In this document: positions 1 to 64,000 of the stretch, one piece after another
Layout: each line of letters opens with the position of its first letter
Position numbering within the stretch: the first letter of the stretch is position 1
Source of the DNA: Apostichopus japonicus
Taxonomy: Eukaryota; Echinodermata; Holothuroidea; Aspidochirotida; Stichopodidae
Assembly: GCF_037975245.1 (NCBI RefSeq)
Contig: NC_092565.1
Location: 14,105,499-14,169,498, forward strand
Direction of reading: 5' to 3'
Length of the DNA stretch: 64,000 nt
Translations under genes and position numbers: made by a program
Notes under the pieces: model-generated
Database searches by the model: none
Seen by the model: the letters and a program-made list of their open reading frames with translations, nothing else
Told to the model about the DNA's origin: nothing

Positions 1-775
1 GTCATGTTGGAACTGGTAAAGGTTAACTGAGGTCAACAGGTGTCTAAGTCTGAACACCTTTTAAACATGATAACTCCAAAATTAAAGCTACAATTAATCT
101 GTAAATTCTCCAATGCTATGATTTTCTTTTGGTGAACGTACTTTGGTCAAGTTCAGTTTAGTTTTGTGAAGGGGCTCTATACTGTAGGTCTTCAAGTCAT
201 CCAGGAAATGAAATCTGCTTCAAAGAGTTGATAGTCTTGCTGAAACACACTCAAGCAGGCCCTTATTAGTCTCCACCTTCTGAGCTTCAAGGGATCAACA
301 GGTTAACTCTAATGGTGGGAACAAATATGCTCAAGGGCTCTACAGGTTATCTCAAATGGTCTCAAAAATTGGCCATTTTCTCTATGATATATACTAGATG
401 ACTTTTGCTTTAGCAGTAACTTGTGAAATATTTCACAGTGTATAAACAATACCATAAAGAGCTCTCATTCATTAATAACACGTATTAAAGGGATGATTGC
501 AATGTGGCAGAGCTGATGTGCTAGCTCAAAATTGGGAAAATACAAGGATATTGAAACACTTGGAATATAAATTCTATACTATAAAAGCATTACCAGTGGA
601 TTAAATGGTTGATGCCCACAGGGGAATGCTAAAAATAAGAGCTGAAAATCTCTGATCTTTTCTTGCTCTCACTGGAAAAGTCTTAACTCACTCGCACTAC
701 ATTACTCCGATAGTTATTTGGAATTTTGAGCAAATTGTATTTCAAGGAATCACAAAGCCAACTGGCTTTCTGTTT
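1..775 (+). repeat. Dispersed repeat family A, copy 1 (5' truncated by the window)
   Basis: The first 775 bases align by eye with 19555-20070: both carry the aggtcaacagg, aacatgataactc, taattaatctgt and ttctccaatgctatgatttt words in the same order, and both end near ggaatcacaaag. The copy continues off the left edge of the window. It carries an extra stretch around 440-610 that copy 2 lacks. No coding potential is seen. Family assignment rests on sequence sharing only; I cannot name a known transposon class. Confidence 0.7.
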
Positions 776-3360
776 TTTTATTTGTTTTTTTTTTTTTGCG
801 GTAGCATGATCCCCCTCACCTTGTCGCCATGGATACTTGCATGTCTTTTTTTGTTTTCCAACCATCAGTGTCGGGAGTGTCCTTAGTCCGACTTCACCAC
901 GATGCCATTCTGGGAGAGACATCCACCAAACCAAGAGCTGGCAGCATGACTGAGTTTGATCAACCCCACAAACACTAGTAAGACAGCTCTCTGTCTGAGA
1001 ACCAGGTGGACACTCTACCAGAAGACATATATGTCTCTTTCATTGATAAACAAGTAAAAAAAAAACGTTTTTTATGCAAAATTATTATTGTTTTTTTCTT
1101 TTTCTTCATACGGTATTTTAGGTGAAAAAGGGTGGATTTCTTATACCATTGGTTTTGAGACTAAAAAGAGGTCAGAAAGTGTGTGCACTGCCTTCAGCTC
1201 AATTTTCTTTGAAAAATCACAAAAAACGTATTATGCATACAGTAAAAACGGATTTGACTTTTTAGCCAGAGTAGCTCTCATTTAGTTCAGTCTAAGACTT
1301 TCAGGTTCAGGTTTTATCACTTAAAAATCATCGTAAGATGTTCAGGGAAACATCACAAAATGTAAATACAAAGCACTCTTCAGCCTGTCTTATTGTGTCC
1401 TGTTTTTTCTTCTTTTTTTCCCATGTGTTTTGTTTTTCTCCATTTTTTGGATGGAGGGATTAAAACAATTGAAAGAAATGAGAATAAGCACTGCTATGAG
1501 TGGTTGGCTTTTTTGAAGGCTGGATTCTGTACCCCTTTTAAGCCTGTTTCACCTTGGGGGGGGGGGAGGAGGGGAGAGATGCTTTAAGATGATAGTGGCA
1601 TTAAAAAAAAGTCTGTGATATTCAACTAAAAGACACACAATCTCTTGTATTGAATGGTTGTCAATGTTTTGAAAATCAAACAGAGATCATACTGTTTGAA
1701 ACAAGAAAAATGCTCTGCAAAGTTCATCTGCCAGAGCACCTTCCCTGTGAAGTCTTTCTTTGTAGAATGGGATGAGTGACAATTTGATAGTCAAGCTGCT
1801 CAGGGAAACCACATCGTTCTTTAGTAAAACACAACCAAATATTCCAAACCTTGCTGTTAGTTTATGATTAAATAAAGTATTCAGATGCAATGAATCTTAG
1901 CTTTGCTTTAATAGCATCCACCCCCTCCTCCACCCCATCTATCCTAATGCTATCTCTCTCTCTGTCTCCCTGGTATTCCTTAGTAACTTTCTAAATATTA
2001 TGATATTAAATAGTGACAAGGTTATCCAAAAAAGCATGTCTTTTATTACCATTGAAGGATGATGGGATCGAGGGGGGAGGTTGGAGGCATACAGCCATGT
2101 TAAGCAGTCTCTTGTAGCTGAAGCAAACAGAAAATGTTTCACTGGTGTTTCACAATCTTCATTTGACCGCTAGTAATCTAGTTAACTTAGTATCTCTACA
2201 GGAAACATCCTTTAGTATTGATATAGAGTGTCTTTGTCCTATGAAATACTACACATTGTTACTTCCATGTTCACCAATTAATACATGGTGGCCTTACACT
2301 TCAATGATGTAATGATTTCACTTAAATCCGTTTTCATTCTCTTCCCATTTCATTGTTTTATTTTAATAAAAAAGAAACTTGCCTGTAATCCAATGATTTT
2401 TAAAACTTGCTGAAATTATTAACTTCTAGTGAAATCGTTTCCATTCCTTGCCCTTAGTTAACAATTTGATATCTCGCAATGCCACAGTTTGTATATAACA
2501 ACTGTCAATGAACTCCTGAAAATTGACTAAAGTACTTCAATTTAGTCCTATTGCTCCCTCAGCTTCTAAAATTGATTAACAACTCCCCCCTCCCACCCCC
2601 CCTCACCTGACCCTCTTCCTTACCAAATGGATGAGTAACATATCTTGGTCATTTTAAATGATCATCTCCTTACCCTTGGAAGCTGTTTCCCTTGTCTCTT
2701 TAAGAAACTCAAATTTGGGAGCAATTTTCTTTTTTTCTTTTGACACTTTGATCTTCTAGTCTTGATTGTATGTAATTGGAATTTTAATTTGTAAATTGCT
2801 TTAAAGAATTTTACTTAATTTCTCCATCTTCAGAAGACTGGCTTTTAAATTTTATTCAAGATATATTGTTACCAATTAAATACTTTGTTTCCTTTTTTTT
2901 TTAGTCTGATTTTGGTTAAAAACTTAAAATCTTTACATTTTAGTTGTTCCTCCACATTTATGGTAATGCCCAAACTGGTCAAGCCAACCTATAATTTTTG
3001 TGGAAACAAATCTTTATATTATGATTGATATAAGAGATGATTAAATTTGGATGTATGCATACTTCACTTTGTTTGTCTCTTATTTTGCTTGATTATTATT
3101 AATTCTTTAGAGTTTGAGTTAGTACAGCCCTCGATGTCTATCTGTATTTCCACCCCTTTACCGTCCTTTCTCCACCCACCCACTCTTTATCTTTTGAGAA
3201 ACTTAAGTTAAAATGGAGGTTTCATTCTAACTACCTCTTCCAAAGTATAAGTGGTTGTTCCCTTGGTGGGTGACTGTCCCTAGATTGTTTGTACCGTCCT
3301 GGATAAAATTCTTGCGGAAATTGTGGTTCCATGTACTGTCCCGGTTGATTGCTAGTATCG
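776..3360. other. Non-coding AT-rich stretch
   Basis: I see no gene here. The open frames are short, unconserved in look and interrupted. It holds T-rich and pyrimidine runs, a G run at about 1557-1567 and C-rich stretches near 1920-1935 and 2585-2600. No paired terminal repeats or target duplications were found. Confidence 0.5.
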
Positions 3361-3489
3361 CCTGAACTTAAAGGCATTGAAGACTCACCCTAAACCTTGT
3401 GCGGCCGTCTGAAAAAGTTAACTTTCCGTTGCTTGCAAGTGACTTTTTGGTTCCTTGCTTTAGCAAAAGGAACCTATGCAGTCAGGTTG

Positions 3490-3490
<1 letters not shown>

Positions 3491-3528
<38 letters not shown>

Positions 3529-3546
3529 TATGTGTGTGTGTGTGTG
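3491..3546. repeat. (GT)n microsatellite
   Basis: About 56 bases of nearly pure GT with TATG interruptions. It stands at the left edge of the AGGTCA satellite, as a GT-rich tract also does at the start of family A copies 2 and 3. Confidence 0.95.
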
Positions 3547-3599
3547 CGTCTGTGACGCTTGGGTACGCTCTATCTCAATAAGGGAATGTTGGATTGAGG

Positions 3600-5990
3600 C
3601 CAAACTTGGACTATAGATCCGCCATATGGAGAAGGTGTGCCCTATTGTTTTTGGTGCTCACAAAGGTCACCAAAGGTCAGTTATGGTCCAAAAACCGAAA
3701 ATATTAAAACTGCAATAACTCCCAGTGCCAATGTGCGACAAGGTTGATATTTTGGGACAAGTTGTGAACTGGTTAGGGGAACATTTTCAAACTTAACGGT
3801 CATGTGATCCGAGGTCACCAAAGGTCAATTAATGATAAAGAACTAGTATTTTTGCGATAACTTGAGAACGAATTGTCCGTTTGGGTTGGGAGTTGCCTCA
3901 ATGTGATCCAATTGTCGACCCGCATCTTGGTGACCCTTGACCTCAATTTGACCTCTGGTGACCTTTTCGTGTTTTTGGGATTTTTACAGTTTCGATGCTA
4001 TTTTCAGATGTCAAAGGTACCTTCTGATCATAAATGTCAATAGGTTGACCCCGTGTGACCTTTATGTGCGAAGTTATATGAGGTCAAAGTTTTTCGGTCG
4101 GAGTTAGGACGGTTGTACAGACTTTTCGTTTTGTTTTTTGGAATCAGGAGATTAAACTACATCTGAAACCAAGGTCAAAAGGTCAAAGGTCACATTAGAA
4201 AAAATGTGCTTATTTTGGGAGGAAACGAGCAAAAAAGAAAATGTTTGGTTTTGATGCTAGATTTGGATATCAAAGGTACCTTCCGATCAAAAATGTCAAT
4301 TGGTTGACACCCGTGTGACCTTCGTGTGCGAAGTTATACGAGGTCAAAGTTAATTTTGAGACATTTAATGCAACAACTCCCAGTTCCAAGGTGTGACATG
4401 GTTGATATTTTTGGACAAGTTGCAAATGGTATAGGGGAATATTTTCAAACTTAACGGTCATGTGATCCGAGGTCACCAAAGGTCAATTAATGTCAAAACA
4501 CTAGTATTTTGGGGGTAGAAAATGGGCAAAGAAAAAAATGTTTGAATTTTTATAGTTTGATGCTCTAATTTAGGTCTCATCAATCAAAAATGTCAATAAG
4601 TTGACCCAAGGTGACCTTTGTACGTTAAGTTATATGAGGTCAAAGTTAATTTTCAGACATTTAGTGTAATAATTCCCAGTGCCAAGGTGTTACACAGTTG
4701 ATATTTTGAGACAAGTTGCAAATGGTATAGGGGAATATTTTCAAACTTAACGGTCATGTGATCCGAGGTCACCAAAGGTCAATTAATGATAAAAAACTAG
4801 TATTTTTACGATAACTTGAGAACAAATTGTCCGTTAGGGTTGGGAGTTGCTTCAATGTAATCCAATTGTCGACCCGCATCTGGGTGACCCTTGACCTCAA
4901 TTTGACCTCTGGTGACCTTTTTAGTGTTTTGTTGATTTTTACAGTTTCGATGCTATTTTCAGATGTTAAAGGTAACTTCTGATCATAAATGTCAATAGGT
5001 TGACCCCGTGTGACCTTCGTGTGCGAAGTTATATGAGGTCAAAGTCAATTTTCAGACATTTAATGCAATAACTCCCAGTTCCAAGGTGTGACAAGGTTGA
5101 TATTTTTGGAGTAGTTGCAAATGGTATAGGGGAATATTTTCAAATTTAACGGTTATGTGATACAAGGTCACCAAAGGTCAATTAATGATAAAAAACTAGT
5201 ATTTTTGGGACAACTTGAGAACAAATTGTCCGTTAGGGTTGGGAGTTGCTTCAATGTAATCCAATTGCCGACCCGCATCTGGGTGACCCTTGACCTCAAT
5301 TTGACCTCTGGTGACCTTTTCGTGTTTTGGGGATTTTTACAGTTTCGATGCTATTTTCAGATGTTAAAGGTACCTTCTGATCATAAATGTCAATGGGTTG
5401 ACCCCCATTTGACCTTCGTGTGCAAAGTTATTTGAGGTCAAAGTTAATTTTCACACATTTAATGCAATAACTCCCAGTGCCAAGGTGTGACAAGGTTGAT
5501 TTTTTTGGACAAGTTGCAAATGGTATAGGGGAATATCTTCAAACTTAACAGTCATGTGATCCAAGGTCACCAAAGGTCAGCTAATGTTAAAAAAGTAGTA
5601 TTATGGGGGGAGAAAATGGGCAAAGAAAAAACGTTTGCAATTTTTATATTTTGATGCTATATTCACGTCTCACCGATCAAAAATGTCAACATGTTGACCT
5701 CAGGGTGACCTTTGTGTTTTACGTTACATACAAGTTCAAAGTTAATTTTTTGACATTTAATGCAATTAAATCTCAATGCCAAGGTGTGACATGGTTGATA
5801 TTTTGGGACAAGTTGTGAATGGAGTGGTGGAACATTTTGAAACTTAAAGGTCATGTCATCTGAGGTCACCATTGTTATCATATCTGTTGACACGCTTGTA
5901 GGTGTCTTATATTTCTTACACTTTCGACGCCATATTTAGATCTCAAAAGTGCCTTTTGATAAAAAAATCCGATCACATTTTGTGATCACA
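3600..5990 (+). repeat. AGGTCA-rich minisatellite, about 300 and 400 bp units
   Basis: A shared anchor, aggtcaccaaaggtca with its variants, recurs at 3812, 4470, 4766, 5165, 5563 and (partly) 5857. The intervals are 658, 296, 399, 398 and 294 bases. The long units carry an extra block with gacccttgacctcaatttg that the short units lack. Between anchors the units share ttcaaacttaacggtcatg, caatttgacctctggtgacc and gtcaataggttgacc. The short open frames here are shadows of the repeat and have no recognisable product. The array lies inside a TTAA MITE. Confidence 0.92.
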
Positions 5991-6411
5991 AAAGTGTTGG
6001 TTACTTTATGGGAACATGTAGGACCACAATTACTTGGACTTTTTCAGCCCAATCTTGCTTGATAATATTAATGTATATTGTCATATACCCCAAGCAAGGA
6101 ACCACAGTGCCCTTGGGCTCTTGTTTGTTTGTGTCGCTACAAAATGCAGACAGTAATGAAAAGTGATACTTCGTTATCTTTTATCTAGACCTGATATGTC
6201 CTTCGCTGCTATTATATGTACATGTTATATGTATTGACTGTGCACTAGTGTCTAAATACCGACGGTAGCAAGCTGTGTGTGTATTTTCTGGGATCGATGG
6301 TGGTGTCTAACACTTCTGTTACACTTCATTCGAAACTAGGTCAGATTACCGGCTTGAGACGTTTGTTTGTGCGCGAGTCTTCACACCCTTTAACTCAAAT
6401 TAGTGAAAATA

Positions 6412-7061
6412 GGGGTGTTACTAAAACGAATGACAATTGCGTTGCACAAAGCGAATGACAATATGTTGTACACACTAAAAAAATGCGTTGACTAAAACGA
6501 ATGACAATAATATGACAGCACAGACATTTGCTTCAACCGGATATCACAGTTCAGACTTCGTGGGTATCTAGATCTAGTAAAGTACGGACAAGATAAAAAC
6601 GCACCTTATAGTAAGCGAAATTGTAAGTCTGATATTAAAAAGTAAATTTAACGTCATTTTTCCGATATTAATTGTTAGAAACTAACAATACTATAATCTT
6701 GAAACGGCTTCAGTTATCTTTCTATGTAAATCTATACAGAGGTAAAAAGCACAGCACTCAAGCGCATTCTCACACAAAATCTTTCCCTGTGGTTTCTATC
6801 CGTAAATTACACCAAAACCCTACAACCACGTAACATGCGATTTTCCTCAATCATTTTTGGGCAGAAAACCAATAACCGCATTTACTCCACTCCGTTAATC
6901 ATTCTATCTCCACTCAACACTGTCCTTCGTTGTCATTCGTTGTCATTCGCTGTCATTCGCTGTCATTCGCTGTCATTCGCTGTCATTCGCAAATGATAAT
7001 TTACCCTGTACAAAGTCAATTGTCATTCGGTCATTCGCTGTCATTCGTTTTAGTTTGTCCC
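6412..7061. mobile_element. 650 bp MITE with 8 bp target duplication TGAAAATA
   Basis: The left end reads GGGGTGTTACTAAAACG and the right end CGTTTTAGTTTGTCCC, so the termini are inverted copies with a short mismatch block (ACTAAAACGAATGACA is exact). TGAAAATA is present immediately outside both ends (6404-6411 and 7062-7069). Inside the right end are seven 10-mers of the form TGTCATTCGC (6921-6990), and the left arm has the inverse (GCGAATGACA) dispersed near 6430-6510. No coding sequence. An 8 bp duplication fits hAT-type or other 8 bp cutters; the class is not settled. Confidence 0.85.
6921..6990. repeat. 10 bp tandem repeat TGTCATTCGC, seven copies
   Basis: Seven consecutive decamers. 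The first two differ at one or two positions and the last five are identical. Further single copies of TCATTCG lie at 7021-7047. The array is subterminal within the 650 bp MITE. Confidence 0.95.
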
Positions 7062-7095
7062 TGAAAATAGTCTGTATCACATATTTGAAAGATAA

Positions 7096-7635
7096 CAGAC
7101 CCGTCAACTCTCCCGGTTTTAACGGGAGACTCCCAGTTTTTACCCGAATCTCCCGGTTTCATATTCTATTCTCCCGGTTTTTTAATGTTTCATCACTTGC
7201 GATATTTCTGAAAATAGCCAACAATTAGTCCTCTGCTTAGTAATTCCCCACAGTGACGCTGAACAGGAAAGGCTATTCAGTGTAGTTCGCATGAACAAGA
7301 CAGACAGTCGGTCAAGTCTCAAGCTTGATGGGACTCTATCTAGCATACTAGGCATGAAGACACAGTACCCAGAGTCCACTGTTCCATGTTACAAATGGAA
7401 GCCTACTAAAGAAACCCTGTAGGAAGCGAAGCGAACTGCTGTAAACTACAACAAGAAACACTGATTGGATGATTCTCTCACGGTATTGCATAAGTAGACT
7501 ATACTTATTTAGGAGTATTTATATCATTTCAGTTGAAAATTACCAACCTCCCTATTTTCCCCTTATTCTCCCTATTTTTTGGCCCTGAAAAATGTTATTC
7601 TTCCTATTTTGGGGTCAAACAGGTTGACAGGTCTG
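7096..7635 (+). mobile_element. 540 bp element with CAGACC termini and a hAT transposase relic
   Basis: The ends CAGACCCGTCAAC (7096) and GTTGACAGGTCTG (to 7635) are inverted copies with one mismatch. AGATAA flanks both ends directly (7090-7095 and 7636-7641). The interior contains repeated ctcccggtttt motifs on the left, matching cctccctattttcc motifs on the right, and a decayed transposase C-terminus between them. It looks like an internally deleted derivative of an autonomous element. The six-base duplication is shorter than the eight expected for hAT, so the boundary or class needs care. Confidence 0.7.
7201..7464 (+). pseudogene. Relic of a hAT-family transposase C-terminal dimerisation region
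   Basis: The frame from 7201 reads through a motif IPHSDAEQERLFSVVRMNKT (from about 7243), which resembles the hAT C-terminal dimerisation motif (usually a PHSNADxERxFS-like stretch), followed by a typical basic/serine tail. An in-frame TAG at 7420-7422 breaks the tail and a TGA closes the frame at 7462-7464. No start codon, zinc finger or catalytic region is present, so it cannot encode an active enzyme. It sits inside the 540 bp CAGACC-ended element. Alternative: a fragment of a domesticated hAT-like host gene, but the terminal repeats favour a transposon. Confidence 0.72.
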
Positions 7636-7641
7636 AGATAA

Positions 7642-8888
7642 ACAATAAGGTTATAATGAACTTTGCAGAGCGCATAATGAAAATATTCTGACAATCACAA
7701 CCACCTGGTATGATCAGCCTCCTGGAGTATATATGAGAGTGAATGTGGTAATGTCTGAACTGATATGCATATAAGAGTAGGATTCAGTGGGGACTGTTTT
7801 GACCTATTTCCTAGTCTTTAAATGCCTCATGCACCGTTTGCAGTTTGTTTTTTTCTTGGGAAGACCCCTATATATGGGAATCATATTTAAGAACCCCAGG
7901 GCCTAAAATCTTACCTGGATCTAGAACCCACGTGTCTTCATCTGAATAAACCATGAACATTTTGAAGAAGAAAAAACAGAATTAAATGATCAAAAAGTCC
8001 AACTTTGAATGGCAAAGTTGAAACCAAGTCAGAGCAGGGAAGAAAACTCCTAACTCTACCAGAGTATTTGCCATTATTTGGCCACATGATTACAATAACT
8101 TCCCCAAACAACCCACCCCCACCTCACACACACACTTTGAGAAGCATATCAGTACCCATAGAAATGTGTAGACAAAGGCCCTCAATAACTACCAGTCTGT
8201 CAGGGGAGTGGGTTTTGCTGAAGCGAGTGCTCCCTTGTAAAGGTAATAGATTCATAAGAATTATGAAAAAATGGGGGAATAGTCGGTTGAAATTTCGGAT
8301 ACCATGATGCCTCTGAAGCAGCTAAGACAAGGTGAAGGTGGCGTACTCCTATTAGCGTCTATAACAATCCTGTTTCAGGAAAAGTGCCAATAAGGATCAG
8401 GAAAACAACTTTTTCGCTATGATCAATTAAGATCTGCTTTTTTTTGTGGCTTGGATGTTAAAGATCATGAATAGAAGCACATGTTGTGCAAAAATTGAGG
8501 CAATTTTAGTCCTCCCAGGAGTAGCGTACAAAAATTGTTTACGACCGAGTAAAGAGGTTTGTTTACAAGTGCCAAAACTTGCTCTCATAACAAAAATCTG
8601 AATGGTCATGATAAATTGATGGTGCCATGAAAGGTCAGCTATTCAGTGATGGGTAGCGTTTAGCTAGTAAGGACTTCTATCTACACTTAGATACCACATT
8701 ACTTTTGTGATTTAGTGTGTAAGTCAATGGAACTTTTAAAGGGCGTAAGCTACCTATAGAGATTGGCGTTCCTTACTTTCGAGGGTGCATTCAACTTCTA
8801 AATTGCTCTGACGGGTTCATATGTGTGATCGATCGTCCGCGGCGGGAATTACACAAATTTGCAGTAGACACAATTTTAAATTTTTATC
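7642..8888. other. 5' flank of GINS4
   Basis: No gene is seen. The last 60 bases before the GINS4 start contain a CpG-bearing stretch (gatcgatcgtccgcggcggg, about 8827-8846) in an otherwise AT-rich region. This may mark the promoter or 5'UTR. An in-frame TAA at 8877-8879 precedes the start codon. No TATA box is evident. Confidence 0.45.
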
Positions 8889-8987
8889 ATGTCGACTCCT
8901 GATGAAAGCTATGAAGAACAAGATGAAGACAGTGAAGAAGAAGAAGTGGAAATGACGGCAGCTGAAGCTCTTGCTAAGTTAGAAGAG
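8889..8987 (+). CDS. GINS4: GINS4 exon 1 (start codon, acidic N-terminus)
   Basis: 33 codons from ATG, rich in Glu and Asp, ending AAEALAKLEE, which matches the helix that opens the SLD5 domain. The donor is GAG|GTAAGT and the exon ends in phase 0. Confidence 0.93.
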
Positions 8988-11900
8988 GTAAGTCTGACGA
9001 ACTAGTAAGGCTGCAGCATATATCATGTTATAACCCCTAGGCTATGCCTTACCTACTTTCAGTGTGGCCTAGCCTAGGGAGGGCTATGCTAAGCCTATTC
9101 TTCAAATGGATTGAATTTGCATTTAATCAAGTAATGTTCAGACAAAAGACTGCCAGTATCATGTTTAGTTCATACTTCAAAAGGAAAGTTGGCTAGGTAT
9201 TTCTCCTGAGGATCTGATAGGAAATAGTAGACAGGCACTATGGCCTAGGCCTATGCAAAACTGCAGTGTTACAACACTTTATGCATGTTACACAAATACA
9301 TGCAACTCTGCAGGTGCCAACCCCATATAGTTTGGTTTAAAGACTTTGCACTGGATATTTTCCGGAAGGTCAGGTGGGAGCAGCGGTGGAGGCCATTATC
9401 ACTGCAGCATTGGCATTGCAAAACAAAGTTGTTAAAACTTGTTTCCCAACAACATAGAATCAATCCATTATTCCCTATTCATCCTAACTAAGGATGTGTT
9501 CAATCACTATTCTTTCAATGTTTCTAGTTCAATTTACATTGATTTCATGAATACACTAGAAGCTTTGTTAAAAGTAAAATTCTGCAGACATGAAAAATTA
9601 CAGCAAATGAGATGTTTCTGAAACTAACAACCAGGCATCCAGTTGGAACAGCTGCAGTTATAATTATAAATGACGCAGTTGGATTTTCCCTTTCATCATG
9701 AATAGCAATTCCACATTCTGGGAATAATATAAATTTGGGTTTGATATCATGTACAACACTCATAACATAACAAGAACTGGAAATTGCAAACAACAATATC
9801 CAGGAATGATTTAATGTTCAAATTTTGTGTAGCACTTTTGAAGGCTCTGAACTTTGTCTCTTAAAAAGTATTATGGTTTCTGTGATCAGCAAGTTGTTAT
9901 GCATGTTTGCACTCGTACAGTACTGTATAGCAAGTTCCCCATTTTGCATGACTAAAATGGCAATGTGATGCCAGATAAATTATTCCCTGAATATTCTCGC
10001 TTAGCTGTGTGCTTCTACTGTAAGCACAGGCTCATTTTGAAACCAACAGACAAAGGCAATTAAAATGCACACATGTATGTATAAGCCTGACACTGCAAAT
10101 CATTCAAAACAAATTGTTGTGAATCCTTTTGGCCAGTAGCCCATAACACCTTGTTTTACTAGTTTTGGTCAGGTACACACATCCACATATATAATTACTA
10201 ATATATTGTAAACGCAAAAATTGGTAAATTTTTTTTCTCCAATTTTTCCATTTCTCTTCGGTGTTTTCATTTAGGCTTGGCTGAACGAAAAATTTGCTCC
10301 TGATCTACTGGAATCCAAATCAGATTTGGTCGACTGCATGCTGGAACAAATAAATCAGATGGAAGAAAATTTAAGGAAATGTAAGAAGGGAGATATGAGG
10401 ATTCTGATACACAGGATGGAGGTATAGTACAACATTGTCCAAGATACATTCATTTGAAAGTGGTCTATGTATGTCTCAGCTAAATGTTGGTATTTTGTTA
10501 TGGGAAGAAAGTAACAAAGTTTGTTGAGATATTTAACAACTTTTGGCAAGTGCTATTGTTTACAAAGTAAAGTAATAACTGTTTATTCAAACTTTGTGTT
10601 TGTGTATTAACATGGAGAAATGTTTGCAAAACACAACTAGCTACTTCTTTGACAATAAAATGTCAAAAGAAGTTATTTAAGGTCAAGTATTTATTGCTGT
10701 TTTTGCATGTGAGCTTTATGACATTTTAGGCCCTGCCTTCCTGTTAGTCTGATAGGCCCTCCATACCGGTTTAATCTGGGCTTACCACTCGAACAGACTC
10801 CCTCCATTTACCCTGCAGTTCACGATTGGATTCTTGAGTGAGCAGTAGATCTGTCTCTGTGTTCACATTCATCAAGCCTAACTGTGAACTACAACTCCCA
10901 ATCGGTAACCATGCTTACAGTGCACTCAGTAACCATATCCAACAATAATTCAGCATACCCCTGTGTGTACAGTATCTCAGGCTGATGGCTGTTTCAAGTT
11001 TAAGCGTTGTTGGATTTATACAATTCTGTCTCTGTCTCTTTCAGATTGACAGGATACGATTCATCATCAGCAGTTATTTGAGGCGGAGATTAGAAAAGGT
11101 AACGTTCCATCTTCATCACCAATCTATATGATAATGCAGGATTCTAATGTTTTGTCATACACTTGTCTAACAGAAATGTTTTCCTACCTTCCCCTCATTA
11201 GTTGGATGTTTGTAACTTGTCTGAACCAGAACAAATTAAAATGTATGGTGGCACACAGAAATCTATAAAGTGGTGGTTATCATGAAAAGCCTCAAAAGTA
11301 AATCTTTTTTTGAGAGTCTCCTCTCGTACTGACAAATAATTTAATACTTACATTATGTAGACAGCTGTTGGTGTAGACATCTCAGAAAGGTAAGTTAAAA
11401 CTGCATAATAAAAGGTAATCAGAAGCAACATTGTTCCTTCATGTTTATCATGCATCTCAACAATGTATGTGAGTTTCTACAAAATGTGAATATTGCCCTC
11501 TGTCTGTAAACTGATATTGTCTTCATATATTTGTGTGGACATTAATGCAGCAATGGTGTACAGTAGGCTATCACACTGTTTCATTCCATTAAAGATGAGT
11601 GTTCATTTGGAGCGATGAGACCTAAAAATTCATTGATAGTTAGATTCTAAACCAGAAAATCCAATCAGAAGTACTTGGGGTCAGTCATAACTCATAAGGT
11701 TCTTGCCTTGTCAGTTGGTGTCATGCATAGACATTGCATAGAATGTCAAGGGATATACCAAACTGTAAGAACTGGTTGTTTGAAGGACAACCAGAAAATA
11801 TGCGTCAATTAGTTGCCTTGTAATTGCATATTGGCCACAGACCCAAGCTAGCGTTAAGGTAAAACCCTGGACTTCAAAGGTAAGTTGTACATTTTTAGTT

Positions 11901-14900
11901 ATAGTTTGGAACCATGATTGTATGTACTACAGGTCCTGTCACTACAACCTGTGTTGTTATTTAAGGAAGAGTGTAGCTTGTGCATTGCCTGGTTAATAAT
12001 ACAATAGTACCATTGAACCTCATAGCAAAACCCAATATTAAACATTGTGCATACACAGCTGACAAAACAGAATTTGAAAAAAAACAGAGAGAAAAACAGA
12101 CTTAAATAGACTGCAACAGCATCCAAAGTGTAAAATTTGGTTATGGTTTAACACAGACCAGTCACACTAACATCTGTTTGTTTAGATGCTGCCTCACCCT
12201 TCACTGCAAAGGTATGAAGCAATGATCTAAATATCATGTGTGAAATATGACACGCATTATTTAAATACAAATGCCTTTCATTGTGAAAGATATTGTAAAA
12301 CATTTTTGGGTGTCATTAAACTTTTTGAGCAATTTTGTTATCATGTGATCATATTACTATTGATGCAGAATACTGTAGATCAGTGGCACCCAGTCTTGTT
12401 AGGTCACATCCCACCACCCAAATTTTTGGCATTCAGCCGCAAAACATTGATCATCCCTTCCTCTCCTCCCCCACCCCACTCCAACAATTCATCATTACAA
12501 TGCCAATGGAATTTGTTGCTACTGTGATGGTTTGCTCTGTTTCCTTGCTATGATTTCATCAGTCTTGACCTGAAGAAGCGACAATGCAATCCCGGGAATC
12601 GCTCACAGTTGAAACAAATTCTGGTGACTTCTGAATCGATCTATTGACCCATCAAAAATCCTTTATGACCCAAACATTGGGTCGTGAGTCGTGACCCAAT
12701 GGTAGCCGACGGCCACTCTAGATTTCTGCTTCTAATGTTGTAAACAGTAGGTAACCTATGTTGCAAACAGGAGGTAACCTATGTTGTAATCAGGAGGTAA
12801 TCTATGTTGCAAACAGGAAGTTTCTTATAGCATGTGATCGTCATACTATTTATGCAAATACTGTAAATTAGAACTCTGCTTCCTGCGTTGTACACAGGGG
12901 GTCAGTTCTTTTCTTTCCTTTTTTCTTTTATGAAAGGTAATAGTTCAAAGAAAGGTACAAGAAGTAGTTGCAGCTGGCAAAGATCACATTAAGCCTTCCT
13001 TCCTTTCCATAACTCTTGGAACTTTTACGTGCTATGAATGCAAAAACAAGTCTACAGTGATGTTTATTTTGTTTGTGTGGGAGTTTGTATCAGTTTACAT
13101 GTACTACTACTCGGAAACAGAGTTGATATCTCTGCATGGTGATTTAGTGTATAGGATATCAAGGTTATTATATACAACAAGATATACATTGTAACATTAT
13201 ATCATTACAGCCAGGACTGACAGACTCTTCAGGAAACCCAACCTTTTGATAGTTCATGTTTCTGGAATGTAAAGTGTTTGTCAGAGTAATGCAGCCAAAC
13301 AAGTTCAAAGTCTTGAAACATGTTTCGTTTCTGAATGACTGTTTGTCTGACATTTCGAAACACTAATGCAAATAAATCTTTAAAATGTAACATTGAGGTT
13401 AATCCTTTCTGGGTTTTTTTTCATGTTTTTTTTTTGAGAAACCAAAAATAATTTTTGTTGGCAAAAATTTAATGCTGTTATGTGATAGACCAATCAAAAC
13501 AACTTGTCGTCAGTCTAACTAACATTTCGATGTTAAGTTTGAGGGTCTTGAGAAATTTACCCGTGACATATGTAAGATGCTCATCTTTCAAAATTGTTGG
13601 ACTCTGTATCATTATTGCATGATGTCAGCTCATCACCTCTAGTAATATTCTATAAAGGCATAAGATGCTGTGGTGTCAAATAAAAGGTTTACATACTTAC
13701 ATACATTCATACAAACTCAATGCGCTAAAATTTACAAGAAAAATAATACCAACAAAATGTACAATTAATTAAACAGGTAAGCCTTAAGTTGTTTTTTGAA
13801 CAGTGCAACAGATTTAGGATGCATTACGATGCATTATATCCATTTAGCACAAATGGTGTTTGACTTCAGACTGGGGGTCCCCCCCTTATGTTTTCATATT
13901 AAGCTATTTCAAGAAATATTTGGGATAGTGTCAGTAAAAATAAATACAACAGAAGATTACCACTATTAAGTATGCCTGTATCAAATTAGGAACAAACAAC
14001 ATGAAAGCCAAAATGGATGCAATTTAAATAGTGACCTGCAATGAGACGTTTCTAGCTTTGTTTGCTTTTTTTTTTGTATGAAATAACAAAACTAAACTTT
14101 TGTCTAAAAGTCATCATTTTGAATTTCAGATTTTTCTTCTTTTGGAACTAACAATATTTGGAATATATGCCATCCTTTTCTGCTGCTGCTGTAATATTCT
14201 AGCACTTTTTTCAAATCAAGAAATATCTAGGTCTAAGTTCACAGTACTTTCCAAATGGACAAGGAAATTCTACTGTTATCTGGTTTCACCTACAGTTAAA
14301 TTTATGATGTCATCAGGCCACTTTATATCTTCATTTTTTATTGTGATACAGATTGAAATGTTTCACCAAGAAATTTTACATCGAGATTCCTTGAGAAAAG
14401 AAGACGACCCTCTACTTTTATCGGAAGAAGAATTAAGATTCGCAAAAGAGTAAGTGACAATATTTACTGCATTACATTTAAGAAATGGGGAGTCAGAAAA
14501 GACTTCCAAATCAGCGATTTACATTGGCAGCCTGGATATATATATTTTTTTTAACTTATCCTACTCTGACCTTGTGCGAACCAAATTTTTGTCATCTGCA
14601 CTAAATGTTTCCGTAAAGATGTTAATAATGGTGGAGATGAATTAAGAACGTTGAAACAGATGTGGCCATTGTAAAATAGGTAGCACCTGCACCTGTGTGA
14701 TAACATACTGCATGTAAAACACATAAAGTGTGGATACTGTATGTTCTATTCCAATTTACCCAAAGTTTATTGAGTAATGTAGTGACTATTCAAATAGCTA
14801 TCATTTCCCATTTGTGTCTGCTCTATGCATCTTACAGTACTTTTTGACTAGGTAGTAAATGTTGATTTGAAGCTAACAGACGGTGTCTGCACTTTCGTAG

Positions 14901-17900
14901 ATGTGACCTACATATGAGCATCTATTCAGATCAGTGCAGAACAGGGACAGTCAATCGGTATTCGTCAACCCAACAGGCTATAAATACGACCTGAGAAAGA
15001 TGACAATATGGTCGGCAAACATTTATCGGCTCAAAATGTTGGACTAAATCCAAATGTGGGGACCCTTAAGACCTCAAGCTCGGGTACACTGTTGATCTAG
15101 CCTGCATATTGACGTTTGATGACTTACAAATCTGTCTGTTCCAACAGGCCACATTGGAAGATAGAGCATAACTTAACTAGTGTTCATGCTGTACTCTCTT
15201 ATTGTAAAACTCCACAAAACAGCTGTGACCCTGAATGTTTTTTTTTTATGTTTAAGAGATGTCCCATAAATGTCAAAATGATTATCAGTTGATGGTTGCA
15301 TTCAGATGGCAGAGTTACTTACTTCCAATTGAAATTGTCACAGAGGAGAAGTCATTAATTTTTCATTTCTCTACAATTCTCTCCCTCAAAGAGTAACTAT
15401 CTATCGATATTGAATATGCAAATGTATGCAGTTTTTGCATCTTTCCAATCTACTGCTACATGTTCCTTTTGTTTCATACTTCCCTGTCTCTTAAATTGTA
15501 TGCATTCCACAATAAACAATCTGTTTCCAATTCCAATATTCTGTTTGTGTTATATGAGTGACAGACAGGCCTTAATGATATCTTCAAGACAAGACTAATC
15601 AACATGATGTTTCTCTATTTTCATTTTCTTTTTTGGTTTTATTTCACATCAGCTTTGTTTGAAGTTTTAATAGTATACATGCTTTCATTTGCATCGTTGC
15701 TGCCTCACACCCCGACCCCCCACCCCAACCCCCCACGTGTATGTTGCCATTAATCCCCATTTAAGAGTATACAGGGAGTGCTGATACGAGAGATAACTGA
15801 ATTATTAAACTTAAAAGTATCTCACCACAATAGAGATGACACTAAAGAGTTGTAGTGTTTGTTTGATAGCTTCAAAAGTTCAAATATTGTATGCTGTCAA
15901 ATATTTATAGCCCAAAGATCCAAAGCATTCTTTTTGACAATATATATAGGAGAAACATGCATGATGTATGTATAGGCCTACAATGATGATTATTAATTTC
16001 TATACCTCAATTAGTAAATAGTACAAGCCTCCATACATTGCCAGTTTATTGCAATATTAAACTTTATCTCAATAAAAACCAAGTGCGGAAGGGAAGATTT
16101 CTGTCAAAAGTTTACCAATGTCATTATCACCTCTACCCACCTCCCAATAGTGCCAGTAAATCAATAGTCCTATTGGTGCTTATATTTAATGTAATCTAAT
16201 GTTAAAGACTTTGTGAGTCATAAATTTGTATCAAGATAGTTATAGCATACAGGGAGTTATATCTTGAAGGGGGTCAATAACCCACGCGCTACAAAATGTT
16301 CTTGTTTGTGAAGAAAGTATATGCAAAGGAGATGCATTTCGGACTTACCCTTACAATTATTAGCACCCCTGTGATAATACGGTGCATAGCTTCATCGGCA
16401 ATAAATTGGTTAATAAATTTAAGAGCATTTGGTGAAACGGCTTCACAGTACAGTAGTTTTAACAGGTGCAAAGTATCATTTGTGTGTGTCGGTGTTTTCC
16501 CCCATTTTCCCCAGATGAGCATTTACATGGATTTGAGATTATAGCTGGTATCATAATCCTTACTGTAATTTGAAATTCTGTGATAAATCATATTATTAAT
16601 GGCATATTGGCAAAGGGGATACTTCAATGCATTCACATGTTGTGTAGAATTTTTGAGCGCTAAGTTGTCTCTCTCTCTCTCTCTGCATGGAAGACTCAAA
16701 CTTATAGACTTTGTGTGCACGTCATTATTACTGTATTGTGCATAATCAGGTTAAGAACTTACCCAGTTTGCTAGATGCAATATCAGATAAATTATCCCCC
16801 CCCCCCAAGGTTAAGTTACAATCAGTACTGTTGTTCTACCCAAGGTTGGTTTTTATGCTTGCTATGTAAAATATAGTCTTGCAAGAATGCAGTGCAAGGT
16901 GTTCTACATAGATTGATCATAAAATTAGTAGGCCTAAAAGATGTTTGCAAAGGAACACTGTCTTCCCTTTGAATATGTATGAACTTGGATAAATTTAACC
17001 CAAACTACAGCTTCCCAATAATAAAAACCCTTTCTGGTACTGGAAGAAGAAAGTTCAACGACTCTTTGAGTGTTGTACAGATTTAACATAAGGTGTGGTT
17101 ATTTGACATAAGTCACAGTGAGATGTGGTCATGGGTCTTACTTTAGCAGGGCTGGAACACATCGAACAGAATCCAACCAACATGGACAGAAAATTGCCAT
17201 CGTTGCCACAGCTATTACTTGCCATACAGCCCTCAAAATGCACCTGTTGCCAATAGCAACATCTGCTACATAGGTCCCTTGTTAAAGTCAATGGGTGCAT
17301 TCATAACAAACTTGATCACTGAACTCCAACTTATAGATGGGACGTCTGAATACAAAGTGATATTTTTACATTTTCTGTCATATCTGTATGTGACGTACAT
17401 TTCTTCCTCACTTTAAAGAAAATGCCTTGGTGCATGTTCAAAGTTTGAAAATTGTTTTGGTGCCCAATAGAAAGCTGCAAAATTTCTGCGATGCCCCTGC
17501 TCTGGCATCTCAAAGAGAATTCATAGCAATTTATAACATGCCATCAAACAATTTGCCATGCTCCTATCAATCCTCAATTCAAGGACCTCTAGGGAGTTAA
17601 AATTTTCGTAAAATATTGTTCTAAAGAGTGTTGCATGTAATCTTCTCACCCTCTGACAGCCTCAAAGCAAGCTTTGTCATTAGTTTCCCTGCAACAGCAC
17701 TTGAATAAGATAGATATTATTGGAAAGTGATCAGCTTTTGATTGGTTTATTGGATATTTGATGACGAGTTAAGTGCTCTTCATATGTGACAGGAAAGATG
17801 GACTGCCGGAGCAGACAACCAACAAGTATTCAGCCCTCTCAGCATCATGTTGATAACTCACAATAAGTCTTGAAGATATCATTAAGGCCTGTCTGTCTCT

Positions 17901-20900
17901 CATAAATAACACAAACAAAGCTGATGTGCAATAAAAACCAAAAAGTAAATGAAAAACAACATGTTGAAAGCTCACAATAAGTCTTGAATATATCATTAAG
18001 GCTATTACTGTAAGTCTATCTCACATAAATAACACAAACAGAATATTAGAATTGGAAACAGATTGTTCATCCATTACAAGAGGCAGGGAAGTATGGAACA
18101 AAAGGTACATGTAGCAGTAGATTGGAAAGATGCAAAAAACTGCATAAATTTGCATATTCAATATCGATAGATAGTTACTCTTTGAGGGAGAGAATTATAG
18201 ATTAATGAATAATGAAGGACTTCTCCTCTGTGAAAATTTCAATTAGAAGTAAGTAACTCTGCCATCTGAATGCAACCATCAACTGATAAGCATTTTGACA
18301 TTTATGGGACATATCGCTTTACAGGGGCAAACAAGTGATTGCTCAAAGTGATTGTATTTTCATATTAAATGGCACACAAGAATTCTGTTTAAGCTTTTAT
18401 TCGATGATTTATCCAATTAGTATCGTTCACTTCATATCCCTGTAGCTATGCTGATGGTGTCCAGAGTCATTTTAAGTCACTTGTTTTGACCCACTTACCG
18501 CAAAATTTTCAGAAGTTAGACAGAGAGAAAACAGGTAAGATTAAAAGAGAAACGTCATGATTACTTCTGTATGAACAATTTAACGTTAGTTTATGTCCAA
18601 GGGGCTATTTTTATTGACTGGTCTCGTTATTAATTTCTCACTAATGAAGGTTCTTATTGTAAACAAATATAAGAGGGTTTACAGTGTTAGAATGATCAGT
18701 TGCAATGCTATTTCAATTTTTAATACCTCATTTTTTTACCTAAAATGTCAAAAACTTAATAGTACTCACACACAAAACCACTGCATTATTTCATTGAGTT
18801 TAGGTACAGTACATGAAGTGTGGAAAAGAATTACAGCTGATTATTATGTGCTAGAAACTGAAAGTAAGTACACAATATATGTTTAACTCTAGGGCTAAGG
18901 TGATGTTCTCATCCTAAAAGTGTTTCCCTGACAAACCTGAAAGAAGGAAAATGTCATTTGCTGTATTTTGAATGTTGGTATGAAAGAAGTTCAGAGGACG
19001 TAAATTATTGGTTCTTTCAAAAAAAATTGCATGCTTTGAGAATTTAAGTTTGATTCCTCATGATGTATTACAAACAATCCTACAGTTATACCTAGTTTTG
19101 ATTCCTTGCGGGAGGCCAAAGAAATCTAAGTGATGGTGGTGGCAAGTGTGTATGCGTGCATGTATGTATGTGTGTATGTATGTATGTGACACTTGCTTGT
19201 AAACACGGTAACTCAAAAAGTTACCGTAATAGTGGATTAACTTCATACTTGGTATGTGGATCTGTCTTATTGAGTACAAGAAGCCTATTGTTTTCTGTGA
19301 AGTTCAATGGTCATTTGGGGTCAACACTTCCTACATGGTATGTAGATTCAGTTTACTGAGTACAAGAACCTATTGACATTGGTGGAGGTCAAGGTCATTT
19401 GCGGTCAACATTTATATGAAAGTCTGAAAACCTTGTAAACATGATAACATAACAACTATATCTTTCTTGAACTTCATACATAGTATGTTCCAGCTTGGTG
19501 AGTGCAAGAATCCTATCAAAATTGGTAGAGGTCAAAGGACACATGAGGTCAACAGGCATCAAAATCTGAAAATGTTTTAAACATGATAACTCTTAAATTA
19601 AAGCTATAATTAATCTGTGAATTCTCCAATGCTATGATTTTCTTTCGGTGAACGTAGCTTGGTCAAATTCAGTTCAGTTTGGGTTCTGTGAAGGGGCTCT
19701 ATAGGCCTCAACAAATCATACCTGGTATCCAGGTAATGAAACCTGCTTCAGAGTTTATACTCTTGCTATAAACATGCACCTAAACCTCCTATCAGTTTGC
19801 CCCCTCTGAGCATCAAGTGGTCGATAGGTTATCTCAATGGGCACAAACTGGCTCAAGGGTCAAAAGGTGGAAATCTCAAATGGTGGAAAATTTTGGCCAA
19901 TGCTTCAGAAGTATTTCACAATGAATGGCTCTCCCTTAATTCTTGGACAAAGTTTACTCACTTGCCCTTGACATTAGTCAGATAGTAACTTTGAATTTTT
20001 TTGAGGACATTGTATGGTAAGGAATCACAAAGGTAGCTGTCCTTCTGGTTTCTTTCTCAGTATTATTTTGTTTGCTTTGTCCAAAGTTCAAAATGCTAAT
20101 TCCTCTGAAGGTCATTTCAAAAGGTCATTAGAAAGACAAACAAAACCTGACAACTTATCGAGATATCCCAAATTCAAAGAGTGTTAAATATTGTAAAGTT
20201 TCTTTGTCTGTAGAACAATAAAATAGAAGATAACTGATAGAAAGGAAACAAACTAAGACCGTTGAGGATCAACAATGATCAAATGATCAACACGTCACCC
20301 ACGTAGCTCACATTAATTTGCTGTTATTCTAGTTGCAGTTTCCTTCTTGTAATCATTTCATCAGTTTTGAGAATACTCTCCTCCTCCACATTGTTTTTGA
20401 GCAGCAGATGAATGTATGAATCAATTAAATGCCCTCTGTTCATACTGCGAAAGCTTTTGTCTTGCTTGAAGGTACATGTTTTCTAAATTGTTGTTGTCCA
20501 AAGAATTTGTGCGCCTGTGTTTGCGTACATCAAGGGAAACGTTTCAAAAATAGCTGAACACCTCCTATTCAACTCATGAGAAACTGGATTTTCTAAAAAT
20601 GTGATTGGAAAGTATCCCCCACCCGCCCCACCTCCGTTTACCTACCAGCTGAAATATTTGGATTAATATTAATTATCTCTATAACGTAGTTTCAGTTTCT
20701 CTAAAGTCAATGGGAGAGTATAAAATTAAACTAAAATGGTTACTGATTTCTCATATGGAATTTTTCCTTCGTCAATCAATATCATTTATATTTTATTTCT
20801 TTATAATTTTTTTCTTCAGCCCCTAAACCTGATGTAGACAGTTACGTCTTTCTTAAAGCCAACAGGGATCAGGACCAGGTATTGATCGAACCAGAGCTGG

Positions 20901-21879
20901 ACGATGATCCTAGGTAAGTATAATAAAGGTCATCCGATATTGACCACAAATATACTAACGGAAGTAAATCAATTATGACCCTCATAATTTAAATGCTGAA
21001 AAAGCATGTAACTGCCAAACCTCTGACAAACTTTCATCTCTAAGACATGTACAGTAATTTGTCTTATCTAACTTTTTTGCAATGGGTGGAAATAATTCAG
21101 GTGGGTGGGGGGGAGCCATAATTTCACCAGGGAAGTATTTTTGATTATTTGATAAGTAATTTTAAAGCCTTCTAAAATGTTGAGGCCACTTCTAATGGTC
21201 TTCAGCTGTAGGTGTAACTAAAAGAGTTGGTGTTTTAATGTGTATTATGTTAACAGGATGGAGATCCTTTTGTTTTGCATAGGCTACTGTAAGTTATACA
21301 AAATCACTCAGGTTCTATCTAGTGCTAGTAGTCTTGGATACTCCGGATATGAACGCTGTACACACTGTCTGAATCATATCCCAATACATTCAAATCATAT
21401 CTTTGTGGCAAAATGAACTTCTTGTCATATATTGGCAGCTTGGAACTGTGACAAAAATTACTTAAATATTTGAAAGTTTGAATGTTAGGAATTTTCAAAT
21501 TGGATCTAGGTGTTTGATATAGAACACATGCTAACTGCATGATGACAGGCAATTTATATTTAGGATGTTAATTAGCTTAGTTCCTCACTATTAATGAACA
21601 AAATCAATAATGAATATCATGAGTTATTAATGTTTAAACCCATCAGCTCTGCACCCTTGAAGTAACCAAAAATCAGGTGACCATTCTAGCTGATTCTTGC
21701 TGCAATCTGAATTGGTAACAACCAAGGTTGTGAATTAATGTTGTCCATTTATGTAGAATCTATTGTTTGTTTCTCACAATAGTGCAGAGGTAGTGGATCT
21801 AGTCAAAGACTCCCAGTACATTATGAGGTTCCGACCTTTGGCCCCCCTCGTTGCAGATGGGACTGTTTCATTGATATGA
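8889..21879 (+). CDS. GINS4: DNA replication complex GINS protein SLD5, complete seven-exon gene
   Basis: Encodes SLD5, one of four subunits of the GINS complex, which joins CDC45 and MCM2-7 to form the replicative CMG helicase in the nucleus. Coding exons are 8889-8987, 10275-10421, 11045-11098, 14352-14449, 18446-18534, 20820-20913 and 21783-21879. They sum to 678 bases, or 225 residues plus stop, close to the vertebrate protein (about 223). The N-terminus (residues 1-33) is acidic. The alpha-helical SLD5 domain follows, with AWLNEKFAPDLLESK at 34-48, QMEENLR near 61-67 and a basic RIRFIISSYLRRRLEK at 85-100. The C-terminal beta domain has DSYVFLKA and ends FRPLAPLVADGTVSLI, the typical SLD5 end. 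All introns are GT-AG with consistent phases. An in-frame stop lies 10 bases upstream of the ATG. I see no frame break, so the gene should be functional. Confidence 0.97.
8988..10274 (+). other. GINS4 intron 1
   Basis: A 1,287 base GT-AG intron, AT-rich. It has several taggcctat-like words near 9040-9110 and 9240-9255. No embedded gene or bounded repeat was found. Confidence 0.7.
10275..10421 (+). CDS. GINS4: GINS4 exon 2 (core helical domain)
   Basis: 49 codons after a ttcatttag acceptor. It encodes the most conserved block, beginning AWLNEKFAPDLLESK and ending with ILIHRME. The donor is GAG|GTATAG, phase 0. Confidence 0.96.
10422..11044 (+). other. GINS4 intron 2
   Basis: A 623 base intron. 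Around 10735-10990 it has a less AT-rich stretch with cccaatcggtaaccat-type words but no recognisable element. Confidence 0.65.
11045..11098 (+). CDS. GINS4: GINS4 exon 3 (basic helix)
   Basis: 18 codons after a ctctttcag acceptor, encoding IDRIRFIISSYLRRRLEK. This is the arginine-rich helix of SLD5. The donor is AAG|GTAACG, phase 0. Confidence 0.96.
11099..14351 (+). other. GINS4 intron 3
   Basis: A 3.25 kb intron, AT-rich. It holds a 23 bp tandem repeat (12735-12826). A possible decayed element runs from about 12383 (cagtggcacccag) to about 12716 (ggccact), but its flanks do not give a clean target duplication. The open frame at 14100-14453 merely runs into exon 4. Confidence 0.65.
12735..12826 (+). 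repeat. 23 bp tandem repeat, four copies
   Basis: Four 23-base units start atgttgtaaacagtagg / atgttgcaaacaggagg, each closing with taacct or a variant. A fifth, more diverged half unit with the same flank (ctgcttcctgcgttgtacac) lies near 12876-12898. The array is intronic in GINS4. Confidence 0.85.
14352..14449 (+). CDS. GINS4: GINS4 exon 4
   Basis: 98 bases after a gatacag acceptor. It encodes IEMFHQEILHRDSLRKEDD and LLLSEEELRFAK, matching the SLD5 region just before the beta domain linker. The donor is AAAGA|GTAAGT. The exon ends with two bases of a split codon. Confidence 0.94.
15258..15660 (+). repeat. Left arm of a 3 kb inverted repeat in intron 4
   Basis: The arm runs from gatgtcccataaatgtc to cacatcagctttgttt. 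Its reverse complement is found at 17911-18312 with scattered substitutions and small indels. Shared words include actatctatcgatattgaat, aatctactgctacatgt and gccttaatgatatcttcaag. Confidence 0.85.
17911..18312 (-). repeat. Right arm of the intron 4 inverted repeat
   Basis: Inverse of 15258-15660. The inner part is duplicated: the segment cacaataagtcttgaa[g/t]atatc followed by attaaggc appears at 17860-17887 and again at about 17973-18002, and the left arm has it once. Confidence 0.85.
18446..18534 (+). CDS. GINS4: GINS4 exon 5
   Basis: 89 bases after a ccctgtag acceptor. With the split first codon it encodes YADGVQSHFKSLVLTHLPQN and then FQKLDREKT, the linker into the C-terminal beta domain. 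The donor is ACAG|GTAAGA and the exon ends with one base of a codon. Confidence 0.95.
18535..20819 (+). other. GINS4 intron 5
   Basis: A 2.3 kb intron whose middle (19140-20070) is copy 2 of repeat family A. The remainder is AT-rich with a polypyrimidine tract before the exon 6 acceptor. Confidence 0.7.
19140..20070 (+). repeat. Dispersed repeat family A, copy 2
   Basis: Begins with a TG/TATG tract, then gacacttgcttgtaaacac and ggtaactcaaaa. It then has repeated blocks with catacttggtatgtggatc, gagtacaagaa and aggtcaaaggacacatgagg, and a unique-looking tail shared with 1-775. It is the most complete copy in the window. Confidence 0.82.
20820..20913 (+). CDS. GINS4: GINS4 exon 6 (C-terminal beta domain)
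   Basis: 94 bases after a ttcttcag acceptor. It encodes PKPDVDSYVFLKANRDQDQ and VLIEPELDDDP. This is the hallmark SLD5 C-terminal strand region. The donor is CCTAG|GTAAGT, and the exon ends with two bases of a codon. Confidence 0.96.
20914..21782 (+). other. GINS4 intron 6
   Basis: An 869 base AT-rich intron with a G-rich run near 21100-21113. No feature beyond the splice sites. Confidence 0.65.
21783..21879 (+). CDS. GINS4: GINS4 exon 7 (C-terminus and stop)
   Basis: 97 bases after a ctcacaatag acceptor. It encodes AEVVDLVKDSQYIMRFRPLA and PLVADGTVSLI, then TGA at 21877-21879. The ending matches SLD5 orthologues, so the C-terminus is complete. Confidence 0.95.
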
Positions 21880-22410
21880 GGAACGAGGATTGTCTGGAAG
21901 GGAGAAATGACCATAAAGTCATCCAGGAACTCGACCTTCAGTTATGCAATCATCCTACGGCCATCGTCTTGGTTGATGATGTTAGTGCTATCATGTTTTC
22001 CGACAACAGTCAGTAATATTCATACCACACAGACATGTGTACATGGTGGTTGTCCAAAAATGTCAGAATATTTTAAGACTGCCGGAATCTTGTTCGCATG
22101 AAGCTGGAGTTTTCAATCCATTCAGTGCTGAGGATTGCATACAATGATCGGCCGGTACCAGTGAGTTCTGTGCCTCTGTTCCTCATTCAGCATGATGCGG
22201 ATGTGCCATACGAACATGAAGAGAGCTCCAACATGTAGTAGAATCTGCGTCTTTTCTGATGAGCAGAGGTGAAGCATTAATTCGGAAGTGCTGCATGCCA
22301 CCAGTGGATAAACATGAGTGATTATCAGATATGGTTGAAACTCCAGACTTTTAGCAGGTTGATACAATAATTTAAACATTGAACAAGTTAAGCTAAGTGC
22401 CAGTAATAAA
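21880..22410 (+). other. Likely GINS4 3'UTR
   Basis: Non-coding sequence after the stop. The first clear AATAAA that I find is at 22405-22410, with another at 22869-22874. The exact cleavage site cannot be read from sequence alone. Confidence 0.4.
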
Positions 22411-24360
22411 TTGGTAGAAATATATTCCAAGGGCTTTGTCAATTTGTGCTGGCATGGTATGAGCATATGTCAGCAGCTGATAGCACTTTAAAGGGAGGCC
22501 ATCACTGCTGTTTAGATAGGGGGATGGTCAAGGTGAGAGGTGGCACTAAAGTGCAGTGAAAGAACATGACAGCAGTAATAGTGTGCCTGTGGACAACACA
22601 GTCGTGCGTTCATTAATGGCACAAATATTATCAGTTGGTAACAAAACATTGAAATGATATGACATGGATGCTTATGTTGGAGGGTGAAAGGGAAGTAGGA
22701 GCTGGATGGGAATGAAGGGGATGAAGAGAGGTACAATTTACCTTTCAGCAGTTTACTTTAACCTGCCTAGGCTAGCTAGTGTTGGCAAGGACGCAAAAAT
22801 GTAGTGAATGACTGACCGAGTGGCTGGTAACGGTCTTATTCAGGCTATATCCTTGCAAATTAAAACAAATAAATTCTTGTGATAGCTATAACAAAGTTTT
22901 AACACATACAGTATCATGTGCATTAGCACACCATATAACTATGGTATGGTAACTCAGGATACAAAAAAAAAAGACGAAAATATGTCCCAAAGAATCAAGA
23001 GGAGCCAAGCAATCTTTTTTTTTAATGGAAATAACCGTCTAAAGACTTAGCCACTTTAAGATACAAATGAATTGACTAGGTGACCCAGATTTTAGCCATG
23101 GAGAACTTTCCCCCCCCCCCTCCATCCTAACATAGTCCCATGCTAGTGCCTTTAGTTGTATCGGTTACTGTCTCTCATGTCTGCTCATACCTTTATGAGG
23201 TTACTATTCCATGTACAATTCCTTCCTCACCGCAGACTCAAACAGTAAAGGATACTGTGGCTTTTCAAAATCAATGATTTTCTTCCCCTTGATTTTTTTT
23301 TTTTTTTCAATTTTAATGATTTACAAATAAAGTCTTATATACATAAAGTAATAGTATGAAAATAAACTTTGACTCGGCAGATGAAAGCAGAATCTGTTTT
23401 AAACCAATCAATGGCTGGGCTTGGATGACAACCAGCGCATTCCTGGTTTAAGGGAGATTAGAGATGTGACATTTATTGTCTGAGCTCCAGATGAGTATGC
23501 CCACATTTTAACCAGACGTATAACAAAAATTTCATCGCAGAGTTTTTTCCCAGGGGCACATTATTCCCATGTTGATGCAACATTTATTAAGTCTATGATT
23601 TCATTTTGATTATCTAAAGGCACAGAAAGTGATTTTTTTCCCCCCAGAATATTTTAAAGGAACTACTCTAAAGTATTTTTCCATAGCGACAGAACCATGG
23701 GCAAAGGCTACAGTCTCATATTTATCGGCCTTAACTCAGTCTTTTTCGTTAAAGCTCTTGTGAATCTGTATATTTGTTATTCATTGCAGGTACTAGTCAA
23801 TATAAACAACCAAAAAGGTTCAAGGAACATGTTGAACCTTGTTTCTCTTTTCTGTCTTCTCCTTGCCACCATCCCCCGGCCTTCCCCGCCCCCCATCTAC
23901 GTCATTTGTTGTTGAAAATCACCTACATGGTACACATGTCTATTCCAAACTGTGTGAAAAGTGAGAGTGATAAACTCTTCCTATGTAGCAGAGCAATTTA
24001 CTACAAATAATTTAGCTGAATGTTTCATATTTATCTCTATGATCTAAGAAGCAACACCACAAATGTTTATTTGAGGTGCTCTAACTTCATGAAGCCCACT
24101 TTCAGGAAGACAGCATTTCCTGCAGTTTTTATACAGCTCAAACTATCAATTCTGAGTGTTTTGCAGTGTGACATGAAAATAACCTGATCGGAAGAATTGT
24201 CCCAACTGGATTATACCAACGATGGACGGCTGTCCATCACTTTTGCAGTACTGTACTTTCATTTCCTGCTTTGAAGTACTGACATGTCGCACTGACATGA
24301 GCATATATAAGTATGTTACTTGAAGGGTGTGAAGACTAGTGCACAAAGAAACATCTCATG
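22411..24360. other. Intergenic, nothing recognised
   Basis: AT-rich with poly-A/T runs, a C10 tract at about 23111-23120 and a T-rich tract at 23294-23309. The short open frames look random. Confidence 0.45.
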
Positions 24361-24628
24361 TCGGTAATCTGACCTAGTTTTGACCGAGGTGTAACAGAAG
24401 TGTTAAACACCACCATCGATCCCAGAAAATACACACACAGCTTGCTACCGTCGGTAATTAGACACTAGTGTACAGTCAATACATACAGCTACGGTCAATA
24501 CCCACAACATAGTGTACATAGCAGCGTGGACATGTAGCGACAAAAAGAAAACGTCATTTGCAAACAAGGGAAAGTTAACTTTTTCAGAGTGCTGCACGCG
24601 GTTTGGGGCGAGTCTTCAATGCCTTTAA
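24361..24628 (-). mobile_element. TTAA-flanked MITE (family D), copy 2, one end truncated
   Basis: Reverse-oriented relative to the copies at 3368 and 47483. It ends gagtcttcaatgcctTTAA at 24628. The opposite end stops at tcggtaatctgacctag, about 45 bases short of the terminus seen in copy 3. It contains the shared accaccatcgatcccagaaa and acagcttgctaccgtcgg segments. Confidence 0.78.
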
Positions 24629-24642
24629 GATCAAAATCAGAA

Positions 24643-24741
24643 ACTGGTCGTACTGTCAATAAGAGTGCCTTGAAGCATCATATGGGAGGACAGTGGGGAG
24701 TGGTATTTAGCATTAGGAAATTGTACCAACTGGCTGGTAAA
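24643..24741 (+). repeat. Isolated copy of the 92 bp repeat unit
   Basis: Shares actg-tcgtactgtcaataagag, ttgaagcatcatatg, gaggacagt and gtggtatttagcattag with the tandem units at 27916-28190. It lies directly beside the truncated TTAA MITE. Confidence 0.75.
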
Positions 24742-25197
24742 TGAATGCTTATGTCTAGGTGTAATCAATGATAAAGATAATTTTATGAACTCGGCTAAAC
24801 AGTGATAAGATTTCTAACAATATTTCTAATTTTAGCATGGATTGCCATTTCTTTTCCCATTGAGAAGTGTAAAATTCACTTTTAAAGCATGTAACAGGTT
24901 GCTATATAATTGTCACAGCTTTCACGTAAAGTGTTTCTAAAAAGAAAAAAATCCAAGATATCATGATGTACTCAATATCCCGTCCTGATTTACTAGTATG
25001 GTATGCTGCTTTAATCATGCATGTGTCAACATATATCGATATTTTTTACCTACTGACTGGCATTAGCTAATTGATATGTGGGTAGCTGTATGACAAAGGT
25101 ATCTTGAATGACAAAGGCCTGGCTAGACTATACACTTCAAACCAAGTGTACAGTACCAGTAAGTATAATGAAACCACTTCTTACATATAGTAACCCA

Positions 25198-25550
25198 CAA
25201 GGGCGTAGGAACCGGGGGGGCTGGGGGCGCCAGCCCCCCCAGTGAAAAATGTGGAGGGGCGGAAGTATCATTCCGCCCCCCGCTTCGCAAGTGCGAAAAC
25301 CCCGTTTTCATTTCCAAATGAGAAAAAAAATCTCATTTGGAGCACCAAATTGCATCTAAGGCCAGGTGAAAATACAAAATTAAGTTTACAAAATGGAGCG
25401 GGTGTTGAAGTGTGCTATATTGCATCTGAGGCCACCTGGAAATGCAAAAAATTCCAAAGGGGAGGGGGACACCCCCTCCCCTTAGACCCCTCCCCCAAGC
25501 GGGTCATCAGTCTTCAGCCCCCCACTCAAAAGTACCTTCCTACGCCACTG
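25198..25550 (+). mobile_element. hAT-like MITE (family B), copy 1, TSD GTAACCCA
   Basis: The ends are CAAGGGCGTAGGAA and TTCCTACGCCACTG, imperfect inverses. They are flanked by the perfect 8 bp duplication GTAACCCA (25190-25197 and 25551-25558). The 353 bp body is shared with 43086-43467, including aaaatgtggaggggcggaag and ccaaaggggagggggacacc. No transposase. The 8 bp duplication and CA..GGCG ends are typical of hAT superfamily non-autonomous elements. Confidence 0.93.
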
Positions 25551-25558
25551 GTAACCCA

Positions 25559-27915
25559 TATCGAAGCAGGACAGTACACCAATTCAGAACGCTGCCCTCC
25601 ATACGGTATGGCCACTCACTGACCGCATGTATGTCCGGAATTTCGAGAAAAATTACAAACAGATAACAAACAAATCTATCAATAATCTTACCATCGAAGT
25701 TCGATATTTACGAAATCCTACAGATATACATCATTTTGGAAACTACTTTTAGTAGTCCTGTTCTGGCATCCGTAAATTGGTGTACGTGCACAGGTACACA
25801 TTTAACACTGCATATAAAGTACTGTAGTAATTCCAGCTTGATATTAACTGTATTAAAATTGGCAGTATTTTTTCTGTACATTCCTAATTATCAAAATCGT
25901 GAAATATATATCTTGCAGGGTTCCCCAAACGTTGTTCATGATTATTAGCTCATGTCATCTGGTCATATAATCTCCTCCAGTCGTTAATGTGTTCATGCCT
26001 GACGAGATGGGGGTGGATCAGGGTGGTTATTGCTCTGGCGCCGTGGGTCATTAAGGGGCCTTAGAATATACGGAGGGGGCCTTGGGTAATATTGGATAAA
26101 GAAATATATGCTGAAAAAGGAAGATTACAAAAAGGGTGTTTTGTGACCGAGCTGACACCTCTTAATTTGTCTTCCATTTTGATGCAAAATCATTGGCCAA
26201 ACTAGCAGTGCTAGATCCAGGGATACCATCACTCTAGTATAGCATAGTTCCAGGACGCATAGAACTATTACGCCGTTTTAAATGCGTGTAGTTCCGGGCC
26301 AAGTCACGTGATACACGGATGTGCAGGTATCTTGTTTTATACATATACCGCGCAACTACGACAGTTTATCAGTGGTTTGTGCATCATTTATTTTTTATTC
26401 ATATCGTCACGGAAAGCATTAATTTCACTTTCTAAGAATCTACTATGATGGAGGAGGGGAAGGGGGGGGGTTAATTTGAATGGGAACGGTACCGGGACAT
26501 GTAACTTCGACATGAGGGGCAAACCATAGTTACCCCAAAAGTTTTCGACGACATGGTTCGTCTACTACACTCCATATAGTAACATTCAAGTACTTGATGC
26601 TTTTCAACAAATCGGCTGTTTTAAATTGCATTATTTTCTATTTCGCAGCCCTAAGGGTACTTTCTTACATAACAAAAGAGAATGGTTAGATAACAACGAT
26701 TATAAAGGGTATTTTTTTAGTACGACTACACGTGTGAAGAGGGAGAATTTTGTAATTTTTTTCTTACAAAACTGGGGGGGGGCGGGACACGTTCCCACTG
26801 TTCGAGTCCCCTGGTTTACTGATATAGCCTATTTTCTTGTTCGTCATGCCAACGCTTTCTCTTTGCGCATGTGCATTTGACATGTTCACGAATCCTACAT
26901 ATTGGCCAAGGTCTCGTACAATAATGCCCATGTCCTCCACTCCTGTGCCATCTCAGTCCTAATTCGGGATTCCTGAAATGTTTGTTTATACTATTTTAGT
27001 TATTTCAATGAGTCAGTGCATTACGAATTGGAATATTGTTGAGAAACGCAATCAGGGATGTTTCCACGTTTCGATCTCGTCTTTCATGAAATGGGCAAGG
27101 AACAGGCTACGTGCATGTAGTGACGTCACGCGGACGTAAGCCGTACTTATGACATGACTGTTAATGCCAGATGGTTTGCATCATCCAGCCACTGCAGACA
27201 ACAATAACGTCTGGTAAACGATGTGTGCTTTGTTTAGTGACATGTTTTATTTGTGGTGTTCACTGTCACCTGTTTACACCGTTACACTAACTAATGGATT
27301 ATACATATGCACTAATGTGGACACTATATGAATAACAAAGAAATATAATTTGGTGACGTATATATGCCTTGATGACGTGTATGTCATCACATGTGTAATC
27401 GGGTAAATGACACCATGTTGCTATACGTATAGTGTAACGTCTTCATAAGAGCTTCTTTTTTTTAGCTTTTTTTTAACGTCTTCATAAGAGTTACACTCGC
27501 CATATATAACTATATATTTGAGTACCAAATACGTTGTAATCTTGTTGCACTGACGTTACACGTGATTTTTAGCATTTGGAAAACGTTTCCTCTGTAAACA
27601 TGTGTTTTCGGAACAAGCATCAATACTATAAGCCAACACTACAGGACTTTAATAGCAAATGTACCTACAACTATCGTACTATGAATGTGAGGTCAGCATA
27701 GGCCTATACACCGTACTGTTGTATTGCCAACATGGTAATTAGCTGTATGACGTAGATTCCTGTCTATGAATATTAAAACCAGTGACCTTGGCCACCACCT
27801 ACTGTACTTGGGACACGTTTTTATATAAGTTTTCCTTCATGACAAGTTTCTATGTAATTGTAGGCCTACTGACATTTAGCGGTACGACTATCCTGTTGCC
27901 ATGAGAGAAAGGTTT
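25559..27915. other. Intergenic, nothing recognised
   Basis: No gene with support. There are short G runs at 26459-26472 and 26774-26784 and a local repeat of acgtcttcataagag (about 27438 and 27476). Possible old transposon edges (cagggttccccaaac near 25917) lack a partner. Confidence 0.4.
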
Positions 27916-28190
27916 GGAACTGTTCATACTGTCAGTACGAGTGTTTTGTAGCATGATATGTTTGGATAGTGTAGAGTGGTATTAGCATTAGAATCAGATA
28001 AAGGTTAGGAACTGCTCATACTGTTAGAATGAGTGCTTTGAAGCATGATATGTGAGGACAGTATAAAGTGGTATTAGCAGTAGAATCAGAGAATTGTAAC
28101 AAACTGTTTATACTGCTAGTATGAGTGCTTTGTAGCGTGATATATTTAGGAGTATATTATACTGTGGTGCTAGCATTAATTTAGAGAACA
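27916..28190 (+). repeat. 92 bp tandem repeat, three copies
   Basis: Units begin near 27916, 28008 and 28100 (ggaactg-tcatactg-aagta-gag, then tttgtagcatgatatg, then gtggtattagca-tagaatcaga). The copies differ by scattered substitutions. One further copy stands alone at 24643-24741. Confidence 0.85.
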
Positions 28191-28610
28191 ATTTTCACAC
28201 CTGACTGTAGTTCAATGCCTAAGAGTTGGATATTCAACCCTTGAATCAAAATTAATGTATTCACCATATGGTGAATTATAAGTCATTTTCCACCCGTAAA
28301 AATTCTTAGAAACAGTTACATAGAAGAAGAAAAAACAAGCTTAAATAGTTATTTAATTAATAATCACTGCATTTGATGTATGACTCTCCCCCTTTCATCA
28401 TGACCATTGAGTCGAAATGACGATTTTGATTGAACCTTTTTCGTCTTGCGCCAGCGAACATTTTGTAATTATTACCTTGTCACCGGTCAGCAGCTGTAGT
28501 CAAGGTTTGATCGATGAAAATGCATGAGAATGAATATTAAAAATAATAACTTGCAGTTTAGTGTTCCATAAGAATGATCCTGTATATATGAACAACTCTT
28601 TCTGTCTACA

Positions 28611-28691
28611 GTCGCCGTGCTCTTAATGAAGTTCAATTTGATGGTGCATCTCTTGAAAAGGTTGCTCATAATGATATGTCAATGGTGCCTG
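28611..28691 (+). CDS. Possible coding exon of an unrecognised gene
   Basis: After a ctctttctgtctacag acceptor, the frame reads RRALNEVQFDGASLEK and onward to SMVPG before a possible donor GG|GTATAA. The phase (two bases left over) fits the exon-like block that starts at 28968, where one base completes a Gly codon. I do not recognise the protein. No transcript or homology evidence is available to me, and the donor is weak, so this is a tentative call. Confidence 0.25.
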
Positions 28692-29114
28692 GGTATAATC
28701 ATCTAAATTATTAAAAGAATTTTATGGATTCACTGTCGATTGCCGTTAATGGACACTGCTCTCAACAAGAGGGTCTCGCTTAAAGTGAATTTTATTCTAT
28801 ATTGAGAAAACTAAGATTTCTCCTGCATCATCATAATTGAAACAGAATGCAGTCTCGCACTAAAAGTGAAAGATGGATAAGGTATATTTTCAAATGCTGA
28901 TCTTTTTCCCCCTTCCCCACCCCCCTCATTCTCCATCACATTTCCACTATATTCTCTCCATTAAGAGCTCGGATCAGGAAAGGTGTCGAGTTAATTGTCT
29001 TGAATGGGCAGGTAGGGTGTATGTAACTGTTGTGGAACTACATAGCCTGCAGTCACGGCTGCAAACTTTTAGGCTCACTACCCAGGATCGTCTTTCATGG
29101 ACTGAGCCCGGACC

Positions 29115-30195
29115 CAGGCGCGGCGGAACGGAAAAATTATTGGGGGGCTAATGTGTGGAGACTATCTAAGCGGAGCGCCACCATCGGTTGGCGCGGAGCG
29201 TACAAGAAAATTTTGGGCTTTTTCAAACCCCCAGATGGCCGGAAACGGCACTTCCCGAGTGTTTTATGCTTCGAATACCTAGCCCTAAAATATGGGTCTC
29301 GAGCCTGCAATTTCTCAGATTACACGTAAAAGTCTGTAAAAACATTGTTATTTGTATATCCGATGGTGTTTTAAGAGAGTAGCTATTACTCGTAGTGTTC
29401 TCGCAAAGACGTTTTTTGAGTGTAGTAAGGGCAGTGGCGGAGCTAGGGGTATTGGTCGGGGGGGGCAAGAATGGTCTGTAGGGGCACTTTCGACACTATC
29501 TAAGCGGAGCGCCACCACAGGTTGGCGCGGAGCGTACAGAAATTTTTTGAGTAAAGATACTCCATAGATTGCAGGAAATGACCCTCTCCGGGTCTTGCTA
29601 ATTTGCAGATAAACGGAGAATAAATAGGTGTCGTCGCCATTTTGTCGGAAAATTACACCAACAGAATATGACAAATGTCAATAGATAGATGAGAGCGCAA
29701 TAAAATAGTCAATAATCGCGAATAAGGTAAAAGTAGTGAAAAGCTGAAAAGGGCACCAGCAGTCTATTAGAGTCCGTCAGGGGGTGGGGGCATCCGCCCC
29801 TGACTGTATGGACGCTTCGCCACTGAGTAAGGAGATGTTGGAGAACTGGCTGAAATGAGGCAAGTCATTGGCCTAAGACGAAGTTGTGTTGAGCTTACCG
29901 GTACTCACACTCACTGCTTCCACTTTTCACGGGGCGTGAAGAAGCGGTTGGGGTGACAATGTGGTCTATAGCCAGGGGACGGGCCGAGGGTCCCCCAGCA
30001 TTTACTAAAATTATTACACCTGTATAGTATACGTGTGCATCGGACAGATCGACAAGTATGCATTGAAAAATGGGCAGATGCACGTTTCGGAGCCTTGGTA
30101 AATATTGGGGGGGCTTATCATGCATTTGCCCCCTCAACTTTTTTATTGGGGGGGCTGAGCCCCCCAAGCCCCCCCCCCCGGTTCCGCCGCCACTG
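29115..30195 (+). mobile_element. 1,081 bp hAT-like element (family C), TSD CCCGGACC, with a nested insertion
   Basis: The termini are CAGGCGCGGCGGAAC and GTTCCGCCGCCACTG, flanked by the perfect duplication CCCGGACC (29107-29114 and 30196-30203). A second family member occupies 45096-45955 and shares the left 300 bases and the block with acaagtatgcattgaaaaat near the right end. The copy contains a separate 394 bp element at 29432-29825. No transposase is seen, so it is non-autonomous. Confidence 0.9.
29432..29825 (+). mobile_element. 394 bp hAT-like element nested in the family C element
   Basis: The ends are CAGTGGCGGAGCTAGG and TTCGCCACTG. The flanks are AGTAAGGG (29424-29431) and AGTAAGGA (29826-29833), a 7/8 target duplication. 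It interrupts the family C body just after gagtgtagta, the point where the other copy (45415) continues. It carries its own copy of the GCGGAGCG module at 29494-29550. Confidence 0.82.
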
Positions 30196-30249
30196 CCCGG
30201 ACCCACCAGTCCCTCACCTCCCAGAATCGATGTTCAGAGTGCATGAAAA

Positions 30250-33200
30250 TCACCTTAGACTATAGGCATAAGGTTTACAAAAATTGAACCTCCGACGTCT
30301 AAGATAAACCGTGACCCAACAAAAAATTTCTTCGTGTCCGATTTTGGTCGTGCCCCATAGTCGGGGGCGGACGGGTCGGTCTTCAGCAGTAAGAACATAA
30401 ATAATATGAAAACCATCCCGAACCGCGTTCTGACACTGTTAATAGAATGGAAATTTGATACAGAGAGGTCATCATCTGAATTGTATAGCTGGTCAACATT
30501 CATAAGTCTATAAATGCCATTAATAAAGCTCATCCGACTAAGATGAATGGTGGATCCTAATTTCATCCTTTCAGAAACACTGCAGGGGTGGATTTATTCC
30601 ACTTAAGCTCCACGTACCCGTCGTGATAATACTTATAGGAGAGAGTTGATCTGACCTTATATATTTTCATATATCTTTACACGTGTAATTTTAGCAGCCA
30701 AACACCCTAATTTATATAGGCAGTGTCCTATGAGGCACAATCTTCTAGCACTATGAAAACATAAGGCAAATCCACGGGATCGCTTTTAAGGCTGACAATT
30801 TTTGTTCTTCATCAACCTGTACGTCCCTGCAGGGAAGTTTGTAATGAGCTTGATCCATCAACCTGTAATTTCATAGAACTCCATAAAAAAAAAACTCATT
30901 CAGACGTACGGTTTTCCACGGCAAAATTTAGTATGTGGGACAGCTGTTGGATGATGCTCGGATAAATAAACACGTGTCCCTCCACATGGAACGCATGCAG
31001 TTATGTACGATCAATATATACACCTTACTATATAGAGACTTGAATAATGATGTGAATTCGGCTGTAATGAATCTTCGCTGTCGAAACGTCTCAACTGTGT
31101 ATGAACTTGTCTCATTATGCGAAGAGACCTTTCCGAGATTGGGCTGTTGTGGGATTAGAGGTATGTTGCTATAGTGCTGACGGAAAAACAACACCCACAC
31201 ACACACATATATACTGTTGGAAGTAGGCTAAATAAAATTAAAAATAAATGATGCTATAAGCAATTGGCGGTTCAGGTAGTTCGTTGAACCAGAGCCCCCC
31301 AATGTCCAGGATCCCCCGGAGGATTGCCTGTCAAAGAAAGGTAGCCAAATAGAAGGGTGATAGGCCTCACTAAATTCCTACACATGAGAACTTGCCGCTG
31401 TAAATGATTTAAGTTTCCCTCATTCGTATAAACAGGCGTTGGGTGAAATCCATAGAGTGTATTAGTGTGCGCCGGTTTAGCGTAGACTTAAACATTGGGA
31501 TAAGATAAGTCCGCCGAAACGACTGCACAAAGTCTACGATCAGATTAGCAATATGCACTTTTCTAAATTGTTGTTTAATGGATTTTGTTCAGCGGCAAAT
31601 ACATCGTCGATTGCTGGTTTCTCTTTCTATAGATAGGCCTATATATATATATATATTACTTTCTCGTGTAAATTGATAAAATGGTCGTAAACTTGTCATT
31701 AAGTTAAGTTATACGTATCACTTAAAGGTTTTATCCCCTGATTTATAGGGTGCTTGTCAGGGATGTGTACATCTTACAAAATAAGACTTTCTTTTCAACA
31801 TTAAACACGACTATAGGCCTATTACAATATTTATAACTCCAAAAGTTAATCAGTAAATGGAAGCGGAATCCCGCGTGTATGGAATATTAACTTTTCTGAC
31901 ATGAAATCGATACAAACAGAAATCTGCTTTTATGATATTTTCAATCTGTCTCATGGTTCGTCGTGTGCCTGTTTTATTTAAGTATGCTTGAAAACAGGAA
32001 TTGTGAGGTGATTGAAAATCAGAATCAGTTTCAAGTATAGGCTATATGCTGCTTAATCTTTGCAAATATTTTATTTACATTGTGTAAACATATATTCATG
32101 TGAAACAAATTTATACAGAGAAAGTAACATCAAAAGTCGGCCGGTGGTGTTTGATCACGACGTTTCATATTAACTTTCGGTAGCAACATACCGAAACTTA
32201 TTTAATTATATTTTAAAAAAGTACCAGTATATCGCGCAATCCTGATCTGTGACTTACGTTATAGTCTGTTGTACCATCAACAACTACATGCGCAGATGAA
32301 ATTAATCATTTCGCTTTAAAAAGTATACGCATCGGACAATATACACAGCTATATACATGTATGCACGGCAGTATCAAAGCTTATCAGGCATGCATATAAT
32401 TATGTAATGTGCAGGTTTCGTATAATCCATTCTTCACAATATAAATTTAACATTGTACATACAATGATATTTCATAACGATAGCATCACCTGCATAAAAA
32501 TGACCAGGCAATTCTCATTCACATATTTTATTCATGATTTGTAATAAAAAAGCCTAGGACACCTTCGCACAGGATATTCACAGTCCAGAGCCACTGTAGC
32601 TAAAGAGTTATGGCATATCCGATATCACTCATTAAGATTAGCTCATAAACAGATCGCTTATAAAACGCAGTCATACCAAACCGCTTCATATACATGTCAT
32701 TGCCACTTGGATAAGTACAAGATATGAACGCAAGATATAAGCATCTGGTTAGCGACCGAACTGGTCTCCAAAACATGCATGTAAATATGCAAAAAGCTTC
32801 TTTTTCTTCTTCTTCTTTCTTTTTTTTTTTTGCTATTGTTTAAATTTGAAAACAAATGTGTTAAGGACCTCGCGAAATTTGTGTTACTCATCAAGAAAAC
32901 AAAGGAACATTTTGCGTACATGGCTATGACCAGAATAGTACTTCCTAGCAGATTGTGTACCTCCGATAGATCTTAACTGATTAGCCAACATGTTATAAGA
33001 GCCGAAAGCAACAATACAGAGACGAAGAAATAAAATATATGACGGTTACTCAAATAGGAAAGGAAATCCATCACGTTATACCAGTCTGAAGCTTTTATAC
33101 GTTATGGGCTGTGTAGCTTTTAGTAATATTAAAATGGACACATACCCAACCATCATCTTCGGTTTGAACGCCAGGGATATTTGTAAAAGAGCGACTCCCC

Positions 33201-36200
33201 GAAACAGCTAGGAGAACATTTGTTCCCCTTAAACGGGAGGTATCCTAGTTTAAGCGTCGTGTCTGGGAGATGTCATGTTGTAAATATGTGATGTCATAGT
33301 GTCACTATGATCTAAACCTTTCACTTTCTCAAGATGAAATGTTATCAGTTTTGACCCTAAAACCAATATCATCATTTGGTCATGTAGCCAGTTTCAGTAT
33401 TATAGATTTAACATTTGAAAATCCCATCTCCATGATAGAAAATATTGGCACAAAAAAATATACTAATTAGAAATTGAAGAACTTGTGGCTCGATGATGTC
33501 ATATTTAGACTTGATCAAGCCTTCAGCCTTGCATGTTAAGAAGCATTGAATTCTTGATATCTCCCAAATGGACTAAGATTTTTCTAAGCTGTTTGGAGAA
33601 GTTGTTCGTAGCAGATGTCTTTATCTCATCTATCAATAATGATGTTTGGGTTGGTGTCTCCATGAATGCGAGTAACGGCGTAAATTCGCGAGGTTTTTCT
33701 AGTGTGTGCTTTGTACTCCTACGCCGCGGAATATTTAACTCCAGTATCATATATACATACATGAATGTGTTGTAGACGGCATCCCAGCCTTTTAAGTACT
33801 TAATAAATGCCTCGTTGATATTAACCATCCGTCCATTCTGTAATATGTTACTGAAAGCTACAGTTTAGTCGCTGTCTTTCTCGTGGCAAAGGCAATTTCG
33901 GTGATTTCAAATGTTATTAATCCTCTTTATCGTTCGGTACCAGCTACATGAACTTTTATCTACAGTTAGAAAATTCACAAAAAGTCATTCTAATATGTCT
34001 GCCATGTTTAACGGATTCGTTTGAACCTCATAAAATATTGTAATCAAATGTTACGGACGTGACGACGTGTACATCTTTACAGTTAGATACAATTACCTTC
34101 ACCGCACATCGCTTGTGCACCAAACTTTAACCGAGATTATATTTATAGGATATATTATATTATATTTATAGGATATATTCCATTTCGCAGAAGGGACTCG
34201 GGATGCCTCAGTTGGCTGGCGTAACACCGAGACATTAATTGTCTAATTAAAGCTGGAAATAATCTGGTGGGTCAGACCCTGTCGGAAAGAAAACTCTTAT
34301 ACAAACGTTTGGGAATTTTATTTCAATTTTTGGAACGAAAAGATTGATGACCTTTAAGGAATCTAGATCAGGTGTTTTATGTAGGCCTAATGGACGACGG
34401 CCTTCCTTATATCAAATATTTATCAGTGCTGATGACATCATATAAGATGCCATTAAAAGTCTCAAGCAAATTAAGAGTTGTTTGCCAGAGGCCTTTAAAA
34501 GAATGCTGCCATCGTCACATTCACACGCGGCTTTAATTTCTTGTGACTCTTGTGTAAGAACATTGAATTCCTGACAAACTCAGTTACGAGACTATGCTTT
34601 AAACGTTATTTAACAGTTAGGGCGTCTTTTTGTGTTGAAGTTTACTGAATCTTGCAAGATGGTGAGATATTCCTCTGCCCTCTCATGTTTTATTCCATTC
34701 AATATCTCACCACGAGATATGTAAATGTAGAAGAAAAAACAATTCTTGTTTTATCTTTGGACGGATTAACAACATCTCTAAGCGGGAGCAGCCAATTGGT
34801 TGTGTCCAGGGGTCTATACTGAGTTCCTACCGGCTCTCAGGGATCAAACCGGAGACGCGCAGACGCATGATACAGTATATATGACCAATAGGAAATCGGC
34901 TACTTCGATCAGTCGGTGCTTCAAAACCCAGCGGCGAACCGGAATCGGGTCTGGTTAGTTCTAGACGTATTATTTGGATCGAGAATTATACAATATAATT
35001 GCATGGATATTTTTATGAATGAACCAAAGTGAAAATGCACCGGTATACATACAGCTTTAAAGCATTGCTCATATACCCAAGGTTAAGGAGTAACTATCTT
35101 GATTGTCCTGTGACAACAAAAATCAAGATAAACTTTCAAATATACCTAACTGAATGAGTTCACATATCTCGGTCACTCGTAGCCTACCTATGACCCCATT
35201 AGTTGATATCAACCCACCAAATTGTACAAGTAAAAATAAGCCTAACTCGGAGACGTGTTTAGTATTGTTACCAACAACCAAGATTTTCCGTTTTGCCTTT
35301 CGTGTGTGTGTATCTAAAGAGGGGCGGGGGGCTCGTGGCAGAGGCGTCGAGAGCCAGCCTCCAGACCCAGGGGGAAATATGTCACCGGGCCCCTCTTTTG
35401 AAGTTCTCATTTTTCTTTAAGTGTAGTTTGAAAAATGAGAATATCTCCTGCCGACCACTCCCCCCCCCCCCCTCTCCCAAAAAACCCACCGGGCCCTGGA
35501 CTTCAGCTCTTCCTGACCGGGCCCCTCCTCGTGCCTGGGTGGTAGTTTCAGGGTGTTTGTCTGTGGGTGCATGGTTTGGATGAATTGGTGGAAGTATATG
35601 GTGCGAAAATTTGGAGGAAAAAGGTCATTTCAGGCCACTTTATGTCTTTGGGCAGCTTATAGGTTTAGATTTTTCTTCGAAGGGTTTGGGATTTATGAAC
35701 AAAATTACCTATCATCTAGGGCAACACTGAAGGTTTAAGGTGCTAGCCACGAATGAACAACGTGTCAGCTAATATATATTACCTTTTGATAAAGCTACAA
35801 GGCATTGAGGACAATGTTTATAATGAATCATATAAATTTGAAGACACGCTACCTAATCTGGCAATATTCAAGAGAGATTATTTTCAAGGTAATCTCTCTT
35901 TAATATTGCCAGATTGTTTTATTAATGCATTTATTTTTGGGACGCGGGAATCGTATACACTTTACCTTGTCAAACCTTACACTATGCCTCTTGCTTTGCG
36001 TATATATATGGGAAATGACGTATAGGTCATGTTAGTAACATATAGCTGAATTACGAAGGACACTGGAGTGTTCATGGCGTTTTGCAATAGGACAACCGAG
36101 GTTGTATGAAACGCATTTAGATTATCTGATAGCCTACAATATGCATATGCAAGGCAACAAATGAAACTCGTTACCACCAATGGTATCACTCAACAAACAT

Positions 36201-38256
36201 GACGTAACTATCGTAGTTATCATGATAACAACATGACTTTCAACACGTAGTTCTTTCACAGTCAGGTACGGTCATAACATAAGCAAACACTATACCGGTA
36301 TGTATTTACTCCTATATCTCCTTGTATAGAGATTCTATGTTTATTTCGGATGTTATTTGCGGTACCATTACATACTATAGTGTCGCAGAAAGTAACCAAG
36401 TTCTCTAAACTCTTTTTTTCATCCAAAGGGTAATTCCTAATGAAGGCTTCTTGGAACTATCACGTCATGGTGTGTCCCTGCCAATGCTTCCATGAACGTC
36501 ACAATGGGAAAGTTATTAGAGCGGAACGTTCTATTAACAGTTTACCAACTCTCGGTATAACAGTTCATTCATTGGAACAAAGACGAAACAACACTTTGTC
36601 TCAAGGTACAAACTGTTCTGAATTAAGTATATCATAACATACAGAATTAATAATAATAAAACTGGTTTATGTATAAGCTGAATATCAACAGTGTATTATA
36701 AACGTATACAGCGTTAGCTATATAAAACCGTCTCTTTAGAGATTTGTAACGATATTCTCCATCCCCTTCCACCCCACCCCCTTCCATCCCCTAAATGTGA
36801 TACTGAAACACTAAATATTATCTATCATTCATGGACAGTAAAATTTTGTGTACACGTGGTAAATAAGTACCAATCGGAACGGTATCTCCGCTGTACTAGT
36901 TTAAGGTATCTAGTAACCAATTTAAAGTGTCAAAGATACCTCAATGACTTAACCTTTGTTTAAACTGATTGGCTTGAACTTTGTTCCAACTTTGTTAAAC
37001 ATTATTGATCTTCAATCTGACAGGGAGCAACACGAGACACATTCTTAATGTACCCCAAAACAAACTTTGTAAAATTAGTGAACTCTATTTATTATTTTTG
37101 TATTATTATTATTTTTTTTTTTCGTTTTTCTCAGGTTAACAGACTAAATGCAATAGTCGAGCTAGGACTGTTGGTATTTGTGTGTGTGTGTGCGTGTGTG
37201 TTTTTTGGGGGGTTTTCTTTGACAGAATGACAGATGAATCCTAATCGATTAAAACTTATGTTCATAAACGGAAACTGATGAGAATTATCACAAATTTAAG
37301 AGAAGCGTTGGTTGCAACCAGTGACCCCAGGATTACAAACTCTGCAGCTATATGCAGTGCTATATAATTGGTGGCGATCACATTAACTTTTTGTCCTCTT
37401 CATTGCTACATGGTGCTGACTGCAGTCAGGCCAATAATAAACTGAATTTGAATGTGAAATTAGCCTATATCTTTTTTCTTTTTTTTTCTGTTTCAAAAGA
37501 TCGACTAAATTTCAGTCTATTCACATTCGAACTATAAACCAATCTAATCAGATTGAAATATATTGACGGGATCACGTTAGGCTCCTGAGTTAAAGGCATG
37601 ATACAAACATGACACTATCCGGCAGTCCGATGAAGACTGCAGGATTAAATAATATTCTGTCGAGTCTCTCTCACGGTCCCCTCGGGGAATTTTGTACGAA
37701 CTCCCTACAAAAAAACGAACAACGATGATCTATAGAAACATACTGCCCCTTTCACATCCCCTCCCGCCCCCCTCCCCGACCCCTCCGTAAATACCAGTTA
37801 AAGATGGCAGCATGGAGAAAGCAGTTCGCCTATATATATCATTCTATCACAGCTTGCAGTTACTTGAGAATATGGCTGACAAGATATTCCTCATTCAGAT
37901 TATTGAAACTGCAGCTAGAATTGACATAAAGTGTATATAAGATAATTGGAAAGTTCACCAATTAACCTATCCACAACCGAGAAAGTATATCCACATGTTA
38001 TCACGATTAATAAATTGCAGTTTATAGAGACTAAATGAATACAAGATATATATAAAGTAGGTATACTGTATAAGCTACCGTAAACAATATGTACCGTTGT
38101 CTCAATATCAATGTTTATAGGCAGGTTACAAATACGCCATTATCAATAACTCCCTCCCGAAACCACTACCCGGTACACACACAGACCGATCGACAGACAG
38201 ACACTCACGCACGCACACACTCTTTGCATCCCATCATCTCTTTTTATATACCGGTA
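30250..38256. other. Long intergenic stretch without a recognised gene
   Basis: Eight kilobases of AT-rich sequence. Open frames at 30935-31174, 33533-33775, 35293-35583 and 35753-36025 show no recognisable domain and I treat them as chance. Notable local structures are hairpins at 34671-34711 and 35855-35915. A C-rich block with gggcccc words (35320-35540) resembles transposon edges but has no paired ends that I can define. Confidence 0.4.
35855..35915. other. Near-perfect 26 bp-arm hairpin
   Basis: The arms 35855-35880 and 35890-35915 are inverse copies with a single mismatch (aatctggcaatatt then gagagatta), separated by a 9 base loop. The size is that of a small-RNA precursor, or of a tiny foldback element. 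There is no evidence of transcription. Confidence 0.9.
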
Positions 38257-39772
38257 CAGGGACGTAGCCAGGGGGGAGCAGGGGGAGCGACCGCTCCCCC
38301 CCTTTCAGTGTTGATTTTTTTTTTTAAACTGTTGTTTTTTAGAATGGTATTTTGTCAGTGCTCTTTTGATCTTGAATACTCGTCAGCTCTGTTAATTCGA
38401 TTGTAATCGTAGTAACATTCACGCCTACTGATTCAACTACTTACTTAGTTTGGCAGATGCAATTAGCTTAATTAAGCTTATAGCCAATTACAAGCCTACA
38501 GTTGGCCACTGCGTAATAAAATACATATTGCCTACCTAACCGCACTCTTTCGAATGTCACGAACTGTATGCACAACAGCGTCGACAACGTTCATTCTATG
38601 AGTCGTCCTAAGTTGTTGCACGAACAGCGTGTTATGAAGCTAAGCTAGCAATCGTACGTGATATGCACTTCCTATAATAATTATTACACTGCTAATACAC
38701 TGCGATAACGATATTTGTTTTTAGGCCACTGCATATCTGGCTATATTACAAAATATGAAAGTTTATATTGTCCATCAGTTAAGTTCGTCCAATGTATTAA
38801 AGTCCAGACATTGGACAATAAACAAGAATCATCCTACTGGAAAAATTGTAAAAGAGCACTATGTTTGTCTTTCTGATATATTATGTAAAAGAACATGTAA
38901 AAGAATTCAAACAAGAAACAAAATCTGCTGATAATGATATCATATGATCAGGGGCGTAGCCAGTATGTAGCACTGTAGGCCCGGGCCTACATTTTTTTTG
39001 GCCAAGTTATCTTTTTTTAAAAACACCCATAATTCAAATTGATAAGCTTGCTGGACGAGTTTAAGAGTCTATAGACAGGAAAAACTATTGAAATGAACGT
39101 AGCAAGAATATGGCTAAATTAGGTGACCTATTCAGGCTGTCATCTAGGCTGTCATTTCTATCTCGTGCCGTTTCATTCAACACTCTACCCGCCGAAAAAG
39201 ACTAGGATCTGATCTTTTTTTCAGTTTTTTAATATGTAGTTATAAGAACCCGTTTACGCAGATAATATTTTAGTTGAGAAAACAGTTGAGAAATTCAGAT
39301 GGCAATCGTCGGATAGCTCTCGCCTTCTCTTATTAATTCATTAAACATTTACTAGCTACAGTTGTATCAAAGACAACTACTGGCTATAGTTGTATCAAAG
39401 ACATTTCTGGCCTATCTTTGTTTCTACAAGTGTCAGAAGTTGAAAAGTAAGACTACTCTGTACATGTACCTTGCTAATTTTAATACATTATGTAGTATTG
39501 AATTACGTACTATTTTAACTTGTTTGTTTATTGGGTTTAAAAGTGATATTGAATGAGGTGTCTCAAGTTAGCAAGAGGCCAGGGAACCAGAATGAACACT
39601 CGGGAAGGGCCGTTTCCGGCCATCTGGGGGGTTTGTAAAACCAAAAATTTTCTTGTACGCTGCGCGCCAACCGATGGTGGCGCTCCGCTCAGATAGTCGT
39701 GCCTACAACTTTGAAAATCCATATCAATCGCAAAAAGTGCTCCCCCCTTTCAAATTCCTGGCTACGTCGCTG
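38257..39772 (+). mobile_element. 1.5 kb hAT-like element with palindromic TSD TACCGGTA
   Basis: The left end is CAGGGACGTAGCCAGG and the right end CCTGGCTACGTCGCTG at 39772 (allowing the attcct junction). TACCGGTA is duplicated exactly outside both (38249-38256 and 39773-39780). Inside, a second left-type end, CAGGGGCGTAGCCAG, starts at 38949, so the element may be a composite. The right part carries the GCGGAGCG module in reverse orientation (39648-39696). No transposase is seen. Confidence 0.83.
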
Positions 39773-39835
39773 TACCGGTACATGTGTGGCAGATTTGTAT
39801 TCTACTAAAAATATCATGTGTATAAAAGTAAGAAA

Positions 39836-39981
39836 GCCTGACTTTTCGATCCTAGCAGGATCTTCTTCAGAGGCTGAATGACAAGTTACAGTAACAGAAG
39901 GGACAAATACACACACAGAACACATTGTCCCCACATAGTCCCTTCTGTTACTGTTACTGTAACTGACATTGAAAAGTCAGG
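39836..39981 (-). ncRNA. Penelope-like inverted repeat with a hammerhead-like motif (minus strand)
   Basis: On the minus strand, 39870 to 39844 reads CTGAAGA, then a GATCC/GGATC stem with loop TGCTA, then GAAA. This is the order of a hammerhead ribozyme core (CUGANGA, stem II, GAAA), though one extra A sits between the core and stem II. The region also forms a long hairpin: gcctgactttt (39836-39846) pairs with 39971-39981, and cagtaacagaagggac (39889-39904) with 39938-39953. Penelope-like retroelements are known to carry hammerhead motifs. Stems I and III are not convincing here, so activity is doubtful. Confidence 0.4.
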
Positions 39982-41286
39982 CCCTCTTACTGTTACACAT
40001 TCTCCTACACGGGCTCTCTAGTGGATAAGCAGTTTGCTAACAGTTTTGTTTTATTTTCCTTTTAGAAATATCTATATAGGTAAAGGTTATTTTCATGGCA
40101 GGCTGACAGAAGTCAGTCCATGGCAGTTCAGTAAATATATAATGAGTATACACCTTCCTTCATTACTCCCTATGTATACAGAGTCGATCGTCTGTTGTTT
40201 GCCGTTCTATTAATAATCCTCGTTAGTAAAACAATGATTCATACATCTATACAATGCCTCCATTACATTGGTCTATTTAAACAACTATCGACAACAATGA
40301 GTGTTATCACACTCAATAAGCATAATCATTAATGTGTTCACGTGCATGATATCTATAAGCTACGGTTTGTGAATTCGCGCCAAAACTCAGTCTCGTTATT
40401 CGATAACTTTTATAACCCAAGAAAAGCCGAGTAGGCCTATGTTACTATTCAGTGCGTACTCTGGATCCAGTAGACTGCAGACTGATAGTGTAAATGTGCA
40501 GATGCCTCTGCGTTCAAAGTTGAAGAGCCTAAATAATATCTATATTTCGAACGATTCGGTTTCCTCGCGATCTCTCTTCCACGAGCAAGCAGTTTCACTG
40601 TTATTTGACTGGTAAGCATCGGTGAACATGAATATTTAACAGTTCGCTTTCCTCTTTATTTTAAATCAAAGAGTAAAGATAAACTGCAACAACACAAATG
40701 CCGCTGATATTTTGTAAAACGTTTTCATATACTTAACGGATTAAGTTTATTACGTAAATATATTCATTTCAGATATTTTTACTTTCATATTCTGTGTTAG
40801 GCTAATATTCATTTGACTTTTAAAGCGTTCAGTGGGTATGACGGTGGGCAAATGTTATCAGGTTCAATCGTGTTCCAATCCATAATTTAGCCTGCAATAA
40901 AGCAGTCTTAATTTCGCTCTTGTTGTATGTTTGGGTGCTACTAATGATTACCGGTATATTACTGGTTTTCGTGATATACATCTTTAAAGTATGTTAAATC
41001 TTATGAATGCTCCTAAAAAGCAGCATTTTGCGTCCTTTTCTATTGTTTTTCTCAACCTCACTGATTCTACTATGCCATAACGACATACATAACTAGCTTA
41101 TCTTTTCAAATCTTACTTCAATTGGGCTGCATAAAAGTCGAAGAAATTTACAACTTTCAAATTTGTATTCTCGAAGATATTTTCCGTTGGGATCCAAATA
41201 AACCTCACCCGTAATATGAATATTTTGAAGGTACGAACGTCATTGGCCAATACGTAATACAACACCATGCTTGATATGTGTAGATA

Positions 41287-41406
41287 CTTTTTAAGAAAAA
41301 GTCGCCCAGGAAAGAACCTTGGCACGAAAACCAAACTAACGAACGACTGATCCGCTCTCAACCCCAGTCCCCTTGCATCGGGACTGTGACTGTGTGATCA
41401 TCGTCG
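41287..41406 (+). repeat. 120 bp dispersed repeat, copy 1
   Basis: Inverse of 44812-44940. The shared words are cgactgatccgctc, agtccccttgcatcg, gactgtgtgatca and aggaaagaac. The two copies face each other across about 3.4 kb. Confidence 0.75.
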
Positions 41407-42216
41407 GGTGTGCATCACCATTCCCCTCGAAAGGGAACAGATACTACAGATGATCTTAGTCAAAAGGCCGAGAATTGATTTGTGTAGATTGTCTATGACA
41501 GTTGTACTAGGGAATGAGCTGTTAGAGTCCAGCTCGCTGGTTGTACCAAGGTACCAACCTGACGCTTTGAATCTATTTATAGCAACGGCTCATAACTAAA
41601 CCTGCATCTCTAATTGGTTGAATTCAAACTAGTGGGTTGGGCGGGAACTGTATGCGATTAATATTAAATGTGTAATTTATCGGAGGACACTTTTCTCATT
41701 TTCTGCAAATGTTCTTAATTGCCCGCCAATCAACGCTTTTGGCAGGGAAAAAAACTTGGCTAATATCTTAGTTTGCTGTTTTGTGATTGATATATTGGAA
41801 GAAAAAAATCGATGGACTTGTCAAAAAAGTGGAAACGGTCGCAAAACGCTTCTTTAAGGCCAAACTGGTCATCATGACGTCAGCGCTTCAGTGAATGAGT
41901 CAATGTTAATGTTAATCCATTTTATAAATACTACTAACTCAACCAAAGCATTTTCTTTAAATTCATATGACCAAACCCAGCATTCGTTTTAGATGACACA
42001 CGGTAACAAAGCACCATTTGTCAGTATATCAGTAATTTTCACAAAAGTTAAAACATGGTGTTGCGGTGAACTCTCGATTGCTCTTGAAGTAGTTTATTAA
42101 TTTTATTTTTACTATAAAACACAATTCCTCTGTAATCATACCCTCTTTCTCTGTTTCCTGCAATTCTGCGGCGCTATATGCATAACATAAACCGCTTTGA
42201 TCGGTGTCAATAACAC

Positions 42217-42226
42217 GCGCATGCGC
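42217..42226. promoter_or_regulatory. NRF1-like palindrome GCGCATGCGC
   Basis: A perfect 10 bp palindrome matching the core of NRF1 sites, with CpG enrichment around it in an AT-rich setting. It is followed within 20 bases by atgaaatggcgcgcggcc. No linked gene could be identified, so promoter function is speculative. Confidence 0.25.
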
Positions 42227-43085
42227 TATTAGGATCATGAAATGGCGCGCGGCCTACTGGTAATATGTTCTGGTACAAGCGTTCTGTACAGACCAGTGAC
42301 TAATGTAAAAACGTTATAAACCTTGAACATAGATTGTGCTATCAATTAACCGAGATAAAGGACTACTGGTAATATATAGATAAAATATAGTTATTTACTG
42401 GTACACACATGTTTTGATTTGTCGAAATTTGTTTCTCAAGGTCTGGACACAGATATCGAATTCAGAGTAAAACATGTTACTTATAATAGGCCGATAGTTA
42501 ATCAAACTGTGAGTTCTCCGCTATATGGCAAAACACGTCAGTGGTACTAGTAGAAACGCGAAATATTTAGCCGTTATACTTTGCATCCAATAAACTGTAA
42601 CAGCCATTGAATCATTTTGTTGATGGGGCCTCGGAGCCGGGGACAATAATGTCGCCGGCCTCATTTTTAAAGGTCTTCGTTTCCCCTCAGTGCATTATGG
42701 AAATGTGAATACGTTGTTTTATTTATCATATACTTCTCCGCGTCGGCCTTCAATTGATTCCGAGCCCCTGGACTGTATTCGCCCCTCGCAAGGCCGACCC
42801 ACAGGCGTGACAAGAGAGCAGGCCAGAGGAGGGGGATACAGCCTCTAGGCCCGGGTCGATAAGGGGTATCGAGAAATGTGCGATAACTATAACGTATTTT
42901 CAGTTTCATCATGTATGGTTCTTAAAGGAAAATGAGCACTTCTAAAGGGTCCCGGTGGCGTCATTTTCCCCGGGGACCGACCTGGTTCTCCGGACGCTAT
43001 AGGGCCCAGATGACATTACAAGTAATCTCGTTTCGTTTCGCTTCTTTAATGAGTTTTGAACGTCTACAACTTCCTGATTTTCTGG

Positions 43086-43467
43086 CAAGGGCGTAGGAAA
43101 CGGGGGCTGGGGCGCCAGCCCCCCCCCCAGTGAAAAATATGGAGGGGCGGAAGTATCATTCCGCCCCTTCCCCCCCCCCCCCGCTTCGCAAGTCAGAACA
43201 CCCCTTTTTCATTTCCAAATGAGAAAAAAATCTCATTTGTAGCACCAAATTGCATCTAAGGCCAGGTGAAAATGCAAAATTATATCCAAATGGAGTAGGT
43301 GGGTTGAAGTGTGCGATATTGCACCAAATTGCATCTGAAGCCACCTGGAAATGCAAAAAAAATCCAAAGGGGAGGGGGACACCCCCTTCCCTTAGACCCC
43401 TCCCCCAGGCCGGCCATCAGTCTTCAGCCCCCCCCCCCTTACTCAAAAGTACCTTCCTACGCCACTG
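43086..43467 (+). mobile_element. hAT-like MITE (family B), copy 2, TSD TTTTCTGG
   Basis: The same ends as the 25198 copy (CAAGGGCGTAGGAA and TTCCTACGCCACTG). They are flanked by the perfect duplication TTTTCTGG (43078-43085 and 43468-43475). It is 382 bp, differing from copy 1 mainly in homopolymer lengths and in an extra duplicated caccaaattgcatctga segment. Confidence 0.94.
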
Positions 43468-43475
43468 TTTTCTGG

Positions 43476-45090
43476 AGTACCAAAAGCTTTATCTGAAACA
43501 TATTTGCTGCCATACAGAACGGCATACAACTATCAGGAATAAGATATTGACACGAGAAATTCAGCTAATCGTGAGGAATTTTTCTCTTCTAAAAATATAG
43601 ATTAGATTGCCTCTCCTATAAAAGTCTCCCTTAAATATGTTTGGTTCATTTTGAAAGCCACAGTGTAATTCTGTAGCCATTCTGCACTATATACAATGAA
43701 CCAATTCCCTTGACAAAAATGACATTGCATATGATAGGAACTAACTCAGACAGTTTCCATCTTATGTTTAAATATTCTGTCACAAGTTGGGATGTCATAC
43801 CCCCCCCCCCCACCCAAGTTTCGTGTTTCCCTGACATATACAAATATGGGAGAAGCCCCCCCCCCCCCCTGGGGCTTTGCGTTTATACCAACCTCAGAAC
43901 TTACATCAGCTCCAAAACAGCAACATTTTGGAGGGTGACAAGTTCATTATAGTATAAGAGTCTTCCTGCCCGTGATGTTTTTAGACAGATACGGCAAATT
44001 TCATTTGGGCACCAGGGGACACCGAGCCTTTGGGAGATATATTAACCCCACCCCCTCTCCGTTGGCGACGCTTCTATTTATTGTTGATTTTCCATATAGT
44101 GAAAACTATTGTTGATTTTCCATATAGTGAAAACTATTCTTGTGCAGGTTTAAGCATAGGCTATCTGTGAAATTACGTAGAGTGCTCATTTATCTTACTG
44201 TACTATAGCTATGAGTATCGGGTGCATTTATCCATGTCGCAGTAGGTTGAAGTTACAGTGAAAAGTATCAATAGGCCTACGTACCATTCACCTCGAACAA
44301 GGTGAGCCTACAATGACAAATGGTTGATAACCTGCCTATGGACAATATAGCACGACTTAAGTCTGTTTGCTAGCTACCAGTAACACAATATGCTAGAGAG
44401 GAAACCATGCAGTAAAGTAACTACCATACGTCATCGTATGATAATGTGACATCGAATTCTACTGAACGGCTTGCATCATCATCTGGCGCGTGAACATTTA
44501 TTATGCTTGTCTTGTCGTTCATGTTGCTTTTGGATGCTAAGATCATGTGAAGCACTAAATTCTCCTTTTAGGGGAATCGTGATACACAGTGACCTGACGT
44601 TTGTATTTGTATATTTATTTGTTTCATCACAATTTACAGTGTGACGGGAAGTCTCCTATAAAGCCTGTAAGGCTTAACAAAGTAGGAGACTCCCCCAAAA
44701 AGAAAAAAAAAGAAAGAAAAACTTAAGAATAGAAAAAGAAAAGTTAATAGTAGCATCTACAATGATGAAATAATCGAATTGACTCTACTTGACGTTGACG
44801 TTGACTCTACGTGACGTTGATCACACACAGTCACAATTTCGCGATGCAAGGGGACTCGTGTTGAGCGGATCAGTCGTTTGTTAGTTTTGGTGTTCTAGCC
44901 CATGTTCTTTCCTGCATGGGTGACTTTTCTTAATAAAGTTTTAAGGACGCATTGCATCAGCTGGCTATAGTACGCAATACCGATTTACTGCCACCTGTAA
45001 GCTTTGCTTTTAGTTAGGCTATACAATGCACATTGTATTTACTTCAATGATATATCAAGATTAAGTACGTGATAAAAAAAAAATCGAAGG
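43476..45090. other. Intergenic with small duplications
   Basis: C runs at 43800-43812 and 43857-43869. A 28 bp unit, attgttgattttccatatag followed by tgaaaact, is repeated twice in tandem (44080-44135). The second copy of the 120 bp dispersed repeat lies at 44812-44940. No gene is seen. Confidence 0.5.
44812..44940 (-). repeat. 120 bp dispersed repeat, copy 2
   Basis: Inverse of 41287-41406. Its + strand right edge reads taataaagtt. No protein or structured RNA is recognised. Confidence 0.75.
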
Positions 45091-45095
45091 ATCAT

Positions 45096-45955
45096 CAGGC
45101 GCGGCGGAACGGGAAAATTATTGGGGGGGGGGGGCTAATGTGTGCATGGAGACTATCTAAGCGGAACGCCACCATCGGTTGGCGCGGAGCGTACAAGAAA
45201 ATTTGGGTTTTTCAAACCCCCAGATGGCCGGAAACGGCACTTCCCGAGTGTTTTATCCTACGAATACCTAGCCCTAAAATATGGGTCTCAAGCCTGCAAT
45301 TTCTCAGATTGCACGTAAAAATCTGTTAAAACATTGTAATTTGTATATTCGATGGTGTTTTAAGAGAGTATAGCTATTACTCGTAGTGTACTCGCAAAGA
45401 AGACGTTTTTGAGTGTAGTTAATTACTACTTGCAATTAAATGCAATAATTAAATAAATGTCATAAGAAAAAACAGAAACGGCATTTCTTAATGTCAACCA
45501 ATGGGTAATTCCAAAACCATGTGCAGTTGCCAACAAATTTCTATGAACCAAGCACTGTCACGAATGCATGTACCCTATACAGTACAGGTGAAATGCTAAT
45601 ATTGTGTTTTTGTTCGTGTAATAATTGATTGCGTTTAAACATAGAGCCATGTTCCACGCCTTGCGTGTACTCGTAGTGTAAACGCAAATTTTGATGAGTG
45701 TATAGCGTTTAGCTTATTACACACTTATTTAAACAATATTCGATGAGGCATGATACAGACAATGTTGTACAAAGCCAGGGGACGGGCCGAGGGTTCCCCC
45801 CCCCCCCAGAATTTACTAAAATTATTACACCTATATAGTATACGTGTGCATCTGACAGATCGACAAGTATGCATTGAAAAATGGGCAGATGCACGTTTCG
45901 GAGCCTTGGTAAATATTGGGGTGCTTATCATGCATTTGCCCCCTCAACTTTTTCG
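45096..45955 (+). mobile_element. hAT-like element (family C), copy 2, right end lost
   Basis: Starts CAGGCGCGGCGGAACGG like the element at 29115 and matches it through gagtgtagt (about 45418). It then carries sequence not seen in copy 1 and rejoins it from ggggacgggccgaggg to ccccctcaacttttt. The right terminal repeat is missing, so no target duplication can be read. Confidence 0.8.
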
Positions 45956-46559
45956 GGAAGATGCTCTCTGTCTATGTCCTCCCCGTTTCTACGCCTTTCA
46001 TATAATAAATGGGAACAAAAATTATGACGTTATTACGAGGGGGCTCTGCCTATAACCAGCATCCCCTTCCTCTCTCTTGTACTGATTGCATCACCCACTT
46101 GAATAATAGTAAAACACAAAATGTAACTCCCTTTGTTAAACTGACTTTAATAAAGAAGCCATCATTATCAATTACGAAATATTACCCAGTCCTATAAATT
46201 TCTTTTGCTACCAGTTCCTCCTCCCACATTTCCCACCCTGGATTCGAAATGGCTAAGAAGCGGCATATTGATTATTACAATTTACCCATTTTAAAAATTT
46301 GTGTCCACCTGCACATATAACTCCACAATTGGTAACAACAACGGTAGGCTACTTAGAGAAGCATGAAGATAGGTGTTGGTCCCCACGTGATTTTGTTGAG
46401 ACGATCAACCCTTCAACGAACTTGTGCGAAAATAGGGCAATCTCTTATCCTGACCTCAGCATGAACCCATGCGTCAGGCGACGTCTGGCTTTTTTTCCTT
46501 CTGCTTTTGTGTACTAATGTACATATGAAGCCATCCCTTTAAATTGCGAAATACGACTC
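45956..46559. other. Intergenic, nothing recognised
   Basis: No gene or bounded repeat. The open frame 46299-46517 has no recognisable domain. Confidence 0.4.
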
Positions 46560-46760
46560 TTTTGCATGCGCGATATCAGAGGCTACTCGATTTCCTATTG
46601 GCTGCTACAGTACGATCATGAGTAGAAAAGGCATTTGATTGGTTTACTTCATTAAGTTCACGAGCTTCGGAACCCTGTCAGGTCAAGTACACATGTATAC
46701 TGTACGGCTACGCCGATCTATCTAGATTCGGAAACTCACATATATAACAAGTGGGGATTA
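46560..46760 (+). promoter_or_regulatory. Possible promoter region of the PPP1R3-type gene
   Basis: Contains GCATGCGC (46564-46571), two inverted CCAAT boxes (ATTGG at 46597 and 46638) and a TATA-like catatataac near 46739. They lie 400-600 bases before the putative 5'UTR donor at 47161. Caution: part of the first CCAAT block (tttcctattgg) recurs in reverse at about 34885, so it may belong to a repeat. Confidence 0.25.
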
Positions 46761-47160
46761 AGAAATATTACTCAATAGTTACTCAATAACACTACAAATT
46801 TGAGTCAAATTTGACTTAATGTTTTAAAAATAAAAATAATAAAATAATCAATTATTTTGAAGCACGTTTTTAAGCCATTGAAAGGAATTAAAAATTAAAA
46901 AGTTTTTCATTTTTTCCCTTTTAATATTAGAATAACCCTGGTCGTTCGAATCGGTTTGACATCCAACATGCGACAGCTAGCTTCTTCAATTCTCTACACA
47001 ACATACGTTGATCTTCTTCCGGAAACAGTTCGGTCCTAACTCACAAGCCGTAGAGTACTTAGATTTCAAGTAGTATGATTGCCGGTCCAAGATATTGTAC
47101 GTTTGCAAGATGCCACCGTTTCATTAGCCGGACTGTTTAACAATCTCTTGCCTCTTTTCA

Positions 47161-48991
47161 GTAAGTATAAAATTTTATTCATTCACTGTTGGAAAGCTGC
47201 AACGTAGAAATAAACCTAAACATTTACTGTACGATACTTTACTACTAGTAGTACAGTACTACTAGGCCTAGTCTGTAAGTACTTGGAAGCCAACACTTGC
47301 TTATAATACTAATACTAGTCGACTACACTAAAGACCTAGGCTAACCACTCTCAGTTTTCGTAGCGTATAACCTGACGTTAACTGAAGAGTAAGACGAAGA
47401 CCATGCTGCTTGGAACTTGGTGAGATTGGAATATCTGTTTCAGTTATCATCAGAACTGTTTGGAAAGATTAAAAGTGTGTCATTAAAGGCATTGAAGACT
47501 CGCCCCAAACTGCGTGCCGCGCTCTGAAAAAGTTAACTTTCCGTTGCTTGTAAGTGAAGTTTCCTGCTTGTCGCTACAAAATGCAGACAGTAATGAAATG
47601 TGATACCTTGTTATCTTTAGCTGGACCTGAGATGTCCATCGCTGCTATGTACACTGTGTTGTGGGTATTGACCGCAGCTGTATGTACTGACTGTATACAC
47701 TAGTGTCTAATTACCGAAGGTAGCAAGCTGTGTGCGTATTCTCTGGGATAGATGGTGGTGTCTAACACTTCTGTTACACCGCATTCGAAACTAGGTCAGA
47801 TTACCGGTATTACTACGTTTAAGTTTGCGCGAGTCTTCACACCCTTTAACATCTTCTGGTAAGACAACAAGTTCACTAGATCATTAAAGTCTCAGATCTG
47901 ACCTGTGTTCATTTCAACGGCATCCATACTCTCTCAAACTAAAAAGATATAAAGCCTAGACCCTAACTGAAAACTAATAGTTGACAGTGACTTAATTATT
48001 CATAGGGTTTCCAGTTCACGATCGGGCCTTTGAAGTTTTAAATAGACTATAGTGCACCACTGCTATTTGAGACTTATCACTTTGGGTTAACAAGCTAGGG
48101 CTTCTAAATTCTGTAAACATCTTTAGACTGTAGGCCTACATGCTGCTCATGATAACTGCCTAGCCATGACTTATCAGCATTATTACTAATACTAAAGACC
48201 TACTGTACATGTGCTTTTCTCAACCCATGTTGCAATACATATTTCTTTCAAGCGTATTTAGTTTTCAACCTGGCACAAGGGCATGTAAATATAAATTAGT
48301 TTTGAGTTGTCTGGCAAAAAATGTAACCATAGGCTATCATAATCACATTTTTCAGATGATATAGTTAAGGACGTTAAGAAATTTGTTATTTTGGTGATTG
48401 TAGGTAATTACAGACATCACTTTTTTCCAACTGTATGAAATTTCTTAGTGAAGAATTATTTGAAATATTGCTGGCTAATCCTGCATGAAATTGGTTAGGT
48501 CTAGTATTAGTAGTAGGTTTAAAAAACATTTTGTCGACCAAAATAAAAAACTGCTTTAGTAAGTTTCCAAGACGGAATTGTAATGCAATATGAGTAACAC
48601 AGCACTTTGGAATTGTTTGGTATTGCATGATATTTGTCATACAACACTCTGTAATTTGTAAAATATAGTTTGCATACTGTACTGTCCAACTCTCTACAGT
48701 ACATGTTTAATAACCCTTACATGAAACGCATGTTTGAAAAGTTTGCATAACCCACTGAGTAGATGTATTGGTATTACATGTCCCATTACCATATAAAGAT
48801 TACAATATATACCATACTTTGTTCATCCATTTATTGCATCCAATTTGCAACTTTAAATTCCCATTTTTCACCACGTCATACCTAAGATAAAAAATGTTTG
48901 GTGTTGTTGAATGCCATATATTTAAATGTGTACATCGTCTCCTTCTTAGACCCAACAGTTACCATATATGCTTCTTTTTTTCTTGTTTTAC
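47161..48991 (+). other. Putative 5'UTR intron of the PPP1R3-type gene
   Basis: A donor GTAAGTAT at 47161 and an acceptor cttgttttacag at about 48991 would join a 5'UTR exon to the coding exon, as in vertebrate PPP1R3 genes, where the coding part is largely one exon. The intron carries the complete TTAA MITE 47483-47849. The exact 5' exon start is not determined. Confidence 0.4.
47483..47849 (+). mobile_element. TTAA-flanked MITE (family D), copy 3, complete
   Basis: Begins TTAA-AGGCATTGAAGACTCGCC at 47483 and ends GCGAGTCTTCACACCCT-TTAA at 47849. The ends are imperfect inverses with the target TTAA on both sides. About 367 bp, without coding sequence. It serves as the reference for the split copy at 3368 and the truncated copy at 24361. 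Confidence 0.85.
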
Positions 48992-49066
48992 AGCAGCAGA
49001 TGTTTACTTGCCATAGACCATTGCAAGTTTTGATCACATATTGAAGGCGGTGGCAAGGGTGAAGTA

Positions 49067-50119
49067 ATGCTTGATTTTGAGCTCCCCAGCGGACTGACTA
49101 GAGAGATGCCCATTGACACTCTTTTTCAGCTGGGTACTAGCCCTCCATCGTTTACCTTTCTCTATTCGTTCCAACAACTCTCAATTGAACAGACAGTTCA
49201 CGGTACAGACAGACAGTTCCGAAAGACCGCTGTGCAAAGAATCAGCAACTTGGATTCCGAGCAACCGTTGAGGTCGTGCTTGAGAATTTTGGAGAATTCC
49301 AGCAAAATGTTACCCAGATACGAAAGCAGTGAATACACAGAAGACAAGAATAGCTTTCCCATATTTGATGATTCTCGTACCATACGTATAGAGAAGATGA
49401 CCGCCTCGACGACAACAGTTACTCAGAAGCATGGCAAAAAGAAAGTTTGCTTTGCAGATACCAAGGGCTACCAATTGAGCACTATTCGGATAATGGATGG
49501 CCCTAGCGACACTCCCCCGGTATTAAATCACAACTTGTTGAAGGAGGTTATACAAAACGAGCGGGCAGAACCTAACCACCCTTTTACCTACGTCCCTGAC
49601 TTTGAGCAGCCTGCTTCGAATTACCTTGATTTCCGGGACCGACTGGAGAAAAACAATGTGTGCCTTGAAAATGTCGTCATAAGAGACAATCTCACAATCA
49701 TGGGGACAGTCAAAGTGAGGAACATTTCTTACGAGAAATCGGTGAAAATAAGGGTAAGTTTCGATGAATGGAAATCGTTCAGGGACATACCAGCGTCATA
49801 TGTGTTTGCGTCTTGTAACCTAGGGGAGGAGACGGGAGCTTGTGCGTCGTCGGACAAGTATGACACTTTTTCGTTTCGGTTTGACCTGCCCCCAAATTTG
49901 GCAGGCAGGGCAGCATATTTTTGTATCTGTTACTCGTGCAATCAAACAATATTTTGGGACAACAACAAAGAGATGAATTACAGAATTATTTCTCTTCAGG
50001 AGAAGGAGACATCTGAGCATCAAAGGATGGTTAACCATTACCAGACTCTGAGCGGAGAGTATCCTTGGACGGACGTTTCGTTCTACCACTTAGCGGACAA
50101 AGAGAGACCGTACTGGTAG
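49067..50119 (+). CDS. PPP1R3B: Protein phosphatase 1 regulatory subunit 3 (glycogen-targeting, B/C type)
   Basis: Encodes a 350 aa glycogen-targeting subunit that brings the PP1 catalytic subunit to glycogen particles so that glycogen synthase is dephosphorylated and activated. The PP1-docking RVxF motif is KVCF at residues 126-129, followed by the family's typical ADTKGYQLS. A CBM21 carbohydrate-binding domain spans about 195-308 (VCLENVVIRDN, GTVKVRNISYEKSVKIRVSF, DTFSFRFDLP) and ends with the conserved WDNNKEMNYRI (297-307). The C-terminal tail ends ERPYW, like the EKLGPYY end of vertebrate PPP1R3B. An in-frame TGA at 49031-49033 with no ATG between makes 49067 the start. It is longer than vertebrate B/C (about 285-317 aa): the N-terminus before RVxF is extended and there is an extra acidic loop at 252-262. 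B versus C/D/G orthology cannot be settled here. Confidence 0.95.
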   Translation: MLDFELPSGLTREMPIDTLFQLGTSPPSFTFLYSFQQLSIEQTVHGTDRQFRKTAVQRISNLDSEQPLRSCLRILENSSKMLPRYESSEYTEDKNSFPIFDDSRTIRIEKMTASTTTVTQKHGKKKVCFADTKGYQLSTIRIMDGPSDTPPVLNHNLLKEVIQNERAEPNHPFTYVPDFEQPASNYLDFRDRLEKNNVCLENVVIRDNLTIMGTVKVRNISYEKSVKIRVSFDEWKSFRDIPASYVFASCNLGEETGACASSDKYDTFSFRFDLPPNLAGRAAYFCICYSCNQTIFWDNNKEMNYRIISLQEKETSEHQRMVNHYQTLSGEYPWTDVSFYHLADKERPYW

Positions 50120-53100
50120 CAACCAACTTCCAGAAATGTTTTCTTTGAGAAAATCTTATACACTTGAAAAGATATATTTAGTCCTGCAGCATTGTCACAG
50201 TAATACCAATGGAATGTGTTTTGCCAAAGTGTGTGAAAAGAGACTTGGTTCAATACTTATGGCTTGCACAGAAATCACCATTACTTCTGTTGGAGATATC
50301 GCTGATAGAGCTGGCTTGAAACACTGGTCCTTGACAAGGGGTACAGTGATGCAGTGACCCATCTAGTGCTTACCATTTCACTGTATTCACCGTTCACAAA
50401 GCAGAGAGAATCCTTGTGTGTTTACTAGTGCAAGACCCTGGCGAAGACTCATTGTGGAATATTATGCTTGTGTAACAAGTAAATACAGTACATCTGGTAC
50501 ATCTCATGGAAAATTGCGATGAATTTTCATTGCATTTTGTGGGAGCAGCCAAGATGAGTTGTGATGTTGAAATCGTCTCTTCATTTAAATGGTTACATTG
50601 GTTGTACTGTACATTCACTGAATGTGTTCACTGTTAATTCAAAGTTTCAAACCTGGCAGACTGCCTTTAGGGAAGATCTGGCATCCATCACATTGTCAGT
50701 CTCTTCGGCTTTTATATTTTAGAAATATTAACCTACAATGGCTTTCCTAATTTTTAATTAGTTTACTCCAAGACAGCTGTTTCAGTGTTTTTGTCACTTA
50801 AAGTATGTACAAGCAATATGATCCTAAGCTTACATGAAGAAGAGCACTTGCTGCTCGTCCAAAGAACTCACAATCAGGCTCTCAAACTATGTAGCCAGAA
50901 GTGATTGTCACTTTATCATAATTTGTTAAATTTGATGTTATAGTTTTAACAAGGGCTGGTGGTTTCTGTTTTAGTCCGAGCCAACATCCACTAAAACTTG
51001 ATTATGGTGATTTAAATTACAGTTTGAGGCTACCAACACCTGTGTGCAATTTATTAAAAACTTTATCATGTTTGGTGACATCAGATGGACGTGATTAAAT
51101 TGGAGATATCACTGAAAGCTTGCTTAAACTCCCATTGACAGAATGCTATATATTAATAATATATTTGTAAGAATTTGAGACAAACCCTGGCAAATACTGA
51201 AGCTTTACCTGCAGCACAGCCTTAGAGAAACAGAACAGTTGTAGTAATAGATGCTTACTGTGTGTAGTATTAATAATTGTGTCAAATTCATTTACCAAAT
51301 ATGAACAATTAGCACCTTTCTATATGCGACTGAATTTGTGAAATCAATATTTTCTCTGCTTTTCCAAGAGCATTATTTTTTGTATTTACTTCAACACACT
51401 TGGCTACTATGCATTGATTATTTCTTACAAACAATTCTATATTGTGTTGTATTAATAATAATACTAACTAATGTTTGTTATTTTAACAGTGAGTGAAAAT
51501 ATGAAAACTTTTAGTGCATCTACTTTTATTGAGATCGAACAATGACAAATCGACTGGAATTTCAAGGATCTCTCTTTAATCACTTACTCTCTTTGGAAAG
51601 TTCTTTTAAACGTATCAACTGCAAAGGAACATGTCTTGAAAGTGGCAAGTAGGAATGGAGTAAAACTATTAAACCAAACTGTTCAGATAACTCTTCTTTA
51701 ACATGACAAATGAAACCTACCTTCTTAAGGGAGGTCAAATCTTCATGATAGCATTTGGTCAGTTGAGTTGGCTAAAGTTGAAGAGAGGTCACTACTTACT
51801 TCTATACTATTTTAAGCAGTATTTCTAAGCTACTACAGAACAGTCGTGCTTTCCATTGCTGGGCGATCAAACAATTAATCTTGTGTTATTCTTGTGACAA
51901 GGTATTATTATTAAGGTTACAAAGCCACCTGGTAGGGATTATCTACTGTACCTGCAGATAGGTTTATATGATAGTAGCAATTAAGGAGTACATTAACATT
52001 CACTACAAAGGTCAACATTTCATCAATCAATGATGGTATTTGTGTTATGTAACATGTTGAGACTAAGTTGACTTACTATGTAACATTCATGTTATGATCT
52101 TTACAAATGATGTGACTGCCAAAGGTGAAATAATCTGTTCTAGATAAGATCTAATATGTTACTGTAGGTATGAATGGTGATCTACATATATTTGTTACAA
52201 ACTACTTAAAGTGTAGTGTTACCTGTTTTTGTGGAGTGAGTGTGTAAGTATGTCTTTATCACCGTCAAGTTTGTAATCATAGGGGGTGTACCCTACAGTA
52301 GGATCAGGAATGACGCAAATACCAATATTTGCTTAGTGATAAAATATTTGAAATCTAACTCGACTTACAGTAACCTGCTGCAGTTGAAAAGGTTGATTCA
52401 AACACCATGAAACAGGTAATCTGATTTCCAGAGTTGTTTGCTATTGTAAATATTTAAATGCCATGAATTTTTTTACAGCTCATTTTTTTGTGATAGACTT
52501 GGTATTTGTTCTTGCCATAGTTCCACTCCAGTGACAAAGGGATATTGTTCAATTCCTGGGAAGCCTATCAAAGGATGTATTAGGCAAGATTTCTGTGTAG
52601 AACAGCAGGAAGTTGAAGATTCTATGCCACTGATTGGTACTGTAGGTCACTGTAACACAGTTGACGAGTGCTGTGTTAGTGTGTATGGTGTTGCTTAAAA
52701 TATTAAAAACACTAATCCTGTTTCTAAGAAATAATATCAGAAATGCTGACCGTGATAATGAGGTGATGATCATGATGCTCAGATTGCTAAAATAACACAC
52801 TAGTATATCATATGTTATTCATTATCAACCTCAATTTCAAATAATTAAAGTTTTTATCTGAGTATGGACGCCAATGAAGTATGTCACCAAATGAGTAATT
52901 GAGAGATCCAGCCTTCAGGATTAACTAGAAAAAAATATAGAACATAGTTTACATACTAGAGAGAAATGGACACAATCATCTTAAGGTATATATGTGGTCA
53001 GAGTTTTCTGTAGTAAAGGAACTGCAGGGCCAGAGATATTGGCTGTTTTAGGAAACAACATTTTTAGCCCTTTTTTTTATTGCTTGATAAGTAAGGTACA

Positions 53101-56045
53101 AAGGTTAATGAGGAATGACAGGGCTTGCAAGCATGTATGATTTCTAAACAAGTATGGATTTTGTATTAGTCAGCCAAGCAGACTGCAGTGCAGACTCACC
53201 AACTGAATATGTAGTATGTTACTGAAAGACAGATAGAGATGTACAGTGTTCTTTAGCTACAGTGTATTTCAGCTTTTAATTGGTGCTAATTGTAACTTCA
53301 TAAAGATGATGAGAATGACTTTATTGAAAGTTCTGCTTTTAGTGTTTTATACTGGACATTTAGGGAGGTACCAGTGTCTTGGCTGCATTGCCTTGTGTGT
53401 AGTTAGATGATGATGATGATGGTCAATTTGAATTATGCAGGTAGGACAAACAAAAAGATGGGAGTTCTATGGTATTGGTAGAAAATTGCTCTAAAAATTG
53501 ACTACCTTGGAGTTTAAGCATTCTGTGTGGTCTTGTTGCAGTCGTCACAAATGATTTCGTTTTGGGGAGCAATCTTTGCTTGAAACAAGAAGTACAAGTC
53601 CAGAGTTTAAAAATAAAATGGGGCGGGGGAGGGGTGTTGGTGTAACTTCAGTGCTGAAGCAGTGGTGGAAGGATTTTACTCTTTTCAAATTTCTCTAGAA
53701 AATAAGGTTGTGGGTAAATAACTGTGTCATATGTAAATGGTACTGTATAGGAGAGAATATCACCCACAGATATCCTACAAGATCTACAGATTGGTTTTTG
53801 GAAAGTTTCAGCCAAAGGAATGCACTTGTAACTAAGTGTTTAAATGTAAGTGTTGAAAAAAATGGTGTATTTCTGCACTTCCGTTAAAATTGCTCTAAAC
53901 GTTGCAGAACACTGCAATGCATACTAACAGTCTCCAGTAAATACTAGTACAGTAAGTCCCGTTTTGGAACCTTTTGGGAATTTCTGTTGCAGGATAGCCA
54001 ACTCACACAAACAATCAAGTTTGTACCAATGTCATTTAAATATTAAATATATGGCATACCATGTATCACCTACAACTGTTATGTACTTAAACACTACAGT
54101 GGGGTAAATGTGTATTAGAGATAACTGAAGGAGTTGGCATTGGTATGCTGTGTACATTACTCTTCACAGTATGTTGTAGATTACTGCAGTTCATTGGTTT
54201 TCAACTTCCTCATGTGTTACATTTTCATATGAACCTATTCGAGACAGTGACTCAATGCAGTCGTGTGAAATACTGGTGAGGTCAACGTTGAACTTATTTA
54301 TGAACTTATGCTTTATATCCATTAACCAAACAAATCTAAATCAGTTGCACATTTAGAGATGTAACCTTTGGAATGCTTCTCAATAATTGGAATTCTGTGC
54401 TAATATTTGAATTCTAACAGTTGGATTTAGATGGATAAGAAGAGGTATGCCCTGTCCATCCTCTTAATACCCACCCGTGTACTCTCTTACCCCCTGTGCT
54501 GAAATGCCCTGTGGAATGCAACAATATTATCGGTGACCGTTTTGTGAACTTGAAAGATCACTAGAGTAAAGTGATTCTACCAGCTGACGAAATGTTTGTC
54601 AACCCTCGACAGACTGACATATTCATGTCGGTTAAGCCTATATTGATTGGATCTTGTAGATCTATTTGTAGTTACTGACTCTTTGAGCATTCTGACAATT
54701 ACACAACTAGCTTCTCACGTCAATATTTGGACCAAGTTTGTACTCTCCAAAGCTATAGAACAGAGGCATTAATAAGATGTTACATATAGTTGTACGTTGT
54801 ATGTGAGATTCCATACTGTCTGTTGTATGTGAGATTACTTACTGACTAGCTGACCTGACTGCCGCCCAGTTTGGCCGTAGTAACATTTCCATTGCTGCTT
54901 GCTGTATATCATGCTACTGTAAGTCATGTTAATAATGTCTGTGTTATTTGTACCAAAAAATATCTTGCATATATATTTATATATATACACATAACTCGTA
55001 AATGAATTTTGTTCTGCAATGAATGATTAAACATATTTTACCAAGTGGTTGATTGTGGCGGCTGCTGTAAAATGCCACAAGTCTCGTGTTATGTAGCTAT
55101 CTATGATAGAGTTAGTCGTTATTTACATAACTGCTTTGTTCACTGTAACAGGAACAAATACTGTAGGCTGCGGAAGCTGTATGGGGGTTCAAATCAGCCC
55201 TTTAAAGAAAGGTAGTTGATGTTATCAGTATTTTGTGATATTATTAAGTGCAACACGCTCTAATGGGGGTGGTATTTTTATAATTGTTTCATAAGCTATT
55301 GAACTTACTGCAGGGATTCTGTTAGGAATGTCGACAAGAGTAGTTAAGAAAGCTACAGAGAAGGTACATGGATACAGAACGTTGTTATGAAAAGCTGAAA
55401 CTTAAAGGTGTATTGTGTCTTTCATAGGAAACTATTGTTAAGTTGAGATTGATTAGATGTATGGCCCTTTCCTCTTCTTCTTGTGAGGCCGAATATTATG
55501 AAGAAAACAGTAATTAAACGCTTGCCATAATGATGGATTGGTAGCGGACAAGTTAAAGGAGTCTTGTAGAAAGTTCTTGTTATAAAAACGAAACAAAAGA
55601 AGCTGTTATTTTCTATTTGTAAACCATTTCACGTGAGGGAATTTTTAAAATCGCTTCGATAGTGACATTTCACTCTTTCCAGTTGGTTTTAGTTTCAACT
55701 CAAATTGTTAGCATTGTCTCGTTTGGATGGATGTGGTGATTGTACAAGCCGGCAAGTACACTAACTGACACTACCATCATCTTGTAATTGTAAAACTTGT
55801 TTCTTTTCGATGGTCCCAAATTATGGACGTCTTTTATTATTTGTTCTATGTTGTATTCAGACTGTTGCTTGACCTAGCCGTTTAAATCATGTCACTGCTG
55901 TTCCCACCCACGCGCAGCAAAAAGGGGGGAAAACCCCAAAAAAATAACACGAACCGTTTGAGCCACTGAAAATGACGTGACTTCACTCACAAGGAATGTA
56001 AATGACTATTTAAGGAATTTGTTTTAGCATGATTCTGAAATAAAG
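50120..56045 (+). other. PPP1R3-type gene 3' flank, likely long 3'UTR
   Basis: Nearly 6 kb without any transposon of the kinds seen elsewhere and without coding frames, which suggests a constrained or transcribed region. AATAAA signals occur at 53612-53617 and 56039-56044, among others. Which one is used cannot be decided from sequence. Confidence 0.35.
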
Positions 56046-56426
56046 TTGTTAACAAGAGAATGAAAGGTTCAATTGATTGATGTGCTTATAAATGCGCCGT
56101 CGGGCAGATAATTTTTTTGTTTGTTTCTTTTTAACTATATTGTTATGCCCTGTGTGACAAAGAGAATGAAGGAGACGGCAAGCAGATTTTTTTTTTTTGC
56201 AAATGAAATTAAATCTTCGAAAACATCAAGTAATTACATTGAAATGTGGTTCTAGATATTCAAAAGCTATAATGTGAAATACAATTGTGATGATTATTTA
56301 GTAAAAGAGTTATATTAATTAAAGAAGATAGATTTTAAAGTGATATTTCCGTGTTGTGTTGTCATTTTACTTGTATGTCAAACTTATTATTAAATACTAC
56401 CCTTGTCCACCATTGAACGATGTTGT

Positions 56427-56783
56427 CAGGGGCGGATCCAGGGGGGGGGGCCCGGGCCCCCCTTTTTGAAAATCCTGATTTTTTTTTTTTTTTTTTTTTT
56501 TACCGCGCTCGAGGGAAAGTGCCCCATGCGTGATCAGTGGCGTAGCTACGGGGGGCCTGAAAATTGCAGACATGAGATCCATATTTTCAGGCTAGGTACA
56601 TGCTGCTTAGAATACTCGGGAAGTGCCGTTTCCGGCCATCTGGGGGGTTTGTAAAGCCAAAAATTTTCTTGTACGCTCCGCGCCAACCAATGATGGCGCT
56701 CCGCTTAGATATTCTTACGTTCAGGCGCGGCTGGACCAGTCAGACCCCCCCCCCCCCTGTCACAAATCCTGCATCCGCCCCTG
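56427..56783 (+). mobile_element. hAT-like end pair CAGGGGCGGATCC, overlapping the next element
   Basis: CAGGGGCGGATCCAGG at 56427 and GCATCCGCCCCTG ending at 56783 are inverse ends. The flanks (gatgttgt and atatgtca) do not match, so they may not be true partners. The right end lies inside the following element, so the two are interleaved, not simply nested. A T24-type run sits at about 56478-56501. Confidence 0.45.
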
Positions 56784-57873
56784 ATATGTCATTGAATATT
56801 CCACAAAACAACTTTTTATGTCCACGAAACTGTCGAAACATGATTTTCACTACTGGTAGAGATATAAAATATTGGGAATTCTGAATTTCCTGCAAACATG
56901 CGGCTGTGCCTGTTCAATACTCACTACTGTATCGCCTTAAAAAATGATGAGTGGAAATAGTTTCTCCAGGACCGTATCGTATCGTGGGTATCGAGTGCGT
57001 CTGATATACGAACGTACGTAGTACGTACGTACGTACGTCTATGATGATATGCACTGTACTGTACTGATAAAAACATAGGTGAATTTCACTCCATGGGAGT
57101 GATCACTGAGCACATTCCGGTATAAGAGTAAATTTCCACTCCATTTGAGTAAATCTTAACTCCTAATAGAGTCATATTCACTCATATTAGGAGTGAGGGT
57201 TAACTCCAATAGAGTTAAATTTTACTCTTAATTTGAAGTGCGCCGAGTGATCACTCCAATGGAATGAAATCCACTCATTTGTTTTTAGAGTGTTGCTAGA
57301 TATATGAAGAAGAAATTTACATACCAATACATGTTATCGGTCATCGATTGGCACAAAAAGCCAGATTCTGATGACAGCTGCCTCAAGAAACCCAATAAAT
57401 GGCCTAATAAGCACCGAGCCATCAATGTGGACCATTACCGAAACATCGATGCGTGTTAGTCTTCCACCCCATTCCTCTAATGCTATTTAAGTCCACATGT
57501 GGGCATATCCTGCAAATCTACCGGTAGCCCACAGGGGTTTGAGTTGGGAGAAAGGCCTTGACAGCTTGAAACGACAAATGATGCCAACTTCCCTCAAGTT
57601 AAAAGTCTGGCTGAGTTGGCAAGGCCAGTCAGCATGAAAGAGAAAAAACTTTTTTTGCATTTCTGTCACCAAAGTTGCACATCTTTTTGGTTGCTATTTT
57701 GCCTCACAGGTGCCATCTCCTGCGATCTGGGGGGTGCTGAAATCTCAAATTTTCTCTGTACGCTCCGCGCCAACCAAGGTGGCGCTCCGCTTAGATAGTA
57801 AACTCCGCCCCCCCCCCACAAGAAAGAACAGCCCCCCATGGCCCCCACTCAAAAAATCCTAGCTACGCCACTG
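56535..57873 (+). mobile_element. 1.34 kb hAT-like element, TSD TGCGTGA(T/A)
   Basis: The ends are CAGTGGCGTAGCTACG and TAGCTACGCCACTG. The flanks TGCGTGAT (56527-56534) and TGCGTGAA (57874-57881) match at 7 of 8 bases. It contains the GCGGAGCG module twice in reverse orientation (56662-56711 and 57750-57799), an ACGT microsatellite (about 57009-57038) and the foldback MITE at 57065-57290. No transposase is seen. Confidence 0.78.
57065..57290. mobile_element. About 225 bp foldback MITE with GAGTAA/ACTC repeats
   Basis: The left arm aaaaacataggtgaatttca, then ctccatgggagtgatcact, is the imperfect inverse of the right arm agtgatcactccaatggaat, then gaaatccactcatttgtttt. The centre is a further palindrome around tcctaatagagt/actcatattagga. 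The right edge gtttttagagtg resembles the end of a common invertebrate MITE type. No clear target duplication. It is nested in the 1.34 kb element. Confidence 0.7.
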
Positions 57874-58154
57874 TGCGTGAAATTTTTTGTAAAATAAATT
57901 TGCAAAAAGAGTACACCATCATTCTGATAAAGTGAAGGTGAGAGGGGCACTCTGACTGCATCAATAGTCTCCATCTGGAAGGGGGCATCCAAGATGAAAT
58001 GGCCTGGAGTAGCCTGGTAAAAAGTAATTTGCATCACCACCTACTCCCCAAAGACGTAAATCCCAGCTCATTGCTCGAAATTGCCAAATTAATATATGCC
58101 CGGCAAACCATGAATACATGATTTATTGGAAATAAATTTTACTCCAAACTTTCA

Positions 58155-58312
58155 CGAAAAGTAGCACCAGATTGCACCGAGGACCTCCATATTTTGTGAA
58201 ATTTTCCCAAAGGGGAGGGGGGCACCCACTCCCCTTAGACCCCTCCCCCAGGACGACGATTAGGCATTTCCCATCTGGGCCCCCCCTTCGGCGAAATCCT
58301 GGATCCGCCACT
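58155..58312 (+). mobile_element. Right-half fragment of a hAT-like element
   Basis: Shares aggtggcacc-type and ccaaaggggaggggggcac, ccccttagacccctccccca with family B, and ends GGATCCGCCACTG at 58312. No left end was found. Confidence 0.6.
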
Positions 58313-60266
58313 GGTTGTTGACATGACTTGCAAACAAATTGTATATTACTGTAAGTCAATAAAACCTATACAAGGTGTATATAATTTAAGGAATGTGTGT
58401 CGTTGGTCGGGGGGGGGGGGGGTAGGTTCCAATGTACCACCTCGCTATTTCAGTGACATTGATTTAGTGTCGTATTGATCAGCATTGACTAGAGCTGTTT
58501 GGTATCGATGGCATGTCACTAATCCCAACAGGTGGCAAAACCAATATAATACATGTGTTATAGCAAATAAACAAACAGTTCGACCATTCCATGAGGAGAA
58601 GTCAACGTCACTTTTTACCACAAATAGTAATCTCTCATTGCTATGATTGTTTGTGGTGTGATGGAACTTTTTTTCGCGAATGTTCACGTATAGCGACCCT
58701 TTATATATGTATAGAAGTATACTGATATTTGGATTCTACTTGGCCCTCTGCGATTTTTGTTTGGAGGGTGGGGGCGTAAGGGGGTGCAAAAAATGAATTT
58801 ATAACACTAGCAATACATACATTCAAAAAGATGACGTGGAAGGAGAGAAGCTTCCTGTTTGAGTAGTAGACTATATATAGCAACAAAATATTCCCTGCAC
58901 TAACTCGATGGTACCGTATAGGATTTTATTTGTATGAGTGTGTGTTTTTTAGTCTTTATACCTTGAATTCACAGCAAATTCCTCTCAGTTTAAGGGATAA
59001 TACCGTGGATAGTTCCTGGTTGGTTGAAAGAACTAAGGGCGAGTAATCCGAACAGCAGCTTTTGAAACTAAACTAACCGCGTCAGCTTCCTGTTAATTCA
59101 GGCAATAAACTGCAAAGCCCGTTTCAAGGGGTATACTGGCTCACAATGGAATGAAAATATAAAGAAAGAACAAATAACAGAACATGACATAAGTATAGGA
59201 CGTTAAATATCGGTTCCGTAAATCAGTGCTGTACTTATATAATGTATGTGTGTATGTCGTATGTATATGTAGCCTTTGTGATTGTGTGAGTACAGGATGG
59301 TTGAATTTTATTGAATATAATTGTTAGATCGATTTACCCGCAGTGAGTTCAAGAAAGCTATAGACATTTCAATTTATATTCTTTCATTTATTTTCCCTCT
59401 TACATGGGAGACCCTAGGACCACACCCCTCCTTTATAAAATCCTTCACGTAGGGTCACATGATTTAGAATTGACCCCTTCATGATCTTTGAAGTCCTGTC
59501 AGCGTGTGGTGTGCAATTTTATACAGCTGATACACTTTTGCACTTCCAAAGGTCCCATTCCCCGCCACCTAAAATACTAAAATGTTTGCCTGCCCATCGC
59601 TTCCCCACTCTCCAACCCACCGGTCCCTATTCTGAAAAGTCTGGAGCGGCCACCGGCTATAAGGAAGCATCAGACGACATTTGTACCGTAACATTAATGT
59701 TCACCAGCATCTTGATTAAAAAAGGACCACCTTGATTACTATATCCAAAATGTTCGATTTTGTTCACCAATATTGAACAGCTCGGAAATGATGCGGGCCT
59801 GGAAAGGAACTGTATACAATTCCCATGATCGTCCTTGATTCTGTTATGATAACTGATGTCAAAGGTCATATTTAACCCTAAACGAGACTGTGTTCTGTAC
59901 ACGTTCCATCAAACGGTGATGGGTTTATATTATTATAATAGTCAGAGGTCATATCTAATCATGCAGAAAGAGATACGATACAGCACACTACGATCAACGT
60001 GATATCAGTTAACGTTGCATCACACGTGGTTTAGCTCAGTTGGCAAGTTCAAGGTAAATACAACTATTCATATACGTAATAACTAATTGACCGTCGAGCA
60101 TGCGCAAACGAGGGCTGATGTGTAGACAGTGTGGTGTTGTTAAATCAAATATGTGTGTGTGCGTGTATCGTGGGTGATGCAAGTATCCGGCAAGTCGGGA
60201 GGGGGTGCTGATATTTGATACTTCCAATGCATAAAGTTTCTTGTACTGGATTTTCTTTATCATATA

Positions 60267-60298
<32 letters not shown>

Positions 60299-62440
60299 GG
60301 GAGTTCTTCGTGTACTCGTACTAATAAGTAATATTGTTGTACTCGTAGGCTTGCTACATGTTTGCCTGTTACTTACTAGGCTTACCCATTCAGAAGAGAA
60401 CACCATGCTACAACATGATACTCGTGAAGTATTACTAGAATTGACACAAGTGGTTAGTTAGATGGCACAACAATTTATTGGTAAAACATACAGATACATT
60501 TTCATATAGTTTGAACTTGGAATATATCTTCAATTGGTTTGGACATTGAAAGTATGTGACTGGTATACTATACATATAACGTTACAATATATAGAAATAT
60601 ACCGGTTTACTTTCCAAGAACGTCTTAAACACAATATATGAACAAACATATAAGTTACCGTATACTCGTCAGTTACAAACAAAATAGACTTGATTCAAAT
60701 TACCAATAAGTAACATTATATCTAAATATCTTTCTTAATGTTTGTACATGGTAAACTGTACGCAATTATTAAAGTCCATGCACCCAGAACAAGATAAGGA
60801 GACCCGTGAAATTACTTCAAGATACCCTGCAGTGGGCCCTGTGAAGGTGACCGACGGAACATTGAGCACAACTATATTAAAGGCTGTCATTTTATTTGAT
60901 ACAGAATTAAGTATATGGCATATGTTAAGAATTATTTAAAACAAACACACCGTCCATAGGTCACATTTCAACACCTCGGCGTTTAATCAGTCAATAGGAT
61001 GATGATACATCATCGGACTGGACTTCCAAGTTGAGTATAGTTCACGAAGAACACAATCAAAAATAGTATAGGAAAACAAGACTTTTGGACATTGCCTCCA
61101 GTAACTTGTTTATAAAATTAAACACCCGTCAAAGAGCTATATTAAGGACAAGCGCATTTGACTGCTATATTATTTACCTGAAGCTAGAATAATATATTTG
61201 AATATATTGACTATTATATACTGTCTACATTCCTAGAAAATTTGAAAACATTTGAATAACATGCATAACAATAAGAGTTGAACTACAAGGGGCCATTGTT
61301 TTCATCATTGATGGTGTGATGACTCCTTAAAGGTATGTCATATTGGCCCCAAATATGCTAGATATTCAATTATGGTCACCTTTGTTCCAAATTCTAAAAA
61401 TGTTTTTATTACAACCTTCGAAGAAATGTTCCTCATTGGTACATTCAGTCATCCTGTGCATTGTTCCTTAAAAATATCTGAGAACAATTTGGAGAGCAAA
61501 GACCTCCAGGAAAGTACTTTTTGAAAACTAATAGCAAGTTATAGCGTGCTATAATTTAGGGCCAATACTGACTACCTTTAAGGAAGATTTATAAGAACAT
61601 CTTTCAGCTACACTATAGATATCGAAATAAACCTCTCTGTAATATGTGCAGGTCAGACTAATGTTTGTAGTAAAATGAGAAGGAAATATGAACAGCGAGT
61701 GCATGCCTGCATATATGCATATATAGCGGGGCTCGGTAACTGTTATAAGAGTGCAGATTTTGGCTTTAGGTCTTTATCTCTTATTTGTTAGGATAGGAAG
61801 TTCAAACCAGGATACAGTTTCTCTGGAAAGGTTGGGTGATCCGGGATCAACTTAAAAAGGGAATAAATGAGTAATTATTAAACCATAATAAACTCCTGTC
61901 AATTATAGATAAACACATCACATATTCCGTGTATCAGAATTAGTAACGCTTATAGGCCTTATATATATATATAACTCGGGCGATCTAATAATCACATGGC
62001 TTCAAATTCACAGATCTCTGCTGCTTGTGCTGTTCTTTTTCGATTTTTGTAGCCATACGTAAGCTCACACACTGAAATTGCAATTAACTCGCATACGCGG
62101 GCACGTATTCTGAGAGTATTGATGTCAGCGTTTGGTGAACGTGAAGTTTGTCACGTAGACCATGGTCAAGGGTCGTGTCCACTACTAAATACACAGTTGG
62201 ATATCGCTATGGGATCAGTAATCATTATTCCAATCCGAGTGCAAAGCCATCACAGGGATGAAAATGACCGTGTGAAGTATATACCAGTATACATGGAGAA
62301 ACATATCAAGTTTAATGTTCATACTTTTAGTATGAAGGTCCTTAACCTTTATATATAGGATGCGATCCCCCCAAATGAGTCGCCAAATTTCGATGGTTCA
62401 AGTTCGCGGGACTTTTCCAGACGTAGGAAACTTTATCTAC
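58313..62440. other. Intergenic, nothing firmly recognised
   Basis: AT-rich. It has a G14-type run near 58410-58423, a (TA)n tract at about 60263-60298 and a tRNA A-box-like TAGCTCAGTTGG (60032-60043) without a B box. No gene is supported. Confidence 0.45.
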
Positions 62441-63440
62441 ACACAGTGTGCGCGTGCGTGTGTATGTGTATGCGACGCCTTGCTTGTAAACATGATATCT
62501 CAAGAAGGGTAACTTTGATGAATCTCATACTTGACATGTATACATGCCCCATATTGAGCGGTAGAACCCTATGATGTTTTTCTTATGGAGGTCAAAGCTA
62601 TACATAGGTCTAAGGCTGTGACTCGTTGTGAACACAATATCTCAAGATGGGAAACTGACGAATCTTATACTTGGTACGTAGATGTTCTATATTAAGTAGA
62701 ACCATATTGCTTTTGGTGGAATTCAAAGATCATTGGAGGTCTCCAGAGGAGATCAAACTGTGAAAACCTCGTAAAACGCAATATCCCCAGATGGGAAACC
62801 GTAACGAATCTCATACTTTGCGTGCACATGCCCCATATCAAGTACAAGAAGCCATATTGTTTTTGGTAGAGGTCATCAGAAGTCAAACGATTATGGCAAG
62901 CCATGTGGGACAAACACCGCATAATATATCCGCGTATTAATTGGAATTTATACACGTATTAATTGGAATATATACGCGTATATATTATTAGCCAATCATT
63001 ATGGCTTAAATATATCCGCGTATTAATTCGAATATATCCGCGTATTAATTCGAATATATACACGTATTAATTCGAATATATACACGTATCAAATAAAATA
63101 CATATGGGGATTAAATCCAATATATGCACGGATTAATTCGAATGCACACGAAAACACATTTCCGCTCTTGCTGTGTACATATACCAACGATAAATGTTAT
63201 GGCGGGCTCGCGAGATCGCTTCAAAAGCGAAACTTTACACATGTACAACACATATTCGAATTAATACGCGTATATATTCGAATTAATACGCGGATATATT
63301 ATGCGGTGTTTGTCCCACATGGCTTGCCATAAACGATGAAACCTTGTAAACAGGTTATCTCAAAACAGGAGCCATGGATACTTCTCATATACTTATCACG
63401 TGGATGTGTTATATTGAGTAAAAGAACTCCCCAGAGGTCA
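62440..63440 (+). repeat. Dispersed repeat family A, copy 3, four 140 bp units interrupted by a MITE
   Basis: Starts with a GT/GC-rich tract, then gacgccttgcttgtaaacat. Four units of about 140 bases follow, each with (g)taaac..g.atatctca, gaatctcatactt, ccatattga-taga and aggtca. The third unit is split by the MITE 62892-63331. This copy shows that family A is built from tandem units. Confidence 0.82.
62892..63331. mobile_element. 440 bp foldback MITE with expanded subterminal repeats, TSD AACGAT
   Basis: The terminal arms tatggcaagccatgtgggac and its continuation aaacaccgcataatatatcc are exactly inverted at the right end (to 63331). AACGAT is duplicated (62886-62891 and 63332-63337; AAACGAT if the boundary is moved one base). 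The arms continue as about 20-22 bp units of atacgcgtattaattcgaat. There are about seven units on the left but two on the right, so the left arm has expanded. Removing the element restores a continuous family A unit. No coding sequence. Confidence 0.88.
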
Positions 63441-63853
63441 AATATTGTAAACACGACCTGTTTTTATCATGCCATGGTGTAATTGTATATCAAATTAGTG
63501 GTTCATGATATACTATTTTTATAAGAACTTTTTCTGGTGAACAAGCAGAAATCTAGTACAATGAAGTCATCTAAACCTCAATCCTTTTTACATTCTAGTT
63601 ATTTAACCATCAAGTTCATATTATTCACTATAGCTACGAAAGAAGACCAAGTCCCGGCGCTCCTAATCCACCGCCTCCCCTCCCCCGCCCATCCAACCCC
63701 TTCCCCCCCCCCACACACACACACATCAACATCTTTACATTTTGGTTTAATGTGTAGCTAATCGACGTAGCCCTATAAATGTGCAAATTGATTAAACAGG
63801 GTCACTTTTTATGGTTACTCAAGCATAAGATTTTATTCCAATAATGGATGGTA

Positions 63854-63878
63854 GGGGATTGGGGGAAGGGGAAGGGGG
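63854..63878 (+). other. Four-run G tract with quadruplex potential
   Basis: Runs GGGG, GGGGG, GGGG and GGGGG are separated by loops of 2-3 bases, a classic G-quadruplex pattern. It lies between a C-rich block (63660-63710) and the window end. No linked gene is visible. Confidence 0.7.
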
Positions 63879-64000
63879 AGGAGGTTGAAACCGGGATATA
63901 TATAATTTCACGGCAATGGGGGAATAAAGGTTAGGGCCCCGATGACTTAGGTAAATAAGTGAGAAGGTTAATTATATCAAGCATTATAAATTTCAATCAA

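Follow-up and report, generated by a model that had tools for sequence, protein, structure and literature searches.

A dispersed Helentron-like element of Apostichopus japonicus with a core of slowly changing, nuclear-receptor-type half-sites

Here we analysed a 64-kb stretch of Apostichopus japonicus DNA (hereafter the window), in which an array rich in AGGTCA half-sites lies upstream of GINS4. The array is the core of a dispersed element that resembles a non-autonomous Helentron (HINE) and occupies window positions 3444-6125. A GINS4/SLD5 exon is found at 10275-10424 on the plus strand; the likely first coding exon, recognised by eye, presumably runs from near 8886 on the same strand. The first-pass annotation had placed the array upstream of this gene, and the element indeed ends about 2.8 kb before that exon. 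Between the two, just downstream of the element, the decamer CTGTCATTCG is repeated 7.1 times at 95% (6920-6990). The features of the element are as follows.

3444..6125, plus strand: one copy of the HINE-like element, first base uncertain by a few T
3449..3459, plus strand: 5' subterminal inverted repeat (subTIR) GGTTCCTTGCT, the exact reverse complement of 6093-6103
3462..3474, plus strand: internal inverted repeat AGCAAAAGGAACC, adjoining the 5' subTIR
3492..3554, plus strand: (GT)n microsatellite found by TRF; other copies have one too
3664..3679, plus strand: DR4 AGGTCA-CCAA-AGGTCA of the 5' unit
3712..4369, plus strand: class C compound unit, 658 bp, with DR4 at 3812, minus-strand DR5-DR4 triple at 3938-3964, TGACCT-N19-AGGTCA at 4056 and 4316, and DR2-DR1 chain at 4172-4192
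4370..4665, plus strand: class A1 unit, 296 bp, with DR4 at 4470 and TGACCT-N19-AGGTCA at 4612
4666..5064, plus strand: class B unit, 399 bp, with DR4 at 4766, minus-strand DR5-DR4 triple at 4892-4918 and TGACCT-N19-AGGTCA at 5011
5065..5463, plus strand: class B unit, 399 bp, with DR4 at 5165, minus-strand DR5-DR4 triple at 5291-5317 and TGACCT-N19-AGGTCA at 5410
5464..5762, plus strand: class A2 unit, 299 bp, with DR4 at 5564 and a minus-strand DR5-spaced pair at 5695-5711
5763..6087, plus strand: partial last unit and right flank, resembling the 3' end of an autonomous Helentron
6088..6120, plus strand: 3' subTIR AGCAAGGAACC (6093-6103) within the palindrome CCCAAG (6089-6094)/CTTGGG (6112-6117)

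The ends of the element were located by comparison with 18 other copies on contig C1. Counted over the five longest aligned pieces listed per locus, similarity begins at window 3437-3447 in 14 of the 18 and stops at 6125-6130 in 12. One C1 copy, L011, is 99.5% identical to the window element over 2,690 bp. The left end reads GGTTCCTTGCT-TT-AGCAAAAGGAACC and continues into a (GT)n-rich tract. The right end was located in 13 other copies; 11 of them have the same CCCAAG...CTTGGG palindrome (6089-6117), and two have it with an extra base. TT flanks both sides in all 11 copies with both ends found, where the T of the element and the T of the target are not separable. The longest stop-to-stop frame inside the element, located in the repeats, is 101 amino acids, and there is no long coding frame. 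The element thus combines the features of a HINE: sharp ends, dispersed copies, no long frame, subTIRs within the expected range of about 11-15 bp with a 5' inverted repeat, and a 3' palindrome. A canonical Helitron was considered and rejected, as the ends show neither CTRR nor a target between A and T, and the T-rich flanks and subTIRs fit Helentrons.

The element is present in hundreds of copies in the genome. The DR4 16-mer AGGTCA-CCAA-AGGTCA occurs 4,843 times in 671.6 Mb, compared with zero occurrences of the same pattern read backwards, and the genomic matches repeat the 148-658-296-399-399 spacing of the window. A 27-base motif from the 3' end, with one free base, has 625 copies (reversed control, 0), a count that takes in autonomous copies too. 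The array had initially been described as a satellite. TRF reports only 2.6 tandem copies of the 399-bp unit in the window, and the unit block recurs at many separate loci with common element ends, so we rejected a local or classical satellite; the array consists of the central repeats of a dispersed mobile element. The idea of a special receptor platform near GINS4 is likewise not supported: this is one copy of an element that recurs genome-wide, with the 99.5% identical copy on another contig.

A probable autonomous partner is found in the same genome. Helitron_like_N (PF14214) gave 50 genome matches, and many of them, several with stops, accumulate locally at about 15.7-24.3 Mb of contig C17. 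Two autonomous copies carry long open frames, of 2402 amino acids on contig C12 and of 2410 on contig C17. The C17 frame, scanned in two pieces, contains OTU, Helitron_like_N (E 4.5e-28), PIF1 (E 7.2e-23) and Exo_endo_phos (E 4e-10), which is the domain set expected of a Helentron. This copy is a Helentron, with Rep, helicase and endonuclease in one protein. The last 708 and 627 aligned bases of the C12 and C17 copies are 85% identical to the HINE 3' end; the final 60 bp of autonomous copy and HINE align with 56 identities in 61 columns, and 10 of the 11 bases of the 3' subTIR match. Partners with common ends would be expected to reach at least 80% over these 60 bp, and members of one family to have all 11 subTIR bases identical. 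Because a matching 5' subTIR was not found in these two copies and one of the 11 bases of the 3' subTIR differs, we regard the pairing of the HINE with this Helentron as likely rather than proven. Both autonomous copies retain two unit remnants at the 3' end, with three exact half-sites, and their remnant DR4 is degenerate (AAGTCA-CCAA-GGGTCA). As judged from the sequences compared, the anatomy of the element and the 3' end common to it and the autonomous Helentron show the array to be a HINE central repeat block.

We next consider the half-sites themselves. Positions 3600-5990 contain 38 exact AGGTCA half-sites on the two strands; 500 dinucleotide-preserving shuffles of the same region averaged 1.28 and never exceeded 6. 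AGGTCA is the commonest 6-mer of this region with both strands pooled, and the whole 64-kb window contains 86 half-sites against 33 expected. Receptor-type RGKTCA direct repeats spaced 1-5 bp are present as DR4, DR5, DR2 and DR1, all with exact AGGTCA. The DR4 AGGTCA-CCAA-AGGTCA occurs six times. The first-pass annotation had five of these, four of them correctly (3812, 4470, 4766 and 5165) and one at 5563 that actually starts at 5564, and had overlooked the one at 3664. Its three reverse DR5 elements, TGACCT-CAATT-TGACCT at 3938, 4892 and 5291, are all present, and each is followed by CTGG-TGACCT to form a minus-strand DR5-DR4 triple (3/3). The single DR2-DR1 chain, AGGTCA-AA-AGGTCA-A-AGGTCA, also lies where it had been reported (4172-4192). 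TGACCT-N19-AGGTCA, which is absent from that annotation, occurs five times (4056, 4316, 4612, 5011 and 5410). Both the abundance of half-sites and their spacings are far above chance.

If the half-sites matter to the element, they might change more slowly than the sequence between them, a comparison that the first-pass annotation had put forward as a check. Units were excised from a fixed anchor point and aligned class by class, and CpG columns were excluded from the young-copy, class-consensus, N19/spacer and diverged-copy tests. Twenty copies were drawn from the 40 loci that best match the 3' end of the window element (910 candidates), a choice made without regard to half-sites and biased towards young copies; together with the window they form a 21-locus set. 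The 20 young copies have 7 events in 108 half-site columns and 113 in 890 others (ratio 0.44-0.51, P 0.1), a depletion that is weak and suggestive. For the B units of the 21-locus set, private variants occur at an equal rate in half-sites (9/42 columns) and elsewhere (67/337), while shared variants number 0 at half-sites and 42 elsewhere (Fisher P 0.013). Between class consensuses, 0 of 42 half-site columns vary among B-type units compared with 51 of 341 others, a value that 4 of 382 shifts equalled or undercut; A-type units alone show no significant difference (2/18 compared with 62/276, P 0.38). The first conservation test, on young copies and consensus units, was strongly positive only for B units. 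Within the 21-copy set, half-sites and direct-repeat spacers do not differ in conservation (16/132 and 4/33 columns variable, P 1.0), and the N19 of TGACCT-N19-AGGTCA is more variable than the half-sites (16/47 compared with 16/132 columns, P 0.0016).

Because only shared variants were depleted in the young-copy B units, we brought in more diverged copies, 37 of 39 aligning well enough for this test (L014 and L017 were dropped). The strongest test covers the first 1,064 bp of ten copies with more than 3% divergence. Here there are 6 distinct substitutions in 108 half-site columns and 232 in 902 others, and 0 of 5000 permutations gave a value as low. The spacers inside the direct repeats carry 9 substitutions in 24 columns. 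The 18 C1 copies came from the first 100 places of an exact DR4-CCAA search and are biased for this motif; with the motif left out, the diverged copies still give 5/72 compared with 227/890 (P 0.00066). Events per site are 0.33 for AGGTCA, 1.33 for GGGTCA, 2.57 for ATGTCA and 1.45 for all windows. Among other recurring 6-mers, AGAAAA scores below AGGTCA and three more tie with it; all four have just 3-4 sites apiece.

Adding the C1 copies also allowed shared and private variants to be compared, with CpG columns excluded from the control windows only. Half-sites carry 4 variants shared by at least two loci, whereas random 6-mer windows give 24.0 +- 4.7 and none of 2000 draws fell so low; the 4 become 5 if one class C half-site with majority GGGTCA at all loci, which fell out of the mask, is counted. 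Private variants number 22 against 35.3 +- 5.6 (P 0.0085); a private variant is one found at a single locus of the sample, and it need not have arisen after insertion. The private depletion is driven by class C (3 compared with 14.5), and class B is neutral (15 compared with 14.4 expected). Read by eye, most half-site changes fall outside the receptor-tolerated RGKTCA, which accommodates 3 of the 22 private changes and 1 of the 4 shared ones; the sole fitting shared change, AGTTCA, is also the most widespread, at 31 loci. Half-sites are thus better kept than the intervening sequence among diverged copies and between unit classes of B type, with no significant difference in the 20 young copies or in A-type units alone. 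Statistically, the half-sites stayed constant while source lineages and unit classes diverged. Since the depletion is weak in the 20 young copies, we assign the constraint to the amplifying lineages, and it is not demonstrable on each copy.

Half-site repeats are not confined to this element. Genome-wide there are 17,306 exact DR4 with any spacer (4,843 with CCAA) compared with 159 for the reversed motif, and 16,470 exact DR1 compared with 169, both about 100-fold above control; exact DR3 is 2.6-fold above it (498 and 189). Over all spacings of 0-12 the counts are 46,129 and 2,326. These numbers reflect repeat copies and not independent origins. A second dispersed family consists of monomers of about 140 bp with the DR1-DR4 cluster AGGTCA-A-AGGTCA-N4-AGGTCA, and is also present in the window at 19196-19601, 62483-62878 and 5-83. 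Its profile matches the HINE 5' unit with E 3.4e-6 within the window and gives no match once half-sites are masked, so homology between the two, as read from this profile, is suggestive only. For this family we took 40 loci by a 68-base stretch free of half-sites (40 of the 59 places listed, and 40 of 607 candidates scored). Its half-sites are better kept than the downstream columns (ratio 0.52, 1 of 66 shifts), with identities of 0.85 upstream, 0.89 in half-sites and 0.79 downstream. We rejected this as support for constraint, because distance from the selected stretch acts as a confounder.

Among 19 non-HINE loci with DR4 or DR1, 6 match the second family with half-sites masked at E <1e-4, and L049 at 0.017. 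Three loci, L034 (859-1400), L038 and L042, belong to another repeat, 92-97% alike over several hundred bp and containing AGGTCA-TTTG-AGGTCA; BLAST found no similarity between it and the HINE. The remainder of the 19 could be assigned to none of these families. Exact DR1 is present at L044, L045, L047, L048 and L052, where no similarity to the HINE or the second family was found; they could represent further repeats or genuine response elements. A short half-site tandem array lies at C1:5806343-5806526, with AGGTCA-TATG-AGGTCA every 42 bp in at least 5 copies. In the same genome, split COX1 pieces at 14.7-31.2 kb of contig C29, beside an intact copy on C35 (16,099 bases), are candidate nuclear mitochondrial DNA copies or a second mitochondrial assembly. 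The C35 COX1 has no internal stops when translated with the echinoderm/flatworm mitochondrial code, in which AAA is Asn, and its protein looks like that of an echinoderm rather than a flatworm.

Our best guess, a tentative one that we hold with somewhat less than even confidence, is that the HINE core keeps its half-sites because a host nuclear receptor binds them. The motifs and their slow change suggest, and do not prove, such putative binding. Receptor dimers use RGKTCA direct repeats spaced 1-5 bp, DR4 and DR1 included, according to the available text of PMC1785376. The A. japonicus genome has 48 matches to the nuclear receptor domain zf-C4, counted exon by exon. Weighing against this reading are the weak depletion in young copies, the lack of effect in A-type units alone and in private variants of B units, the prevalence of half-site changes outside RGKTCA, the degenerate DR4 of the autonomous copies and the long DNA stem that the opposed DR4 blocks can form. 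In the proposed mechanism, the HINE would be moved by the Rep, helicase and endonuclease of an autonomous Helentron in the same genome. A host nuclear receptor would bind the half-sites in germ cells or early embryos and open or mark the chromatin of the element, such that copies with intact sites would be multiplied more often. An inserted copy is probably freed from this constraint and decays, although the sites, scattered in their thousands, could also form a sink for receptors or supply raw material from which enhancers arise.

The constraint on AGGTCA in source lineages would fit any sequence-specific binder, and AGGTCA may instead be a recognition site for the Helentron Rep, its helicase, an accessory protein or a host factor other than a receptor. 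The two unit remnants and three exact half-sites at the 3' end of the autonomous copies are consistent with this. However, these sites are few and degenerate, such that the protein encoded there seemingly needs none, and the central repeats of other HINEs are unrelated in the available text of PMC7492417; we consider this alternative unlikely. We judge a structural explanation to be quite unlikely, namely that opposed half-sites pair as hairpins in a single-stranded rolling-circle intermediate with no receptor involved. The forward DR4 would pair with the reverse DR5-DR4 triple, and TGACCT with AGGTCA across the N19. As DNA, the 399-bp unit folds at -45.5 kcal/mol, more stably than any of 100 shuffles (-36.5 +- 4.0; z -2.25), the main stem pairs the opposed DR4 and DR5-DR4 blocks, the inverted pairs extend over 17-18 bp at 94%, and the direct-repeat spacers of the 21-copy set are as well kept as the half-sites. 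In diverged copies, though, the spacers change far more than the half-sites even though the stem includes them (9/24 compared with 6/108, Fisher P 0.0001 with events treated as columns). Changes from AGGTCA to AGTTCA (31 loci) and to GGGTCA (all ten diverged copies) also occurred with no matching change in the partner half-site, and A units, which lack the reverse triple, still keep their DR4.

It may also be that the half-sites have no function, an old AGGTCA-rich monomer having been amplified by chance, with the apparent constraint arising from sampling, gene conversion or alignment noise. A second AGGTCA-rich family that matches the HINE 5' unit, the confounded half-site conservation within that family and the weak signal in young copies would all fit such an origin. 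Against it, permutations within the same alignments reached the observed values in neither test (0/5000 and 0/2000), near-cognate words drift freely, and the signal survives omission of the motif by which copies were selected. This reading, too, seems unlikely to us, and receptor binding remains the explanation that we prefer.

Several known systems resemble the A. japonicus element in part. HINE or DINE-1-like elements of mites and Drosophila (PMC4067079) and Cg_HINE of Crassostrea gigas (PMC7492417), as described in the available text of both papers, have the same 5' subTIR with adjacent inverted repeat and microsatellite, the same satellite-like central repeats, a 3' subTIR with palindrome, T-rich sites and no long frame. 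In Cg_HINE the left flank is made up of subTIR, inverted repeat and microsatellite, and the right flank of subTIR and palindrome. According to PMC4067079, such elements have also been described from sea urchin; the Tsp transposons appear among its references. The central unit of Cg_HINE is mostly 140-180 bp, whereas the A. japonicus units are 399, 296 and 658 bp, and the dense AGGTCA half-sites are particular to the latter; the main text of PMC7492417 contains neither 'GGTCA' nor 'protein binding'. The multiplication of receptor direct repeats to very high numbers by a mobile element is similar to the expansion of DR2 in Alu (available text of PMC1785376). There, however, the DR2s arose mostly through CpG deamination of a non-consensus motif and for the most part sit in elements that have lost their mobility, while the A. 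japonicus HINE sites are present and kept in the source lineages, and DR4 and DR1 rather than DR2 are dominant. The ISX Helitron of Drosophila miranda has likewise spread sites for a host regulator, in that case MSL recognition motifs. For ISX, binding was measured and the copies serve dosage compensation, according to the available text of PMC4384637, whereas the A. japonicus motifs are recognised by sequence and none of the copies is known to act for its host. HINEs with satellite-like cores, and mobile elements that multiply receptor sites (Alu DR2, ISX), are thus already known. Among the papers listed in open-access literature searches, several of which covered 10-15 of hundreds or thousands of hits, we found none on receptor half-sites in Helentron central repeats, and a HINE core with receptor half-sites as its slow-changing part, not met among them, may be new.

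Exact DR4 and DR1 are so abundant here that anyone looking for response elements by motif will find chiefly repeats. A wider reading, which we consider doubtful, is that rolling-circle elements in this lineage of echinoderms need a nuclear receptor of the germline. They would have collected and kept clusters of DR4, DR5 and DR1, perhaps in more than one family. The resulting exact DR1 and DR4 sites, tens of thousands in all, would make the chromatin of the elements accessible, titrate the receptor and tie element activity to a hormone or orphan-receptor signal. The central repeats of HINEs are usually regarded as passive, satellite-like cargo. Here, half-site changes across subfamilies are about 4-5 times slower than those of the surroundings, so this cargo may matter for the spread of the element. 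If receptors do bind, the genome would offer hundreds of near-identical arrays in which to probe how a mobile element uses a host receptor and how such sites may buffer its signalling.
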